Below, in pieces: positions 1-64,000 of a stretch of 64,000 nt of DNA. The notes beneath the pieces were generated by a model. The model worked only from the letters and a program-made list of their open reading frames with translations. It was not told the origin of the DNA and ran no database searches. The stretch comes from Psychrobacter sp. M13. Lineage in GTDB: Bacteria; Pseudomonadota; Gammaproteobacteria; Pseudomonadales; Moraxellaceae. Both the position numbers and the translations under genes were made by a program. The stretch is from NCBI RefSeq assembly GCF_030718935.1, contig NZ_CP132194.1:1302001-1366000 (forward strand). The letters run 5' to 3'. The number at the start of each line of letters is the position of its first letter. Position 1 is the first letter of the stretch.

Positions 1-1739
1 GTGTGTTATCGAGTCCTGAGACCACGACTGATGCGCGTAGCTTTAATGTCAAAGCCGTTATTGCCCATGAGTACTTTCATAACTGGACAGGTAACCGTAT
101 TACCTGTCGCGATTGGTTTCAATTATGCCTAAAAGAAGGTTTTACGGTGTTCCGCGATCAGTCGTTCTCAGCCGACCAACAGTCGAGCGCGGTACAGCGG
201 ATCGACGATGTAGCAACCTTGCGCGCTCATCAGTTCGCTGAAGATGCAGGGCCACTTGCGCATCCTGTGCGTCCTGAGAGCTTCGTTGAGATCAATAACT
301 TTTATACCGCTACGGTGTACGAGAAAGGCGCTGAAATCGTGCGCATGATTGCCAATACACTTGGGCCAGATAACTTTAGAGCAGGTACTGACGAGTACTT
401 TCGCCGTTACGACGGACAAGCGGTAACGGTTGAGGATTTTTTATCTGCGCTCAGTATTACTGATAGTAAGGTTGAGGACTTTATCGACTGGTATCGTCAG
501 CCAGGTACGCCTGTGCTATCAGGTCATCAGCAGTACGACAGCGAGACACAAACGGTAACGATTACCCTGAGTCAGCAGACCCGTCATGTTGCTGGATTTG
601 ATGCGCCAAAGCCACTACCTATCCCTGTAGCGACCGCGCTTTTTGATAGAACTACAGGCGAAATTATTGGTGAGCGTATGCTGTTGCTCGAGCAAGCAGA
701 GCAAACCTTTAGCTTTGACAATATTAGTAATGAGCCAATAGTGTCGTTATTGCGCGACTTTAGTGCGCCTGTACAGCTCAATTATGATTATCAAAATGAA
801 GACTTAGCGTTTTTGCTCACGCATGAGACTAATGGCTTTAATCGCTGGCAAGTAACGCAAATGCTGGTTAATCGAATCTTATTGCAAAATAGCGATCCAA
901 AGGTATATTTAGCGGCTTTAGCCAAAACCTTGCCTATGCTTGCAGCTACTGATGCAATGTTAGCCGCACGCCTGCTCGATATCCCATCAGCACAAGAGCT
1001 GGCATCAGCTATTAGCACGGATTATGATCCAGAACAAGTTAAAGAGCAGCGCCAAACGCTGTACAGTCAAGTTGCCGAGTCCCTAAAAGATAAGTTAGCG
1101 GAGCTTTATGAGCAGCTGCCACTACAGCCTTATTCAGACACACCTGAAGCATTAGGCACGCGGGCATTGCGTAACGTGGTGCTTGATATGGCTCTGACGG
1201 CTCAAGTTGATGGTGCTGATCAGTGGGCGCAGCAGCAGTATGATAATGCCAGCTGTATGACGGAGCGTTTGGGCGCGCTAAAAGCGATGGTTAATCATCA
1301 GCATTTATCTGCCGATAAGTATTTAGCTGACTTCTACAAACGCTTTGCTGCTGATGATCTGGTGATAGATCTGTGGTTCAGTGTGCAAGCCTCTAGCGCT
1401 CATGTAACCACTGATATTATCAAGACTTTGCTGGCGCATGACGACTTCGATTGGAATACACCAAACCGCATACGCTCAGTGGTAAGTGCTTTTACCGCTC
1501 AGCCTGCGGTATTATGGACCGATGAGGGTTTGGATATTTATATTAATGTGATCAAAAAGCTGGATGAGGCAAACCCTGTGATGGCGTCACGATTACTACA
1601 AGTGCTAGCCCGCTGGTACACCTTGGTCGAGCCGCGCCGAGCTATGGCACATGACAAATTGGTTAATTTGCAGCAACAAGCGACGTCCAAGCATGTGCTT
1701 GAGAGTTTGGATAGCGTATTGGGAGCGGCGAATAAGTAG
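1..1739 (+). CDS. pepN: Aminopeptidase N (M1 family), 3' part
   Basis: Zinc aminopeptidase that removes N-terminal residues from peptides in the cytoplasm. The reading frame is open at the left edge, so the N-terminal part lies outside; about 578 residues are visible, against roughly 870 in E. coli PepN. Near the start it has the zinc motif HEYFH (about bases 66-80) followed by NWTGNR, then the third ligand in LKEGFTVFRDQ and the catalytic tyrosine region VYEKGAEIVRM. The C-terminal helical domain follows to the stop at 1737-1739. A strong hairpin terminator follows at 1770-1809. Confidence 0.96.
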   Translation, partial: VLSSPETTTDARSFNVKAVIAHEYFHNWTGNRITCRDWFQLCLKEGFTVFRDQSFSADQQSSAVQRIDDVATLRAHQFAEDAGPLAHPVRPESFVEINNFYTATVYEKGAEIVRMIANTLGPDNFRAGTDEYFRRYDGQAVTVEDFLSALSITDSKVEDFIDWYRQPGTPVLSGHQQYDSETQTVTITLSQQTRHVAGFDAPKPLPIPVATALFDRTTGEIIGERMLLLEQAEQTFSFDNISNEPIVSLLRDFSAPVQLNYDYQNEDLAFLLTHETNGFNRWQVTQMLVNRILLQNSDPKVYLAALAKTLPMLAATDAMLAARLLDIPSAQELASAISTDYDPEQVKEQRQTLYSQVAESLKDKLAELYEQLPLQPYSDTPEALGTRALRNVVLDMALTAQVDGADQWAQQQYDNASCMTERLGALKAMVNHQHLSADKYLADFYKRFAADDLVIDLWFSVQASSAHVTTDIIKTLLAHDDFDWNTPNRIRSVVSAFTAQPAVLWTDEGLDIYINVIKKLDEANPVMASRLLQVLARWYTLVEPRRAMAHDKLVNLQQQATSKHVLESLDSVLGAANK

Positions 1740-1769
1740 GCACAATTAAGCGATCAGCTCAAAAAGTCA

Positions 1770-1809
1770 ATTAATAAAGGCTGTCTTAACTAAGATGGCC
1801 TTTATTAAT
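1770..1809. terminator. Terminator after pepN
   Basis: Inverted repeat with a 12-bp outer stem (ATTAATAAAGGC at 1770-1781 against GCCTTTATTAAT at 1798-1809) and an inner TCTTA/TAAGA stem. The A/T-rich flanks give a U-run on the pepN transcript. Confidence 0.75.
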
Positions 1810-1882
1810 AATTATAAAATACAAGCGAATCACTAGTTTTTGTTAGATATCTTTTTAAAATAGTATTAGGGGTGTTTGGGGT

Positions 1883-3451
1883 ATGGATCTAAAAAGTATT
1901 GAAAAAATGGAACAAAAATCGGGCTACGGTCGCGGTGAAGCACTGCGAATGGGCTTAGTATTGTTATTCATTATGGGTGTTATGTTGTTTACACACTTTA
2001 ATACTGCTGATGTTCCAAATCGTTTAATGCTGATAGTAGCGGCGATGATTGGCGGTTATATGGCATTGAATATTGGTGCCAATGATGTGGCGAATAATGT
2101 GGGCCCCGCGGTAGGTTCACAAGCTTTGACTTTGATGGGTGCGATTTTTATTGCAGGGATATTCGAGGCAGCCGGTGCACTTATTGCTGGCGGGGATGTG
2201 GTTAGTACTATCAAAAGCGGTATTATCGACCCTAGTATGATTGAGGATAGTTCGGTCTTTGTCTGGGTGATGATGGCCGCTTTACTGGCGGGAGCGGTAT
2301 GGCTTAATTTTGCCACGGCAATAGGGGCACCAGTATCGACGACGCATTCTATTGTGGGCGGCGTTATGGGTGCTGGTATAGCAGCAGGCGGTTGGGGTAT
2401 TGTTAATTGGAGTCAAATGATAGCGATAGCCTCAAGTTGGGTGATATCTCCAGTCTTAGGTGGCATCATTGCCGCTGCTTTTTTGATGTTTATCAAGCAT
2501 ACGATTACTTATAAAGACGATAAAATAGCCGCCGCTAAGCGTATGGTGCCGCTACTGATAGCTATAATGGCATGGTCATTTAGTAGCTATCTCATCATGA
2601 AAGGCTTGAAAAAAATATTTGAAGTTAATTTTTTATCGGCAATCTCTATTGGACTTTTTATCGCTATTGTCACCTACTTTATAATCAAGCCCTTCATTGT
2701 CAAGGCCGCTGATAAACTTGAGAATGACAAAGATTCCATCAATGCGCTATTCACTGCGCCTTTGATATTTGCCGCTGCTATGCTTAGTTTTGCTCATGGG
2801 GCTAACGATGTTGCCAATGCTATCGGGCCATTAGCTGCAATTAACGATGCGATTACCAGCGGCGGTATCGCTAGTGAAGCGGCTATTCCGCTATGGGTAA
2901 TGCTGGTTGGCGCTATCGGTATCGTATTGGGCTTAGCACTATTTGGTCCTAAACTTATTCGTACGGTCGGCTCGGAAATCACAGAACTCAATAAGCTACG
3001 TGCCTTTAGCGTGGCGATGGCAGCGTCTATTACAGTCATTTTTGCCTCACAATTAGGCTTACCCGTCAGCTCTACCCATATTGCTGTAGGCGCTATCTTC
3101 GGTGTGGGATTCTTGCGTGAATATATCAAAAAATCCTATGATATAATGGTCGATGAGATTATGCAGCACCATAAAGAGTCTGAACATGAAGTGGTTGAGA
3201 CTTTTTTAAAGGATTTTCAAAAGGCAACGGTAGCGGGCAAGCACAGGATGTTGCAAACCCTAAAACAAGAGAATACGGCTACTGTCTTTACTAAGCGTGA
3301 AAGGAAAAACCTAAAAAAGGTATATAAAAAAGAGCTAGTAAGGCGCTCAGCATTGCTAAGAATCGCTGCTGCTTGGCTCATCACTGTACCAGCCTCTGCT
3401 CTATTAGCGGCGTTGATTTTTTATACTATTAGAGGGGCACTGCTGCCTTAA
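1883..3451 (+). CDS. pit: Inorganic phosphate transporter, PiT family
   Basis: Inner-membrane low-affinity transporter that carries phosphate (as metal-phosphate) with protons. The 522-residue protein has the two internally repeated PiT signatures: GANDVANNVGP near residue 65 and GANDVANAIGP near residue 305. Each is followed by a conserved serine/threonine loop (APVSTTHSIVG, LPVSSTHIAVG). Many hydrophobic segments alternate with a charged cytoplasmic region after about residue 415 (Lys/Glu-rich), and a final membrane helix lies near the C-terminus. It is a single gene between terminators. The sequence does not show which PitA/PitB type it is. Confidence 0.93.
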   Translation: MDLKSIEKMEQKSGYGRGEALRMGLVLLFIMGVMLFTHFNTADVPNRLMLIVAAMIGGYMALNIGANDVANNVGPAVGSQALTLMGAIFIAGIFEAAGALIAGGDVVSTIKSGIIDPSMIEDSSVFVWVMMAALLAGAVWLNFATAIGAPVSTTHSIVGGVMGAGIAAGGWGIVNWSQMIAIASSWVISPVLGGIIAAAFLMFIKHTITYKDDKIAAAKRMVPLLIAIMAWSFSSYLIMKGLKKIFEVNFLSAISIGLFIAIVTYFIIKPFIVKAADKLENDKDSINALFTAPLIFAAAMLSFAHGANDVANAIGPLAAINDAITSGGIASEAAIPLWVMLVGAIGIVLGLALFGPKLIRTVGSEITELNKLRAFSVAMAASITVIFASQLGLPVSSTHIAVGAIFGVGFLREYIKKSYDIMVDEIMQHHKESEHEVVETFLKDFQKATVAGKHRMLQTLKQENTATVFTKRERKNLKKVYKKELVRRSALLRIAAAWLITVPASALLAALIFYTIRGALLP

Positions 3452-3491
3452 TATTCTTATCAGTACTTTTATAATAGTTATCGATACAAAT

Positions 3492-3521
3492 AAAAAGCCC
3501 ACCTAAATAGGTGAGCTTTTT
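3492..3521. terminator. Bidirectional terminator between pit and the DAHP synthase gene
   Basis: Hairpin AAAAAGCCCACCTA / TAGGTGAGCTTTTT with a 2-base loop and one mismatch. It has A-run and T-run arms, so it can stop both convergent genes. Confidence 0.85.
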
Positions 3522-3571
3522 ATTTTTTATAAAGAGTGCAGCTCATCAAGTGAGCAAGTAAATATAAGTAA

Positions 3572-4654
3572 TTAGCGAGTAGGTAAGATGTCTTTTACCA
3601 TATCGCGCAAATTATGCAGGGCCGTAACCGTGCTATCCCAATCGAGGCAACCATCAGTGATCGATACGCCGTATTCTAACTGGCTTAGATCTGCGGTGAG
3701 TTTTTGACTGCCGCCTTTTAGATGGCTCTCAATCATCATACCGATAATCGACTTATTACCGTTTTGAATTTGCTCAGCGACGTTATTGATGACCATCGGT
3801 TGCAGGTAAGGGTCTTTACCTGAATTGGCATGGCTTGAGTCAATCATAATCTTATTGCTGGTTTTACCTTGAGAGAGCGCGTTTTCGACTTGCTCAACAG
3901 CAGTAGCATCATAGTTAGGCTTGCCGTTACCGCCACGCAATACGACATGGGCGTATGGATTACCTTTAGACTTGATGATAGATACTTTGCCATCTGAGGA
4001 CAGACCTAAGAAGCTATGTCCTGCTTTTACCGCCTGCATCGCATTGACCGCGACAGTCATACCACCATCAGTACCGTTTTTGAAGCCGACGGGGCAAGAT
4101 AAGCCTGAGCTCATCTCACGATGCGTTTGACTCTCAGTAGTCCGTGCACCAATCGCCGACCAGCTAATCAAGTCTTGCATATATTGCGGAGTGTTTGGAT
4201 CGAGCGCTTCGGTCGCGCAAGGCAAGCCCTTTTCATTTAGGTCAAGCAGTAACTTACGGGCGGTGCGTAGACCTTTTTCGATATCGAAGCTGTCATTCAT
4301 ATCAGGATCATTAATCATCCCTTTCCAGCCGACAGTCGTACGTGGCTTTTCAAAATAGACGCGCATAACGACAAAGATACTATCTTCGATCTCTTTAGCG
4401 AGTACCGCCAAGCGATCTGCATATTCGTGAGCGGCTTTTATGTCATGGATTGAACAAGGGCCGATCACCACAAAAAGACGGTGGTCTTTATCATCTAGGA
4501 TGTCTTGAATCGTATTACGACCTTTCAATACCGTTTTATAGGCGGCATCTGACAAAGGCAGCTCAGTTTTTAGCTCAGCTGGGGTAATTAAGGGTATGAA
4601 CTGTTCGATATTCACGTCATCGATATCTGCATTATGAGTAGCTAGTGTGGTCAT
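3572..4654 (-). CDS. 3-deoxy-7-phosphoheptulonate synthase (class I, AroF/G/H type)
   Basis: Condenses phosphoenolpyruvate and erythrose 4-phosphate to DAHP, the first step of the shikimate pathway. The 360-residue product matches the usual AroF/G/H length. Visible signatures are VVIGPCSIHD, RVYFEKPRTTVGWKG, GARTTESQTHRE, FKNGTDGG, and IDSSHANSGKDP near the end, all typical of the metal- and PEP-binding TIM barrel. The frame is open 31 codons further upstream, but the ATG at 4654 gives the family-typical N-terminus (MTTLATHNAD). Which feedback class (Phe, Tyr or Trp) it belongs to cannot be told here. It is convergent with pit. Confidence 0.94.
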   Translation of the reverse strand: MTTLATHNADIDDVNIEQFIPLITPAELKTELPLSDAAYKTVLKGRNTIQDILDDKDHRLFVVIGPCSIHDIKAAHEYADRLAVLAKEIEDSIFVVMRVYFEKPRTTVGWKGMINDPDMNDSFDIEKGLRTARKLLLDLNEKGLPCATEALDPNTPQYMQDLISWSAIGARTTESQTHREMSSGLSCPVGFKNGTDGGMTVAVNAMQAVKAGHSFLGLSSDGKVSIIKSKGNPYAHVVLRGGNGKPNYDATAVEQVENALSQGKTSNKIMIDSSHANSGKDPYLQPMVINNVAEQIQNGNKSIIGMMIESHLKGGSQKLTADLSQLEYGVSITDGCLDWDSTVTALHNLRDMVKDILPTR

Positions 4655-4849
4655 GATAATACTTCGTATAGCCAATTTATAGGAATAGTTATTATGCGTT
4701 GAAAACAGTGCGTTGACAAGGGCAGTCGCAATTTTATTAAAGGGCAACTGGTATTACCTGATAACTGGAATGTCAAAACCAATAATTTGTTATACTCATC
4801 CTTTTTAGAGCCCCTCATTCATAGCGTGTTAATAATAAGAAGAGTTTTC

Positions 4850-6136
4850 ATGGCCAATTCTATCGCCCCTGTTAAGCATACAGAGCTACTCTCTCAGGCA
4901 CAGAATCATCATAAACCGCCACTCGTGATAGGTATAGTGGCAGGTGAGGTATCGGGTGATAGCTTAGGCGCGGACTTTATGCGCCAGATGAATGCTCTGC
5001 GTGACGATATCGTGTGGGTGGGTGTTGGCGGTACCAAGATGCAAGCTGAGGGGCTACAAAGTATTTTTCCGCTGGCGCGCTTGGCAGTGATGGGCTTAGT
5101 GGAAGTTCTATCGCAATTGTCCGATCTTTTTAAGGCAAGACGCGAGCTATTGACGGCATTTGCAGACGCTAATATTGACTGGTTTATCGGTATTGATGCG
5201 CCTGATTTTAATCTGCGCGTAGCCAAGAAGCTCAAACCCAAAGGCATATTTTGTGTGCAATACGTTAGCCCATCGATCTGGGCGTGGCGCGAATCACGTA
5301 TTCACGGTATCAAAGCCGCTACTGACTTAGTGCTATGTTTATTTCCGTTTGAGCTGGCCGTTTATGAGCGTCATGACCATCCTGCTATTTGTGTTGGACA
5401 TCCGCTACTACATACTATAGATAAGCACTTGGAGCATACGCCTACCAATCAATTACGTAGTGAGCTGGTCTGGCATAACGATGGTTTGCAGCAGTTTTTT
5501 ACCACCCGTTTCGCCGAGGTCAGTCAACTGGTCTGTGTGATGCCAGGCTCACGGCGCGGGGAGATTACCGCTATTTTACCGTTGATGCTCGATGGTATCC
5601 AAAAGCTGCTATTGCTCGATCCGAATCTATGTTTTATCGTACCAACGGTCGATCAAAATCATCAGTACATTGTCCAAGAAGTGATTGACAAGCGCTCTGA
5701 GCAGCTACGTGCCGCGATAGTCGTGGTCTATGACGAGAGCCTGCCAGCCTTTAGCCAGCAAGCCATGGCGGCCTCAGATATTGTCCTATTAGCGTCAGGT
5801 ACAGCCACCCTTGAGGCAATGCTACTTGAGCGTCCAATGGTCGTGGTTTATCAATTGAATAAGATGACCTACAGAATAGTCAAACGCTTAGTCAAAGTCT
5901 CCTATGTCGCCTTGCCGAATATCTTAGTCAATCACGCTATTGTGCCAGAGCTTATTCAAGAGCAGGCTAGTGGCGAGAATATCTGTCGTACTGTTATGCA
6001 ATTACTTCAGCCAAGAGCTTATAGTGAACAATTACAGGCTCTCAAAGATACTAAGCACATGCTACAACAACAGAGCAATCATGACCCTGCAACTAGTGTC
6101 ATTGAGCACTGGTATCTAAAAAACAATGCCAAATAA
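4850..6136 (+). CDS. lpxB: Lipid-A-disaccharide synthase
   Basis: Glycosyltransferase (GT19) that joins lipid X and UDP-2,3-diacylglucosamine into the lipid A disaccharide at the inner membrane. It has GEVSGDSLGADFM near the N-terminus, then FIGIDAPDFNLRVAKKLK, QYVSPSIWAWRESR and the LASGTATLEAMLLERPMVVVY nucleotide-sugar region. The ATG at 4850 follows an AAGAAGAG ribosome site about six bases upstream, giving 428 residues; an earlier in-frame start at 4787 lacks such a site. At 428 residues it is longer than E. coli LpxB (382), partly through a variable stretch around residues 190-220. rnhB follows 75 bases later on the same strand, as in many gammaproteobacteria. Confidence 0.95.
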   Translation: MANSIAPVKHTELLSQAQNHHKPPLVIGIVAGEVSGDSLGADFMRQMNALRDDIVWVGVGGTKMQAEGLQSIFPLARLAVMGLVEVLSQLSDLFKARRELLTAFADANIDWFIGIDAPDFNLRVAKKLKPKGIFCVQYVSPSIWAWRESRIHGIKAATDLVLCLFPFELAVYERHDHPAICVGHPLLHTIDKHLEHTPTNQLRSELVWHNDGLQQFFTTRFAEVSQLVCVMPGSRRGEITAILPLMLDGIQKLLLLDPNLCFIVPTVDQNHQYIVQEVIDKRSEQLRAAIVVVYDESLPAFSQQAMAASDIVLLASGTATLEAMLLERPMVVVYQLNKMTYRIVKRLVKVSYVALPNILVNHAIVPELIQEQASGENICRTVMQLLQPRAYSEQLQALKDTKHMLQQQSNHDPATSVIEHWYLKNNAK

Positions 6137-6211
6137 AAGCTGTCATCGTCAACTGAGTTATCATTAACGAAGCTGAGCATAAGCAAATTATCATCTATAA
6201 AAAGTTAATTT

Positions 6212-7087
6212 ATGAGCTATTATTCTAGTTTGGACAAAGCCGTTATCTGTATTGAAACCACTATCGAACGTATCGATGTTAAGGGGCAACACCTCAGCTT
6301 AGCAGCACCTATTTATATCAGAGGTGAGCTAAAGGCCGCTGATCTGTGCAATGAGTTGCAATCCTTTACTCAAGATTTAGCTCAAGCGCCGTTACAGATC
6401 GGCATCGATGAAGCAGGTCGCGGCCCCTTACTGGGCAGTGTCAATGTGGCTAGCGCACTATTGCCAAGCGCTTGGTCGGGACTCATTGAAGATAAGCCCT
6501 TACAAGATACGCCACTATCTATACTCACCGACTCCAAACAGCTTAGTGAAAAAAAGCGCGATATTCTCTATCCGTTAGTACAGCAGCATGCGCTAGGCTA
6601 TGTGATCGCCGATATACCTGCAGCTATCATTGATCAAATCAATATCTTGCAAGCTACGATGCTGGGTATGCGCTTATGTACTGAGATCTTATTAGAAGCA
6701 ATAGCACCGTATGTTACTAACGATGCCAAGAGCGCGTCTGAATCAGTATCAATTGAAGTGTTATACGACGGTAATCGCTGTCCTGAGCTTAACTATGACA
6801 AGCTGGCCCAAGCAGGGATAGAGCGTGCCAACATCGATAGCCAAGCGTGGGTGAGGGGTGATGCGCGCCATACTAGCATTGCCGCCGCTAGTATCTTAGC
6901 TAAAGTCAGTCGTGATAAAGCGATGTATGCTTTGGATGCAAACCATCCACAGTATAATATTGCAAAGCACAAAGGCTATCCCACCCGCGCTCATATCCAA
7001 GCTATCGATGACTATGGGGTATTAGAGGCGCATCGACGTAGCTTTGGGCCAGTCGCTAAAAAGCTAGCCAAGAATAAAAACGTCTAG
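6212..7087 (+). CDS. rnhB: Ribonuclease HII
   Basis: Endonuclease that cuts RNA in RNA-DNA hybrids and single ribonucleotides in DNA. The catalytic core starts near residue 63 with [12 protein letters not shown], and continues with [13 protein letters not shown], then [23 protein letters not shown] and [11 protein letters not shown]. At 291 residues it is far longer than the roughly 200 of E. coli RnhB. About 60 residues precede the core, with no internal methionine that could serve as a later start, so the extension looks real. It probably shares a transcript with lpxB. Confidence 0.94.
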
Positions 7088-7134
7088 AATGAAAGCGGTC
7101 ATTATAACAATGACAAGAGTAAATAGGGCAGTGC

Positions 7135-8430
7135 ATGAGCGCCAAAGCATTTAGTCAGTCATCTAATAAGCCGTTAATAGTATTAATACTACTTTTGCTA
7201 TTACCTGCCTATGATGGCGCAGATAGGACTTATCTAAAGGCGATATATATAAAAGATTTAGATGCCTTTATGGTCAAAATGGTCGCTGCAATTGCTAATT
7301 TTCGAATGACTGATGACCTTGATCCAGCTAGTAGCTTGCCAGATAATAATGCAGATAGCCAAGCTGGTAAGCCAGCTTTTGAAGATACTATGGCGGATGA
7401 CACTATAGCTGCTAGCCATTCGGATAATGGTAGCAGCTCTGATAGAAATGCCGCTAGCATTGCCAATAATGAGATCAATCTAGCGCGGACAAGTTGCGGG
7501 TTAAGCGATTTATCAGAGGATTCTGAGCTGGAGAAAATGGCAGTTACTCATGCCAATTATATCAATTATGTTTTTGCAAACTCGACACCAACGCTCTTTA
7601 ACGCGCATTCTCAAAGACAAATTGACGATATTGCAAAGGTAACAGGTCGCAATAATCCGTACTTTACAGGTGATGAGCTCAAAGAGCGCTTGCAGAGAGC
7701 AAACTATAATAACATCGCTTATGGCGTCGCTGAGAACATTGCTCAATCCAGCTACTATCATTCTCTTGGTGATATGGTCGCATCAGATAGTGCGTCACGG
7801 TCTATGATTAAGTCGTTGCTTGCTGCCCCTTATCATCTGCGGGCGTTGATGATTCCTAATTCTAGCGTGACAGGTACGGGCGTAGTCGCTTTCAAACCTT
7901 ACGATAAAGATGCCAACACCTATCAAAGCTACGCTCTAGTCAACTATGCCGCCGCCACCAAAACCAGCAAAGATGTCAGTTATAGCGGTATTTTTACTTA
8001 TCCTTGCCAAGGGGTGACAGATACCGTCACAGCGCTGTATAACGAGACGCCAGATCCTTTTAGAGGCACGCGCAATCTGCAAACCAATCCCATCGGACAA
8101 CCTATCTATATCAATGTGCCTACTGCTACAACCATAAAGATCAGCAACGTCAGCTTCTATGATGTCGCACGTAATAGCGAAATACCCATTCAGCTACTAG
8201 ATACTGATCAAGATCCCTATAAAAATACCAGCTATGAGCTTCCTGCCAATGAGGCTTTTATTTTGCCGCTGACAGATCATCTCAAAAGCTGTGAGCATCG
8301 ACCTAAAATTGGTGAAAATTGTGGTCTGTATGGTAATAGCCAATACCGCGTAAGCTTCGATGTCATGATAGATAGTAAAGCATTCATCAATAAAACCTTT
8401 ACCTTTAGCACAGGTGAGGTAAGTTATTAA
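7135..8430 (+). CDS. CAP-domain (SCP/PR-1-like) exported protein, paralogue 1
   Basis: Of unknown substrate. The N-terminus has a hydrophobic segment (LIVLILLLLLP, residues ~14-24) that could be a signal peptide or membrane anchor; no lipobox cysteine is seen. After an acidic Asp/Ser/Asn-rich linker (to ~residue 110), a CAP-like domain follows. It has NEINLAR, HANYINYV (cavity His), GVAENIAQS (Glu-Asn) and APYHLRALM (second His). A family-specific C-terminal domain starts around residue 285 with four cysteines. The protein downstream is a close paralogue over the last ~320 residues, while the N-termini differ entirely. Secretion is inferred. Confidence 0.8.
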   Translation: MSAKAFSQSSNKPLIVLILLLLLPAYDGADRTYLKAIYIKDLDAFMVKMVAAIANFRMTDDLDPASSLPDNNADSQAGKPAFEDTMADDTIAASHSDNGSSSDRNAASIANNEINLARTSCGLSDLSEDSELEKMAVTHANYINYVFANSTPTLFNAHSQRQIDDIAKVTGRNNPYFTGDELKERLQRANYNNIAYGVAENIAQSSYYHSLGDMVASDSASRSMIKSLLAAPYHLRALMIPNSSVTGTGVVAFKPYDKDANTYQSYALVNYAAATKTSKDVSYSGIFTYPCQGVTDTVTALYNETPDPFRGTRNLQTNPIGQPIYINVPTATTIKISNVSFYDVARNSEIPIQLLDTDQDPYKNTSYELPANEAFILPLTDHLKSCEHRPKIGENCGLYGNSQYRVSFDVMIDSKAFINKTFTFSTGEVSY

Positions 8431-8615
8431 TTTCAATATATTATTTAACAGCGCTTAACAAACACTTCTAAATAAACTATTTATCTTCTCTAAAATCTTG
8501 AACTTGCAAGTCGTCCGATTAACAGAAATACTTTGTAAAAAAATGTTTAACTATCCTATTTTTTAAATATAGTGCGTCGCTTAGGCACGCTTATATCGAT
8601 AAAACAGGATAGATA

Positions 8616-9824
8616 ATGACTGCAATACCCGCATGGAAGCATTTAGGGTTGGCTCTTTTGTTTATACCATTTGTTATAGGCTGTAACAGTAACCAAGCAT
8701 CAAAAAAATCAATTCGCGCGGCAACACCGCAAGATATGGCTATGGATAGCCGAGCTGCAAAACCTATCAAATCAATAAAAACCCCCGCTCATAATCACCC
8801 TGTGGTTATCATCAATGGCAGGTCTGCCAGCCATAACAAAGCCGCGGTTACTATCTCTAACAATGAAGTTAATGTAGCTCGCAAGCGCTGTGGATTAAGT
8901 ACTCTGTCAGATGATTTAGAGCTTGAAAATATGGCCATTAATCACGCAAACTATATTAACTATGTGTATGCCAACGCCGCGCCAACAGTCTTTAACGCGC
9001 ACTTTCAAAATAAAATCAGCAATATAGCTCATGTCACAGGCGCAAGTAACCCTTTCTTTAGTGGCGATGGTATAAAAAAGCGCTTACTAACGGCAAAGTA
9101 TAGTAAAGCTTCTTATGATGTTTCTGAGAATGTTGCGCAATCCATTCACTTTAATTCTTTTGGTAATATTGTCGCGCCCAGTATCGCAACGCGATCCATG
9201 ACCAAGTCACTACTGGCCGCGCCTTATCATTTGCGCGCCCTGATGAAACCTAACTTAAGCTTGCTAGGGTCTAGTATGGCCGCCTACAAGCCTTTTGGTA
9301 AAGATGCTAACACCTATCAAGGCTATGTTTTGGTCAACTATACAACGGCAACACAAGCGACCAAAAACACGACAGTTAACGGTGTTTTTACTTATCCTTG
9401 CCAAGATGTTAAAGGAACCGTTACCGCACTCTATAATGAGACGCCAAATCCTTTTAAGACTAAGCGCAACCTGCAAACCAACCCTATTGGACAGCCTATC
9501 TATATCAATATACCCTCTGCGAAATCGATGAAAATCAAGCAAGTGAGCTTTCATGATGTTGCGCGTGATAGGGAAGTGCCCATTCAAGTATTAGATGCCA
9601 GTCAAGATCCCTACAAAAACACTATCTATGAGTTACCTGCTAATGAAGCCTTTATTTTACCGCTAACCGACCACCTCAAAAGCTGTGAGCGTAAATCCAT
9701 AAAGAACACAAATTGTGGCCTTTATGGTAATACTGACTATCGGGTTAGTTTTGATGTTTTGATAGATAACAAAAGACTCGTCAACAAATCTTTTACCTTT
9801 ACAACAGGTCATGTAAATTATTAA
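8616..9824 (+). CDS. CAP-domain lipoprotein, paralogue 2
   Basis: 402-residue lipoprotein by sequence. The signal segment LGLALLFIPFVIGC ends in a lipobox with the cysteine at residue 23. A basic/Ala-rich linker follows, then the same CAP-like domain as the gene upstream (NEVNVARKRCGL, HANYINYV, DVSENVAQS, APYHLRALM) and the same C-terminal domain (NLQTNPIGQPIYIN, LPLTDHLKSCE). The two genes lie 185 bases apart on one strand and look like a tandem duplication. No metal-binding or protease motif is visible, so function is not assigned beyond the CAP fold. Confidence 0.8.
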   Translation: MTAIPAWKHLGLALLFIPFVIGCNSNQASKKSIRAATPQDMAMDSRAAKPIKSIKTPAHNHPVVIINGRSASHNKAAVTISNNEVNVARKRCGLSTLSDDLELENMAINHANYINYVYANAAPTVFNAHFQNKISNIAHVTGASNPFFSGDGIKKRLLTAKYSKASYDVSENVAQSIHFNSFGNIVAPSIATRSMTKSLLAAPYHLRALMKPNLSLLGSSMAAYKPFGKDANTYQGYVLVNYTTATQATKNTTVNGVFTYPCQDVKGTVTALYNETPNPFKTKRNLQTNPIGQPIYINIPSAKSMKIKQVSFHDVARDREVPIQVLDASQDPYKNTIYELPANEAFILPLTDHLKSCERKSIKNTNCGLYGNTDYRVSFDVLIDNKRLVNKSFTFTTGHVNY

Positions 9825-9826
9825 GA

Positions 9827-10456
9827 CTAAAACGACGAATCAGGCTGCTCTAAAAACGCTAATTCTTCAGCAGTTGATTGACGACCCAATATTTCATTAC
9901 GATGCGGATAACGACCAAAGCGTTCAATAATAGCACGATGCTTATGCTCAAAATTCAAGGTGCTCTCATCATTTAATTGCTCAAACAGCGGTAAATAGCG
10001 CTGATGAATAGACAGAGACTCAGAATGCATAAAGGGCATGATCGTAAAACGGCGCCACTCCATAGGTAGCATATCAAACTGAGACTGTTTGATAGCCTCT
10101 TGCGCTAAAACCACTGACATACTATCTTGAGTAAATGAGCAGGCTTGATTGCGACATAAATTACGAGAGAACTGATCTAACACGATAATCTCTGCCAGTC
10201 GTCCTGCTAGATCCTCTAAAGCATTCGGTTTATTGCTTTCGCCACGTCGCCAAAAACTAAGCTCGCCTTGACAAGCTTGTTCCCATAAATCGGCAAACTT
10301 ATCGTCAATTTTTTGATCAAAGCTATCGTCCTGCACAAACCAATACGGCTCGTTTGCTGGATTAAACCAAAACTCTAATACTGCACGGGCATCAGGGTAG
10401 AGTAGGTCAAAATCGGATCTTTTAAAGAACTCATTGTGGTCAGTTACAGTGGTCAT
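9827..10456 (-). CDS. DUF924 family protein
   Basis: Soluble 209-residue protein of the DUF924 family (an all-helical, TPR-like fold in known members) with no established reaction. The family signatures are AVLEFWF near residue 25, then IIVLDQFSRNLCR near the middle, PMEWRRFTIMPFMHSES, and RFGRYPHRNEILGR close to the C-terminus. The stop lies two bases from the end of the convergent CAP lipoprotein gene, so their 3' ends almost touch. nspC is divergent, with an 86-base gap. Confidence 0.9.
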   Translation of the reverse strand: MTTVTDHNEFFKRSDFDLLYPDARAVLEFWFNPANEPYWFVQDDSFDQKIDDKFADLWEQACQGELSFWRRGESNKPNALEDLAGRLAEIIVLDQFSRNLCRNQACSFTQDSMSVVLAQEAIKQSQFDMLPMEWRRFTIMPFMHSESLSIHQRYLPLFEQLNDESTLNFEHKHRAIIERFGRYPHRNEILGRQSTAEELAFLEQPDSSF

Positions 10457-10542
10457 AAGCTATTCTATTTAAGATGAATTTAGTCTACTATAGCGAAAAA
10501 TATTATTCGCTACTGTTATCAAATGCTATTGAGTAAATTATT

Positions 10543-11781
10543 ATGAACACATCACTTGTCAATCAATCTATCCCTGTTCCAACCCCTTATTATTTGCTTG
10601 ATGAAGCGGCAATAGTCGCTAATATGCAGGTTATTGCTCGTCTGTGTGAACTGTCGGGCGCTAAGGCGTTACTGGCGCTAAAATGTTTTGCCACGTGGGG
10701 GGTGTTTGAGGCTATGCAGCCTTATCTGCATGGTACAACCTCATCATCATTGAATGAAGTGCGCTTAGGGTTTGAGACCTTTGGTAAGGGCAAAGACGAT
10801 ACCAACAATAAAGAAACCCATGCCTATAGCGTGGCCTATAGTGCAGACGAAATCCCTGAAGTATTGAAATATGCTGATAAAATTATCTTTAATTCACTCT
10901 CGCAATTGAACGCTTTTAAAGAGCAGGTGGCAGCACAGAACACTCCGGTAGGATTACGACTGAACCCCAATACCAGCAACTCGTCCTTTATCATCGCTGA
11001 TCCTGCGCGACCCTTTAGTCGTTTGGGTGAGTCTGATAAAGATAAAATATCTGAAGTTTTGAGCGATATTACAGGGGTTATGATTCATAACAACTGTGAG
11101 AACGATAGCTTTGAGGCTTTCAGTGAAAGCTTAGCCGATATCGAAGCTCGCTTTGGTGACATATTGCAGCAGCTAGACTGGGTCAGTCTCGGTGGTGGCA
11201 TTCACTTCATCGCGCCCGATTATCCGTTAGAGCAGCTCGCTGCACGTCTAAGAGAATTTGGTGAAACTTACGGCGTACAAGTTTATCTTGAACCAGGTGA
11301 AGCCAGCATTCATGGCGCTGGCACGCTAGTCACTACCGTTTTGGATGTTATGACAAATGAGAAAAATCTAGCCGTAGTGGACTCTTCTATCGAAGCGCAC
11401 ATGCTGGACTTACTGATTTATCGTGAGTCTGCACCTATTTCGGCTATTAATCATCAGGTTGTAAGTATTGCAGCGCTTGCTGTTAGTCCTATTGACAATG
11501 ATCCTGCTGATAATGGGTCAAGAGATGACAATTCAGCGGATAATACCATTATCTATGGTCGCTCTTGTTTGGCGGGTGATATCTTTGGCGAATATGCTTT
11601 AGCTGATACTTTAAAAGTAGGTGATCAAGTTGCCTTTGCCAATGCTGCGGGCTATACGATGGTAAAGAAAAACTGGTTCAATGGCGTTAACATGCCAGCG
11701 ATTGTGATTCGTCGGCTTGATGGTAGTATCGATATACAGCGCGAATTTGACTATTCAGAATATAAGGCGAGCTTGTCTTAA
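10543..11781 (+). CDS. nspC: Carboxynorspermidine decarboxylase
   Basis: PLP enzyme (fold type III, alanine-racemase-like) that decarboxylates carboxynorspermidine or carboxyspermidine to norspermidine or spermidine. It has the PLP-lysine segment LLALKCFATW near residue 45, then LRLNPNTSNSSF, LDWVSLGGGIHF, VYLEPGEASI and the CLAGDIFGEY substrate motif close to the C-terminus. The 412-residue length includes an unusual Asp/Asn-rich insert at about residues 320-335 (DNDPADNGSRDDN). The partner dehydrogenase is the next gene downstream but has its own promoter. Whether the natural product is spermidine or norspermidine cannot be read from sequence. Confidence 0.93.
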   Translation: MNTSLVNQSIPVPTPYYLLDEAAIVANMQVIARLCELSGAKALLALKCFATWGVFEAMQPYLHGTTSSSLNEVRLGFETFGKGKDDTNNKETHAYSVAYSADEIPEVLKYADKIIFNSLSQLNAFKEQVAAQNTPVGLRLNPNTSNSSFIIADPARPFSRLGESDKDKISEVLSDITGVMIHNNCENDSFEAFSESLADIEARFGDILQQLDWVSLGGGIHFIAPDYPLEQLAARLREFGETYGVQVYLEPGEASIHGAGTLVTTVLDVMTNEKNLAVVDSSIEAHMLDLLIYRESAPISAINHQVVSIAALAVSPIDNDPADNGSRDDNSADNTIIYGRSCLAGDIFGEYALADTLKVGDQVAFANAAGYTMVKKNWFNGVNMPAIVIRRLDGSIDIQREFDYSEYKASLS

Positions 11782-11881
11782 TCGCTGGGTTACTAATTGA
11801 TTTTAAAGCAGTTATATTTTTATATAATGTAAATACTGCTTTGATTTAATACTTAATTATTCCTAAAAAGCTTATAAAAAT

Positions 11882-11890
11882 TGTTATAAT
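11882..11890 (+). promoter_or_regulatory. Extended -10 promoter of the carboxynorspermidine synthase gene
   Basis: TGtTATAAT, a perfect extended -10 element. No convincing -35 is seen, as is usual for extended -10 promoters. Transcription would start near 11897, at the foot of the first leader hairpin. Confidence 0.55.
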
Positions 11891-11896
11891 TATTAC

Positions 11897-11966
11897 GGGT
11901 AGCGACAAGCGTCGTTACTTATCGGGTGCGTGGGTTTTCCTCGGTCTTCCTTTTTTATTCACGCAC
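11897..11966 (+). promoter_or_regulatory. Structured 5' leader (two hairpins)
   Basis: Hairpin 1 pairs GTAGCGAC (11899-11906) with GTCGTTAC (11911-11918) around a 4-base loop. Hairpin 2 pairs GTGCGTG (11926-11932) with CACGCAC (11960-11966) around a pyrimidine-rich 27-base loop. The two fill the first ~70 bases of a predicted ~150-base leader. No known riboswitch consensus was recognised. Confidence 0.4.
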
Positions 11967-12047
11967 ATCATTCATCTGTTGCTATATCGATCAGCTCAAG
12001 CTTAATAGGCAGTGGCGACGATAGGAACACAAAGGAGGATTGTAGCC

Positions 12048-13328
12048 TTGACTACACAAAATACATCACCAAAGAATTCAACTAAAAAAGACGTGCTCAT
12101 TATCGGTGCAGGTGGCGTGGCACAAGTCGTCGCCCATAAATGTGCGATGCACAATGACGTATTGGGCGAGATTCATATCGCCTCACGTACGCTAGATAAA
12201 TGCGTGGCTATTGCACAAAGCGTCAATGACAAAAACAGCTTCCAGCAGCCAGCGACTCTACATACGCATCAGATTGATGCGTTAGATACCAAAGCTTTAA
12301 TCAGTCTAATAAAAGAGACTGGTATTCAAATCGTCATTAACGTCGGCTCGCCGTTTCTTAATATGAGCGTGTTAGAAGCTTGTATCGAAACAGGCGTGGC
12401 TTATATCGATACCGCTATTCACGAAGATCCACGCAAGATTTGTGAGACGCCGCCTTGGTACAATAACTACGAATGGCAACGCAAGCAGCGCTGCGCCGAT
12501 AATAATATCACCGCAATCTTAGGCGCAGGCTTCGATCCTGGTATGGTCAATGCTTATGCGCGTTTGGGCTACGATATGATGGATGCAGGCTCAGTCACTG
12601 ACATTGATATCATTGATATTAATGCAGGCGACCATGGTAAATACTTCGCCACTAACTTTGACCCTGAGATTAACTTTCGTGAATTTACGGGTACAGTTTA
12701 TTCTTGGCAAGATAGCAAATGGCAGTCGAATAAGATGTTTGAAGTCAAACGTACCGATGATCTACCTATCGTCGGTATGCGCGACAGCTATCTGAGCGGT
12801 CATGATGAGATTCATTCATTATCGGCTAACTTGGATGTGCCAAATATTCGCTTTTGGATGGGCTTTGGTGAGCACTATATCAATGTGTTCACAGTACTGC
12901 AAAGCTTAGGCTTATTATCTGAGCAACCAGTAACGACTGCGGAAGGTCTAGAGGTCGTACCGCTAAAAGTAGTCAAAGCGGTGCTACCAGACCCAAGCTC
13001 ATTGGCGCCTAACTATACGGGCAAGACTTGTATTGGCGATAAAGTCAAAGGCAAGATCGACGGCGTTGATACTGAGGTATTTATCTATAATATCTCTGAT
13101 CATAAAGAGGCCTATGAGGCGATGGGTAGCCAAGGTATCTCTTATACCGCAGGCGTGCCACCCGTTGCTGCTGCTATGCTAGTCGCTACTGGCGAGTGGG
13201 ATGCAGGCAAGATGGTCAATGTCGAGGAATTAGATGCCAAGGCGTTTATCAATCTATTAAACAAGATTGGCCTGCCAACGCGTATTCAAGATGCAAACGG
13301 TGATCGTGCGTTAGAGTTTGAGATTTAA
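12048..13328 (+). CDS. Carboxynorspermidine synthase (saccharopine dehydrogenase family)
   Basis: NADPH-dependent enzyme that joins aspartate semialdehyde to a diamine to make carboxy(nor)spermidine, the substrate of NspC. The N-terminal Rossmann segment is VLIIGAGGVAQVVAHKCA; further on are NVGSPFLNMSVLEACIETG, YIDTAIHEDP and ILGAGFDPGMVNAYA, and a C-terminal domain typical of this subfamily. The TTG at 12048 is chosen because a perfect AGGAGG lies at 12033-12038, nine bases upstream. The in-frame GTG at 12012 lies before that site. The product has 426 residues. The gene order (decarboxylase first) and the separate promoter suggest independent control. Confidence 0.92.
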   Translation: MTTQNTSPKNSTKKDVLIIGAGGVAQVVAHKCAMHNDVLGEIHIASRTLDKCVAIAQSVNDKNSFQQPATLHTHQIDALDTKALISLIKETGIQIVINVGSPFLNMSVLEACIETGVAYIDTAIHEDPRKICETPPWYNNYEWQRKQRCADNNITAILGAGFDPGMVNAYARLGYDMMDAGSVTDIDIIDINAGDHGKYFATNFDPEINFREFTGTVYSWQDSKWQSNKMFEVKRTDDLPIVGMRDSYLSGHDEIHSLSANLDVPNIRFWMGFGEHYINVFTVLQSLGLLSEQPVTTAEGLEVVPLKVVKAVLPDPSSLAPNYTGKTCIGDKVKGKIDGVDTEVFIYNISDHKEAYEAMGSQGISYTAGVPPVAAAMLVATGEWDAGKMVNVEELDAKAFINLLNKIGLPTRIQDANGDRALEFEI

Positions 13329-13350
13329 TCGATAGTTTTTCAATCGATTA
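13326..13350. repeat. Short inverted repeat at the 3' end of the dehydrogenase gene
   Basis: TAATCGAT (13326-13333) and ATCGATTA (13343-13350) form a perfect 8-bp inverted repeat overlapping the stop codon. It lies just upstream of the terminator. Confidence 0.5.
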
Positions 13351-13360
13351 TTTCTATGTA

Positions 13361-13403
13361 AAAAAGCATCCTATTGAGTTATTACTCGTTAGGGTGCTTT
13401 TTT
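13361..13403 (+). terminator. Terminator after carboxynorspermidine synthase
   Basis: Hairpin AAAAAGCATCCTA... / ...TTAGGGTGCTTTTTT with one mismatch and an inner TGAG/CTC pairing. It ends in a run of Ts. Confidence 0.75.
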
Positions 13404-13439
13404 AATGCTAGCTAGTAATGACTAAAACGCAAGTAGGCA

Positions 13440-13503
13440 TAGGGTGCGTTACACGCACCGACACCTAGGTTACGATTGACATCAGTGCTTAAAAAGCACC
13501 CTA
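13440..13503. repeat. Palindromic intergenic element (TAGGGTGC family)
   Basis: The element is bounded by TAGGGTGC (13440-13447) and its inverse GCACCCTA (13496-13503). Inside are two small hairpins: GGTGCGT/ACGCACC (13443-13459) and GTGCTT/AAGCAC (13485-13499). A related hairpin occurs at 15951-15977. It looks like a REP-type non-coding repeat. Confidence 0.5.
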
Positions 13504-13558
13504 CACAAAGTAAGTGAATTAGGTATTATAAGTAAGTTTGATACAAGGAAACCCGATT

Positions 13559-14179
13559 TTGTCCCTAGATAAATATAAAGTATTCAATCTAATTGAAGAT
13601 GTCAGCGCCTTAAAAGTATTGATTATTTTAGAATCGCCCCATGTTGATGAATATATCCATGGGCATCCAGCAGCAGGCGAGTCCGCACTTGAGCTCACGC
13701 AGTTTTTAATCTCGCAAGGCTATCTAAATGACTTCGATGCGCAATTACCTATAGGCTGTAATATTAAAACGCTGCACTATAAGCCGCTTGGTATTTTAAA
13801 TTGTTCTACTTTGCCAATGAACGGAGTATTTTATCCCTGTACTTTGACTGATGACGAGCGCTCACAAGTCGATATGCTGGTAACGGTTAAGCAAAACTTG
13901 GCGCAGAATAATAGCAATGAGCCGATTGATTTAATTAAAACGGACATTTTTCAAGACTTTACTAGCCGCTTAACTCAAGTGCTTGAGCAAGCGCCCGCCG
14001 ATATTATTATTGTGCCTTGTGGTGATACTGCTATTGGGTTTATCGATGTCTTCGTGTCCCGTTATCATCAACCACTAAAAGTATTAGACGGTTTGCCACA
14101 TCCCACCGAGCCTGATTGGCATGCTAAGATAAATCGCATTCGATTGACTGACCTCATCGCACCTGCGTTACTACCGTAA
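13559..14179 (+). CDS. Hypothetical protein, possibly of uracil-DNA-glycosylase-like fold
   Basis: 206-residue soluble protein that I do not firmly recognise. An N-terminal strand-and-loop (VLIILESPHVDEY), then PLGILNCSTLPM, IIVPCGDTAIGFI and a late GLPHPTEPDW are spaced like the motifs of the uracil-DNA glycosylase superfamily. This is a pattern-level impression, not a match. The TTG at 13559 is preferred because AAGGA lies nine bases upstream; an earlier TTG at 13538 has no ribosome site. It is a single gene after a terminator, convergent with bioY. Confidence 0.55.
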   Translation: MSLDKYKVFNLIEDVSALKVLIILESPHVDEYIHGHPAAGESALELTQFLISQGYLNDFDAQLPIGCNIKTLHYKPLGILNCSTLPMNGVFYPCTLTDDERSQVDMLVTVKQNLAQNNSNEPIDLIKTDIFQDFTSRLTQVLEQAPADIIIVPCGDTAIGFIDVFVSRYHQPLKVLDGLPHPTEPDWHAKINRIRLTDLIAPALLP

Positions 14180-14295
14180 TTTTCGAGGCTTGAACTTTAT
14201 AAAAAGCGATTGTTTTTATCCGCCAGCGATATTTTGGTCGCCAAAGAGACTGCGCCACTGTAGTGGGTGCATAAAAAGGTAAAATGTGAGCAATA

Positions 14296-14329
14296 AAAAA
14301 GCCAAATACCGCTAAGTATCTGACTTTTT
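14296..14329. terminator. Bidirectional terminator between the UDG-like gene and bioY
   Basis: AAAAAGCCAAATA / TATCTGACTTTTT hairpin with two mismatches and a 7-8 base loop. The A and T runs suit both convergent genes. Confidence 0.55.
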
Positions 14330-14372
14330 ATAATTTTTCAAATATAACTTCTTTATCCTTTTTAAGGTAAAG

Positions 14373-14936
14373 CTAAAGCTTTGAGAAAAACTTATGCGTC
14401 GGTACTACCAAAGCGGCTGCCAATACGGCTTTTATGATGCCACCTATGATAAATGGATATAAGCCGAACTGTAATAGGCTCTCACTCGGTACGAAGAATG
14501 ACAAATGCAGTAGACCAAATACGAATACCGCAGCAGTGGCGACGAGGGCGACTAGCGTGCTCATCACATAACTCTTTAGTATGCCTTTATCACTGAAATA
14601 ACCTAGGATAGCAACTGCCGCGATAAAGCCATAAAGGTAGCCACCTGTAGGGCCAAAGAAGGCAGCAATGCCACCAACGCCATTAGCGAAAACAGGCAGA
14701 CCTATGGCACCTTGCGCTAAGTATAACAATACCGCTGATATACCTGCCTTTCTACCTAAGGCTAAGCCTACTACTGTTACGGCTAGAGTCTGCCCCGTAA
14801 TTGGCACAGGATACATAGGTACTGAAATTTGCGCAAATAAGGCAATCATCAGCGAGCCGAAAACAACTTTGATAAAAAAAGCTGCCTGCTCATTGGTGAG
14901 AAACCACTGCTTTGTTGAGGTTAAGAGAGCTGTCAT
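14373..14936 (-). CDS. bioY: Biotin transporter BioY (ECF S component)
   Basis: Integral membrane substrate-binding subunit that takes up biotin. The 187-residue protein has six hydrophobic segments and the BioY signatures ISVPMYPVPITGQTLAV (about residues 37-53), then LYLAQGAIGLPVFANG and FGPTGGYLYGF. No bioM or bioN (energy-coupling ATPase or transmembrane partner) lies nearby, so it either works alone or uses a distant module. An AAGGG ribosome site precedes the ATG. The divergent neighbour is a protein with a biotin-protein-ligase N-terminal-like domain, which supports a biotin-related locus. Confidence 0.95.
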   Translation of the reverse strand: MTALLTSTKQWFLTNEQAAFFIKVVFGSLMIALFAQISVPMYPVPITGQTLAVTVVGLALGRKAGISAVLLYLAQGAIGLPVFANGVGGIAAFFGPTGGYLYGFIAAVAILGYFSDKGILKSYVMSTLVALVATAAVFVFGLLHLSFFVPSESLLQFGLYPFIIGGIIKAVLAAALVVPTHKFFSKL

Positions 14937-14951
14937 AGTTAATCCCTTACT

Positions 14952-15018
14952 ATTGATTTGTTATCAATTTGTGGTTATTAATTTTAGTTAACGCTTGTAT
15001 ACTGAGGCTCAAAGTATA
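14952..15018. promoter_or_regulatory. bioY / BPL_N divergent control region with two inverted repeats
   Basis: The 135-base gap between the divergent genes holds ATTGAT-N5-ATCAAT (14952-14968) and TATACT-N9-AGTATA (14998-15018). The second repeat overlaps -10-like boxes on both strands. Either could be an operator. Neither is the classical BirA half-site pair. Confidence 0.35.
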
Positions 15019-15071
15019 TCATTGCTTAGACAGTTTCAACTTTTATTTAGAGTCATGCGGACGATGTTTTT

Positions 15072-15911
15072 ATGGTAATTAATAGAACAACTGGGTCAAT
15101 CACAATTTGGGTCTATGATGATGAAGGTGCTAGCGCGTTAAGTGTGCAATCTGCGCTAGTAACTATGCAGCAGAAGCTACCAGAGAATTTGATCACAAAG
15201 GTGCAAACAATCTCTAGCCAAGACATTATCGATAACGTGCTTAATGATAAGCTCAATGATGAAACCAAAAGTATTCTAATCATGCCAGGTGGCGCAGATT
15301 TGCCTTATTGCGACAAGCTAAATGGACTAGGCAATGATAATATTCGTCAGTTTATTAGCGAAGGCAACATTTATATTGGTATCTGCGCAGGCGGCTATTA
15401 TGGCGCGCATGATATTAAGTTTGCAGGACAAAGTTCTGAAGAAAGCTATGAGATAAATGGCGCTCGTGAATTAGCGTTATTCTCAGGCACAGCTATCGGT
15501 AGTATAAGTGAATTTACTGATGGACAGCTGTACGATGAAGCGGTGAAGTCTAAAACTATAGTTAGCTTAGACTATGCTAACGGGCAGCAAGACGAGGTTT
15601 ATTATCATGGTGGCGCGTACTTTGTAGCGGATAATGACGCTGAGTTTAATATTGTGGCGACTTATAGTAATGGCAAAAACGCGGTTGTTAGCGGCAACTT
15701 TGGGCAAGGCAAATATTTGCTTTCAGGCGTGCATTTTGAACTATGCCCTAGGGTATATCAGCAATATGCAGTCGCAAAAACAGATAATGCAGATATTGAA
15801 AGAGAGCAGTCTTTATGGTTGGCTATTAATCATGAAGATTACGGAGCGCTGATTTATCGGGAAATTGCGAGGATGGTGGAAGGGGTTTTTCTTAGCAATA
15901 AACAAGCATAA
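15072..15911 (+). CDS. BPL_N-like (glutamine-amidotransferase-fold) protein
   Basis: 279-residue cytoplasmic protein resembling the N-terminal domain of eukaryotic biotin-protein ligase, a class I glutamine-amidotransferase-like fold. Visible features are IWVYDDEGAS near residue 11, then SILIMPGGADLPYC and the nucleophile-elbow segment IYIGICAGGYYGA (cysteine near residue 116), and late GKYLLSGVHFELCP. The catalytic biotin ligase domain is absent, so it does not itself biotinylate. Its reaction is unknown. Divergence from bioY suggests a biotin-linked role, which is inference. Confidence 0.8.
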   Translation: MVINRTTGSITIWVYDDEGASALSVQSALVTMQQKLPENLITKVQTISSQDIIDNVLNDKLNDETKSILIMPGGADLPYCDKLNGLGNDNIRQFISEGNIYIGICAGGYYGAHDIKFAGQSSEESYEINGARELALFSGTAIGSISEFTDGQLYDEAVKSKTIVSLDYANGQQDEVYYHGGAYFVADNDAEFNIVATYSNGKNAVVSGNFGQGKYLLSGVHFELCPRVYQQYAVAKTDNADIEREQSLWLAINHEDYGALIYREIARMVEGVFLSNKQA

Positions 15912-15950
15912 TCACCACAAATCAAAGTGCCATTTAAATACCTCGCGTAG

Positions 15951-15977
15951 GGTGGGTTAGCCTAAGCATAACCCACC
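15951..15977. repeat. Palindromic intergenic repeat (GGTGGGTTA hairpin)
   Basis: GGTGGGTTA (15951-15959) and TAACCCACC (15969-15977) form a perfect 9-bp inverted repeat with a 9-base loop, preceded by GTA. It is of the same kind as the element near 13440. Confidence 0.6.
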
Positions 15978-16168
15978 AGATTAAGGCTCTATATTAGTGA
16001 CATAAATAAAATCTCTATTCAGTAACCTGCCTTACCTTACTCAAATAAATCAAAAACAATGCCCCAGCTAGTAAAGCGATAACTATAGCCCTCTTTCTTA
16101 TTGCTTAATTAATAGCAGTGGTTTACTTTTAAAGTCTTAAAAAGACTCTAACTACCAAAGAAACCGAT

Positions 16169-16798
16169 ATGCACATTCCTAATAAATTCCAACAAAACGA
16201 TGACAAAGAGCTTTTGACGCTGATACGTGATTATCCTTTTGCCAACTTAATTACCCATTCTGCATTAGGTGTCGAAGCCAACCATTTGCCTATCTCTATC
16301 AGCTGGCAGGGCGATAAGCTCTATCTGCATGCGCATATTGCTAAGGTAAATACGCTTTGGCAATCCGTTGCTGAAGGCTCTGAGGTGCTGGTTATTTTTA
16401 ATGGGCCAAACGCTTATATTTCCCCGAATCATTATCCCACCAAGCAGCAGACAGGCAAGGCGGTGCCGACTTGGAATTACGTTGCCGTACATGTAAAAGG
16501 CACTATTCGCTTTATTCATGATCCTATTTGGATACATCAGGCGCTTGAGACCTTGACGGCTGAGCATGAATCCAACAACGATAAACCTTGGGCAATGTCC
16601 GATGCACCAGCGACTTATATTAATAAAATGCTACCAGCGATAGTTGGGATTGAAATAGCGGTCACCTCAATGACAGGGCAGTGGAAGCTTAGTCAAAATC
16701 AGCCAGAGATTAACCAGATTGGCGTCATTAAAGGTTTATCCGAGCAGAAGAGCACTAATGCAGACAAAGTAGCGGCTATGATACAAGCGCAGCAGTAA
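16169..16798 (+). CDS. FMN-binding negative transcriptional regulator, PaiB family
   Basis: 209-residue split-barrel protein of the PaiB family, whose B. subtilis member represses sporulation and protease genes. Signatures are MHIPNKF at the N-terminus, then LPISI, the basic loop AYISPNHYPTKQQTGKAVPTWNY (about residues 88-110) and a late VGIEIAVTSMTGQWKLSQN, where the family has conserved GKxKlSQN. Some members bind FMN or heme; which applies here cannot be judged. It opens a run of small accessory genes on the + strand; the next gene begins 26 bases after its stop. Confidence 0.92.
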   Translation: MHIPNKFQQNDDKELLTLIRDYPFANLITHSALGVEANHLPISISWQGDKLYLHAHIAKVNTLWQSVAEGSEVLVIFNGPNAYISPNHYPTKQQTGKAVPTWNYVAVHVKGTIRFIHDPIWIHQALETLTAEHESNNDKPWAMSDAPATYINKMLPAIVGIEIAVTSMTGQWKLSQNQPEINQIGVIKGLSEQKSTNADKVAAMIQAQQ

Positions 16799-16824
16799 CA
16801 TTAATAAGTCTGAAAGGCATGACC

Positions 16825-17379
16825 ATGAATATTTTTACTGAGCAGATTATAAAAGTTCTAAATAATTATGATGATGTAGAAAGTTTATATTTGAACATCA
16901 ATAAAATATATAAAGAGATACAAATAGCTCAACCTTGGCTTGAACCTTTTGCTGTAAAACTAGATAAAACGACAAACCACCTAGAATTTTATTACTATTG
17001 CGCAGAAACTCACTTAGAAAATTGTGTGGTAATATCCACAAAGAATGAGTATGGCTTCATTTTTGGAGACTCACACAGGTGGAACTTATGTGACGACTAT
17101 AATATGAATAACGCAAAAATAGCTGAATTGCTGATGAGTTGGAAGTGTCTTTCTATACCTTTGAAAGTAAAAGATGTTAAAAAATTGATTTTAGAGGGCT
17201 ATTGGAAGTTTGATGTCGGTGTAGTACCAAAGCTCAGCTCAGATACACCAAAAGATACTTGTGAATTAATCAGTTGGGATGATAAGTGTATATTAACAGG
17301 TACGAACAAAGACAATATGTGCGTACTATCAAGAAAAGAGTGGGATGAGCTAATTTTAAACGAGAATAAATTTATATAG
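16825..17379 (+). CDS. Hypothetical protein (AT-rich orphan)
   Basis: 184-residue protein not recognised. It is acidic and aromatic (LEFYYYCAET, GFIFGDSHRWNL), has no signal peptide or membrane helix, and holds several scattered cysteines. The coding sequence is visibly more AT-rich than its neighbours, suggesting a recent arrival. The ATG at 16825 is chosen over that at 16819 because AAAGG (16813-16817) is then seven bases away. Size and composition resemble immunity or SMI1-like proteins, but no toxin gene is adjacent, so this stays a guess. An HD-domain gene begins 21 bases after its stop. Confidence 0.7.
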   Translation: MNIFTEQIIKVLNNYDDVESLYLNINKIYKEIQIAQPWLEPFAVKLDKTTNHLEFYYYCAETHLENCVVISTKNEYGFIFGDSHRWNLCDDYNMNNAKIAELLMSWKCLSIPLKVKDVKKLILEGYWKFDVGVVPKLSSDTPKDTCELISWDDKCILTGTNKDNMCVLSRKEWDELILNENKFI

Positions 17380-17400
17380 ATATTTAATAAGGAACTCACT

Positions 17401-17985
17401 TTGCCAAACAATCTAACCGATATTACTAATTATCTACTTGAACTGGACGCGCTAAAACTGGTTAATCGACGCACCTATATCGACGGCGGACTGCGCGTTG
17501 AGAACTCAGCCGAGCACTCTTGGCATTTGGCGATGGCTTGCTGGACGATATCTAGAAGTTTTAAACTTGAAGTATGTGAAGAGAAGCTACTTAAACTAGC
17601 GCTTATTCATGACTTAGGCGAGATCGATGCTGGCGATACCTTTCTTTATGACGTTAATAGAGATAGCGCGCATAATGCCGAGCGAGAAGGGGTGCAGCGT
17701 TTACAGGCTCATCAAGGTAATGCGGTTATCGAGCTATCTGAATTATGGGAGGAGCAAGAAACTGGCACAAGCCCTGAGACTAAGCTGCTTAAAGTTGTCG
17801 ATAGACTGCTGCCGTTTTTGCATAATATCAATAGCGAGGGCAGGACATGGCGAGAGTCAAATGTCAAAAAGTCCCAAGTTGCGAATGCCCATGCCTTTAT
17901 TTCTGATAATTTTCCTGAGATTCATGCTTGGATGTTTCATCAATTAAATCTAGCGGTACAAGCGGGCTGGTTGATCAATGAATAA
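17401..17985 (+). CDS. HD-domain phosphohydrolase (YfbR/HDDC2-like)
   Basis: 194-residue metal-dependent phosphohydrolase, probably a nucleotidase for deoxynucleoside monophosphates by family resemblance. The HD motifs are NSAEHSWHLAM (first His, about residue 39), then LIHDLGEIDAGD (the HD pair, about residue 69), and a later KVVDRLLPF. The TTG start at 17401 has AAGGA seven bases upstream (17389-17393). The substrate is not readable from sequence. It lies in the same-strand accessory run, with the next gene 26 bases on. Confidence 0.88.
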   Translation: MPNNLTDITNYLLELDALKLVNRRTYIDGGLRVENSAEHSWHLAMACWTISRSFKLEVCEEKLLKLALIHDLGEIDAGDTFLYDVNRDSAHNAEREGVQRLQAHQGNAVIELSELWEEQETGTSPETKLLKVVDRLLPFLHNINSEGRTWRESNVKKSQVANAHAFISDNFPEIHAWMFHQLNLAVQAGWLINE

Positions 17986-18011
17986 TTAGATATTGTCGAC
18001 AAGGTGACGTA

Positions 18012-18473
18012 ATGAGTTCTCTAGAATTAAAAGCACCACCCGTGCTGCAAGTAATAACCATAGCATTTGCAATGTATGGCTTATCTGGACTATTTCCAAA
18101 CTTACAGGTCATGGTTTTTGGTACAAAGTGGCTGGCAAGTGGCTTAGCTGTAGTAGGTATGGCACTAGCCATAATGGGTATATTGGCGTTTAAAAAAGCG
18201 CAAACCACTGTCAATCCGCATACTCCCGAAAAATCAGTCAGCTTAGTTACTAAAGGTATTTATAAATATACTCGTAATCCCATGTATTTAGGCATGCTAC
18301 TGGTTTTATTAGGTTGGGCATTTTATTTATCCAACTTTGCTGCTTTATTGGTTCTGCCTATCTTCATTATTTATATGAGCCGTTTCCAAATTCAGCCTGA
18401 AGAGCGCTTTATGAAGCAGAAGTTTGGTGATGAGTATCGAGCTTATATAATGAAAGTAAGACGATGGTTGTAG
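18012..18473 (+). CDS. Isoprenylcysteine/phospholipid methyltransferase-like membrane protein
   Basis: 153-residue membrane protein of the ICMT/PEMT-type family. It has about four hydrophobic segments and the C-terminal SAM-binding signature: GIYKYTRNPMYLGMLL (about residues 80-95), then IQPEERFMKQKFGDEYRAY near the end. It probably methylates a membrane-embedded substrate; in bacteria this is mostly unknown. AAGGTG lies five bases before the ATG. Confidence 0.88.
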   Translation: MSSLELKAPPVLQVITIAFAMYGLSGLFPNLQVMVFGTKWLASGLAVVGMALAIMGILAFKKAQTTVNPHTPEKSVSLVTKGIYKYTRNPMYLGMLLVLLGWAFYLSNFAALLVLPIFIIYMSRFQIQPEERFMKQKFGDEYRAYIMKVRRWL

Positions 18474-18501
18474 AAATATTAATCATAACGGAAATAGAAA
18501 T

Positions 18502-19335
18502 ATGCAACTCGAAATCAACATCGTTGACGCTTTTACTGACACAGTGTTCAAAGGCAACTCAGCCGCAGTGATTACCACTGATAGCTGGCTAGATGACGCG
18601 CTGATGCAGTCGATAGCTATGGAAAACAACCTATCTGAGACGGCCTTTTTAGTAGCGGACGATTCAGATAAGAAAGAGCAAATAGCTAAAGTAGCTACTT
18701 ATCATATTCGTTGGTTTTCACCGCTAACTGAGATTGCGTTTTGTGGTCATGCGACTTTGGCATCTGCTTTTGTACTTTTTAAGAAGAACCCTGATGTAAC
18801 CACGATCAAGTTTGTAGCGAAAGCCGTCGGTACATTATCAGTTGTGCAGACGGATTCAGGCAAAATTCAAATGGACTTTCCTAATACTAAACCTGAAAAG
18901 ATTGATGACATTCCTGAAAATTTATTGGCAGGTCTGTCTATCGTGCCTGTTGAAGTCTATCGTAACTCGCAAGCGTATTTTGTCATTTATAGTGCTGAGG
19001 CTGACGTGTTGACGGTTGAGCGTGATAATGAAGTCTTAAAGCAGCTCGCGCCTTTGGATGTGGTAGTCACTTGTCAAGCTAAGTCTGATAAATACGAGCA
19101 ATACGATTTTATCTCCAGATACTTTTGGCCTGCGAACGGTGGTGATGAAGATCCCGTAACAGGCTCTATTCATACTGGACTTGCGCCATTATGGGCAGAG
19201 CATCTAGGTAAAAGTCAGTTGCTTGCTTATCAAGCCTCAAGTCGCGGTGGCGTTTTGGAATGTGAGGTGGCAGATGACCGAGTGCTCATCTCTGGTAATG
19301 CCGTGCAGTACATGACAGGCTTTATTACCGTTTAG
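18502..19335 (+). CDS. PhzF family isomerase/epimerase-like protein
   Basis: 277-residue protein of the PhzF (diaminopimelate-epimerase-like) fold. It has the N-terminal [17 protein letters not shown], then [12 protein letters not shown] with the conserved acid residue, [21 protein letters not shown], and the late [22 protein letters not shown] phosphate-binding loop. Outside phenazine clusters the substrate of such proteins is generally unknown. No phenazine genes are present here. It is followed closely by a UPF0060 gene. Confidence 0.93.
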
Positions 19336-19363
19336 CAGAGTGACATTAGATGAGGAGTTCAGG

Positions 19364-19696
19364 ATGCCTGAATTAAAAACGCTAGCTCTTTTCTTTTTGA
19401 CCGCTCTAGCAGAAATAATAGGCTGCTATTTGCCTTACCTGTGGCTGCGTGAGGGTAAAAGTATTTGGCTGCTTATCCCAGGTTCATTAAGTTTGGCTGC
19501 TTTTGTCTGGTTACTGACTTTGCATCCGACTGCTGTCGGTAGAGTATATGCTGCTTATGGCGGGGTATATATCGCCACAGCTATTCTGTGGTTATGGGCG
19601 GTTAATGGTATTCGACCTAGCATGTGGGATATTATTGGATCAGCGGTGGCGTTATTGGGGATGGCGATTATTATGTTTGCGCCGCGCAATGTTTAA
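19364..19696 (+). CDS. YnfA/UPF0060 family small membrane protein
   Basis: 110-residue protein with four transmembrane helices and the family signatures [36 protein letters not shown] and LWLWAVNG. The fold resembles small multidrug-resistance transporters, but the role is unproven. The ATG at 19364 follows GAGGAG (19352-19357) by six bases; the frame extends to an earlier GTG at 19340 without such a site. It ends just before a short tandem repeat. Confidence 0.93.
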
Positions 19697-19697
19697 G

Positions 19698-19743
19698 TAG
19701 TGCCCAAAAGTAGTGCCTAAAAGTAGTGCCTAAAAGTAGTGCC
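19698..19743. repeat. 13-bp tandem repeat (about 3.5 copies)
   Basis: TAGTGCC begins at 19698, 19711, 19724 and 19737, separated by CAAAAG or TAAAAG. This gives a period of 13 starting at the stop codon of the UPF0060 gene (the TAG overlaps its TAA region by only a few bases). Confidence 0.8.
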
Positions 19744-19825
19744 TAGATATTACTTTAGTACTGCATAAATAAGCTTTAATGAGCAAGCTTGTTAATAAGC
19801 ACTTACTTACGTGCTGCTAGTGATT

Positions 19826-19834
19826 TGTTATAAT
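19826..19834 (+). promoter_or_regulatory. Extended -10 promoter of tsaE-mutL-miaA
   Basis: TGtTATAAT, matching the extended -10 consensus. It lies about 180 bases before the tsaE start, with no clear -35. Confidence 0.5.
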
Positions 19835-20012
19835 ATAGCGTACAAACTAACTATTCGTTTTAATACTTACTATTTTGGCTAATTAATTATTATCCGTATC
19901 CGTAAACTCTTTAAACTTGAGAACGCTCATATCATCCGTATGCCAAGCTCATTTGCGGTGAGCGATTTATCAATTTTATGGTAATTATGCAAGTATAAAC
20001 AGGTGCTGTCTA

Positions 20013-20531
20013 ATGACTATTCATAATGATGCTTCTTTAAATGACAAAAATTTTAAAGTATTGATCTTGCGTTCAGAAGATAATACTAAAAGTCTAGCCG
20101 ATCAGCTCGCTACTTTATTAGTCTCAGGTAGTGTCTGGCTCTCAGGTGACTTGGGAGCGGGTAAAACTACGCTTACCCGTTATTGGTTGCAAGCCCTTGG
20201 TCATAAAGGCGCGGTCAAAAGCCCAACTTATACGCTGGTTGAACCTTACAGCATTGAGCAAGATGACGATAAAATTAAGCTGGTCTATCATACCGATCTA
20301 TATCGTGTAGAAGATCCTGAGGAGTTATCTCTTATTGGGTTTGATGAATATCTTGATGATCCAAACGCTTTGATCATTATAGAGTGGCCGAGTCGTGCTG
20401 ATGACTATCTACCACCACCACTATTATTCATTGATATCACCCAAGGCGTTGATGAATCGCGTCAAGTTGATCTGAGGCTATCAAAAGTAGGGCAAGCGCA
20501 GGGTTTGGATTTATCAGCTTTGCAAATCTAG
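20013..20531 (+). CDS. tsaE: tRNA threonylcarbamoyladenosine biosynthesis ATPase TsaE
   Basis: ATPase of the TsaBDE complex that makes t6A at position 37 of ANN-reading tRNAs. The P-loop is GDLGAGKTTLTRYWL (about residues 47-61), followed by KSPTYTLVEPY, HTDLYRVEDPEEL and IIEWPSRADDYLP. The 172-residue length is close to the family's usual 150-170. It begins a + strand run with mutL and miaA, an arrangement shared with E. coli (tsaE-amiB-mutL-miaA-hfq), but amiB is missing between tsaE and mutL. Confidence 0.95.
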   Translation: MTIHNDASLNDKNFKVLILRSEDNTKSLADQLATLLVSGSVWLSGDLGAGKTTLTRYWLQALGHKGAVKSPTYTLVEPYSIEQDDDKIKLVYHTDLYRVEDPEELSLIGFDEYLDDPNALIIIEWPSRADDYLPPPLLFIDITQGVDESRQVDLRLSKVGQAQGLDLSALQI

Positions 20532-20618
20532 CTTTTCCAATGCAGCTCTAAAAATTGGACTTTCAATTTTGCTTGTTCAATAGGCTTTATAATTCTTAAA
20601 TAACGATACCAGATAGCT

Positions 20619-22382
20619 ATGCTAGATGAAAAACTACAGACCCGTATAAAAAAACTCTCACCGCTATTGATCAATCAATTGGCAGCGGGCGAGGTAGTGA
20701 CGCGCCCATCGGCTGTGGTCAAAGAGTTGCTGGAAAACGCTATCGATGCCAATGCCACTCATATTGAGGTGCGTATCACTCAGGGCGGTATGGGTATGGT
20801 TGAGGTGGTAGATGATGGCGAGGGTATTCACCCTGATGATATGGTCATGGCAATCACTCGTCATGCAACCAGTAAAGTCGCTGATGTTGCCAATCTGCAC
20901 GGTATTAGCACTCTAGGATTCCGAGGTGAAGCACTAGCAGCGACGGCTGCGGTTTCGCGCTTAAGCCTGAATAGTAGTCATGATGACAGCGGTATCGGTC
21001 GTCAGCTGCAAGTCTCTGGCGTACTGGCTGATGAGCCAAAGCTAGTACCTGTAGTTCGTACACGCGGCACGACTATTACTGTCAAAGATTTATACTTTAA
21101 CGTGCCAGCAAGGCGCGGTAATCTAAAATCGATTGCCACTGAATTTGCTCATATCGAAACGATCGTCCGTGAAGTCGCTTTGGCTCACGCTGATGTGGCG
21201 CTGAGTTTATTCCACGACAATAAAAAACGCTTATCATTATCTGCTCAGGCGCAAGGTAATAAGGCTAATAGCCTAAGCAATACAGATAATCGATTACCCC
21301 TATCTAGACTAGAGCAAGCGCTGGGCGTAGCTTTGGTTGACAATGCACTAGAGGTCAACGTAGATTTGACACCGCTCATGCAGCAAACCTCTGACTCCAA
21401 TCTACAATATCCAGCAGCTGATTTTATGACTTCTATAGCTAGCATTAGTGGCTGGCTATGGCCAAGCTGTGATGCTCAAGCTAGTAGTGCTCTACTGCCA
21501 AAGCTGCTATATATCAATGGTCGTCTGGTCAAAGAGCCACTCATTAGCAATCAGCTACGCCAGCTGGCACAGAGCGAGCAGCTGGGTAGTATGGGTTATG
21601 CGCTTTATTTTGAGCTACCGCTGCACTGGCTTAATATTAATGTGCACCCGAGCAAACAACGTATAAAGATCAGTTCTTTGAATAATGTAATGGCGCATCT
21701 TAGCCATGCTGTCAGCATGCAACTAAAGAGTATTGAACGTAAAGAAAATAGCAGCGCAATTACTGATGTTAATACTGAAACTGATGTTAGTACTAGCAGT
21801 CAAAAAGTTCAACACTCCTCAAAAGTAGAAGAAAGCCTACAGCCTTATCGGCACTCAATGGTGGATGAACCATTAGCCCTTGATAATTTAGTTGCTAATA
21901 GTTATGCCAAAAGCAATCAATTAGTCGTCAACTCTAAATTAAATCCACGGGTAAATTCTACTGATGATACCGTTGTAGCTAATGCTATAAGTGGTTTTGA
22001 GTTGCCCCAAAGTTTTGAGTTGCCTCGATGTTTAGAGGTCATTGATAGCTTAGCCGAGTCACTAGAGTTAGATTCAATAAATAGCCTAAGCCATCTACCT
22101 TGGCTGCTATTCTATAGGACAGGTGAGATGGTGCTGATTAGTCAACAAGCTTGGCAGGCGAGCTTAGTCGCATTATTTAAGGTAAGCTCACTAGCTATTT
22201 ATAAAAACGTGACAGATGCCGCTGATATTAATCAGCAGCTGGTGAGTTATGCGACTCAAATGTCCAAACCTGATTTTATAGCTTTTAAGGCTGATATTGA
22301 TAATATACTCACCACCAAAGCTATAAAAACTTTAGACAGTGCTCAACTCATAGCACTACTGCTATCTCCTTATTCTCTTTAA
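20619..22382 (+). CDS. mutL: DNA mismatch repair protein MutL
   Basis: ATPase that links MutS mismatch recognition to strand incision. The N-terminal GHKL domain has LINQLAAGEVVTRPSAVVKELLENAIDA (Bergerat motif I), then DDGEGI, TSKV and LGFRGEALAA; a transducer domain follows with VKDLYFNVPAR and the late VHPSKQ. A variable Ser/Asn-rich linker spans roughly residues 370-450, and a C-terminal dimerisation domain ends the 587 residues. The endonuclease motif DQHAAxERIxYE of Pms1-type MutL is not seen, unlike many non-enteric bacteria. Confidence 0.95.
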   Translation: MLDEKLQTRIKKLSPLLINQLAAGEVVTRPSAVVKELLENAIDANATHIEVRITQGGMGMVEVVDDGEGIHPDDMVMAITRHATSKVADVANLHGISTLGFRGEALAATAAVSRLSLNSSHDDSGIGRQLQVSGVLADEPKLVPVVRTRGTTITVKDLYFNVPARRGNLKSIATEFAHIETIVREVALAHADVALSLFHDNKKRLSLSAQAQGNKANSLSNTDNRLPLSRLEQALGVALVDNALEVNVDLTPLMQQTSDSNLQYPAADFMTSIASISGWLWPSCDAQASSALLPKLLYINGRLVKEPLISNQLRQLAQSEQLGSMGYALYFELPLHWLNINVHPSKQRIKISSLNNVMAHLSHAVSMQLKSIERKENSSAITDVNTETDVSTSSQKVQHSSKVEESLQPYRHSMVDEPLALDNLVANSYAKSNQLVVNSKLNPRVNSTDDTVVANAISGFELPQSFELPRCLEVIDSLAESLELDSINSLSHLPWLLFYRTGEMVLISQQAWQASLVALFKVSSLAIYKNVTDAADINQQLVSYATQMSKPDFIAFKADIDNILTTKAIKTLDSAQLIALLLSPYSL

Positions 22383-22412
22383 GCGCTTATCATGAGCGGC
22401 AAAGGCCAGTCT

Positions 22413-23540
22413 ATGTCTTACACATCTAATAACGCTTCTGGTCTTTTGACTACGCGCTTGCCTGAGAATAGCGTGGTCTGTTTAATGGCACCGACCGCTA
22501 GTGGCAAAACTGCACTGGCTTATGAGCTATATGATACGAGGCGTTATGAGCTAATTTCGGTAGATTCGGCACTGATATATAGGGATATGAATATCGGCAC
22601 TGCCAAGCCAACAAACGCTGAGCTGGTACGTTACCCGCATCACTTGGTCAACATTATTGACCCAACGCAAAGTTATAGTGTCGCCGAATTTGTCAATGAC
22701 GTAGCAGTCCTTATCGACAGCTGTCACCAAAATGGCAAAATACCGCTATTAGTTGGCGGCACTATGATGTATTACATGGCACTGCTTGAGGGATTATCCC
22801 CAGTGCCCGATAGCATTGATGAAGTGCGCAGGCAAGTTGAACAGTGGCGTCAAGATGATGGCATTGATACACTTTATGCTTATTTGGGTAAAGTCGATGC
22901 CACAACTCATGCGCGTCTTAAGCCTACTGATACTCAGCGTATTACACGCGCTATTGAAGTGTACAAACAAACAGGGATAGCGATTAGTGACTGGCAAAAA
23001 AAGCCTAAGCAGGCACTCGCACATAATACGAAGCAGCAATGGCACGTATTAGCGGTAATGCCTGATCGGCCTTGGCTACATCAGCGTATTGAGCAAAGAT
23101 TAGATATTATGTGGGATGAGGGGCTTATCTCTGAGGTTGTTGATTTGTTAAGTTGCTACCGATTAACGCCCAATATGCCGTCTATGCGCTGTGTTGGCTA
23201 TCGGCAAGTACTGGAATACTTAGTACAGAGTAATCATCCCGTATTTGAGCAAGCCCATTTAGACAAAGCCGCGTTTTGTAGCGCATTTAAGCTAGAAAAA
23301 AATGGCACAAAGTCCTCACAAAATATAGACGTTGAGTTTTATGAGGATGAAAAAGCGCTGGCTTATACTGACATGCAAAATAAAGCACTATATGCCACAA
23401 GACAACTGGCAAAACGTCAGTACACTTGGCTGCGAAAATTGATGCAACTAAAATCAAATACCTCTATTAATAACCAACAAATAAATTTACAGGTATTTGA
23501 CTCTATGATAGAGGTAAGGACAAGTTTGCATAGAGATTAA
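22413..23540 (+). CDS. miaA: tRNA dimethylallyltransferase
   Basis: Adds a dimethylallyl group to A37 of tRNAs that read codons starting with U. It has the P-loop APTASGKTALAYEL, then the SVDSALIYRDMNIGTAKP substrate region, PLLVGGTMMYY and MRCVGYRQVLEYL. The second ATG (22413) is preferred because AAAGG (22401-22405) lies seven bases upstream; the first ATG at 22392, ten bases after the mutL stop, has no ribosome site. The product is 375 residues, longer than E. coli MiaA (316) through an insert around residues 290-325 and a C-terminal tail. Confidence 0.94.
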   Translation: MSYTSNNASGLLTTRLPENSVVCLMAPTASGKTALAYELYDTRRYELISVDSALIYRDMNIGTAKPTNAELVRYPHHLVNIIDPTQSYSVAEFVNDVAVLIDSCHQNGKIPLLVGGTMMYYMALLEGLSPVPDSIDEVRRQVEQWRQDDGIDTLYAYLGKVDATTHARLKPTDTQRITRAIEVYKQTGIAISDWQKKPKQALAHNTKQQWHVLAVMPDRPWLHQRIEQRLDIMWDEGLISEVVDLLSCYRLTPNMPSMRCVGYRQVLEYLVQSNHPVFEQAHLDKAAFCSAFKLEKNGTKSSQNIDVEFYEDEKALAYTDMQNKALYATRQLAKRQYTWLRKLMQLKSNTSINNQQINLQVFDSMIEVRTSLHRD

Positions 23541-23969
23541 TGGGAAATGATTTTTTAAGCTATTGATAGCATATTTTGCTCTGATAATAAGTTGCAAATA
23601 AACGCTATAGAAACTGCTATACTGATGACCGCTTTAGCATTTAATTTTAATTGAGCATTATATATCATAATCATTTGAAACAGTTTTTAAGTGTTAGCTA
23701 TACTAATGCCATTTAAAAACAAGTAGTTAGATGTAAATCTACAATAGCAGTCAAGAAATAACAGTTAAGTGAAATGAAGGCCTATTTGGATACGTTTTAC
23801 CCATAAAAAACATTTTGTCAGTCTTGTATAATCATTATAATGACCTTAGTGTCACTAAAACTGTTTTCGAACTGCCAATTTTGAGGTCAATACTTGTAAC
23901 TCTGTTTCATGTTAAATAAGTAAAGCGCTATACTCAAAATATAACATTATAATAATAAGGAGAGATTCC
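23541..23969. other. miaA-hfq intergenic region with several -10 boxes
   Basis: 429 bases, AT-rich, with no gene seen. TATACT or TATAAT boxes occur at 23618-23623 (as TGcTATACT, an extended -10), 23699-23704, 23827-23832, 23836-23841 and 23929-23934. This suggests several hfq promoters, as known for E. coli hfq. A small RNA cannot be excluded. Confidence 0.4.
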
Positions 23970-24497
23970 ATGTCAAAAGGACAAACCCTACAAGATCCGT
24001 TTTTGAATTCATTGCGTAAAGATCGCATTCCCGTATCTATTTTTTTAGTTAACGGTATTAAACTACAAGGTCAAATTGAATCTTTTGATCAGTACGTGGT
24101 GTTACTCAAGAATACTGTCAGCCAAATGGTTTATAAGCATGCCATTTCAACGGTTGTGCCAGCACGTAATCCACGTACTGGCACCGCGGCCAGTAGTAGC
24201 AGTGCACAGGCATCATCAACTAGCACGGGCTATCAAGGTAGCAACCCTAGCAGTGGTTTTGAGCGTGGCAGTGCTAATACGGGCACTAGTGGTTTCGAAG
24301 AGCGTGGCTTTGCCTCAAACCGTAGTGGCTTCAATCGCGGTGGCTTTAATCAAGGACAGGAGCGCGGTGGTTTTGGACAGGAGCGCGGCGGCTTTGGACA
24401 AGAGCGTGGTGGTTTTGGACAGGAGCGTGGCTTTGAGACGCCAGCAGATACTTCAAGCTTTGAAGATAAAGCTAATGATGATTCTGATAATAGCTAA
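23970..24497 (+). CDS. hfq: RNA chaperone Hfq with long Gly/Arg-rich tail
   Basis: Hexameric Sm-like chaperone that pairs small RNAs with mRNAs. The core (about residues 1-70) shows [39 protein letters not shown] in pieces, then VVLLKN and [15 protein letters not shown] with the Sm2 YKHA motif. The tail of about 105 residues is Ser/Gly/Arg-rich and holds four units of about seven residues related to ERGGFGQ (nucleotides about 24360-24430). It ends in an acidic segment ([11 protein letters not shown]). E. coli Hfq has 102 residues in total; Moraxellaceae are known for long glycine-rich tails. GGAGAG precedes the ATG. Confidence 0.96.
24355..24432 (+). repeat. Tandem coding repeat in the hfq tail
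   Basis: Units of about 21 bases (GGACAGGAGCGCGGTGGTTT and near copies) encode repeated G-Q-E-R-G-G-F. Four imperfect copies are seen. Copy number could vary by slippage. Confidence 0.7.
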
Positions 24498-24560
24498 ATT
24501 CTGAGTAATGAATTTTGTACTCCGTAGAGCTCAAATTTATATTCTCAGCTACTTAGCATT

Positions 24561-24590
24561 AAACCTACTATCGTAATAGTAGGTTTTTTT
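24561..24590 (+). terminator. Terminator after hfq
   Basis: AAACCTACTA and TAGTAGGTTT stem (24561-24570 and 24578-24587) with a 7-base loop, followed by a run of seven Ts. Confidence 0.85.
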
Positions 24591-24714
24591 ATGGCATAAT
24601 TTTATCTTATGACTTTCGATAATAAGGTACTACCAATACTCCAGCATCTGCGCCTATTTATATCAGCTTTATTATAGTAAAATGCTTTATCAACAATGAG
24701 TTTTGAGTGAATTT

Positions 24715-25707
24715 ATGAGTCAGCCCAATCGATCTTTAAGTCATGAGCAGTATATTACCACGGCTATAGAGGCCATCAATACTGAGCGTGCCGCTTTGAG
24801 CCTACTGACTGAGCAGATTGATGATCGCTTCGCACAGGCTTGCGATATCATTTTGGCGTGCGCAGGCCGAGTTGTCGTGACGGGTATGGGCAAGTCGGGA
24901 TTGATCGGGCGCAAGATTGCTGCAACTTTTGCCTCAACGGGCACGCCTGCGTTTTTTATGCATCCAGGTGAGGCAGGTCATGGCGATTTGGGTATGCTGG
25001 TCAAAGGTGATGTGTTGTTAGCCATCTCCAACTCTGGTGAGTCCGATGAGATCAAGACTTTGCTACCCGTGGTCAAACGCTTAGGTATTCCGCTGATCAG
25101 TATCAGTCGTGACCATCGTGGCATGCTACCAAGTGCAGCTGATATCGTGCTGACATTGGGCAAATCACAAGAGGCCTGTCCGCTGAATCTAGCGCCGACA
25201 TCGAGCACTACTGCAACGCTCGCCTTAGGTGATGCCTTGGCAGTCGCTTTGGTGCATGCGCGTAATTTCACTTCAGAAGATTTTGCTTTGTCGCATCCTG
25301 CAGGCGCGCTAGGTCGTCAGCTATTGACCCGCGTTGAGGATTTGATGCATACCAGCTTCGAGCATCTGCCTATAGTCGATCAACAAGCGCCGCTAAAAGA
25401 GGCGCTATTCACTATGAGTCATGGTCGCTTGGGTATGACAGTGGTGACAGATGAAGATAAAAAGGTAGTTGGCGTGTTTACTGATGGCGATCTGCGGCGT
25501 GGCCTTGAGAAGGGGATCGATCTTGATACTCCTATCTATAAAATAATGACCACCAACCCGCGTCAAGTCACTAAAACCATGCGCGCATCAGATGCGCTAA
25601 GCGTTATGAATGAGAACGCCATCAGTCAATTATTGGTCATGGATGAGCACAGTCATTTAGAGGCCATCATTACGGTACATGATTTATTACAAGCGGGTGT
25701 TAAGTAA
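24715..25707 (+). CDS. kdsD: Arabinose-5-phosphate isomerase
   Basis: Converts ribulose 5-phosphate to arabinose 5-phosphate, the first step towards Kdo for LPS. The SIS domain shows VTGMGKSGLIGRKIAATFASTGTPAFF and ISNSGESDEI (about residues 50-120), then LNLAPTSSTTATLALGDALA. Two CBS domains follow from residue ~205 to the end. The ATG at 24715 is preferred to an in-frame TTG at 24703. The 330-residue length is normal for KdsD/KpsF. It heads the run kdsD-kdsC-lptC-lptA-lptB, the common gammaproteobacterial order for outer-leaflet LPS assembly. Confidence 0.94.
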   Translation: MSQPNRSLSHEQYITTAIEAINTERAALSLLTEQIDDRFAQACDIILACAGRVVVTGMGKSGLIGRKIAATFASTGTPAFFMHPGEAGHGDLGMLVKGDVLLAISNSGESDEIKTLLPVVKRLGIPLISISRDHRGMLPSAADIVLTLGKSQEACPLNLAPTSSTTATLALGDALAVALVHARNFTSEDFALSHPAGALGRQLLTRVEDLMHTSFEHLPIVDQQAPLKEALFTMSHGRLGMTVVTDEDKKVVGVFTDGDLRRGLEKGIDLDTPIYKIMTTNPRQVTKTMRASDALSVMNENAISQLLVMDEHSHLEAIITVHDLLQAGVK

Positions 25708-25824
25708 CCGTCACCTATTATTATTTCAATTATAGATAGGGCTTAGAGTACAACAAGTATTTAGAGTGCAATAGTCTTTAAGCTGAAATACCAAAAACAT
25801 AATTAAAAGTATAAGAGAGCTATT

Positions 25825-26427
25825 ATGCAAGACTTGATCAAAAAAGCGGCTCAGGTAAAGCTATTGGTACTGGATGTCGATGGTATACTGTCTAATGGTC
25901 AGATTATTTATGATGCCAATGGCGTAGAGACCAAGGCATTTTCAGTACAAGATGGTGTCGGCATCAAGTCATTAGCTCGCTATGGTATTTTGACCGCTAT
26001 TATCACGGGTCGTAGTAGTCCTATGGTCGATAAACGCGCCCAAGAGATTGGCATCGACTATGTGGTACAAGGGCGTGATGATAAGCTGATTGCGTTAACC
26101 GAGCTGTTAGCTAGTATAGAGAATCTCAATATTAGCGCGGCAGATTGTGCTTATATGGGTGATGACTTGCCCGATATTAAGGCACTACAAACCGTTGGTT
26201 TTGCCGCGACCGTGCCTAACGCGCATTCTGAGGTAATTAATCGCTGCGACATGGTAACCACGCGAGCAGGCGGTTATGGTGCAGTGCGTGAGGTGTGTGA
26301 TCTGATCCTAAAGGGACATGGTCATTATCAGGACTTTATTGCGCGGTACACTTTAGATGAGCTAGGGCCTACTACAAATAGCCCAAGCGCTAGTATGACA
26401 GCCCCAACCAAAACACAGGATAAATAA
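25825..26427 (+). CDS. kdsC: 3-deoxy-D-manno-octulosonate 8-phosphate phosphatase
   Basis: HAD-superfamily phosphatase releasing Kdo from Kdo 8-phosphate. Motif I is LLVLDVDGILSNG (about residues 13-25), motif II lies in TAIITGRSS, and the C-terminal MGDDLPDIKAL supplies the metal aspartates. The 200 residues include a short Thr/Ser-rich tail beyond the usual ~180. It is followed after two bases by lptC, so the genes are probably translationally coupled. Confidence 0.94.
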   Translation: MQDLIKKAAQVKLLVLDVDGILSNGQIIYDANGVETKAFSVQDGVGIKSLARYGILTAIITGRSSPMVDKRAQEIGIDYVVQGRDDKLIALTELLASIENLNISAADCAYMGDDLPDIKALQTVGFAATVPNAHSEVINRCDMVTTRAGGYGAVREVCDLILKGHGHYQDFIARYTLDELGPTTNSPSASMTAPTKTQDK

Positions 26428-26429
26428 TC

Positions 26430-27011
26430 GTGAATACTAAGGTGCTGATTGTTTTAGCGTTAATTATTGCTGGTATTGCGGGTTGGTTTTTTCAACAGCA
26501 AGGTAAAATAGAGCCGCCAATAAATATTGAAGCATCAGAGGTCGACTATGAAGCGACTGATATAAAAGCAGTCCAGACCAATGAGCAAGGCGAGACTGAG
26601 TATGAGCTAAACGCTGAATCACTCACTCACAATCCTCAGACTAATGAAGATGTGATGTCTGGTATTACCATGAATTGGCAGCCCTCGGATGAGCAGCGCT
26701 ATATTATCCAATCGGGTACCGCGACCATTAACCAAGCGTCTGGCGATCTGCATCTGTATGGCGGCTTTAGTCTACTTAGTGAAGATAAAGTCAGCTCCGA
26801 TATAGAGCCGATTAAAGTGACTGGTGCTGCGTTAAAGGGTAATACCAAGTCAAGGCAAGTCTATAGCGATGAGCCCGTAAAAGTTGAACAAGGGCTCAAT
26901 CGTTTTGAGGCAGCTAGCATGAAAGCCAATCTTGAGACGGGTGAATATGAGTTCGGTCAAGTAGCCGTAAGCTTTACGCCTGCCGAGCGTCAAGATAAAG
27001 CGTTGTTTTAA
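26430..27011 (+). CDS. lptC: LPS export ABC transporter periplasmic protein LptC
   Basis: Bitopic inner-membrane protein that receives LPS from LptB2FG and passes it to LptA. One N-terminal helix (VLIVLALIIAGIAGWFF, residues ~4-20) anchors a periplasmic beta-jellyroll of the OstA/LptC type, with weakly conserved strands such as QTNEQGETEYELNAESLTH in parts. The GTG start at 26430 comes two bases after the kdsC stop. The 193-residue length fits the family. Assignment rests on topology, size and position between kdsC and lptA more than on strong motifs. Confidence 0.88.
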   Translation: MNTKVLIVLALIIAGIAGWFFQQQGKIEPPINIEASEVDYEATDIKAVQTNEQGETEYELNAESLTHNPQTNEDVMSGITMNWQPSDEQRYIIQSGTATINQASGDLHLYGGFSLLSEDKVSSDIEPIKVTGAALKGNTKSRQVYSDEPVKVEQGLNRFEAASMKANLETGEYEFGQVAVSFTPAERQDKALF

Positions 27012-27078
27012 TCTAATGCTGGTTATTAAACAGTAGCAGACCCTATTATCAATACTAATTAAAAAAGAGCACTCTTTT

Positions 27079-27606
27079 ATGAAATTAACTCGACTGTCTG
27101 CCCTACGCGCGCTACCGATCGTTATGCTACTAGCGCTGCCTATCTACAGCCATGCGCTGCCCTCAGATGCCAACCAGCCGATTAAGCTGTTAGCGGATAA
27201 GGCGACTTATAGTGAGCGCACTGGTATTACTAGCTATACAGGTACAGTGGTCATCACCCAAGGTACTTTTAAGATGACTGCTGATGACATTACGGTCAAT
27301 CTATCACAGGGTCGTAGTATCAATTCAGCGGTGGCTACTGGCCGTCCAGCGACCATGCAACAAGTGGTCACTCAAGAGAAAGGTTTGGCTAAGGGTCAAG
27401 CTAATAAGATTGATTATAATGCGGTCAATGGCATCATCACTCTAACAGGCAATGCAAAGCTAGTGCAAAATGGCGCAAGCTTTGCAGGTAATGTTATCCG
27501 CTACAGTCTCAAAGCGGGTGATGTAGAAGCTACTGCTGGCGGCAATCAGCGCGTTGAGCTAGTATTTCCGCCGAACAGTAATACTAGCCAGAGCAGCTTG
27601 CGCTAA
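27079..27606 (+). CDS. lptA: LPS transport periplasmic protein LptA
   Basis: Periplasmic bridge protein that carries LPS between LptC and LptD. It has a signal peptide (LPIVMLLALPIYSHALP, cleavage likely after SHA near residue 26), then the OstA-domain start PIKLLADKATYSERTGITSYTG and repeated beta-strand patterns (VVITQGTFKMTAD, LSQGRS). The 175-residue length is typical. It lies 67 bases after lptC and 146 bases before lptB. Confidence 0.93.
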   Translation: MKLTRLSALRALPIVMLLALPIYSHALPSDANQPIKLLADKATYSERTGITSYTGTVVITQGTFKMTADDITVNLSQGRSINSAVATGRPATMQQVVTQEKGLAKGQANKIDYNAVNGIITLTGNAKLVQNGASFAGNVIRYSLKAGDVEATAGGNQRVELVFPPNSNTSQSSLR

Positions 27607-27752
27607 TTGCAACATTTCTAACCTCGACATTTTTAACTTCGATGCGTTTCAGCGGCTAAGCTTTCTAACGGCTAGGTTCTTAATCAAGCAGCTTTTAGCT
27701 ATTAAACTAGTCAACAACCTCGCCTACAATTTTATGCTAATAAGAGTAATTC

Positions 27753-28529
27753 ATGAGTGATAGCAATACTAACCATATAGCCAATACTGATAACAGCGAG
27801 CCGTCTATACGTTTGGTTATGCAAAATTTAGGCAAGCGCTACAGCAAGCGCTGGGTAGTAAAAGACGTCTCGTTCTCAGTTGAGCAAGGACAAGTAGTAG
27901 GTTTGTTAGGCCCTAATGGTGCTGGCAAGACCACTAGCTTTTATATGGTAGTCGGGCTGGTCAATATGGATAAAGGACGCGTTACTTTGGGCAAAATGGA
28001 TCTCTCCAAATACGCGATGCATGAGCGCGCCCGCGCTGGCATTGGCTATTTGCCCCAAGAAGCCTCTATCTTTCGCAAACTGTCTATCGAAGATAATATT
28101 TTAGCTATTCTACAAACTCGCAAAGAGTTATCTGCCAAGGAACAACGCCTTGAGCTTGAAAAACTCATCGGTGAGTTCCATTTACAACATGTCCGTCATT
28201 CCCTTGGCATGAGTGTATCAGGTGGAGAGCGTCGCCGCTGTGAGATTGCTCGTGCGCTAGCTGCTGATCCGAAGTTTATACTATTAGATGAGCCGTTTGC
28301 TGGGGTCGATCCTATCTCAGTAGGTGATATCAAAGACGTTATCTTAGCGCTAAAAAATCGTGGTATTGGCGTGCTTATTACTGATCATAACGTCCGTGAT
28401 ACTTTAGCTATTTGCGAAAAAGCCTATATCGTCTCCGAAGGCGCTATCATCGCTGAGGGCACACCAAAAGAGATTTTGGATAATGAATTGGTCAAATCTG
28501 TCTATTTAGGCAAAGACTTTCAGGTTTAG
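27753..28529 (+). CDS. lptB: LPS export ABC transporter ATP-binding protein LptB
   Basis: Cytoplasmic ATPase that powers LPS extraction by LptFG. Walker A is [19 protein letters not shown] (about residues 51-69), the Q-loop region is [12 protein letters not shown], the signature motif is [17 protein letters not shown], and Walker B is [16 protein letters not shown] followed by the H-loop ITDHNVRDT. The protein is about 258 residues, slightly longer than E. coli LptB through its N-terminal 20 residues. rpoN, which often follows lptB, is not present; radA comes next. Confidence 0.96.
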
Positions 28530-28838
28530 ATTATTCTTGATCGCTTTTAGGTCTGTTTTCTAGAATCGTTTTAATCAATGATGTAGATTATTTCTATCTT
28601 TCATCTTGTTCTATTATTGTCTTTAAAAACCCTTATATTGACCCTATATACAAAGGCAAGTCTATTTAATTTGCTTATAGCTATAAGTAAGTTGCCTATC
28701 AAATTTTCTTTATATTAATTTTTCTTTATCTATTCTAATGTTAGTGATGACTTTATAACTCATGTCATAATCTCCTTTTATTCATTAAATTTAGTATTTC
28801 TGCACCCTATTTCATACTTTATATAAGGCTTAACTGTT
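28530..28838. other. lptB-radA intergenic region
   Basis: 309 bases, very AT-rich. It holds one perfect 14-bp palindrome (CTTATAGCTATAAG at 28674-28687). No gene or clear terminator is seen. The radA promoter presumably lies in the distal part, near a TATATAAG stretch around 28820. Confidence 0.4.
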
Positions 28839-30287
28839 ATGGCAAAAAATACTAGTAGCTATGTTTGCCAAAACTGTGGGGCGCATTTTGGTAAGTGGGC
28901 AGGGCAGTGCTCTGATTGCGGTGAGTGGAATACCTTAGTCGAAGCGCCTAATGTCAGTATGCCCCATCATAATAAAGGCACTGCCAAGCCTAGACCCGCT
29001 ACTCGTGCTACGCCTCGTAATACAGAGACAAGTAATGCAGGCTCTGGCAACTATTCAGGCACGCACAGCGCTGTCATGCCGCTCAATGCGGTTAGCGTCA
29101 CTTTAGATGCGCGTATGCCAACGGGTATCAGCGAGTTTGACCGAGTATTAGGTGGTGGGCTAGTTGCAGGTTCAGTGGTGCTGATAGGTGGTGATCCAGG
29201 TATCGGCAAATCAACCATTTTGCTACAGACGGCGACTAACATGGCGCGGGCTGATTCGCTTGCAGGCAGTGCGTTGTATGTCACAGGTGAGGAGTCATTA
29301 GCACAAGTCGCTATGCGGGCTAAACGCTTAGATCTGCCAGCGGATAGACTCAGGGTGCTGGCTGAAACCAATGTCGAGACTATCTGTGCCGCGCTCACCC
29401 AAGAGCAGCCTGCTATTGCTATCATTGACTCGATTCAGACCATCTATACCGATGCCATCAATTCTGCGCCAGGCGGAGTCAGTCAGATTCGCGAGTCGGC
29501 AGCTATTTTGACTCGTTATGCCAAGCAAACGGGTACGGCGCTATTCTTGGTCGGTCACGTGACTAAAGAAGGTACGTTGGCAGGGCCAAGGGTACTTGAG
29601 CATATGGTGGATACGGTACTATATTTTGAAGGTCAATCCGACTCTCGTTTTCGCATGATTCGCGCAGTCAAAAACCGCTTTGGCGCGGTCAATGAGCTAG
29701 GTATCTTTGGCATGACGGATATGGGTCTCAAAGAAGTTGCCAATCCCTCAGCTATATTTTTGAGCCGCTATGACAAGCCTGTGGCAGGCTCAGTGGTTAT
29801 GGTCAGTCGCGAAGGTACAAGGCCGTTATTGGTTGAAGTACAAGCGTTGGTCGATGACTCGCAAGGTCAGCCAAGACGAATGGCGCTAGGGCTTGATTTT
29901 CAGCGCTTGTCTATGCTGTTGGCAGTTATGCATCGTCACGGTGGTATTCATACAAGTGGTCAAGATGTGTATGTCAATGTCGTCGGCGGGGTAAAGGTCA
30001 TCGAGACGGGCTCTGATCTGGCGGTACTGCTTGCCTGTGCTTCGAGCATTAAAGAGCGCGCGCTGCCATCCTCATTAGCGGTATTCGGTGAAGTAGGCTT
30101 ATCGGGCGAGATACGCCCTGTACCTAATGGGCAAGAGCGTCTAAAAGAGGCAATGAAGCATGGTTTTAAGCATGCTATTGTGCCAAAATCTAACGCACCA
30201 GCGGCCAATTCAGCTCAATTTAAAGGTATAAATATCATTGCTGTTGAACGCTTAGACGATGCTATCGAAAAAGCCTTTGAGATATAA
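28839..30287 (+). CDS. radA: DNA repair protein RadA
   Basis: RecA-like ATPase that drives branch migration of recombination intermediates. It has the N-terminal zinc finger CQNCGAHFGKWAGQCSDCGEW (four cysteines, residues ~10-30), then Walker A LIGGDPGIGKSTILLQ, Walker B region AIIDSIQTI, the RadA-specific KNRFG motif in RAVKNRFGAVNE, and a C-terminal Lon-protease-like domain (VNVVGGVKVIETGSDLAVLLA). The 482 residues are slightly longer than E. coli RadA (460), through a linker near residues 45-75. A strong terminator follows. Confidence 0.96.
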   Translation: MAKNTSSYVCQNCGAHFGKWAGQCSDCGEWNTLVEAPNVSMPHHNKGTAKPRPATRATPRNTETSNAGSGNYSGTHSAVMPLNAVSVTLDARMPTGISEFDRVLGGGLVAGSVVLIGGDPGIGKSTILLQTATNMARADSLAGSALYVTGEESLAQVAMRAKRLDLPADRLRVLAETNVETICAALTQEQPAIAIIDSIQTIYTDAINSAPGGVSQIRESAAILTRYAKQTGTALFLVGHVTKEGTLAGPRVLEHMVDTVLYFEGQSDSRFRMIRAVKNRFGAVNELGIFGMTDMGLKEVANPSAIFLSRYDKPVAGSVVMVSREGTRPLLVEVQALVDDSQGQPRRMALGLDFQRLSMLLAVMHRHGGIHTSGQDVYVNVVGGVKVIETGSDLAVLLACASSIKERALPSSLAVFGEVGLSGEIRPVPNGQERLKEAMKHGFKHAIVPKSNAPAANSAQFKGINIIAVERLDDAIEKAFEI

Positions 30288-30334
30288 GTCATTCTAATTT
30301 ATGAGCTAAAATACAGATTTATAAACTAGAATAC

Positions 30335-30370
30335 AAAAACCGCCAAGCTGATATCAGTTTGGCGGTTTTT
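30335..30370. terminator. Bidirectional terminator between radA and the RlpA-like gene
   Basis: Near-perfect hairpin with 17-bp arms, AAAAACCGCCAA... and ...TTGGCGGTTTTT, centred on GATATC with one G-T mismatch. It serves both convergent genes. Confidence 0.9.
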
Positions 30371-30433
30371 AATTGAGCCGTTTAATTGAATAAACAATCA
30401 AACTTTATAAATTTACAGTATTAAAAAGTGAGA

Positions 30434-31039
30434 TTAGGGTCCTGAAACGCGCTCGATAGAGACGTTGCCAACACCCTTACTAGTGATGCCTAGTTGTTTG
30501 GCCGCACCGTAAGATAAGTCCATCACGCGATTACCATGAAACGGGCCACGATCATTGACCTTGACTACTACGCTTTTGCCATTGGTTTTGTTAGTTACTT
30601 TTACATAGCAGTTCAATGGTAGTGAGCGATGAGCTGCAGTTAAGCCATTCATATCGAAAGTCTCACCACTGGCAGTTTTGCGACCATGAAACTTACGACC
30701 ATACCAAGAAGCAAGACCTGTCTGCTTGAATTTGCTCACTGAGTTTGAAGCGACAGCGGTCAAACGTTCTAATACATCTTCATCGTTAGATGACTGCGAG
30801 GTATTAGTAGCTAATAATGAGCTATTGAGCGCCAAAGAGGCTGGTTGACGCGCTGACTTAACCAAACTTGATGCACTATCATGCTGGCGGGTCAACTCAC
30901 CAAGGACACGATCGATATGAGCGGAGTTGTCTTGCGCAAGAGCCGCTTTTGTTTCAGCCGCGTTAGCAGTAGACGCTATCGTAGAGCCGGCGAATAAACA
31001 CACTGACACGGTAAGTAAACCAGATAAACGCTTATACAT
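30434..31039 (-). CDS. RlpA-like septal/cell-wall protein (double-psi beta-barrel)
   Basis: Exported 201-residue protein with a signal peptide (LLTVSVCLFAGSTIASTANA, cleaved near residue 27) and a C-terminal double-psi beta-barrel domain. The domain shows GLASWYGRKFHGRKTASGE and FDMNGLTAAHRSLP, then VVVKVNDRGPFHGNRVMDLS, and ends almost at the C-terminus. RlpA of Pseudomonas is a lytic transglycosylase acting on peptide-stripped glycan. This protein lacks the SPOR domain and the lipobox of RlpA, so it is a short relative. The upstream region holds a large inverted repeat. Confidence 0.9.
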   Translation of the reverse strand: MYKRLSGLLTVSVCLFAGSTIASTANAAETKAALAQDNSAHIDRVLGELTRQHDSASSLVKSARQPASLALNSSLLATNTSQSSNDEDVLERLTAVASNSVSKFKQTGLASWYGRKFHGRKTASGETFDMNGLTAAHRSLPLNCYVKVTNKTNGKSVVVKVNDRGPFHGNRVMDLSYGAAKQLGITSKGVGNVSIERVSGP

Positions 31040-31431
31040 AGTTGAGCCTCTATAACTTAAATCTTAAAATCTGCTTAACCGCTAATGGGTTGTCACATGC
31101 TGAACTAAGTCAGATTTTAAGATTTAGTAAGTTTTAATTTATTAATTTGAAGGTTGTAAAACCTAGCGTTGGCTTACGTTCATTGTATTAGTGTTATCAC
31201 TCATACTTGATTAATTTATATTCTATGATGAATGATTACTAATGAATTATTTAAGTAATAGCTTTAAAATTTTAAGTGCCAACTATACGGATGCGCTACA
31301 ACTTGAATATAATTAATTGATACCTTTATAGGTATATATGTACAGATTGTGTATAAGAAATACATTAAAAAGAGAGTAACGCAAAATTATGTAAAAAACA
31401 AGATTTAAATGATGTAAGTAAAACTGAGCTT
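31040..31431. other. Upstream region of the RlpA-like gene
   Basis: 392 bases between rodA and the RlpA-like gene, both on the minus strand. It is AT-rich. Apart from the large inverted repeat at 31059-31125, nothing is recognised. No terminator is seen for the RlpA-like gene's upstream neighbours. Confidence 0.4.
31059..31125. repeat. Large inverted repeat upstream of the RlpA-like gene
   Basis: AAATCTTAAAATCTG (31059-31073) and CAGATTTTAAGATTT (31111-31125) are perfect 15-bp inverse copies, extended by one pair, around a 37-base loop. The repeat starts 20 bases before the minus-strand start codon at 31039. Confidence 0.7.
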
Positions 31432-32580
31432 TTATCCAGTCTTATGAGTGTGAATGGACATCAGTAGTCCAAAGCCTGCCATCAAAGTGACGATAGCCGT
31501 ACCACCGTAGCTGATAAAAGGTAGCGGAACGCCGACGACAGGTAAAATACCACCGACCATCCCAACATTGACAAATATATAGACAAAAAACGACATAGCG
31601 ATAGCACCTGCCAATAGTCGACTATAAGTATCAGGATGAGTAAACGCTATGTATAGTGCTCGCAGTAAAAGGCAGGCATAGACGAACATAAGTAATAGGA
31701 CGCCAAGTAACCCAAACTCCTCTGAAAATGCTGCGATAATAAAGTCAGTATGACCTTCAGGCAAAAAGTGTAAATGTGACTGCGTCCCATCCAAATACCC
31801 TTTGCCTGTCAAACCACCAGAGCCAATAGCTGTCTTAGACTGGATAATATTCCAACCAGCACCTTGGGCGTCGCCCTCAGGGTTGAACAGCGTTAATACT
31901 CGAGTACGCTGATAATCATGCAACAAAAATTGCCAAGCAATAGTAACTATCGGTACAGACAACGCCACCGCTCCAGCGATCATCCACCACGATAGACCTG
32001 CTAAAAACAATACAAAGAGTCCACTGGCAGCAACGAGTAGCGAGGTTCCCAAATCAGGCTCTTTGGCAATAAGGAGTACTGGCACGATAATCAAAGCCAA
32101 AACGACACCGATACTTGAAAACGTCGGCGGCAATTCACGCTTGGATAAATACCACGCACACATCATCGGCATACCAAGCTTCATAAACTCTGAGGGCTGA
32201 ACGCTACCAAACCCCGGCAGATTTATCCAACGCTGAGCACCCATACGTACTTCACCAATGATATCTACTAACACCAGTAGGACTAGGCCCAGCATATAAA
32301 AAATAGGCGTAAAGGTACGATAAATGCTAGGAGGTATCTGTGCCATAACAAACATGACAATAAAGGCCACACCATAGCTGATAACCTGACGCAGGACCAT
32401 GGCATTATCTTGAATGGAAGCGCTATAAAGGATAGTCAAACCGATACAACAAATAGTCAGTAGTAACAAGGTTAACCAAGGATCAATATGAATGCGTTGC
32501 CATAGCGTCGGCTCTTGACGTTGGCCTAAATGATGACTTTGGCGTGAAAAACGATACTGCGGATTAATGGACATAGGCAA
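31432..32580 (-). CDS. rodA: Rod shape-determining peptidoglycan polymerase RodA
   Basis: SEDS-family glycosyltransferase that polymerises glycan for cylindrical elongation with PBP2. It is a multi-pass membrane protein of 382 residues with SEDS signatures: LPGFGSVQPSEFMKLGMPM (about residues 125-143), then LIAKEPDLGTSLL, AIGSGGLTGKGYLDGTQS with LHFLPEGHTDFIIA, and VPLPFISYGGTAIV near the end. These favour RodA over FtsW (the short QSHLHFLPEGHTDFI form). mrdA (PBP2) is not adjacent on this side. It diverges from the M15 peptidase gene. Confidence 0.95.
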   Translation of the reverse strand: MPMSINPQYRFSRQSHHLGQRQEPTLWQRIHIDPWLTLLLLTICCIGLTILYSASIQDNAMVLRQVISYGVAFIVMFVMAQIPPSIYRTFTPIFYMLGLVLLVLVDIIGEVRMGAQRWINLPGFGSVQPSEFMKLGMPMMCAWYLSKRELPPTFSSIGVVLALIIVPVLLIAKEPDLGTSLLVAASGLFVLFLAGLSWWMIAGAVALSVPIVTIAWQFLLHDYQRTRVLTLFNPEGDAQGAGWNIIQSKTAIGSGGLTGKGYLDGTQSHLHFLPEGHTDFIIAAFSEEFGLLGVLLLMFVYACLLLRALYIAFTHPDTYSRLLAGAIAMSFFVYIFVNVGMVGGILPVVGVPLPFISYGGTAIVTLMAGFGLLMSIHTHKTG

Positions 32581-32928
32581 AATTTGGTGTAGAGTCTCAA
32601 GGTAGATACAATGATCATATTAAATACAATGGCTATATAAGGACAAACCTATAAAATAGTGCTCGTCGTTACTATACAAGTTTAATGGCTTAGCTTATTT
32701 AAGAGCACATAAACGCTTATTATTGCGTTTATGTGCCCAAATAATCTGTTAACTGTCTAAAAGTAACTTTAGCGTAATAAAGTCACAATACTATCAAGAA
32801 CCGTCAGTATAAGTGTTAATTATAAACCAGTTACTACTCATTACGCGGCGATAGTTTAGCCTGCCTTGTAAAAATTTGATAGTATCACAAACAGTATTGA
32901 TATAAGTTTTTAGGGGTAGCTGTTAATC
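32581..32928. other. rodA / M15 divergent intergenic region
   Basis: 348 bases. It contains a perfect 12-bp inverted repeat (32705-32736) and AT-rich sequence that must hold promoters for both divergent genes. No further gene is seen. Confidence 0.45.
32705..32736. repeat. Perfect 12-bp inverted repeat between rodA and M15 gene
   Basis: GCACATAAACGC (32705-32716) and GCGTTTATGTGC (32725-32736) with an 8-base loop. There is no T-run on either side, so an operator or structured leader is more likely than a terminator. Confidence 0.6.
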
Positions 32929-33894
32929 ATGAAAAATATAAACAACCATTGTACTTTGCCTGCACTAAGGCCCCTGTCAACTTGGTTCAAACTGGCAATT
33001 AAACCTATAGTAGTGCTTACGATTGGTGCCAGTAGTATCAGCACTTATGCCGCGGTGTTAAGTATCGATAATGAGCGCAGAATTCAAGTTCGCTCAGGAG
33101 GCGGTGATACTATCAATGCTTATATTACCTCAACGACTTCAAATACTGTAAACAGTGACAGTATGCAAGGTCTTATCGAGCAAAAACAGCAACAATATGA
33201 GTTTGATGCTAGGGTATCAATAGAAGAGAGCAAGCGCGTTTACGTAAGCCCGCCCAGTTATAATACTCGCTATGCGACCGCCTATCCTTCAAGCTACGGC
33301 AGCAGCAACAACACTCGCTACGGCTATAATAACACTGCCAGTATGAGTATGGACTTTGGCAGTTGGCTGGGTAGTAATAGCTGGCGAGCTGAACAGGTAA
33401 ATAATTACAAGCGTTATCTAAGCGCACGGCTAGGAGCGCAAAACGTACCACCGCTGAACCAGCTGCTAACCACCGCCCGTAGCTGGGATAAGTGCGGCTA
33501 TGAGCCTTACCAATTACCGCCACAAGAGCTTTGGGCAAACATTGTACCGACGCTACGACTCTATAACGATCTAAAATCTCAAGGGGTACTACCAGCCTCA
33601 GCTGAGATACGTTCAGTATATCGAAGCCCAAGTCTCAATGCTTGTGCAGGCGGTGCGGATGCGAGCAAGCATATGACTGGAGGAGCGATGGACATTTGGG
33701 TGCCTGAGTATCAGGATGACTTATGGCGTATCAGCAAGCTACAAGATAATCTATGTCAGTTTTGGCAATACCAAGGGGTCGGTTACAACTTTGGTTTAGG
33801 TCTATACTCGACAGGTGCTATTCATTTAGATACCGAAGGCCATCGCAAGTGGGGTTTTCAGCATTCCAGTAGTAGCTCAGCGTGTCGTTATTGA
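32929..33894 (+). CDS. M15-family D-Ala-D-Ala carboxypeptidase-like protein
   Basis: 321-residue exported protein. The N-terminal ~45 residues include a hydrophobic segment (IKPIVVLTIGASSISTYAA) that looks like a signal peptide. A low-complexity Tyr/Ser/Asn region (about residues 105-140) leads to the zinc peptidase domain. Its metal motif is ASKHMTGGAMDIW (SxHxxGxAxD, about residue 245), then the second metal histidine in GAIHLDT near residue 303. This is the M15A layout of peptidoglycan-trimming peptidases. It lies next to rodA and the RlpA-like gene, in a cell-wall neighbourhood. Confidence 0.85.
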   Translation: MKNINNHCTLPALRPLSTWFKLAIKPIVVLTIGASSISTYAAVLSIDNERRIQVRSGGGDTINAYITSTTSNTVNSDSMQGLIEQKQQQYEFDARVSIEESKRVYVSPPSYNTRYATAYPSSYGSSNNTRYGYNNTASMSMDFGSWLGSNSWRAEQVNNYKRYLSARLGAQNVPPLNQLLTTARSWDKCGYEPYQLPPQELWANIVPTLRLYNDLKSQGVLPASAEIRSVYRSPSLNACAGGADASKHMTGGAMDIWVPEYQDDLWRISKLQDNLCQFWQYQGVGYNFGLGLYSTGAIHLDTEGHRKWGFQHSSSSSACRY

Positions 33895-34136
33895 CAATAA
33901 GTTCTAAAGCCCGTGCTACTTAAAACGCTCTAGCATAAGAGGTGTCAGTATCTGACAAGTTAATTGACGGGCAAGTCACCTATAGTAGACGAATGTTGGT
34001 GAAATTATGATTAAAATGGACTTACAAATAGTAGCCGCTATAGTAAGTGTAATTTATGAATAAAGTAAGTCTAATATTATTAACCAACACCAGTCTCTAT
34101 CCGCTAAAAAAATACTATTCTCTAAGCTCAAAAATA

Positions 34137-34634
34137 ATGCGTGTAAGTGGTAGTAGTATTATGACTTGCACATTATTATTAACCAGTGGTTGTTTGGCTG
34201 AGAATACTAGTGAAGAGCTTGCCGATACGACTACTAAAGAGGCGGCTCTTGAATTACAAAGACAGCAAGATATCGCTGACATTGAAGACAACATTATCAA
34301 CTCTTATGCACGCCTAGCGGCCAAGCGCCCTGATCTGTGTCCCAAGATACTGCAAAAAGAGACTGACAATGATGTGATAGAACGAGTAAACGAGGTGATG
34401 GTGGACAGTTCTTGTGACTACTATCTATATCCAGAGGTCAATCAACGCCTCAAAGTTACCCTTAACACCGATCAAATTGAAGCGCTGCTGATTGTACCGA
34501 CCTTGCACAATTTCGCTAACGGCGATTATCTAGTGGAGTCCTATGATAAGCATGTGATTCGGCTGAACTATATTGGATCTAAGTATAAGCCTGGGCGCCT
34601 CAATTATGATGTAAAGATTGAAGTCAAAGAGTAG
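34137..34634 (+). CDS. Hypothetical lipoprotein
   Basis: 165-residue protein, not recognised. The segment MTCTLLLTSGC is a lipoprotein signal end with its cysteine at residue 19 if translation starts at the ATG at 34137. The frame is open back to an ATG at 34056, but that would put 45 residues before the cysteine, unusually long. The mature part is acidic (EELADTTTKEAALELQRQQDIADIED, a short helical stretch), followed by a small domain with cysteines in PDLCPKIL and SSCDYYLYPEV. It sits between the M15 gene and the convergent M16 pair. Confidence 0.65.
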   Translation: MRVSGSSIMTCTLLLTSGCLAENTSEELADTTTKEAALELQRQQDIADIEDNIINSYARLAAKRPDLCPKILQKETDNDVIERVNEVMVDSSCDYYLYPEVNQRLKVTLNTDQIEALLIVPTLHNFANGDYLVESYDKHVIRLNYIGSKYKPGRLNYDVKIEVKE

Positions 34635-34663
34635 TCGCGCTTTAGAAAGTTGTCGTCATATTT

Positions 34664-36229
34664 TTATTCTAAATCTGCATTCCAAGGACTATCTTGTCCT
34701 ACGGTCACGATCAAGAACTTGTCAGGGTTAAGGGTGTTGTTTAAGGTTTGATTGACATCGGTAAGGTTAACTTTATCGATACGATTCATATAGTCCGTCA
34801 AATAATTATCAGGCAGCTGATAAAAATTCATCATACCTAGTAAATTATTGATACCTGCATTACTCGCAAAGCTCATCGGAAAGCTGTTTTTTAGATTATC
34901 AGTAGTTAGTCGCATCTCAGACGCTGTTATCCCTTGGTCTAAAGTATCATCTATCACTTTTATACTGGCGTCTATAGCGGTGCGAGCTTTATCATTACGC
35001 GTTGAAAAGCCGATTTGATAAGGGCCGCGCGTCAGCATTGGACTCATTGAGCCTGATATGCCATAAGTCAGTCCAAGGTTTTGTCTTATCTCAGTCATCA
35101 ACCGCGCATTAAAGTCGCCTCCTGCTAACACCTCATTACCCACCGCAAAGTTGGTCTGCTGTTGCTGGGCTTGCGCGTCAGTGGCGCGTTTATTACCTAA
35201 TTGACCCATCAGCACCGTAGTTTGGGTACTTGGGAAATCGATATGGATGCGCTGAGCTTGGCTCAAGGCTTTGGGTTCAGGTAGCGTGCCTGCGGCTTGA
35301 CCAAGCGGAAGGTTGGCTGTAATAGTCTCAGCAATCATACGTGCTTGCTCTAAAGTCATATTCCCCGTCATCGCTAGCGACGCATTCGCCGCTACTAAAT
35401 AGCGATCTTTAAAAGCGATTAAGTCTTGGCGCTCAATACTTGGCACGCTCTCAAGAGTACCTGATGAGGGGTGAGCATAAGGGTGCTCGCCGTACAAGGC
35501 TTTATCAAAGGCAAGGCTGGCAAGACTGCTAGGGTCTTGCTTTTGCTGTTGTAATCCAACTAATAATCTGGCCTTGTTACGCGCTAGGATCTCTTTGTCA
35601 AAGGTCGGTGTCGTTAGCATCTGAGTCATCAGATCTACAGCAGGCAAGAGATGCTCGTCATCAGAGAGACTACGCAAGGATACGATAAACATATCTTTAT
35701 AAGCGCTGCTGTTTAGGTTAATGCCTAAAGTCTCAACCGCGCGAGTAAAGTCATCCTCCGCTAAATTTTGCGTGCCTTGGGTCAGCATAGTGGCGCTCAT
35801 GCTGGCAATACCAAAGCCATTTGAATCATCCATGCGTACATCACCATCGCGAGCGCTACCTGCGTTAAAGCGCAAGTCAATATCGACGATAGGCAGAGCC
35901 GCTGCCTGCACGAATGATACGCGCACGCCAGCTTGAGTCGTGAAGTGCTCAATACTAGGAACAGTAACGCTCAAAGGCTGGACATCATCAAGGCTAGTGA
36001 GCGTCGCTAGGGCTGCGATAGGCGCGTCAGCATCCACCATAGCAGCCGCTCTCTCAGATTCAAATGCAGCTTCAGCCGCATGCGCTTGCATATTTAACGC
36101 TGCAAAACTCATGAATAGAGCTGCGCTTAAAGCGGATAACGATTTATAATTTGGGCTTGATGTTTTATTAATGGATACTTGATTACTTGATATCTTATTA
36201 ACAGTAGCGGTTATTTTTAATTTTGACAT
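34664..36229 (-). CDS. M16-family zinc-protease-like protein, non-catalytic partner
   Basis: 521-residue exported protein with a signal peptide ending around AAL..AHAA (residue ~52). It has the M16 two-domain layout, but the metal motif is lost. Where active members have HxxEH, this one has GIASMSATMLTQGT, with Ser, Ala and Thr in place of the three metal residues. The C-terminal half keeps M16 features (RLMTEIRQNLGLTYGISGSM, the R/Y substrate-binding pair). The upstream gene on the same strand is the catalytic partner, 91 bases away. Such active/inactive M16 pairs form heterodimers in known bacteria. Confidence 0.9.
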   Translation of the reverse strand: MSKLKITATVNKISSNQVSINKTSSPNYKSLSALSAALFMSFAALNMQAHAAEAAFESERAAAMVDADAPIAALATLTSLDDVQPLSVTVPSIEHFTTQAGVRVSFVQAAALPIVDIDLRFNAGSARDGDVRMDDSNGFGIASMSATMLTQGTQNLAEDDFTRAVETLGINLNSSAYKDMFIVSLRSLSDDEHLLPAVDLMTQMLTTPTFDKEILARNKARLLVGLQQQKQDPSSLASLAFDKALYGEHPYAHPSSGTLESVPSIERQDLIAFKDRYLVAANASLAMTGNMTLEQARMIAETITANLPLGQAAGTLPEPKALSQAQRIHIDFPSTQTTVLMGQLGNKRATDAQAQQQQTNFAVGNEVLAGGDFNARLMTEIRQNLGLTYGISGSMSPMLTRGPYQIGFSTRNDKARTAIDASIKVIDDTLDQGITASEMRLTTDNLKNSFPMSFASNAGINNLLGMMNFYQLPDNYLTDYMNRIDKVNLTDVNQTLNNTLNPDKFLIVTVGQDSPWNADLE

Positions 36230-36320
36230 TATGGTTTCTTCTTATTTACAGACTGGATAGCGATATTTTTAGAGGTATTGATAAATGGCGATTAAATGTA
36301 TAGCAAGGTTAGGGCTATTT

Positions 36321-37751
36321 TTATTTACTCGCTGCGTCTTTCGGCGGTATCACTTGCATCACCGTCAAATTGTCATTGACCAAATACTTTTTACTAGCCG
36401 CTTGAATATCCGCGACCGATACGCGATCTAACTTAGCAGGTAAGCTGGCAAGCAATCGATCATCGAGACCGATAGACTGCATGGATCCAATCATCCGCGC
36501 TTGTCCTGCCATGCTGTCTTGCGCGTACACTAGGCTTGTGACAGTATTTGTTTTGGCACGATTGATCTCATCCGCTGCGATAGGGTCTATTGCTAATTTA
36601 TTGATCTCATTAGTAATAGCTTGTTGCGCCTGCTCTAAGCTGACGCCTGCGCGGGGTGTCGCTTGAATTAAAAATAAACCATCACCACGATCTAGCAAGT
36701 CATAGGAGGTGCCAACAGTGGCAAGCAGACCTTGCTCGCGAATGAGGTGACTCTCAAGTCTTGCTGATAGACCACCATCTAATACGTCCTGTGCCAGTGA
36801 TAGCGCATAAGCTTGCTTTTCATTAGCACTGCCAATAGTCAGCAAACTTGGTACGTTGTAACCCATCAATAATACTGGCACTTGTACCGCTTGCTCGGAC
36901 TCTACTTTTTTATAACCGCGAAACCCTTGCTGGGTCACTGCTGGCCGCGCTGGCAGCTCGCTTGGTGTCAGCTGACCAAAATAGCGTTTTACTTGTGCCA
37001 ATACCTCACTTGGCTCTACATCCCCTACGATAACCAAAGTTGCATTATTGGGCGCATACCAAGTGCTATACCAGTCTTTTAGCTCGGGTAAAGTGATAGA
37101 TTCCAGCTCATTCATTGGCCCAATGACTGATTCACCTTTAGGGCTATCAGGCATTGCGAGCAATCGAAAGGATTCGTACGCTTTTGCTAAAGGGTTATCA
37201 TCGGTACGCTGACGGCGCTCCTCCATCACCACCTGATGCTCCTTAGCAAATTCACTTTCATCAAATAACAAATTGGTCATTCGATCCGCTTCTAGCTCTA
37301 ATGCTAATGGCAAGCGATTAGCTGGGAACAGCTCATAGTAGCCTGTGTAATCGTAGCTAGTAAAAGCATTATTGGTGCCACCAAATTTTGCAATCAAACG
37401 CTCATAATCATCGCTAGATACTGCACTGGTGCCCTTGAACATCATGTGCTCTAGCAAATGCGAGATTCCGCCTTTATCGATTGGCTCATCGGTAGAGCCG
37501 ACGTTATACCATATTTGGGTCATCACCACAGGCGCGCGGTGATCTTCTTTGACAATGATTTTAAGCCCGTTATCCAGCTTATACTCATGACGACCAGATA
37601 GGTCTATAGCCAAGGCCGACGACGCCTCATTATTTTGCATAGCAGCTACAGTACTGGGTGTAGAGACATCTGAGGTAAGCGTTTGGCAAGCACTAAGCGC
37701 GGTGGTGAGTGCTAAGGCAAAAGCTACCTGTAAGATATGAGATGACGACAT
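36321..37751 (-). CDS. M16-family zinc metalloprotease, lipoprotein
   Basis: 476-residue catalytic subunit of an M16 pair. The signal segment VAFALALTTALSAC ends in a lipobox (cysteine at residue 22), so it is probably anchored to a membrane on the periplasmic side. The inverted zinc motif GISHLLEHMMFKGT (HxxEH) lies about residue 100, with the distal glutamate region in EFAKEHQVVMEERRQR about 75 residues on. The C-terminal half shows SARLESHLIREQGLLATVGTSYD. Two very small lipoprotein genes lie upstream on the same strand, the nearer ending 58 bases before this start. Confidence 0.92.
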   Translation of the reverse strand: MSSSHILQVAFALALTTALSACQTLTSDVSTPSTVAAMQNNEASSALAIDLSGRHEYKLDNGLKIIVKEDHRAPVVMTQIWYNVGSTDEPIDKGGISHLLEHMMFKGTSAVSSDDYERLIAKFGGTNNAFTSYDYTGYYELFPANRLPLALELEADRMTNLLFDESEFAKEHQVVMEERRQRTDDNPLAKAYESFRLLAMPDSPKGESVIGPMNELESITLPELKDWYSTWYAPNNATLVIVGDVEPSEVLAQVKRYFGQLTPSELPARPAVTQQGFRGYKKVESEQAVQVPVLLMGYNVPSLLTIGSANEKQAYALSLAQDVLDGGLSARLESHLIREQGLLATVGTSYDLLDRGDGLFLIQATPRAGVSLEQAQQAITNEINKLAIDPIAADEINRAKTNTVTSLVYAQDSMAGQARMIGSMQSIGLDDRLLASLPAKLDRVSVADIQAASKKYLVNDNLTVMQVIPPKDAASK

Positions 37752-37809
37752 AGACTTTTCTACTTATAAATGATGATAAAATATGAGCGTTCAATTTGAG
37801 TATTAAAAA

Positions 37810-37932
37810 CTAGAGAGCTTTTGCTATATCAGTAATCAAAATTGCGGTAGGCTCTAACGCTCTTAGCGTACTACAACCCGATACCGAAAAACATGATATC
37901 GATAAAACAAGGGTATAAACAATTTTATTCAA
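37810..37932 (-). CDS. Very small lipoprotein 2 (40 residues)
   Basis: Short frame from TTG at 37932 (GGATGGA seven bases upstream; an in-frame ATG at 37944 would add four residues) to TAG at 37810-37812. It begins MNKIVYTLVLS, has a hydrophobic core and lipobox SVSGC with the cysteine at residue 20, and then a 20-residue mature part (STLRALEPTA...AKAL). The mature part resembles that of the next small gene upstream: both have GCST, then E/K-PTA and a K-L ending. No known family was recognised. The paired, similar lipobox frames with ribosome sites support real genes. Confidence 0.55.
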   Translation of the reverse strand: MNKIVYTLVLSISCFSVSGCSTLRALEPTAILITDIAKAL

Positions 37933-37968
37933 TGATGAGTCCATCCTATACAATACTTAAAAATTGGA

Positions 37969-38127
37969 TTATAAAGACTTACTCGCACCAACCATAATGC
38001 TAGCTGTGGGTTTAAACTCTTGCGTAGTGCTACAGCCAGTCGCAGATACCGTTATAATCGTTAGCAAAACGGCTGCGCTTATAGCGGTGACTTTATGAGT
38101 TAGCTTTTTCTTAGAAGTTGATAACAT
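37969..38127 (-). CDS. Very small lipoprotein 1 (52 residues)
   Basis: Frame from ATG at 38127, with AAGGA seven bases upstream, to TAA at 37969-37971. The sequence starts MLSTSKKKLTHKV, continues with a hydrophobic stretch AAVLLTIITVSATGC (lipobox, cysteine at residue 32), then a 20-residue mature peptide STTQEFKPTA...SKSL. Basic n-region, hydrophobic core and lipobox are all in place. It ends 36 bases before the start of the second small lipoprotein. Both precede the M16 protease pair on the same strand, suggesting one transcript. Confidence 0.65.
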   Translation of the reverse strand: MLSTSKKKLTHKVTAISAAVLLTIITVSATGCSTTQEFKPTASIMVGASKSL

Positions 38128-38376
38128 GGCTTTTCCTTATACTATTATGAGCCCGTCAAACATGCAAACATGGCGTAAGCATAGGGGATAACTGGCAAAC
38201 TTAAGGTCATAATTTTGTGTCCTAATCTTAAGCTCATCTTACTCAATTGACTAGGATGAATGCTGAGCATACCTAGAGTTATGCTAAACTAGGCAAAATA
38301 CAATTTATACCAAGCGCATTTTATTATAAGTCAAAATCACTGAATAAAAACTCTTGATAACATTTAGGTCAAATTT

Positions 38377-39708
38377 ATGAATAATACTAATAATAGCAGT
38401 CGTGTCGTCATTAACCTTGACGGCAGTCTTGATGAATTAGATGACGATGATATCACGCTACCCAGTATGCCTGCGCAGTCTGTCGCTATTGTTGATGAGC
38501 CTGACGTTGCAACCGTAGAAGATAGTAAAGATATAGTCGATAGAGACTTATCTAGCGTAACAGCGGTAGGCAATATAGCTCTGGGTGCTCCTTTGATTAC
38601 GCCTGAGCTTGATAAGACCCAACTTGATAAGAATGAACAGGTTGCGATTAGCCATCACAATGTTGAAGATGAATCAGCGCAAATTGATATACCGAAAATG
38701 CCGCTACAGGCACAGTTAGGAGATAATGCCGACTCTGCAACAGAGCAGCAGGATGATGAGCCACAAGGCAGTCAAAAAGGCAGCTGGTTCAATCGGATGA
38801 AGTCGGGACTGAGCAAGTCGCGTAAGAATTTGGCTGGCGGTATGGTCAATATCTTAATCGGTGGTAAAGAGATCGATGATGAGCTGTTAGAAGAGGTCGA
38901 AGATCAGCTATTGGTCGCTGATATCGGGGTCAATGCGACCAATCGTATTATCAAGAATTTGACCGAACAGACTGATCGTGGTGATTTGATTTATGCGCAT
39001 TCGCTCTATAAAGCGCTGCAAACTGAGCTGGTTGATATTCTCACACCTAAAGTCGCGCCCCTAATAATCGATACCACCAAAAAGCCCTTTGTGATTTTAG
39101 TAGTCGGAGTTAATGGCGTAGGCAAAACTACCACTATCGGCAAGCTGGCTAAGCGATTACAAGGCGAGGGCAAGTCCGTAATGCTAGCCGCTGGTGATAC
39201 GTTCCGTGCGGCGGCGACCGAGCAGCTACAGATTTGGGGTGAGCGCAATGATATTCCAGTGGTCGCTCAAGGTCATGGCTCAGATAGCGCCTCTGTTATT
39301 TTTGACGCTATGCAGTCGGCTAAAGCCAAAAACATCGATGTGTTAATTGCGGATACGGCTGGACGCTTGCAGAACAAAGCCTACTTGATGAATGAGTTGG
39401 AAAAAGTCGTACGGGTTATGCGTAAAGCTGATCCAAGTGCGCCGCATGAAGGGATGATTGTTCTTGATGCAGGCACAGGCCAAAACGCGATTAATCAAGT
39501 TGAGCTATTTAATAAAGTTGTGCCGTTAACAGGGATTACCATTACCAAACTCGATGGTACCGCAAAAGGTGGTGTCGTCTTTAATATTGCTGAAACTACT
39601 GATGTGCCTATTCGTTATATAGGAGTCGGTGAGTCGATAGATGATCTACGCGCCTTTAGTCCTAAGCAGTTCGTCGCCGCCCTGTTTGAGACCGATGATA
39701 AAGAGTAG
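38377..39708 (+). CDS. ftsY: Signal recognition particle receptor FtsY
   Basis: GTPase that docks SRP-ribosome complexes at the membrane. The acidic, poorly conserved A domain (about residues 1-135, many Asp/Glu/Gln) leads to the N domain (SWFNRMKSGLSKSRKNLAGG) and the G domain. Motifs are VVGVNGVGKTTTIGKLAKRL (G1, about residue 243), then AAGDTFRAAATEQL, DVLIADTAGRLQNK (G3) and ITKLDGTAKGGV (G4). At 443 residues it is the expected size. ftsE and ftsX do not follow; ogt is 45 bases downstream. Confidence 0.96.
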   Translation: MNNTNNSSRVVINLDGSLDELDDDDITLPSMPAQSVAIVDEPDVATVEDSKDIVDRDLSSVTAVGNIALGAPLITPELDKTQLDKNEQVAISHHNVEDESAQIDIPKMPLQAQLGDNADSATEQQDDEPQGSQKGSWFNRMKSGLSKSRKNLAGGMVNILIGGKEIDDELLEEVEDQLLVADIGVNATNRIIKNLTEQTDRGDLIYAHSLYKALQTELVDILTPKVAPLIIDTTKKPFVILVVGVNGVGKTTTIGKLAKRLQGEGKSVMLAAGDTFRAAATEQLQIWGERNDIPVVAQGHGSDSASVIFDAMQSAKAKNIDVLIADTAGRLQNKAYLMNELEKVVRVMRKADPSAPHEGMIVLDAGTGQNAINQVELFNKVVPLTGITITKLDGTAKGGVVFNIAETTDVPIRYIGVGESIDDLRAFSPKQFVAALFETDDKE

Positions 39709-39753
39709 ATAGTGAAGATAATAATTGACATAACCTAAGCTTAAGGAGCCATT

Positions 39754-40341
39754 ATGATTGTAACCACGACCAAGCTGCAAACTTATATCCTAGTGGTAAT
39801 GGCTCATGATATAGGAGGTTGTAAAGATGAACAGGTTCAGCCAAAACTTGCTGAGGTAAGCTGGCTGGCCAAAGACCAGTGGTGGACGGACTCCAAATCA
39901 TTTACCAAACTCAAAAAGTATTATAATCTAACGGATGCTGATTTTAAGTTCATTGATAAAAATAGCCTAAACATAGATGATCCTGTGCAAGCCTTACTGA
40001 TAGAGGCGCTAATACAGATTGATGAATATGCTCAAGAAAAGCGAGAGTGCTTTGATTTGCCATTAGATTTATCTTTAGGTACTGAGTTTCAACAAAAAGT
40101 ATGGCGAGGATTGCAAGATATTAGCTTTGGTGAAACGATAAGCTATGCCACACTTGCCGAGCGTATCGATAACCCTAAAGGCTTTCGGGCAGTGGCTAAT
40201 GCGAACAGCAAGAACCCGTTTAGCCTTATCATTCCGTGTCATAGAGTGATTGCTAGCGATGGCAAACTTGGCGGCTATACGGGTGGTCTGGATAAAAAGG
40301 AATATCTACTTGCTTTGGAAGGAGTTAAGTGTAAGCCTTAA
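39754..40341 (+). CDS. ogt: Methylated-DNA-protein cysteine methyltransferase
   Basis: Suicide repair protein that takes the alkyl group from O6-alkylguanine. The C-terminal DNA-binding/active-site domain (about residues 105-190) has GTEFQQKVWRGLQDISFGETISYATLA in pieces, RAVANANSKNPFSLIIPCHRVI with the acceptor cysteine in PCHRV (residue ~163), and GKLGGYTGGLDKKEYLLALE. The N-terminal ~100 residues are divergent from the usual Ogt ribonuclease-like domain. A strong terminator follows. Confidence 0.93.
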   Translation: MIVTTTKLQTYILVVMAHDIGGCKDEQVQPKLAEVSWLAKDQWWTDSKSFTKLKKYYNLTDADFKFIDKNSLNIDDPVQALLIEALIQIDEYAQEKRECFDLPLDLSLGTEFQQKVWRGLQDISFGETISYATLAERIDNPKGFRAVANANSKNPFSLIIPCHRVIASDGKLGGYTGGLDKKEYLLALEGVKCKP

Positions 40342-40360
40342 TTTATTTCTTTACCTAATA

Positions 40361-40396
40361 AAAAAGCCAAATGCTTTGATAGCATTTGGCTTTTTT
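40361..40396. terminator. Bidirectional terminator between ogt and the YebC-family gene
   Basis: AAAAAGCCAAATGCT (40361-40375) and AGCATTTGGCTTTTTT (40381-40396) form a perfect 15-bp hairpin with a 5-base loop and A and T runs. Confidence 0.92.
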
Positions 40397-40423
40397 AGTT
40401 TAAACTTTTGATTCTCAACACCA

Positions 40424-41179
40424 TTACTCTTGGTTCTCAAGCTCCGCCATCACCGAGTCAGAGAAATTCACATTGCTATAAACTTCTTGCACATCATCGG
40501 CATCTTCTAACATATCGATCATTTTCATAATCTTTAAAGCGTCATCGACATTATCGATATCAGCGCTAGTTGAGGGTGACATCGTAACCTCAGCATTATC
40601 AGAGACTAGCCCTGCATCGTTTAGCGCATCTTTGACTTGCCCGAGATTTTCCCACTCGGTGATGACTAGTAATGTCTCGCCATCGTTCTCTATGTCAGTA
40701 GCGCCCGCATCTAAGGCCACTAGCATAACTTCATCCTCCAAGCTGACATCGTTGAAGCTAATTTCGCCACGCTTAGTGAACATATAAGCGACAGAGCCTG
40801 ATGTACCAAGATTACCATCACATTTGGTAAAAGCATGACGTACTTCACTGACCGTACGATTGAGGTTGTCGGTCATTGTCTCGACCAATACGGCCACACC
40901 GCCAACACCATAACCCTCGTAGCTGACCTCATCCATATTGTCATTGTCACCGCCGCCTGTACCGCGATCAACCGCGCGATTAATCGTATCGCGGGTCATA
41001 TTGACTGAAAGGGCTTTTTCGATAACGGCACGCAAACGTGGGTTTTTATCGGGATCGGGATCACCTTGCTTGGCAGCTGAGACAATCTCACGAATAATTT
41101 TGGTAAATACTTTGCCTTTTACGGCATCTTGACGGGCTTTACGATGTTTAATGTTTGCCCATTTGGAATGACCTGCCAT
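40424..41179 (-). CDS. YebC/PmpR/TACO1 family protein
   Basis: 251-residue cytoplasmic protein of the YebC family, linked to transcriptional control in some bacteria and to translation of proline-rich stretches in others. Signatures are the start [27 protein letters not shown] in pieces, [26 protein letters not shown], and the acidic C-terminal region [11 protein letters not shown]. In many bacteria it sits before ruvC; here ruvC is absent and it stands alone. The length is the family norm. Confidence 0.95.
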
Positions 41180-41593
41180 ATTATATCCTTCGGTTTACTT
41201 AGCGATTAAAACCTAGATTCAATACGAATCTAACAAAGCTACGCTATCTATTAAAATAAAAATTGTTAATAAAATCTAGTGTTTTTATAGAAATTAAGAG
41301 TTTTTTTATAAGCTAGTGACTATGCGCCTGCATCATAAGTATAGAGATCTTAAAAGGCTGTCTACTTATATCGCAAGCTTACGCTCAGGGTAGCGATTTG
41401 TATATTGTTGACAGCTGTTTTTTGTTACACTGTGGCAAATAAGATGCGACTAATTGAACAGGCGTCTATAAACATGCGAGCTAGTATAAATGACTTTTGC
41501 ATCGTTTGGCCACTCTGATTTAATCCTAACGGTTACACCCTATATCATTCAGCACTATAAAGACTTTGATGTTATGAGATTACTGACTATCCT
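41180..41593. other. Divergent region between the YebC-family and K+ channel genes
   Basis: 414 bases. A TGtTACACT extended -10-like box at 41423-41431 (with TTGACA at 41408-41413, too close to act as its -35) may start the channel transcript. No further gene is seen; a 24-codon frame at about 41443 is unsupported. Confidence 0.4.
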
Positions 41594-42445
41594 ATGAAGC
41601 AGACTACTACTGAAGCCATCACCCATCTGAGAAATCGCATTCATATCATTGTTGAAGGCACGGATACTCGTTCGGGTAAGTTTTTTGATATTGTGTTACT
41701 AATCGCTATTTTGACCAGTGTGGCTGTCGTTATGCTCGATAGCGTGCTGTATATGCGATTGCAATATGGCACACTATTTTATTATGCTGAGTGGTTTTTT
41801 ACTATTTTATTTACCACTGAATATTTATTGCGGCTATTTTCAGCGCCCAATCGTATTCGTTATACTTTTAGCTTTTTTGGTATCGTTGATCTATTGTCTG
41901 TATTACCCAGCTATTTAAGCTTATTGCTACTATACTTAGGCTCAACGTTCGTCGGTATCCAGTATCTATTAGTGATTCGTATCTTGCGTATTTTGCGAGT
42001 CTTTCGCGTGCTTAAGCTCAAAGCTTATATGCAGCAGGCAGGATTTTTGGCATCAGCTCTCAAAACCAGTCAGCAAAAGATAACGGTTTTCTTTTTGTCT
42101 TTAGTATTGCTTGTGACCATTTTTGGTTCAATTGTCTATGTGGTGGAGGGGCCTGAAAATGGCTTTACTAGCATACCACTATCTATTTATTGGGCGGTGG
42201 TGACGGTGACTACGACGGGTTACGGTGATATGTCACCAAAGACGCCTGTCGGGCAGGCGATCGCTTCTATGGTGATGATAACCGGTTATGCCATTATTGC
42301 CGTACCAACAGGTATCTTTACTGCTGAGCTGGCACGTAATATGCGTCCACAACTGAATCCTATCGCTTGTCCTAACTGTGGTAAATTTGGTCATGCGGTG
42401 AACGCAGAGTTTTGCGATCGCTGTGGTCATGCTTTGCATGTATAG
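41594..42445 (+). CDS. Voltage-gated potassium channel-like protein with C-terminal zinc ribbon
   Basis: 283-residue six-helix channel. S4 carries regularly spaced arginines (VIRILRILRVFRVLKLKAYM, about residues 128-147). The pore has the selectivity filter in TTTGYGDMSP (about residue 213), and S5-S6 surround it. The short cytoplasmic C-terminus ends in a four-cysteine ribbon, CPNCGKFG...FCDRCGHAL (residues ~257-280), that most bacterial Kv-like channels lack. Selectivity for K+ follows from TTxGYGD. A TVEG-type negative helix precedes the pore (VVEGPENGFTSI). Confidence 0.92.
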   Translation: MKQTTTEAITHLRNRIHIIVEGTDTRSGKFFDIVLLIAILTSVAVVMLDSVLYMRLQYGTLFYYAEWFFTILFTTEYLLRLFSAPNRIRYTFSFFGIVDLLSVLPSYLSLLLLYLGSTFVGIQYLLVIRILRILRVFRVLKLKAYMQQAGFLASALKTSQQKITVFFLSLVLLVTIFGSIVYVVEGPENGFTSIPLSIYWAVVTVTTTGYGDMSPKTPVGQAIASMVMITGYAIIAVPTGIFTAELARNMRPQLNPIACPNCGKFGHAVNAEFCDRCGHALHV

Positions 42446-42490
42446 CAAGATAGCTATGCTATAAAACATAGCTACTGGGCTTTATGGGGA

Positions 42491-43798
42491 TTAAGACGGC
42501 ATGTCTAAATACTCAACCACCAAAGGCGAGAGATCAATCTCAACGCCTAAATTTACCAAATTCCAATACTGTCCTGAGACGGTGCGATCGAGCATCATAG
42601 TGGTCGCTGAGGGTTGAAACTGACCGAAATACTTAAGTGCAGTACGCATTTGAGTCATGGCCTCATGGTGAACTTGGCTAGTAGCAAAGTTAAAAGCGCC
42701 TTCTTGATAAGGCGGAATAGATAGAGGTTTGAGACCGATATCAAGCCATCTTTGATAAAACTCACCTGGTACATCCTTTTCATCATCACGGCGTACACCC
42801 AAAGCAATCAAATCTTGCTCAAGAGCGGTGACGTCACTGGTTATTGCATGTTTGGCAAATCTACGAAATAGTTTAACTTCGCTATCACTATAGCTACGAA
42901 TACCGCCAAAATCATAAGCGATTAAGCTGCCATCCTCGCGGAAAGCAAAGTTACCAGGATGCGGGTCACAGTGCATACGATATAAGCCAAATAGCTGACC
43001 TGCACTAAAATGGAATAGACGTGTGGCGATTTTTTGCTTAATTTCATTGTCCCAAGTAGCAGCAACGGCTAGGGATTCGCCCATCTCTTCAGTCAAAGTA
43101 AGCACCCGTTTGGCTGAATGGCTCTCAATGACTTTAGGAATAACAAGGCCTTCATCATTGGCATGAAACGCGCCAAACACCTGTAAATTGTGCGCCTCTT
43201 TGGTATAGTCAAGCTCATCATGTAAGCTTTGGCGAATCTCATTAAATAGCTTGTCTTGTAGCTCACGGCTCATATTGAGCACGCCTGCAATCTTAAGCGC
43301 CATGCGCACTTGTTTTAGATCGCTATCACAGTTGTCATCGACATCAGGATACTGCACTTTTATCACTACTTTTTGCCCTGAGGGCAGGGTTGCTCTATGC
43401 ACTTGCCCGATGGAGGCAGCCGCAAAAGGCTGTTCTTCAAATTCAATAAATAGCTCATTAATAGGTGCTTTTAGCTCGCGTTCAACCTGCGCCTTTATCT
43501 GCGAGTAAGGCATAGGCGGCGCGTCTTTTTGCAGTTTTTCAAGCGCAGTTGCCACCTCAGGCGGGAATACGTCTTTATATTGTGAAGCAATTTGCCCCAC
43601 TTTCATAACTGCCCCTTTCATCTCACCTAAAGTCTCAGCGATCTGCACACCCACGTCTTGCATCAGCTCTGAGCGTGCTTGCAGACGTTTTTCTTCGTCA
43701 CTAGAGAGGTGTTTTAAGGAGTTTTTCGCCGCTTTACCAGCGATGCTTGCCGTCATGCCTGCGAGTTTTATAAAGCGTTTTCCAGACGACTTTGCCAT
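42491..43798 (-). CDS. ABC1 (UbiB/ADCK) family atypical kinase
   Basis: 435-residue protein of the ABC1 family, related to UbiB and ADCK3 and often tied to ubiquinone metabolism. Seen are the family KxGQ motif in GAVMKVGQIASQYKDVFPPE (about residue 62), PFAAASIGQVHRATLPSGQKVVIKVQYPD in parts (Ala-rich loop and nucleotide lysine), and the late catalytic region MHCDPHPGNFAFREDGSLIAYDFGG (HxDxxxxN, DFG). Lack of C-terminal transmembrane helices separates it from true UbiB. It is a single gene. Confidence 0.92.
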   Translation of the reverse strand: MAKSSGKRFIKLAGMTASIAGKAAKNSLKHLSSDEEKRLQARSELMQDVGVQIAETLGEMKGAVMKVGQIASQYKDVFPPEVATALEKLQKDAPPMPYSQIKAQVERELKAPINELFIEFEEQPFAAASIGQVHRATLPSGQKVVIKVQYPDVDDNCDSDLKQVRMALKIAGVLNMSRELQDKLFNEIRQSLHDELDYTKEAHNLQVFGAFHANDEGLVIPKVIESHSAKRVLTLTEEMGESLAVAATWDNEIKQKIATRLFHFSAGQLFGLYRMHCDPHPGNFAFREDGSLIAYDFGGIRSYSDSEVKLFRRFAKHAITSDVTALEQDLIALGVRRDDEKDVPGEFYQRWLDIGLKPLSIPPYQEGAFNFATSQVHHEAMTQMRTALKYFGQFQPSATTMMLDRTVSGQYWNLVNLGVEIDLSPLVVEYLDMPS

Positions 43799-44059
43799 TC
43801 ATATCACCGTGTATTGGGTTATTAATACTAAAACTTATTTATCAAATCAGCTCAAATCTATTGCGTTGAGTTATTTCCATAACCTTATAAGTGCAGGCTT
43901 ATGATTGGTATTACAAGGATAAGCTAAGTGTTTTTATGTCAATCATTATTACCTAGCTGTTTTTATAGAAAATTCACGCTATTTTTAACGGTGATTATTT
44001 TTTAACAACTTGCATCAAGTTGAGAGTAGCATAGAACTGGTACATAGAAATCATGAACT

Positions 44060-44611
44060 TTATAGCTCTATTTTATAAAGAGTGGTTAGCCAATACTCTA
44101 GTGCCATCTGATAGCCCAATGAGCCAAGACCCGTAATCACACCAACGGCTACATCGCTAAGATAAGAGTGCTGGCGGAAACTCTCACGAGCATGAACGTT
44201 GGATAAATGCACTTCGATAAAGGGCTTTTGGGTGGCAAGCAAAGCATCACGTAGCGCCACTGAGGTATGCGTAAAAGCGGCAGGATTAATAATGACAGCG
44301 TCAATTTGTGTATCCTCATCAGCGAGTAGACCATAATGCTGAATATCATCAATGAGTTTACCCTCATAATTGGACTGGATACAAATGAGCTCAATACCAT
44401 GTTCAGCCGCAAGGGTTACTAAAGTGTCCTCAATGTCCGCCAAAGTAGTGAAGCCATATATCTCAGGCTCACGCTTGCCGAGTAAATTTAGATTAACCCC
44501 ATTAACTAATAGCAGCTTACGATTGAGTGTAGCCGTAGTTTTATCCTTGGTATTGGGTTTGGGTTTGGTATCAGCGCTATTTTCGACTGAATGTGCTGAG
44601 GAGGTACTCAT
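44060..44611 (-). CDS. aroQ: Type II 3-dehydroquinate dehydratase
   Basis: Third step of the shikimate pathway (3-dehydroquinate to 3-dehydroshikimate). The dodecameric type II core starts near residue 33 with [21 protein letters not shown] (active-site Arg and Tyr), then [12 protein letters not shown] and [19 protein letters not shown], and ends with [13 protein letters not shown] and [11 protein letters not shown]. At 183 residues it carries a ~32-residue Ser/Thr/Lys-rich N-terminal extension absent from typical ~150-residue members. AGAGGC before the ATG at 44611 supports the long start. accB and accC, which often follow aroQ, are not downstream here. Confidence 0.94.
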
Positions 44612-44833
44612 AAAAGCCTCTAAAATATGAAAAATAGGGTAGGTAATCAGCCATTTATGACTATTGTTATTATAACGGTACTGCTACAGCGATACTATTA
44701 TAACGCTGCTAGAGCCCTCTTATAACAGCCCTCTTATAATAACAGCTGAGCTAACAAATAATTAAAAAATTACAGCATTATATAGTGGATCACTCAAAAT
44801 CATGCTAAAAGTCTTTGTGTTACCAAAAACCCG

Positions 44834-44842
44834 TGCTATGAT
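44834..44842 (+). promoter_or_regulatory. Extended -10 promoter of the csp gene
   Basis: TGcTATGAT, with a weak TTTGTG 17 bases upstream as -35. A start near 44849 gives a leader of about 113 bases, as expected for cspA-type genes. Confidence 0.45.
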
Positions 44843-44891
44843 ATTTTTTATGTCATAAACATTACAAGTTTGTTACAGATGATTCTATGAT

Positions 44892-44938
44892 CTTAGTTTC
44901 CACTTAGATGCAATGTTGCAAGGAAATTAGAAACTAAG
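44892..44938 (+). promoter_or_regulatory. Hairpin in the csp 5' leader
   Basis: CTTAGTTTC (44892-44900) and GAAACTAAG (44930-44938) pair perfectly. The 29-base loop contains a smaller TGCAA/TTGCA inverted repeat (44909-44920). The hairpin ends 12 bases before the AGGAAG ribosome site at 44951-44956 and may fold differently with temperature, which is inference. Confidence 0.5.
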
Positions 44939-44961
44939 TCCACTTTTTAGGAAGCATTACT

Positions 44962-45177
44962 ATGTCAGATCGTGAACAAGGTATCGTTAAGTGGTTCAAT
45001 GATTCAAAAGGCTTTGGCTTTATTCAACGCGATAGTGGTGAAGATATTTTTGTACATTTTCGTGCCATTCAAGGTGACGGTTACCGCTCTTTAAAAGATG
45101 GTGAAAAAGTAGAATTTACCGTGGTTGAAGGTGAAAAAGGCTTACAAGCTGAAGAAGTTAGAAAACTTGAAGAGTAA
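44962..45177 (+). CDS. Cold-shock protein, CspA family
   Basis: 71-residue single cold-shock domain that binds single-stranded RNA and DNA. RNP1 is [10 protein letters not shown] (about residues 17-26) and RNP2 is DIFVHFRAI; the N-terminal [15 protein letters not shown] and C-terminal [12 protein letters not shown] are family-typical. GGAAG precedes the ATG. A DEAD-box helicase gene starts 26 bases after its stop, so the two RNA-remodelling proteins are probably made from one mRNA. Confidence 0.96.
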
Positions 45178-45203
45178 GCGACTCACCACATAAGGATAAT
45201 TTT

Positions 45204-46358
45204 TTGAGTAATTTTAGTACATTTGATGATTTACCACTGTCATCAGCGACTCTCAAGGCGGTCAATGACTTAGGTTTTACTGAGCTGACGCCTATTCAAG
45301 CAAAAATATTACCTTATACCTTAGCCCATCAAGACGCTATTGGTCAGGCGCAAACAGGCACTGGTAAGACGGCGACTTTTTTGATTACTATTATGGAGGC
45401 GCTGCTTAAGCGCCCTTTTGCTAGTGATGAAGAACGCTATCTAGCGGAGCCACGAGCCGTCATTATGGCGCCGACGCGTGAGCTTGCTCAGCAGATATTT
45501 GACGATTGTGTCGAGCTGACCAAATACACAGATTTGCATAGCGTTTGCATCATGGGCGGCACTAATTATGAGACTCAGCAGCATGAGCTTGAGCGCAACT
45601 ATGTCGACGTACTGATCGCAACGCCTGGTCGTCTGATTGATCTGATGAATAAAGGTATGGTCTATTTAGATCGAGTAGAGGTGCTGGTACTAGATGAAGC
45701 CGATCGTATGCTAGACATGGGATTTATCCCTGATATCAAGCGTCTGGTTGGTCGGATGCCACCCAATACCGATCGCCAAAGTCTTTTATTCTCCGCAACT
45801 TTCAATCAAGATGTGATGAATTTGGCTTATCGTTGGTTACATGAGCCGCAGTTCGTTGAAATTGAGCCTGAGCACAAAACGAGTGAGCTGGTCGATCAGC
45901 ACTTTTACTTGCTGACAGAAAACCAGAAGCTTGCCGCGCTGCAACGCATTATTAGCGATAGTAATGTCGAAAAAGTCATTGTCTTTGCCAATCGCAAAGA
46001 TCAGGTCAAGCGTCTTTATCATAAGCTGCGCCAAGGCAATAGAGTGGTGATGTTATCAGGTGATGTTATTCAACAAAAACGTGAGAAGTATCTACAACGT
46101 TTCAAAGATGGTCATGCGTCGATATTAGTGGCAACTGATGTCGCAGGGCGTGGTATACATGTCGATGATATCAGTCATGTGGTTAATTATACGCTACCTG
46201 ATCAGCCTGATGATTACGTACACCGTATAGGTCGTACGGGTCGCGCAGGCCAAACAGGTATTAGTATTAGCTTTGTCAGTGAAGATGATGCCTTTAATAT
46301 ACCAGCACTTGAAAAGCACTTAGATACTAAGTTTAGTCTTGAGCAGTGGCAAGAGTAA
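45204..46358 (+). CDS. rhlB: DEAD-box ATP-dependent RNA helicase, RhlB-like
   Basis: RNA helicase that unwinds structured RNA, by analogy with RhlB of the degradosome. Motifs in order: Q-motif ELTPIQAKILP, AQTGTGKTA (I), APTRELAQQ (Ia), ATPGRLIDLM (Ib), VLDEADRMLDMGF (II), LFSATF (III), IVFANRKDQ (IV), ATDVAGRGIHVDDISHVVNY (V) and HRIGRTGRAG (VI). The C-terminus ends soon after motif VI in IPALEKHLDT, as RhlB does, with no long tail. The TTG start has AAGGA seven bases upstream. Located directly after csp. Confidence 0.92.
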   Translation: MSNFSTFDDLPLSSATLKAVNDLGFTELTPIQAKILPYTLAHQDAIGQAQTGTGKTATFLITIMEALLKRPFASDEERYLAEPRAVIMAPTRELAQQIFDDCVELTKYTDLHSVCIMGGTNYETQQHELERNYVDVLIATPGRLIDLMNKGMVYLDRVEVLVLDEADRMLDMGFIPDIKRLVGRMPPNTDRQSLLFSATFNQDVMNLAYRWLHEPQFVEIEPEHKTSELVDQHFYLLTENQKLAALQRIISDSNVEKVIVFANRKDQVKRLYHKLRQGNRVVMLSGDVIQQKREKYLQRFKDGHASILVATDVAGRGIHVDDISHVVNYTLPDQPDDYVHRIGRTGRAGQTGISISFVSEDDAFNIPALEKHLDTKFSLEQWQE

Positions 46359-46392
46359 GCAGGTATATCAGTATATAACTACTGTGCTTGCG

Positions 46393-46408
46393 TAAGGTTT
46401 AAACCTTA
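46393..46408. repeat. 16-bp perfect palindrome after rhlB
   Basis: TAAGGTTTAAACCTTA, 35 bases past the rhlB stop and just before the terminator. Could add to termination or be a protein site. Confidence 0.5.
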
Positions 46409-46420
46409 AGTGCTCAAAAA

Positions 46421-46461
46421 AATAAAGGCCTTAACTTCATTTAGACGTTAAGGCCTTTATT
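46421..46461. terminator. Bidirectional terminator between rhlB and the TauE/SafE-like gene
   Basis: AATAAAGGCCTTAAC (46421-46435) and GTTAAGGCCTTTATT (46447-46461) form a perfect 15-bp stem with an 11-base loop. A-rich sequence precedes and T-rich sequence follows. Confidence 0.92.
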
Positions 46462-46504
46462 TTTATCGTACAAATCTTATTTAGAGTTTCAAAAGTTTTA
46501 AAGA

Positions 46505-47347
46505 TCAGTTACTCATATTGCTATGGTTCATGCCTTCATGAGCATTATGGTCCATATTGTCACGATCCCTATTGTTATGACTCATATCCATCATTTGTGT
46601 ATCAGTCATTTGCATATGATCGCCCGAACCATGACTAGGCATAGCAGACATATCATGTCCACTATGCATGTTTGCCATTACCATAGGCACTACCACAACG
46701 GCTAAACCTGATAACACCATGATAGCGCCATTTATTTGTCGTAGACGCAAACGCCCGATCTTATCACGTAGCCAGTTCACCGTTTCATGGGTGGCAACTA
46801 ACATTGGTACAGTCCCTAAGCCAAAGACAAACATGAGCGCCGCACCACTTAGTGGATCATGAGCTACGACTGCAATAAGCAAGGCACCATAGACTAAGCC
46901 GCAAGGTAAGTATCCCCATAATAAACCAGCCGCTAACGCCCGCGGATAAGTGTTTAGAGGGAAGACTTTTTGACGGATTGGGCTAAGCAACTGCCAAAAG
47001 CGCATACCGACTCGTTCAAGCTTCGTCAAAAACGGCGCGCCCAGCATAGTGAAACCGACAAATACTAATACTAAGCCTAATAGAATGCGCGGTGTACTGT
47101 TGCCCTTCATTAATGGCTCTAGTACGGTAGTACCAATAAAGCCAGCCGCTAAACCTAATACAGCGTAGCTGGATAGGCGACCAAAGTGGTAAGTAGCAAT
47201 CAGCGCACGACGCTTGGCAGGGCTAACATCTTTCATAGAAAGGCTAAAAGCCGCGACCAGCCCACCACACATACCTAAGCAATGCGGTGAGCCAAAAAAT
47301 CCCATCAATAATGCGGCAACCAATAATGCTGTGGTCATAAAAAGCAT
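46505..47347 (-). CDS. TauE/SafE- or DsbD-like membrane protein with Met/His-rich tail (copper-linked)
   Basis: 280-residue membrane protein with about six to seven helices of the DsbD/UreH transmembrane type. Signatures are FGSPHCLGMCGGLVAAF (two cysteines near residues 24 and 28), LLWGYLPCGLVYGALL and VFGLGTVPMLV. The last ~55 residues are rich in Met, His and Asp (MHSGHDMSAMPSHGSGDHMQM and so on), typical of copper-binding tails. ccoS lies 34 bases upstream on the same strand, so it is probably part of cbb3-oxidase copper or heme assembly. The rest of the cco cluster is not here. Confidence 0.85.
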   Translation of the reverse strand: MLFMTTALLVAALLMGFFGSPHCLGMCGGLVAAFSLSMKDVSPAKRRALIATYHFGRLSSYAVLGLAAGFIGTTVLEPLMKGNSTPRILLGLVLVFVGFTMLGAPFLTKLERVGMRFWQLLSPIRQKVFPLNTYPRALAAGLLWGYLPCGLVYGALLIAVVAHDPLSGAALMFVFGLGTVPMLVATHETVNWLRDKIGRLRLRQINGAIMVLSGLAVVVVPMVMANMHSGHDMSAMPSHGSGDHMQMTDTQMMDMSHNNRDRDNMDHNAHEGMNHSNMSN

Positions 47348-47381
47348 CTCCTAGCGTCAATGAATACTGGGGCTTACAAGA

Positions 47382-47681
47382 TTAAAGTTTTTTATTAATG
47401 ACTTTTTCAGTGACGATTTTATTATCTTGCTGTGGCTCATTAATAGGGTCATGATTTTCGATAGTTTCAACTTCGATGTCAGTATTATCTACAGTGCTGG
47501 CGGCAGGGGTATGTTCTTGCATGGTTTGCCGACGCTCTTGACGATCATCTAAGATAATACGCTGCGAGGCATTGTCTAAATCCTCAAATTGATTGGATTT
47601 GACGGCATAGCGGACCGCCCAGATAGCCACCACGAACAGCATCAGGCTCAAAGGTATTAATAAGAATATACTGAGCATCAC
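47382..47681 (-). CDS. ccoS: cbb3-type cytochrome oxidase assembly protein CcoS
   Basis: 99-residue single-pass membrane protein needed to mature cbb3 oxidase. The start ILLIPLSLMLFVVAIWAVRYAVKSNQFEDLDNASQRIILDD, read in pieces, is the CcoS signature (one helix then QFxDLd). The remaining ~55 residues are an acidic tail longer than usual (ccoS products are often 50-70 residues). The ATGATG start makes two starts possible; AGAGGA lies five bases before the first. It is paired with the TauE/SafE-like gene. Confidence 0.92.
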   Translation of the reverse strand: MMLSIFLLIPLSLMLFVVAIWAVRYAVKSNQFEDLDNASQRIILDDRQERRQTMQEHTPAASTVDNTDIEVETIENHDPINEPQQDNKIVTEKVINKKL

Positions 47682-47861
47682 GGTCCTCTTTAGGAGCAGT
47701 ATGGATAGAATTAGAAGCAGTATGAATATAACCAGGCGTAGTATGAATAAAATAAATAGGCTCTATTATACGCCTTTTTTAGCCTAGTCGCTCAATTGGC
47801 TAAGCCATTGTCTGAGCCTAAGCTATAAAAGAGTTAGTATTGTTAGTAAAGATGACAAAGG

Positions 47862-48656
47862 CTATTCAGGCGCTTTATTGACACGACCTCTAGGGGTGAG
47901 TAGTTGCTCAGTACTGACTTCATCAGCGCTACGACAGTCAGGTTGTGGACGTAGTACATCACGCAAGTAGGCGGCGACTTCATAGACAGCACGTCTAGAG
48001 TGGCTTAAGTTTTGTGCAGGCTGCGTCCAATCGCGAGGAACAGGAAGGGGTGCGTCGATAGGGGTGCTATTAATATTACTCAAGGCAAACTGACGTCTAG
48101 CACGCGCCATATGATAACTGTCAGTGACCAGATAAATATGATGTAGGGGAATGCGCTTAGCCGTAAAACGGGCGTTCTCACAAGTATTCATACTGGCATT
48201 TTCACTGATTAGACCATCGATACCATGCTCGTTGAGCCACTGTCCAAGCCAAGGCGCTTCAGCACCGCTTAGTACAATAGGTAAAGGCAAGTCATGGTAG
48301 GCGGTAGCTAAGGTGCGTACGCGATTAAGACTATACGCATTGAGGATAATCTCGTTATCCGCATCGTTAGTCAAGCCGCCACCAAGCACCACATAGGCTG
48401 TAGGCGGCGAGCTCGTAGCAGCACCCGTCATGGCGGGTAGTGGCAAATGCTGCAATAGATAGACCACAGACCTTGAGAATAAAGGCGTAAACAAGCTAAT
48501 AAGCAGGATAATAATAAGCGTAGAGCCAAGTACAAAGGTAATATTAATAATCCGTAATACCTTTATAGTACGCTCAGCTGAGCGCAAATAATAGCGCCAC
48601 AATCGCGTCGACCAAGATCGCTTAGTGACCATTTTCGCCCGATCCAATTGAACCAT
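47862..48656 (-). CDS. YdcF/DUF218 (SanA/ElyC-like) membrane protein
   Basis: 264-residue inner-membrane protein. An N-terminal helix (IINITFVLGSTLIIILLISLF, about residues 36-56) anchors a DUF218 domain with YVVLGGGLTNDADNEIIL, then LPIVLSGAEAPWLGQWL and YLVTDSYHMARARRQF, typical of the E. coli ElyC/SanA/YdcF group. ElyC affects envelope and lipid-carrier metabolism. Its start overlaps the 3' end of murB by 35 bases, in a different frame, so translation is likely coupled. Confidence 0.88.
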   Translation of the reverse strand: MVQLDRAKMVTKRSWSTRLWRYYLRSAERTIKVLRIINITFVLGSTLIIILLISLFTPLFSRSVVYLLQHLPLPAMTGAATSSPPTAYVVLGGGLTNDADNEIILNAYSLNRVRTLATAYHDLPLPIVLSGAEAPWLGQWLNEHGIDGLISENASMNTCENARFTAKRIPLHHIYLVTDSYHMARARRQFALSNINSTPIDAPLPVPRDWTQPAQNLSHSRRAVYEVAAYLRDVLRPQPDCRSADEVSTEQLLTPRGRVNKAPE

Positions 48657-49746
48657 CTATATTGACCCATACAGGCTCACGCGCTAAAGATATCGCAAAC
48701 TTTTGATAGACGCAATCAGCAATATAAGCTTGCGCTTGCGCGACCTCAGCTTGCGTCGCTTTGTAAGGGCTGTGATTGGTCAGGACTAACGCCTGTTGTT
48801 GATGGGTCATAATAGGGGCAATACCGCCACCCTTTAATCCTGCTTGTTCAATCAGCCAGCCTGCGGCGACTTTAACTGTGCCATCAGCTAATGGATAGCC
48901 GACGATATTAGGATAGCTGGCTTGTAGTGCGGTGAACTCATCATGACCGATAATAGGGTTTTGAAAAAAACTACCACAGTTCGGCAGAACACTAGGATCA
49001 GGAAGCTTAAGCTTACGGATATCAATGATAGCTTGCATCACATCGATTGGCTGAGCTTGGCTGCGTCCTTGTAGCAAAGCATAATCTTGCGCTACGCTTT
49101 GCACATCACCATAGCCTGCCGATACTCTTGAGGCATCTTTATGCAAGCGAAAATTCACCCGAGTAATAAGCCAAGTATTCGGCGCGCGCTTAAAGAGACT
49201 ATCACGATAGCCAAACTGACAGTCTATCCTAGATAAGTTATGCCAACTATGCGTCGGCATATGATAAGCGCGCACCGACAGTAGGCAGTCCTCTAACTGC
49301 ACCCCATAAGCGCCGATATTTTGTACAGGAGCTGCGCCTGTCAATCCCGGTATCAAAGCTAAGTTTTCCAGCCCATACCAGCCATTATTGACCGTATAAA
49401 CCACTAAATCATGCCAATTCTCACCCGCCATCACCTCGATATCGATAGACTCTGAAGTCTCATCAATGACCGTAATCCCGCTTATTAAAGGCCTTAGGAC
49501 AGTAGCCTGTAGCTGATCTGGCAACAATACATTGCTACCACCTGAGAGCACAAATAACGGTGGCTCAGAATTATCCGACAAGCTCTCACCTTTGTAGCAA
49601 GCCATAAACTCATCAAGCTGAGCTTCAGAATTCAAAATTACCGCAGTATCAGCAACACAAGCTAACGCCATAGTATTGATATGAGAGAGATCGTATTGAG
49701 CATGGCTATTTTGGGCACTAGCGGTGGCGCGCAAGGCGGTAATCAT
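48622..49746 (-). CDS. murB: UDP-N-acetylenolpyruvoylglucosamine reductase
   Basis: FAD enzyme that reduces UDP-GlcNAc-enolpyruvate to UDP-MurNAc. It has the FAD-binding start LFVLSGGSNVLLPD (about residues 64-77), NGWYGLENLALIPGLTGAAPVQNIGAYGVQL, FGYRDSLFK and the LPNCGSFFQNPIIG motif with the catalytic serine region. The form is type I (E. coli-like), with the C-terminal LAREPVWVNIDGS. At 374 residues it is a little longer than E. coli MurB (342). It lies 59 bases after an LMW phosphatase gene and overlaps ydcF. Confidence 0.95.
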   Translation of the reverse strand: MITALRATASAQNSHAQYDLSHINTMALACVADTAVILNSEAQLDEFMACYKGESLSDNSEPPLFVLSGGSNVLLPDQLQATVLRPLISGITVIDETSESIDIEVMAGENWHDLVVYTVNNGWYGLENLALIPGLTGAAPVQNIGAYGVQLEDCLLSVRAYHMPTHSWHNLSRIDCQFGYRDSLFKRAPNTWLITRVNFRLHKDASRVSAGYGDVQSVAQDYALLQGRSQAQPIDVMQAIIDIRKLKLPDPSVLPNCGSFFQNPIIGHDEFTALQASYPNIVGYPLADGTVKVAAGWLIEQAGLKGGGIAPIMTHQQQALVLTNHSPYKATQAEVAQAQAYIADCVYQKFAISLAREPVWVNIDGSIGSGENGH

Positions 49747-49805
49747 AGGGCGATCCGTTCAATAGATGAATATGGATATATAACTTATATTAAGGGCGAT
49801 GCGCT

Positions 49806-50303
49806 TTAAGACATTTTCCAGCTCTCAATCCAAGCTTGTGCGCTTGACTCAACACGCTCAATCACCTCATCAAAAGCATCTGCATCGCCTTGATACGGAT
49901 CGGGCACATCATCGCCGCCATAAGTAGGATCTTCTTCACTAAATAACGCCAAGCGCGCCAAGGGTTTTGTAGGAGCTGCAATATTGTCTTTTATAGTTTG
50001 CAAGTCCGCTAAGTTTTGCGCGTCCATTGCCAAAATCAAATCAAAGTTATAAAAATCATCAGCCGTGACTTGACGGGCGACCAGCTTACTAATGTTGTAG
50101 CCATTAGCTTTGGCATGCCGCTGCGCACGCACGTCGGGTGCATGACCTATATGCCAATCACCCGTACCCGCTGAGTCAATTTTTATATTGAGACCCGCGA
50201 CAGCTATCTGCTGGCGAAAGACTTCTTCGGCGGTAGGGGAGCGACAGATATTGCCTAGACAGACTAATAGTATAGAGGTGGGGGTGGAATCTTTTATCAG
50301 CAT
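49806..50303 (-). CDS. Low-molecular-weight protein tyrosine phosphatase
   Basis: 165-residue cysteine phosphatase. The P-loop is VCLGNICRSPTAEEVF (C-x5-R-S, about residues 14-29), and the general acid lies in VPDPYQGDADAFDEVIE (DP) near the C-terminus. SAGTGDWHIGHAPDVRAQRHAK is family-conserved. Without a neighbouring tyrosine kinase or capsule cluster, the natural substrate is unknown. It is the first gene of a same-strand run with murB and ydcF. Confidence 0.93.
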   Translation of the reverse strand: MLIKDSTPTSILLVCLGNICRSPTAEEVFRQQIAVAGLNIKIDSAGTGDWHIGHAPDVRAQRHAKANGYNISKLVARQVTADDFYNFDLILAMDAQNLADLQTIKDNIAAPTKPLARLALFSEEDPTYGGDDVPDPYQGDADAFDEVIERVESSAQAWIESWKMS

Positions 50304-50484
50304 AAAGTGACCTATTTATAATAATTTATTAGAATAGAGCAATAGTAAGAAAGCATAAAAGGCAGTAGCTTACTTACAAGCTTACCCTTAAGCGCGCTCT
50401 GAGCATAAATATGAGCGCCTAGCGTAACGATTAATAGCGATAATGGCAAGAAGAGCGGCTAACTAATAGGGTTATAGATAGAGT

Positions 50485-50925
50485 TTAGTCTTGACCCTGT
50501 CTAAAACGTTGCAGATCGCGACGCTCTTTTTTGTTAGGCTTATTATCAGGACGAGCCAAATTAGCTAATTTACGTTGTTCAGAATAGTAAGCACGGCGGT
50601 TTTCACTCTCCTCAGTCTCAGAATAAAGCACCTGAGCCGCTGTTGCATTACCGCGCTGCGCCGTTAATGCCTCAACAATGACAGTCTTTTCGGTCATAGC
50701 GGTAGCTGAGCCTTGGCGAATTTGCAGCTCATCGCCAACCGCAATCTCTTTACTAGTCTTGACTCGGCTTCCTGCATAATGCACTCGTCCGCTTTCAATG
50801 GCCTCTTTGGCAAGGTTACGCGTCCGATAAAAACGCGCTGCCCATAGCCATTTATCAACGCGCATACGCATAGCATCGGGCTCACTATGGCTGGGCTGAT
50901 TATGATTTTTATTATGCTTCTTCAT
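50485..50925 (-). CDS. RNA-binding S4-domain protein, Hsp15-like
   Basis: 146-residue basic protein with an S4 domain: MRVDKWLWAARFYRTRNLAKEAIESGRVHYAGSRVKTS in pieces (about residues 20-57), and a KxGDELQIRQG strand. Hsp15 of E. coli recycles free 50S subunits that carry a nascent chain. The C-terminal tail is basic (KPNKKERRDLQRFRQGQD). The ATG at 50925 (MKKHNKN) has GAGG close upstream; the frame is open 18 more codons upstream without such a site. Confidence 0.92.
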   Translation of the reverse strand: MKKHNKNHNQPSHSEPDAMRMRVDKWLWAARFYRTRNLAKEAIESGRVHYAGSRVKTSKEIAVGDELQIRQGSATAMTEKTVIVEALTAQRGNATAAQVLYSETEESENRRAYYSEQRKLANLARPDNKPNKKERRDLQRFRQGQD

Positions 50926-51054
50926 CAAAACCTCATTAATATCAATCATATAAGATGATAATGGTGGTTTATTTACCAATTAAAAGTAGGCGTTAATAAT
51001 TAGAATCAATTTTATTAACTTTGGGTATTGTGTTTTGATTACAACTTTAGAGGG

Positions 51055-51438
51055 CTAACACCACTGCTGCTCGCAAGGGACGCCATCATAATTGCCATCC
51101 ATTTTAGTATCAGGACAATAATTATTAAAATAAGTCGCCTCAGCACAGGATGTCATTTGCGCACAATGCTGCCTGCCATCACAGCTAAAGCTGATCATGT
51201 CTTGTGCTGTATAGGTTGGAGGTTTATTTGAACCCAAATCCACATAGGTCGGTGCTATGTTGTCACTGTCTGTAAAGCCATCGCTATAGACAGAATTGTC
51301 TGATGTTAGTATCACATTAGCGCGACTAGCCACGCGCTCGTCAGTCGTCGACACAGCAGTTGACGAATAAGATTGGTAAATTCTAAACCCCACCAGTGCT
51401 AATACTATCAAGATTAAGACAATAAAAAAATTTCTCAT
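51055..51438 (-). CDS. Excalibur-domain membrane-anchored protein
   Basis: 127-residue protein. One N-terminal helix (FFIVLILIVLALVGFRIY, residues 4-21) anchors or exports it. A Ser/Asp-rich spacer follows, then the C-terminal excalibur calcium-binding motif: C..MTSCAEATYFN..CPDTKMDGNYDGVPCEQQWC in parts, with DGNYDGVPCE as the core (about residues 112-121) and six cysteines in the region. The process it serves is unknown. The short pre-excalibur stretch CDGRQHC is often found before this domain. Confidence 0.9.
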   Translation of the reverse strand: MRNFFIVLILIVLALVGFRIYQSYSSTAVSTTDERVASRANVILTSDNSVYSDGFTDSDNIAPTYVDLGSNKPPTYTAQDMISFSCDGRQHCAQMTSCAEATYFNNYCPDTKMDGNYDGVPCEQQWC

Positions 51439-51495
51439 AATTTTTATCCAAACTCGATGGACGCCAAAGTTTTACAATCTATATCGAATGAGACT

Positions 51496-53049
51496 TTATT
51501 TTAAAAACAGCTGATAGCCAATATTGTCATTGAGAACCGTACAGTCATAGCCTATATCGAGTAGCGCATCTTGTAGCTGGCGTGAATTGCTTGCTGAAGC
51601 TTGTAATCCAACGAGTACACGACCCTCAGCTGCGCCGTGGTTGCGATAATGAAATAGAGTAATATTAAAATCATCGCCAAGTTTTTCCAAAAAGGTCAGT
51701 AGGGCACCGGGACGCTCAGGAAAAGATATTTTTAATAATTGCTCGTTCTCGACATGAGCATGACCACCTATCAGATGACGGATATGGGATTTGGCGATTT
51801 CATCATCGGTGAGGTCATATGCGGTATAACCGTCAGCTGCTAATTGCTTGCTGATCGTTTGTCGCTCTGCCTCACCTTCTTTTAGAGCAATACCAACGAA
51901 GATAGCCGCAGGATCTAAAGAGTCAGGTGATAATTTATTATCGGCACGATAGTTAAATTCAGTAATGTTACGTCCATGCAGGCTACGGCAGAAATCCAAA
52001 AATGCACCTGTCTTTTCAGGAATAGTCACGGCAAAGATCGCTTCTTTTTTCTCACCGATCTCAGTACGTTCAGCGATATAACGCAAACGATCAAAGTTCA
52101 TATTAGCACCGCAAATGATACCGACGCAGTTTTTATTATTTAAGCCGTGCGCTTTAATATACTTTTTCATACCAGCGACAGACAATGCGCCTGCGGGCTC
52201 GACGATGCTGCGGTTCTCTTCAAAGATGTCTTTGATAGCGGCGCAGACTTCATCATTACTACAAGTGATCACCTCAGGTTCTACCAATGGCCCTGAATCA
52301 TCGCTCTTTTGCATGCGCACGACCTCAAAGGGCAATTCGCCAATTTGGGCAACCGCGACGCCATCGACAAACAGACCAACTTGTTCTAATTTGACCCGCT
52401 CGCCCGCTTCAAGTGCTGCTTTTAGACAGGCAGACTGATCAGCTTCTACCGCGATGACTTTGACATGGGGTGCAACCTCACCTAGAAATGCAGCTATGCC
52501 TGATATCAGACCACCACCGCCTACTGCCACAAAGACATAATCCATATTGCGCCACTGCTGAGATAGCTCAAGCGCAATCGTGCCTTGGCCTGCGATTACT
52601 AGCTCATCATCGTAAGGTGGCACGTAGGTCAAGCCCTCTGTTTCGGCACGATTAATGGCATAGCGATTGGCTTCATCAAAGCTGTCACCGTGCAAATCGA
52701 CATTACCGCCAAGCGCTATCACCGCATCCACTTTGATATCTGGAGTAGTGGTCGGCATCACGATAATGTTATTCAAATTAAGCTTGCGAGCAGAGTAGGC
52801 GACGCCCTGTGCATGATTGCCTGCCGAAGCACAAATAACGCCACGCGCTTTTTGCTCAGCGCTCAATTGACTAATACGGTTATAAGCGCCACGTAGTTTA
52901 AAAGAAAACACAGGCTGCAAGTCTTCGCGCTTTAGGCGAATGTCATTGTTGAAACGTTGAGTTAATTTGGGTGCAGGCTCAAGTGGGGTCTGAATGGCAA
53001 CATCATAAACAGTGGCTTGCAAAATGGCTCGTACCCAGCGTGACAACAT
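51496..53049 (-). CDS. ilvA: Threonine ammonia-lyase, biosynthetic (long form)
   Basis: PLP enzyme that makes 2-oxobutanoate from threonine, the first step to isoleucine. It has the PLP lysine in VFSFKLRGAYNRI (about residue 51), CASAGNHAQGVAYSARKL, AVGGGGLISGIAAFLG and GIICGANMNFDRLRYIAER. Two regulatory ACT-like domains occupy about residues 330-517. The 517-residue length is the regular E. coli IlvA form. It diverges from rpiA across a 328-base gap. Confidence 0.96.
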   Translation of the reverse strand: MLSRWVRAILQATVYDVAIQTPLEPAPKLTQRFNNDIRLKREDLQPVFSFKLRGAYNRISQLSAEQKARGVICASAGNHAQGVAYSARKLNLNNIIVMPTTTPDIKVDAVIALGGNVDLHGDSFDEANRYAINRAETEGLTYVPPYDDELVIAGQGTIALELSQQWRNMDYVFVAVGGGGLISGIAAFLGEVAPHVKVIAVEADQSACLKAALEAGERVKLEQVGLFVDGVAVAQIGELPFEVVRMQKSDDSGPLVEPEVITCSNDEVCAAIKDIFEENRSIVEPAGALSVAGMKKYIKAHGLNNKNCVGIICGANMNFDRLRYIAERTEIGEKKEAIFAVTIPEKTGAFLDFCRSLHGRNITEFNYRADNKLSPDSLDPAAIFVGIALKEGEAERQTISKQLAADGYTAYDLTDDEIAKSHIRHLIGGHAHVENEQLLKISFPERPGALLTFLEKLGDDFNITLFHYRNHGAAEGRVLVGLQASASNSRQLQDALLDIGYDCTVLNDNIGYQLFLK

Positions 53050-53377
53050 AGTAGTTCCTAAAAGTGATAAAAATTTTAATAAAGTAGAAAAATAAAGGGA
53101 TTAGCCTATGCTGATTTTGAGTTTGTTGCAAGGCTTGCGCGCAAAATTATTTAAGATATAGTTAGCGCACTTTTAAACTGCTACGGTGTTACCCGCCTTA
53201 TATGTATTGGATGTACTCGGTATACTATCTGCAAGCAGTCGCCTTGTATCAGTTTTAAAATTCCTTGACTATAATAACTTAATCAACAGATTGAGCGCAC
53301 ATCTATGATTATCATCGTTTATAATAAGCGCGATTCATCCTTTTATATTGCCTAATTTATCTAGCCAAGGACTTAAT
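53050..53377. other. ilvA / rpiA divergent region
   Basis: 328 bases. TATAAT at 53320-53325 may be the rpiA -10, with no good -35. No leader peptide rich in Ile/Thr/Val or attenuator was seen for ilvA. Nothing else is recognised. Confidence 0.4.
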
Positions 53378-54037
53378 ATGAGCGATCAGAATGCCCAGAA
53401 GCAAGCTGCTGCTAAAGCTGCACTGCAGTATATCGAAGACGATATGATACTCGGTGTAGGCACAGGCAGTACCGTTAACTGTCTTATTGAACTGCTGCCG
53501 ACCGTTAGGCTAGCAGGTGCGGTTGCCAGCTCGCAGGTGACCGAAGATAAACTGCGTGCATTAGGCATCGATATTGTCGATCTCAACTTTGCAGGTACAT
53601 TAGATGTTTATATTGATGGCGCAGATGAGGTCAATAGCGATTTGCAACTTATCAAAGGCGGCGGCGGCGCATTGACTCGCGAAAAGATAGTAGCAGCTGC
53701 GTCTAATAAATTTATCTGTATGGTCGATGCTAGCAAGAGCGTTGAGGTGTTGGGGCGCGCGTTCCCTGTGCCCATTGAGGTACTACCACAGGCGCGCTCT
53801 TATGTCGCCCGTCAGCTGGTGCAACTGGGCGGTGAGCCTGTCTACCGTGAGGACTTTGTCACTGATTATGGCAATGTGATCTTAGATACTTATGATTTAG
53901 ACGTCAGCGACCCAATCGCGCTTGAGCAGCAGTTGAATAATATCGTTGGGGTAGTCTGTAATGGTATTTTTGCCGCCAATCAAGCGGATGTGTTATTGAA
54001 GGCAAGTAGCTCCGGGGTTGAGATTTTGACGCCCTAA
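53378..54037 (+). CDS. rpiA: Ribose-5-phosphate isomerase A
   Basis: Interconverts ribose 5-phosphate and ribulose 5-phosphate in the pentose phosphate pathway. It has [15 protein letters not shown] (about residues 28-42), [29 protein letters not shown] in pieces, with the Asp-Gly-Ala-Asp-Glu catalytic segment, and [11 protein letters not shown]. The ATG at 53378 follows AAGGA by six bases; an in-frame TTG at 53348 lacks a site. The length of 219 is standard. In many gammaproteobacteria ilvA and rpiA are neighbours, as here. Confidence 0.96.
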
Positions 54038-54048
54038 TCAAGCTATCT

Positions 54049-54156
54049 TTATTTCATAAAATACAAACCAAGGACACCAAGCCCCATAACAGTACCAAAT
54101 AATAGAAACTGTATTACGATGTCCTTATATGACTTTTTTAATTTTTCATTACTCAT
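54049..54156 (-). CDS. Small single-pass membrane protein (35 residues)
   Basis: ATG at 54156 to TAA at 54049-54051. A charged N-terminus (MSNEKLKKSYKD) is followed by one hydrophobic helix (IVIQFLLFGTVMGLGVLGLYF) and a final MK. AGAGAG lies close upstream of the ATG. The amphipathic start and clean helix look like a real small membrane protein, not chance, but no family is recognised. It lies convergent to rpiA, beyond the argF terminator, so it needs its own promoter; TTATAAAT near 54180 is a candidate -10. Confidence 0.5.
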   Translation of the reverse strand: MSNEKLKKSYKDIVIQFLLFGTVMGLGVLGLYFMK

Positions 54157-54223
54157 AATACTCTCTTGCTATGATTTATAACTATTGACTGAAAACAGAC
54201 CTTGTTACTAGTTTTTTCATTTT

Positions 54224-54260
54224 AAAAAGGCAGGTTACTATTAAGGTAATCTGCCTTTTT
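54224..54260. terminator. Terminator after argF (bidirectional form)
   Basis: AAAAAGGCAGGTTACT and AGGTAATCTGCCTTTTT form a stem with one bulge and a short loop, with A and T runs on the two arms. Confidence 0.85.
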
Positions 54261-54296
54261 ACTATTCACAATAATACAAGTCACAATAATACAAGT

Positions 54297-55217
54297 CTAA
54301 GCCAGCTTAATTTTATCCTTTAATAAAAACTCCATCAATGCCTTTTGAGCATGCAGGCGGTTTTCCGCTTCATCCCAAACCACTGAGCGTGGATCATCGA
54401 GCATATCGTGGGAGATCTCTTCTCCGCGATGGGCAGGCAAGCAGTGCATAAACACGACATCAGGATCGGCTCTGTCTAATAACGATGGGGTCACTTGATA
54501 AGGTGCAAAACGACGGGCGCGGGTATTTTGCTCAGACTCTTGACCCATGCTTGCCCAAACGTCAGTGACAATTAAATTAGAGTCTTTTGCAGCATCTTGC
54601 ACATTGGGCACTAAGCTCACGCAATGCGCGAAACGCTTCATTAGTGCCGCATCAGGCTCAAACCCGTAGGGCGCAGCTACTCGTAGCTCAAAGCCAAACT
54701 GGTGTGCTGCTTGCATAAAGGAGGCGCACATATTATTGCCATCACCAACCCAAGTGACGGTTTTATTTTCGATACTGCCACGATGTTCATAATAAGTTTG
54801 CATATCAGCGAGTAGCTGACAGGGATGAAAATCATCCGTTAGCGCGTTGATAATAGGAACACTTGAATACTCAGCAAAGGTTTCTACCTTTTCATGCCCA
54901 AAGGTGCGGATCATAATAATATCAACCATGCTAGATATGACGCGAGCTGAGTCTTCTAATGGCTCACCGCGACCGAGCTGAGTATCATTAGGCGATAAGA
55001 ATATCGCGCTACCGCCGAACTGACCCATGCCCGTCTCAAAGGAGATGCGGGTACGCGTAGAGGATTTCTCAAATATCATCCCCAGCGTACGCCCAACAAA
55101 AGGCTGATAAACCTCGCCAGCGTGTTGCATTTTACGTAGTACGCTGGCTCGTTTGATTAGGTCTTCTAGTTCTTTTTTACTCAAATCAGATAAAGTCAAA
55201 AAATGGCGCAAGCTCAT
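54297..55217 (-). CDS. argF: Ornithine carbamoyltransferase, anabolic
   Basis: Transfers carbamoyl from carbamoyl phosphate to ornithine to give citrulline in arginine synthesis. It has the carbamoyl-phosphate motif [20 protein letters not shown] (about residues 54-73; STRTR), then [15 protein letters not shown] and [16 protein letters not shown] (HCLP). The 306-residue length is typical of the anabolic ArgF group. No other arg genes are next to it. No ARG box was looked for beyond inspection of the upstream AT-rich gap. Confidence 0.96.
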
Positions 55218-55346
55218 AGCAATCCTAGCAGTCGAACAGAGTCAGTGAAAATAGACGTTATCATACTTAATGATTTAAACATCCTAATAACAAACTTTTA
55301 GTATAGCCTAATTAATTTCAATGTAAACGCCCAATTTTATAGCGAT

Positions 55347-56465
55347 TTACGGTTCAATATGAACAGCTCGTTTTGGACGAGTACTAAGTCTACACAGCAG
55401 CTCATAACCAATAGTACCTGCGTATGTGGCTACTTCATCAACATGTGGCGCATCTCCCCAAAGGCGTACTTCACTGTCCAAAGTAATATGACTAGCAGCA
55501 CTGATATCTATGGCAATCATATCCATAGCGACGCGACCTCGAATAGGGCAGCGCTGGCTTTGTGCGGTTTTACTATCTATCACGCAAACATAAGCGTCAG
55601 CGCTCACTACTCTTGGATAGCCATCGCCATAGCCAATACTGACTAGCGCGGTTTGAGTATCCTCTGTGGCGAACCAACGACTGCCATAACCTATTGAGTC
55701 GCCCGCTTTGACAGTTTGTATGGCCATAATACGGGCACTAAAATCCATAGCAGGTTGTAAATCTAGCTCAGCAGCGCATTTATGAGTGACAGGAGAGCTA
55801 CCATAAAGCATGATACCTGGACGTACCCAATCGTGATGATGCTCAGGGAAATTAACTAATCCTGCTGAGTTGCATAACGAGCCTTGGATATCGGCATCAA
55901 TGGCCTGCTGTAATACTTTTAATATTTTATTAAAGCGCTGTATTTGCACTGTATTTAATGGATGCTCAAAATCATCCGCATTCGCAAAATGAGTGGTCAA
56001 AATCAGCTGATAGCCTGCGTCAGATAGCTGTTGTGCGGCATCAATGACAGTATCATCGTCAAAACCTAGGCGATTCATACCTGTGTTATATTTTAGCCAT
56101 ACGGTGCGCGTTGGGCTATCATCTTTAGGTATATTATCCAGCGCCCAATTAAGCTGGGGTAGATGATGAATCACACAACTGCAATCATGATCAATCGCTT
56201 GTTGCCACTCTCCAGCGCTAAATACACCCTCAACTAAGCCAATAGCTTTTTGCCAACCTAGATCTCTCGCCTCTAGCGCTTCTGTAAAGCTTGCTACGCC
56301 GATACCATCGGCTTGTTGTAAGGCGGGCAAGACAACTTTGATGCCATGACCATAAGCGTTGGCTTTTACCATGGCAAGCACTTTAGAGTTCGGTGCGCGT
56401 TTTTTGACTTGTAGTAAGTTATGAGTGAGGGCAGCGGGCTTGATGGTTACGGTAGCAGTACGCAT
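55347..56465 (-). CDS. alr: Alanine racemase
   Basis: PLP enzyme supplying D-alanine for peptidoglycan. PLP lysine is in VLAMVKANAYGHGI (about residue 33), and the catalytic tyrosine in KAGDSIGYGSRW; substrate and hinge motifs VWLKYNTGMNRLGF and VRPGIMLYGSSP are in place. Start at the ATG at 56465 (MRTATVTIKP), with AAGAAGA upstream; the frame is open 15 codons more. The product is 372 residues. It lies 134 bases downstream of dnaB on the same strand, the common dnaB-alr order. Confidence 0.96.
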   Translation of the reverse strand: MRTATVTIKPAALTHNLLQVKKRAPNSKVLAMVKANAYGHGIKVVLPALQQADGIGVASFTEALEARDLGWQKAIGLVEGVFSAGEWQQAIDHDCSCVIHHLPQLNWALDNIPKDDSPTRTVWLKYNTGMNRLGFDDDTVIDAAQQLSDAGYQLILTTHFANADDFEHPLNTVQIQRFNKILKVLQQAIDADIQGSLCNSAGLVNFPEHHHDWVRPGIMLYGSSPVTHKCAAELDLQPAMDFSARIMAIQTVKAGDSIGYGSRWFATEDTQTALVSIGYGDGYPRVVSADAYVCVIDSKTAQSQRCPIRGRVAMDMIAIDISAASHITLDSEVRLWGDAPHVDEVATYAGTIGYELLCRLSTRPKRAVHIEP

Positions 56466-56599
56466 AGTAGTCTTCTTATATAACGATATTTTTAAGCTAT
56501 TAATAGTCAAAGCTATGGTTAATCCTAGCGATTTACTATTAACAGCGGCTGAAGATGAGCGTTTAAGAGTTTTGTTGATAATTAATAAGCTATTAAGCG

Positions 56600-58000
56600 C
56601 TATTCATCATCAAAATTGACGCCTTGATAGTATTCAGGGGTCAAGTTAGTAAAGCGCGTATATTGACCTTCAAAGGCCAAGCGTAGCGTACCGATAGGGC
56701 CATTACGCTGCTTACCAATGATGACTTCGGCCACGCCTTTATGATCAGTATTCTCGTTATAAACTTCATCACGATAGATAAACATGATCAAATCAGCATC
56801 CTGCTCAATAGCACCAGATTCGCGTAGATCTGACATAATAGGGCGCTTATTAGGACGGTTCTCAAGGCTACGGTTAAGCTGAGATAAGGCAATAACGGGA
56901 CACTCAAGCTCACGCGCCAAAGCCTTTAGACTACGGGAAATCTCTGATATCTCACCGACACGGTTACCGTCCAGATTCGGCACTTTCATCAACTGCAAGT
57001 AATCGACAATGATAGCGCCCAGTTTGCCGTCATGATTTTTGGCGATACGACGACAGCGTGAGCGCAGCTCTGAGGGCGGCAGGGCAGTGCTATCATCGAT
57101 ATAGAGATGCTTAGATTGTAAATGCTGAATAGCGTTCATCATCTTTGCCCACTCATCCTCGTTCATCTGACCTGAACGCAGATGAGTCTGATTGATAGCG
57201 CCCCAAGAGGATAGCAGACGCATAACGATAGACTCAGCAGGCATCTCCATAGAGAATACGACGACAGGCAGATTTTCATTAAATAAGACGCCCTCTGCTA
57301 AGTTCATTGCAAAAGTGGTCTTACCCATAGAAGGACGCGCGGCAACAATGACTAGATCGCCTGCTTGCAGACCTTGGGTTTTATTGTTCAGCTCCGTAAA
57401 AGGCGTTTGCAGACCGATCATGCCATCAGGATTGGATTTGAGCTCTTGAATCTTGTCAATGACGTTGGTCAATACCGAAGTGATGCCAACAGGGCCGCGC
57501 TGCTCAGCGCGTTTATTGTGCTGCTCATTAATACTAAAGATAGTCGCCTCAACACTATCCAAGATATCGCTTACCGACTGATCTTTTGGATTATAGGCAA
57601 GGCTCAACATCTCATTACCCGTAGTAATCAATTGGCGTAGAGTCGACAGCTCACGCACGCGTTGGGCATAGGCAGTCAAGTTAAATAACGTCGCTGGGCT
57701 TTGACTTAAGATATCTGCTAGATAACTATCACCGCCGGCGTTTTTGAGTAGCTTTTGCGCCTCCAGCCAATCGTGCACCATCACCGTATCATAAGGCTCA
57801 TTGACCGCTGCCAGATGCGCAATCGCTGCAAAAATATGCTGATGGCGTCCCGCATAAAAGTCATCTTTGCTGACGATATCGGCAATTTTGTCATACGCCT
57901 CTTCGATACTCATAAGTGAGGCTAACAGTGCCTTTTCAATATCAATGTTGTGTGGCGGTTGTTGATTGAGTAAGTCATCTTTTTTATCAGTATCTGCCAT
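56600..58000 (-). CDS. dnaB: Replicative DNA helicase DnaB
   Basis: Hexameric helicase that unwinds DNA at the replication fork. The N-terminal domain has PPHNIDIEKALLASLM (about residues 15-30) and a helical linker; the RecA-like domain has Walker A VIVAARPSMGKTTFAMNLAEG (about residue 218), VFSMEMPAESIVMRLL, Walker B region AIIVDYLQLM, and SRSLKALARELECPVIALSQLNR. The 466-residue length is usual. alr follows, and pdxA is divergent. Confidence 0.97.
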   Translation of the reverse strand: MADTDKKDDLLNQQPPHNIDIEKALLASLMSIEEAYDKIADIVSKDDFYAGRHQHIFAAIAHLAAVNEPYDTVMVHDWLEAQKLLKNAGGDSYLADILSQSPATLFNLTAYAQRVRELSTLRQLITTGNEMLSLAYNPKDQSVSDILDSVEATIFSINEQHNKRAEQRGPVGITSVLTNVIDKIQELKSNPDGMIGLQTPFTELNNKTQGLQAGDLVIVAARPSMGKTTFAMNLAEGVLFNENLPVVVFSMEMPAESIVMRLLSSWGAINQTHLRSGQMNEDEWAKMMNAIQHLQSKHLYIDDSTALPPSELRSRCRRIAKNHDGKLGAIIVDYLQLMKVPNLDGNRVGEISEISRSLKALARELECPVIALSQLNRSLENRPNKRPIMSDLRESGAIEQDADLIMFIYRDEVYNENTDHKGVAEVIIGKQRNGPIGTLRLAFEGQYTRFTNLTPEYYQGVNFDDE

Positions 58001-58316
58001 AAGTGTCTAGTTATTCTCTTTATCAATACACAAGTTCAGTATTTGTAGCGCTGTCACACTAGCTTTTTTTAGGTTATTGGCTCAAAAAATCTATAAGACA
58101 GTCCTACCAAAACGCGTCTAAATTTTGCTTAATTGATGCTACAATCAAAAGCGAAAGCTTAACACATTATGGCATTTTAAGGACTGCTGATAGTTACTTT
58201 TGATAGTAACTTTTTAACAGCAACTTTATCTACATTGGCTAGTCGTCAATGGCGCCTACTCAAATCAGTTTAAAAATTAAAAGTACAATAATATTAATTT
58301 AAAATAAGGAATTTTT
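58001..58316. other. dnaB / pdxA divergent region
   Basis: 316 bases with no gene seen. It contains a tandem pair of 13-mers at 58188-58213 (see the repeat entry) and an AAGCG-rich stretch near 58150. A TACAAT box at 58139-58144 has no -35 and is weak. Confidence 0.4.
58188..58213. repeat. Tandem 13-bp repeat, also an inverted repeat
   Basis: TGATAGTTACTTT (58188-58200) is followed at once by TGATAGTAACTTT (58201-58213), differing in one base. The changed base makes AGTTAC and GTAACT inverse copies, giving a 6-bp hairpin before a run of Ts. Confidence 0.6.
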
Positions 58317-59393
58317 ATGCAAAAACTGCCACTATTATTGACGACGGGCGAGCCTGCTGGGATAGGAATGGATGTGGTGCTGTTATTGGCAAATGAGGAT
58401 AAGCTGCAAGGTTTTGATCGGCCTGTTTGGGTGACAGCAGATAGTCGAGCTATGCAGGCGCGTGCCGATGCTCTACTAAAAGCTGGCGTGCTTGCCACTG
58501 GTCCTAGTTGGCAGGTAGTAACCAGTGAAAACGAGTCTTTTATCGATGAACTCTCACAATTAAATACTGATGCTAGTAAAGATTTTATCTTAATCGATAT
58601 TGCCACCGCTGCACCAGTTGTTGCAGGTCAAATTGATATCAATAACGCGGCTATGGTTGCGCAGCAACTAGAAGTAGCGCATCAACTAGCGATTAATAAT
58701 GCAGTAGCGGCTATTGTCACTGGCCCCTTGCAAAAGTCTGCGCTAATTGATGCCGATATCAAATTGCTCGATGGTACGATGTTTAGCGGGCATACTGAGT
58801 TTTTTATGCAGCAAAGTAATCGTGATAAAGTCGTTATGATGCTCGCTAATCCATCTATGAAAGTCGCTCTAGTTACGACTCATTTGGCGCTCAAAGATAT
58901 CCCTGCTGCTATTACCAAAGACAATGTACGTCAAACGGTACAAATCGTCCTTGATGATATGCATTCAAAGTTCGGCATGGCTGATCCGCGCATTCTAGTT
59001 TGTGGTCTCAATCCACATGCAGGCGAGGGTGGACATTTGGGCATGGAGGAGATCGAAATTATCAATCCTGTCTTGCAAGAGTTCATTGATAAAGGCGTCA
59101 ATATCTCGGAGGCCATGCCAGCCGATACTTTATTTACCCCAAGACATTTAGCAGACTGTGATGCGGTTATCGCCATGTTCCATGATCAAGGACTGCCTGT
59201 GCTTAAATCACATGGATTTGGTGATACGGTTAATCTAACCTTAGGGCTACCTTATATTCGTACCTCAGTCGATCATGGTACAGCTCTTGATTTGGCAGGT
59301 CGCACGGGTACTAGCTCTACTAGTCTTCATCAGGCTCTAGTGATGGCGGATGATATGGCAAATAAAGCACTTGTTAATAGACCTCTTGCATAA
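58317..59393 (+). CDS. pdxA: 4-hydroxythreonine-4-phosphate dehydrogenase
   Basis: NAD-dependent enzyme of pyridoxal 5'-phosphate synthesis. It has LLTTGEPAGIGMDVVL at the start, AIVTGPLQKSALIDADIKLLDG (about residues 138-159), SGHTEFF with a metal histidine, LNPHAGEGGHLG, and the late HDQGLPVLKSHGFGDTVNLTLGLPYIRTS and VDHGTALDLAG. The 358 residues are slightly above E. coli PdxA (329). In most gammaproteobacteria rsmA follows directly; here an AT-rich ~1.9-kb stretch intervenes. Confidence 0.96.
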   Translation: MQKLPLLLTTGEPAGIGMDVVLLLANEDKLQGFDRPVWVTADSRAMQARADALLKAGVLATGPSWQVVTSENESFIDELSQLNTDASKDFILIDIATAAPVVAGQIDINNAAMVAQQLEVAHQLAINNAVAAIVTGPLQKSALIDADIKLLDGTMFSGHTEFFMQQSNRDKVVMMLANPSMKVALVTTHLALKDIPAAITKDNVRQTVQIVLDDMHSKFGMADPRILVCGLNPHAGEGGHLGMEEIEIINPVLQEFIDKGVNISEAMPADTLFTPRHLADCDAVIAMFHDQGLPVLKSHGFGDTVNLTLGLPYIRTSVDHGTALDLAGRTGTSSTSLHQALVMADDMANKALVNRPLA

Positions 59394-59460
59394 GTCGATG
59401 CCTTAGCGAGATTTGTCATGCAGTAGTAGGGAACATTGGCATCAGCAATGCCTACTTATA

Positions 59461-59630
59461 AACCATCAAATATGCCCTGATATAAGTGGTTCCGTTATAC
59501 CAGTCTGTTTTAAGTGGTTAGTTAATGGATTTTAAGAGCGAAATAATAGGTTCCGTTGGGGTATAGTCAAAGTTTCTTACTATTTATTTTGATGAGTTAA
59601 ACCCAAAATATATGCCTTGATTTAAACATA
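59461..59630. repeat. Imperfect repeats downstream of pdxA
   Basis: GGTTCCGTT occurs at 59488-59496 and 59549-59557. An ATCAAATATGCCCTGATATAA segment (around 59464-59484) recurs, degenerate, around 59600-59625 (AAATATATGCCTTGATTTAA). They may be remnants of a repeated element at the left edge of the orphan region. Confidence 0.35.
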
Positions 59631-59652
59631 ATCAATTAGCCGACGTAGTAAC

Positions 59653-60108
59653 TTAGAGTTTGAGTTGTGAACTTTTCAAGAGGACTATTTTCATTTCTAT
59701 TTTTTCGCATTCAAGAACTATTTCTGTATCACCTAATAAAAATAGTGAATGTATAATATTATTATCAGGCGTTACGTCTACTTCATGTGCCATTATGGTC
59801 ATTGGCAATATTTGACAATTAATGTCAACATTTATAATATCAGAATAGATGATTTCTATTAAATCTTTGCCATATCTTTGCTCAATCTTCAATGATATCC
59901 TATCATTTTCTAAATCATAATAAATCGACTTGATTATGCCTTTATTAAGCGTCTTCTCTATATCGTCTATTCCATTTAAATCACTTGATAAAATCGGGCT
60001 TAAATCTTTCCTGCTTTTAAGTATCTCAGGTACTACTTCATTATAGTAGTACGTAAAATCCCAAGTATGGTCTCCACGAGAATTTACAAAGTGTTTGATA
60101 TGTTTCAT
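59653..60108 (-). CDS. Hypothetical protein (AT-rich orphan, 151 residues)
   Basis: Not recognised. Hydrophilic soluble protein, with an N-terminal WDFTYYYNEVVPEIL and then alternating strands (GIIKSIYYDLENDRISLKIEQ). No signal peptide or membrane helix. It is AT-rich compared with its neighbours. Size, acidity and AT bias resemble immunity proteins of contact-dependent or polymorphic toxin systems, but no toxin is visible nearby. The start at the ATG at 60108 has AGGAC about six bases upstream on the minus strand. Confidence 0.55.
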   Translation of the reverse strand: MKHIKHFVNSRGDHTWDFTYYYNEVVPEILKSRKDLSPILSSDLNGIDDIEKTLNKGIIKSIYYDLENDRISLKIEQRYGKDLIEIIYSDIINVDINCQILPMTIMAHEVDVTPDNNIIHSLFLLGDTEIVLECEKIEMKIVLLKSSQLKL

Positions 60109-60464
60109 TATAACTGTCCTTACATCTGACCTTACCGTTAATCTCGTAGGAATTAACTTGGGAAATTTTAATCATACAGTTCGATGCCTGTATAGCGCAC
60201 CGATTACTATTTATAGGCAATTCTAGTCGATAATGGTAGTTGAGAATAGCACTGCCCAAAACTGAGCGTTAAGAAGTTCACACCCTAGCCAATAGGTATT
60301 GTAAAATTTAACACACCCACAGAGCGTAATTATCAGTAAAAAAGGTCGATTGTTCTCATAACAGACGTCATGAAACATGGGACATTTAACTTTTAATTCT
60401 CTAAACAATTTCAACTGATGTAGAATACTGACTTATACATTTATTCATTTTCTAGAGGGTTATT
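60109..60464. other. Intergenic stretch within the orphan region
   Basis: 356 AT-rich bases. Short open frames on the minus strand (for example 60223-60414) have no ribosome site and odd composition and are not called. Nothing recognisable. Confidence 0.35.
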
Positions 60465-60803
60465 TTGAATTACTTATTTAGTGAGAAGGTTTTAATTGGA
60501 CTAATATGTTGGTCAATCTTAAATACCACTGCAACGGCTGAGTCATATGAGTATGAAACGGTAGGTGATACCTTCTATCAGTTCGCTTTAGTGTGTGAGG
60601 CTCAGGGAGGAACAGCACACCTTCTAGATCCAGATAATTTTTCTAATTGGCAACTCTATACATCATCTGCTTTATATGCCGAAATCCAATATCTAAGAAA
60701 TATATCGGATATAAGCTCACTTCCTTCAGATGAAGAGTTAAAAGCTACTAGAGTCGACAGAATTAAAGAGCAAGTTGATAGAGGCCTTGTAGTCTGCAAG
60801 TAG
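60465..60803 (+). CDS. Hypothetical small exported protein
   Basis: 112 residues from a TTG start with AGAGGG about seven bases upstream. The N-terminus (VLIGLICWSILNTTATAES) looks like a signal peptide with cleavage near residue 25. The mature part is about 87 residues, with two cysteines (one at LVCEAQ, one next to the last residue, VVCK) that may pair in the periplasm. No family is recognised. Strongly AT-biased relative to rsmA. Confidence 0.55.
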   Translation: MNYLFSEKVLIGLICWSILNTTATAESYEYETVGDTFYQFALVCEAQGGTAHLLDPDNFSNWQLYTSSALYAEIQYLRNISDISSLPSDEELKATRVDRIKEQVDRGLVVCK

Positions 60804-61029
60804 ATAAAACATCACCTTACAATTCTATTGAAGATCATTTATTAAGCTCATTCTCTTTAGTCTTTCAATATTCTCATAACCTAACTCACTTCCTGCACTA
60901 CAAGCCATTTAATATAAGACCAGTAGCAGGTGATAGATATACAGCTAAATTTTGGGCGCAAGAAATAGGGCTAAAAACATGGCGGTACGTGAGGATATAA
61001 AATCTGTTGAAAATGAGCTTAATAAATAG
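60785..61029 (+). pseudogene. Possible decayed gene fragment
   Basis: An open frame without a usable start (60782-61000) ends in KPFNIRPVAGDRYTAKFWAQ and TWRYVRI. A second frame (ATG at 60979 to TAG at 61029) continues VREDIKSVENELNK. A single frameshift near 60990 would join them into one C-terminal segment. This looks like the remnant of a larger gene, but the parent is not identified. Confidence 0.3.
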
Positions 61030-61288
61030 CAAATTTATGAAATTATTTTTTTATAATTCAGCACGACAATCTACGTCATTGTTCCTAAAAAAACATGATC
61101 GTAGATAACTTGAGAACGAAAAAAGCAATTGTATCGATCGCGCTAAAGCATCGATAGCCTATCGATAATAATATTTCAAAAATACAGCTCAATTACGAGC
61201 TGTGCTATAATTTGACATCAAAAATTGCTAAGTTTTTTAACGTCAATTAGCACCAAAACCATTTTATTATCTTAAGTAAGAATCCTTT
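60804..61288. other. Region between the orphan exported gene and rsmA
   Basis: 485 bases. The first ~225 hold the possible gene remnant. The last ~140 hold a 17-bp palindrome ATCGATAG-C-CTATCGAT (61150-61166), the inverted repeat CAGCTC/GAGCTG (61185-61202) and the rsmA -10. Confidence 0.45.
61185..61211 (+). promoter_or_regulatory. rsmA promoter with overlapping inverted repeat
   Basis: TGcTATAAT (61203-61211) is an extended -10. CAGCTC-AATTAC-GAGCTG (61185-61202) lies directly upstream, in the spacer, a position suited to a repressor or activator. No -35 is clear. Confidence 0.5.
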
Positions 61289-62158
61289 ATGTCTAAACCT
61301 ACATTCGATACTGAGTCACTTACCAATAGCTTGCGTACTGCCAAGCACCAGCCGCGTAAGCGCTTTGGGCAAAACTTCTTACATGATGGCAGCGTTATCC
61401 GTGAGATCGTCAATAGCATACGCCTTGAGCGTGATGATAATTTAATTGAGATTGGTCCTGGTATGGGTGCGTTGACTGAGCCGCTATTAGCCGAGGTTGA
61501 CGCAATGACTGTAGTTGAGTTGGATCGTGACTTGGCGGATAGTTTACGGATTCGTATTGGCGCGAACAGCCATCCGAATTTCACTATTATCAAAGCCAAT
61601 GCTATGGATGTCGATTACCGTGAGCTATACAGCACTGATCGTGGCAAGCTGCGGGTCGTGGGTAACTTACCGTATAATATCTCGACGCCGATATTATTTC
61701 ACTTGCTAAGCTACGCTGATGTCATTGAAGACATGCATTTTATGCTCCAAAAAGAGGTGGTCGAGCGTATTACTGCTGAGGTTGGTAGCAAGATATATGG
61801 GCGTCTATCTGTCATTATGCAGTATCATTGCGATACCGATTATCTATTAACCGTGCCAAGAGGCGCGTTTAATCCACCGCCTAAAGTCACCAGCGCCGTG
61901 TTTCGTCTGACCCCACATGTGATTAAGCCTATAGTCGCCCAAGATGAGGACTATTTTGCTATTGTGGTGCGTGAGACTTTTAATCATCGCCGCAAAACTT
62001 TACGCGCTATCTTTAAAAAATCAACCTTACTACCAACGCTTAGCGAAGATGATTTTGCAGCTTGCAATATAGACCCACAAGCACGTCCAGAGACATTAAG
62101 CGTGAGTGACTTTGTGGCCTTGAGCAATCAGGCTAAGTCGGTCGAGATAGTAGAGTAA
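61289..62158 (+). CDS. rsmA: 16S rRNA (adenine(1518)-N(6)/adenine(1519)-N(6))-dimethyltransferase
   Basis: SAM enzyme that dimethylates two adjacent adenines near the 3' end of 16S rRNA (KsgA). It has [14 protein letters not shown] (about residues 24-37), [16 protein letters not shown] (motif I), [28 protein letters not shown] (motif IV, NLPY), and C-terminal [18 protein letters not shown] segments (here [18 protein letters not shown]). The 289-residue length is normal. apaG, which often lies between rsmA and apaH, is missing. Confidence 0.96.
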
Positions 62159-62190
62159 TTTTAACTATAATAAATAATTTTTGAGGTTTT

Positions 62191-63027
62191 ATGAGTTTTC
62201 GCCATCAGTATGTCATTGGTGATTTGCAAGGTTGCTACGGCGCTTTTGAACAACTGCTTAAAACTTTAGACTTCGATCCCAAGCAAGATAAACTATGGTT
62301 TGCAGGTGACTTAGTCGCTCGCGGTGAGGACTCACTAAATACTTTACGCGATGTCAAAAAGTTATGTGAGAGTGGTGCCGCTGCCACAGTGCTTGGCAAT
62401 CATGATTTAAACTTGCTTGCGGTCTGGCTTGGTGCGACTAATATTAAGAAAAAGGATAAAACCGCGCCTATATTTGCCGCAGATGATTGCGATGAGCTAT
62501 TGAACTGGTTACGTTATCAGCCGATTTTGGCCTATCCTGATGCGCATACGGTACTTGTGCACGCAGGTATTCCGCCGCATTGGACTATTAAGCAAGCAGA
62601 GGGCTATGCCCAGCAATTACAAGCCCAGCTTCGAGGTAGTATCACGCAGCTCAAGCGCTTGTTGCCCAATCTTTATAGTAAGAGGGCGGACGAGTGGAAT
62701 GACGATATCCATGGCTATACTAAGATGCGTGCTATCGCCAATTACTTTACCCGTATGCGTTTATGTCAGCAGGATGGCATGCTGGAATTTAGCTTTACAG
62801 GGAGTCTTGATGAGCCGATGTTAAATGGCTATCTACCTTGGTTTGCTTGGCAAGTCCCGCGTGAGCGTAAGATACTGTTTGGACATTGGGCAGCGCTAAA
62901 AGGCAATGTCGATCTGCCTCATGCGCGTGCATTAGATGGTGGCTGCGTTTGGGGTAATGACCTATTAGCTTATCGGTTAATTGATGGACAAGTCATTAGA
63001 TCAAGCGCCCATTGTCCAAAATCGTAA
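62191..63027 (+). CDS. apaH: Diadenosine tetraphosphatase (symmetrical)
   Basis: Metallophosphoesterase that splits Ap4A to two ADP. It has YVIGDLQGCYGAFEQLL (GD-x-HG-like metal motif, about residues 8-24), LWFAGDLVARGEDSLNTLR, VLGNHDLNLLAVWLG (GNHD) and FGHWAALKGNV, with ALDGGCVWGNDL near the end. The 278-residue length fits. It follows rsmA by 32 bases and probably shares its transcript. A terminator lies after it, within the convergent gene. Confidence 0.96.
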   Translation: MSFRHQYVIGDLQGCYGAFEQLLKTLDFDPKQDKLWFAGDLVARGEDSLNTLRDVKKLCESGAAATVLGNHDLNLLAVWLGATNIKKKDKTAPIFAADDCDELLNWLRYQPILAYPDAHTVLVHAGIPPHWTIKQAEGYAQQLQAQLRGSITQLKRLLPNLYSKRADEWNDDIHGYTKMRAIANYFTRMRLCQQDGMLEFSFTGSLDEPMLNGYLPWFAWQVPRERKILFGHWAALKGNVDLPHARALDGGCVWGNDLLAYRLIDGQVIRSSAHCPKS

Positions 63028-63120
63028 CCGTTAGACAATGCTAGTGGCATCAGACTAGTTCTATTAAATTTTGTCCACATCGGATTCTGTTTGTACCAAA
63101 TTTTGTTAACAACGGTAGTG

Positions 63121-63160
63121 ACCGCCATAAACTTATCTAGGGTAGTTTAGGCGGTTTTTT
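63121..63160 (+). terminator. apaH terminator overlapping the 3' end of the convergent gene
   Basis: ACCGCC-A-TAAACT (63121-63133) pairs with AGTTTA-GGCGGT (63144-63155) with one bulged base, followed by six Ts. The 3' arm lies inside the last codons of the minus-strand gene that ends at 63137. Confidence 0.75.
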
Positions 63161-64000
63161 AGGTTTTGGTAGGGGTGTTTTGGCATCACCGCTTGCTTTT
63201 TTCTCAGGATTCGTCGGATTATTTAAGTGGTCTTCGGCATCTAAGGTTTTGGTAGCTTGATTATATTGGATATCACTGGTAAAGGGTGTGCTGGTTAGCT
63301 CTTCATCTATTAGGCCGTCATCTAAGTTCACAACCTTTTTGGATGCTTTGGTTGCTTGCGTGCTAGCACTATTATTTACTGATCCAGTATCAATACCACT
63401 GTCAACGCCAGTATCAACATCAGTATCATAATTAATATCAGTATTTAGCGTACTACCATTAGCGACCACTTGCACGATTTCAGGTGGTATTTTGACATCA
63501 GATAAGCGCCTCATAACATAGTTACTTGGAATCGCTTTACCGCTTTTTTGTGCAGAATTATCCTCAAATATCATATGGCCCTGGCTGTCTATTTTCGCAT
63601 ACTGCATAGGCTTATCACGTGGCCAAAAAAAGTCTGAGGGATGACTAAAGATGTGCCCAATCACTAATTTGGTTAAGCGTCCCCATTCAAAGAAGCGTAC
63701 TTCTTTTGAGCGTAGCGCGACAAATAAGGCTAATGAAAAGCTAACCATTAAATTGACTATACCGATTAAAGCCACGCCTAATACTGATAATAGTAATAAA
63801 TGCCAGCTCATATCTGATGCTGATATATTGAATAAGCCATGAGCAAGATTCGCCGAAGCGAAGGCAATATGGCGAATGTCAATGGGCAAGCCGAATATAT
63901 AGCCAATGGTCGCCGTGCTTCCTAAAAACACACCAAATAAGAAATTACCCATAATCGCGCCAAGATTCGCTTCTACAAAGCCGCCTAAGCGCTGTAACCA
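63137..64000 (-). CDS. Gcr-type 'site-specific recombinase' family membrane protein, C-terminal part
   Basis: The gene runs in from the right edge; about 287 residues are visible, starting WLQRLGGFVEANLGAIMGNF. The segment FGVFLGSTATIGYIFGLPIDIRHIAFASANLAHGL in pieces, followed by two further hydrophobic helices, matches the end of the family annotated as site-specific recombinase (Gcr of Neisseria). That family is an integral membrane protein with no catalytic recombinase motif, so the name is doubtful. The last ~110 residues are Asp-rich, then Pro/Lys-rich (PLPKPKKPPKLP). Its 3' end overlaps the apaH terminator. Confidence 0.7.
   Translation of the reverse strand, partial: WLQRLGGFVEANLGAIMGNFLFGVFLGSTATIGYIFGLPIDIRHIAFASANLAHGLFNISASDMSWHLLLLSVLGVALIGIVNLMVSFSLALFVALRSKEVRFFEWGRLTKLVIGHIFSHPSDFFWPRDKPMQYAKIDSQGHMIFEDNSAQKSGKAIPSNYVMRRLSDVKIPPEIVQVVANGSTLNTDINYDTDVDTGVDSGIDTGSVNNSASTQATKASKKVVNLDDGLIDEELTSTPFTSDIQYNQATKTLDAEDHLNNPTNPEKKASGDAKTPLPKPKKPPKLP

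Follow-up and report, generated by a model that had tools for sequence, protein, structure and literature searches.

Two very small lipoprotein genes, lipA and lipB, lie between ftsY and a pair of M16 genes in Psychrobacter sp. M13, and our analysis confirmed that both are genuine and conserved. Since the core of their mature peptides is common to three genera in which it sits at different loci, it is the peptide that is conserved and not the neighborhood. We propose, at somewhat less than an even chance, that LipA and LipB represent a micro-lipoprotein family of Psychrobacter, Moraxella, and Acinetobacter whose members are anchored in the outer membrane and dock as a strand on an envelope partner. 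The window, meaning the whole stretch of 64,000 nucleotides that was analyzed, comes from a 3.2-Mb genome whose LipA is identical to that of Psychrobacter immobilis 1184 (L262). The features discussed below are the following.

37969..38127, minus strand: LipA precursor gene, 52 codons plus stop, ATG start; 88 of the 100 Psychrobacter genomes searched have a match free of internal stops
37972..38034, minus strand: LipA mature peptide, 21 codons counted from the lipobox Cys
37810..37932, minus strand: LipB precursor gene, 40 codons plus stop, TTG start; alternative in-frame ATG at 37944
37813..37875, minus strand: LipB mature peptide, 21 codons counted from the lipobox Cys
36321..37751, minus strand: M16a, M16 peptidase with HLLEH and a lipobox; a neighbor
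34664..36229, minus strand: M16b, M16-fold protein without HxxEH; a neighbor
38377..39708, plus strand: ftsY, divergent neighbor; TIGR00064 above cut-off
38157..38243, minus strand: conserved noncoding block in the ftsY-lipA interval; pattern found in 45 of 57 named loci

The lipA and lipB genes

According to the initial annotation, a basic n-region, a hydrophobic core, and a lipobox mark each of two minus-strand frames, one 52 and the other 40 codons long. The sequence bears this out, and the spacings given for them, 36 bases between the two frames and 58 bases from the second to the M16 lipoprotein gene, are correct. The 52-residue LipA precursor consists of MLSTSKKKLTHKVTAISAAVLLTIITVSATG followed by the mature part CSTTQEFKPTASIMVGASKSL, and the 40-residue LipB precursor consists of (TTG)NKIVYTLVLSISCFSVSG followed by CSTLRALEPTAILITDIAKAL. 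Counting the Cys, each mature peptide has 21 residues rather than the 20 first reported, and 8 of these are identical between the two. A profile alignment of LipA with LipB gave a probability of 97.1%, and by this comparison LipB is a diverged paralogue of LipA.

Ribosome sites had been assigned to both genes. That of lipA is good, with AAGGA ahead of the ATG, while that of lipB is weaker. The 40 codons reported for lipB fit a start at the TTG at 37932, but the coordinates reported with them, 37810 to 37944, correspond to a 44-codon reading from the in-frame ATG at 37944, which directly abuts its AGG; either codon may be the start. When the gap between ftsY and M16a was shuffled 2,000 times with dinucleotides preserved, at least one lipobox micro-ORF, as defined by our filter, arose in 4 shuffles and two arose in none.

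Selection on the mature peptides

Mature LipA is under strong purifying selection, a property that the initial annotation had proposed checking. Read as descriptive figures, because the rows compared are related to one another, pooled pN/pS values for LipA were 0.15 in the mature part (pN 0.108, pS 0.721; 48 distinct mature sequences) versus 0.59 in the signal peptide (the 15 codons before the Cys), and those for LipB were 0.26 and 0.55, respectively (19 sequences); for closely related pairs (pS below 0.45), the values in the mature part were 0.14 for LipA (43 pairs) and 0.12 for LipB (12 pairs).

Synonymous sites are thus free while the amino acids are constrained, which argues against a mere RNA or leader role. 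If the frame served M16a only as a leader peptide or as an upstream regulatory frame, and not as a functional protein, it would be expected close upstream of M16a, and it does lie there (52 to 241 bases from the approximate M16a start in the named Psychrobacter loci, with a median of about 101). We nevertheless find such a role scarcely credible, given that synonymous sites are near saturation with the amino acids kept, that the core is retained in Acinetobacter away from M16, and that an Rfam search returned no match.

Distribution and neighborhood in Psychrobacter

Conservation in close relatives, likewise put forward for checking, was found: of 100 Psychrobacter genomes, 88 have LipA and 20 have LipB. 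LipA had matches at E <= 0.1 in 90 genomes, and the count of 88 leaves out two with internal stops (G035 and G093). Matches to LipB numbered 27 at E <= 0.1 and 20 at E <= 2e-5, the latter being the count used here. LipB was always accompanied by LipA in the same gap (20/20, including L034), and the gene order was A-B-M16 in 12 of these loci and B-A-M16 in 8.

Using the peptide pattern [KR]PTAS[VI][MLI]VG[AG], we also scanned 84,980 species, each represented by one genome. This returned 58 stretches, 57 of which were confirmed, all from Psychrobacter. LipA was present in each of these 57 named loci, a divergent ftsY in 55, M16a on the same strand in 56, M16b in 56, and LipB in 11; the loci without ftsY or M16a start at a contig end or sit on a short contig. 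The description of the neighboring genes as an active and an inactive M16 protein holds, in that both have Pfam M16 domains and HLLEH is present in the first but no HxxEH in the second.

In 50 distinct gaps ahead of M16a, and on the minus strand of the region scanned here, our own scan detected no terminator-like site; a promoter scan of this region gave 5 promoter-like sites against 6.3 expected. The lip genes may be cotranscribed with the M16 pair in Psychrobacter, without depending on M16. Directly ahead of the M16a start, at 37752 to 37780, is a TTTATATAAGTAGAA-like stretch that recurs in the relatives compared. It could be a separate promoter or translation signal for M16a, which would weaken the single-operon reading.

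Two further features were seen at this locus. The noncoding block at 38157 to 38243 consists of GCTTAAGRTTTGGACACAAAAATCTGACC, about 12 bases, and then AACTTCGCCTACTCT. It is strongly conserved, at about 201 bases from the start of ftsY in most loci and at 83 to 435 bases from the first lip start, and may belong to ftsY, to lipA, or to both. At the far end of the cluster, a plus-strand frame of 192 amino acids (34056 to 34634) is convergent with M16b and had no Pfam or NCBIfam match above cut-off.

Twelve of the 100 Psychrobacter genomes lack LipA. All 12 keep M16a and M16b, located elsewhere, and no ftsY match was found in the approximately 1.5-kb flanks of the pair. A gene that reads by its sequence as MnmG-like stands beside the M16 pair in all four of these loci that were read gene by gene (L066, L067, L068, and L072). 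The relocated pair may reflect one rearrangement inherited by one clade, so these 12 genomes are weak evidence either way.

Relatives in Moraxella and Acinetobacter

Intact copies of the small gene were found in 13 of 22 Moraxella-like genomes, with M16a adjoining in all 13; one copy has the same sequence as a protein named Moraxella sp. (P0197). Acinetobacter-like genomes gave a short-frame match at E <= 1.7e-5 in 44 of 60 cases, 30 of which were read as protein, and one further genome (G187) carries a diverged copy at the same site, bringing the total to 45. Copies from this group are identical to proteins named Acinetobacter (e.g., P0123), and the source entries of the Acinetobacter relatives include A. 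baumannii, A. pittii, and A. lwoffii. The Acinetobacter-like precursors are about 33 to 36 amino acids long, with mature parts such as CSSMNVRPTVGVSVGTSI.

The mature parts of the relatives have 18 to 21 residues with the core P-T-[AVG]-x-V-x-[VMI]-G. The shared core can be written, with a few exceptions, as C-x(4-9)-P-T-[AVG]-[STG]-[VI]-x-[VMI]-G, and the last residue is usually hydrophobic. The lipobox Cys that opens the mature part is invariant in four alignments (A1 to A4). In an order-wide search of 293 genomes, matches outside the Moraxellaceae reached E values no better than 8.5e-5; most lay in longer frames and ended in the signal peptide, with a few in short frames. For the remaining genera of the Moraxellaceae, the search relied mainly on a Psychrobacter-only profile. 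Genomes in which these searches found no small gene number 12 of the 100 from Psychrobacter, 9 of the 22 that are Moraxella-like, and 15 of the 60 that are Acinetobacter-like. With whole groups of genomes lacking it, the gene is not essential in general.

The setting in Acinetobacter is a different one. A gene that we take to be of the DUF442 type lies near the small gene in 29 of 30 loci checked and is sometimes in tandem with a diverged copy of itself (among L105 to L107, L118, L119, and L124 to L153). Conversely, in all 10 Acinetobacter-like M16a loci read, a pattern search showed ftsY, M16a, and M16b adjoining without the small gene. The small gene therefore moves, and the ftsY-M16 array stands alone.

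Relationship to the M16 pair

The initial annotation regarded the four exported or anchored products (two small lipoproteins and two M16 proteins) as one envelope module. The lipoprotein genes, their Psychrobacter neighborhood, and the lack of a terminator-like site agree with this view, but a single module across lineages does not emerge: LipB is present in only 20 of 100 Psychrobacter genomes, 12 of these genomes have no LipA, and the Acinetobacter arrays lack the small gene in 10 of 10 cases, so the four genes are not kept together. Co-occurrence with the M16 pair, also suggested for checking, took the form of adjacency in Psychrobacter (56/57) and in Moraxella-like genomes (13/13), but the genes are apart in Acinetobacter. 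What looks like a module from the gene neighborhood of a single genus may fail to hold up in a wider comparison.

A direct link could still take the form of the lipopeptide acting as an effector, inhibitor, or preferred substrate of an M16a/M16b protease chamber, with the genes forming a module. M16 enzymes bind short peptides via strand pairing, and a mature peptide of 21 residues is a fitting size for an M16 chamber. Beyond the adjacency in Psychrobacter and Moraxella, a close M16a relative (E <= 1e-118) is present in 33 of 60 Acinetobacter-like genomes, and although the genes are apart there, the small gene occurs in 32 of these 33 genomes versus 13 of the 27 without such a relative (Fisher p 1.3e-5, uncorrected for kinship). 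We nonetheless consider this link unlikely. Those 13 Acinetobacter-like genomes have no close M16a relative and yet carry the small gene, and the 12 Psychrobacter genomes without LipA keep both M16 genes. A tree of the DUF442 gene from 58 genomes offered 3 independent supported pairs, with 1.6 to 1.8 on average pointing the same way and almost none the opposite way, and the tree-aware sign test, from these 3 independent pairs only, gave a median p of 0.5. The Acinetobacter co-occurrence keeps the link to M16 open without showing it.

Family models, structure, and names

Neither Pfam nor NCBIfam gave a match to LipA at E <= 1, and for LipB there were two, both far under cut-off. Across 24 members of the family, the Pfam models matched at E <= 1 were PF08139, PF13978, and PF10794 only. 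The first, a generic lipoprotein-attachment model, was matched by 4 of the 24, and its cut-off was reached by 2 of 10 members scanned in detail, over residues 1 to 18. The remaining matches of these 10 members were under cut-off and fell mostly in the signal peptide, with some extending into the mature part, which no family model covers above cut-off. The initial annotation knew of no described system with this makeup, and in keeping with this, the generic attachment model was the only one above cut-off. Searches of the open-licence literature on Psychrobacter and Acinetobacter small lipoproteins, A. baumannii small proteins, and the M16-ftsY context, covering the opening lines of abstracts, turned up no account of the family. 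Source names are hypothetical protein and lipoprotein, along with the conflicting automatic names VirB7, LpoB, colicin release lysis protein, and YcfL.

Several candidate relationships were considered and set aside. NCBIfam matches below cut-off to Rz1-like, IglE, and PhrK models enter the mature part in some members and were regarded as chance. The Psychrobacter profile also touched frames of 471 to 472 amino acids, which look by eye like serpin-type lipoproteins; the three that were read share only the lipobox and K-P-T, and kinship with these larger lipoproteins was rejected. A C-terminal outer membrane protein beta-signal was dismissed because the distance from the Gly to the C terminus varies, as judged by eye. 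There may also be a likeness to the N terminus of OprM-type efflux channels.

AlphaFold, run on 44 sequences, gave a mean pLDDT of 63.9, with the signal-peptide helix at residues 3 to 29 and an unstructured mature part (pLDDT about 50). Such a mature part is expected if the peptide folds on a partner, although a single-chain model of low confidence cannot count as evidence of docking. A PDB sequence search with the LipA profile found no chain at E <= 10.

Proposed function

In the mechanism that we propose, the LipA and LipB precursors would be exported by Sec, lipidated, and cleaved at the Cys. Under the +2-residue rule for lipoprotein sorting, the lack of Asp at +2 would direct them to the outer membrane. 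The peptide would then be tethered through its first mature residues, leaving the P-T-x-x-V-x-V-G stretch to join, as an added strand, a single conserved envelope protein such as an outer membrane barrel or assembly machine. Once docked, the strand would assemble, hold, or gate this partner. In an extended form that we regard as distinctly unlikely, one lipid-tethered strand, duplicated in Psychrobacter with Gly (LipA) or Asp/Asn (LipB) at position 16, would make up nearly the whole mature product and would tune an envelope machine, possibly the M16 chamber, which is its companion in two genera and tends to occur along with it in a third.

The mature product amounts to hardly more than a lipidated peptide, and its sequence is conserved while that of the signal peptide is not; both points would also suit a lipopeptide that is released or carried on vesicles and serves as a signal to other cells or to the surface. 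Most specificity signals vary between species, however, and this core varies very little; moreover, no receptor, exporter, or processing gene accompanies the small gene in all three genera. We judge signaling to be very unlikely.

Lipoproteins of this size are of interest on several counts. With 18 to 21 residues, the mature part comes close to the minimum size for a conserved gene product that is exported, and a conserved unit so short can be synthesized, so its partner can be sought directly. The Acinetobacter relatives also mean that an apparently unstudied envelope component is common to a medically important group.

Comparison with known systems

Very small or small lipoproteins are also found among the entericidins, the colicin lysis proteins, and the phage proteins Cor and Llp, the last two of which act on an outer membrane receptor. 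A receptor-occluding or membrane-active role of the Cor/Llp, spanin, lysis, or entericidin type is hinted at by subthreshold matches to Cor, Rz1-like, and spanin models (best E 0.00048, phrog_1119) and by one source that calls an Acinetobacter copy "colicin release lysis protein." Yet all of the NCBIfam Cor matches are below cut-off and, where ranges were seen, they cover residues 1 to 23, mainly the signal peptide; in the two members examined in detail, model NF047972 was matched over positions 1 to 23 of 78 with 14.2 and 15.6 bits against a cut-off of 31. The LipA/LipB family has chromosomal neighbors that are fixed within each genus, and no entericidin or colicin-lysis Pfam family was matched by any of the 24 members at E <= 1. 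We therefore hold a role of this type to be highly improbable.

LptM (YifL; NF047847, PF13627) resembles LipA and LipB in being a small lipoprotein with a short conserved motif at the mature N terminus and docks on an outer membrane machine (PMC10567701). The LipA/LipB motif differs, and no match exceeded the NF047847 cut-off of 27.7 bits; 3 of 24 members matched at E <= 1, the best with E 0.062 and 13.4 bits. LipA as a stand-in for LptM was rejected, as a separate LptM-type match above cut-off is present in 26 of 29 genomes (17 of 19 in the genus); the genome of the window itself has LptM-type matches below cut-off only.

VirB7 is likewise a small lipoprotein; its disordered N-terminal region binds a partner, VirB9, and its mature length is normally 30 to 45 residues (PMC3093366), compared with the 18 to 21 residues of the LipA/LipB family. 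No T4SS, VirB9-type, or VirB10-type genes are among the identified neighbors (ftsY, the M16 genes, and the DUF442-type gene). Docking of LipA and LipB on an envelope partner would thus most likely be analogous to that of LptM and VirB7, with membership in neither family.
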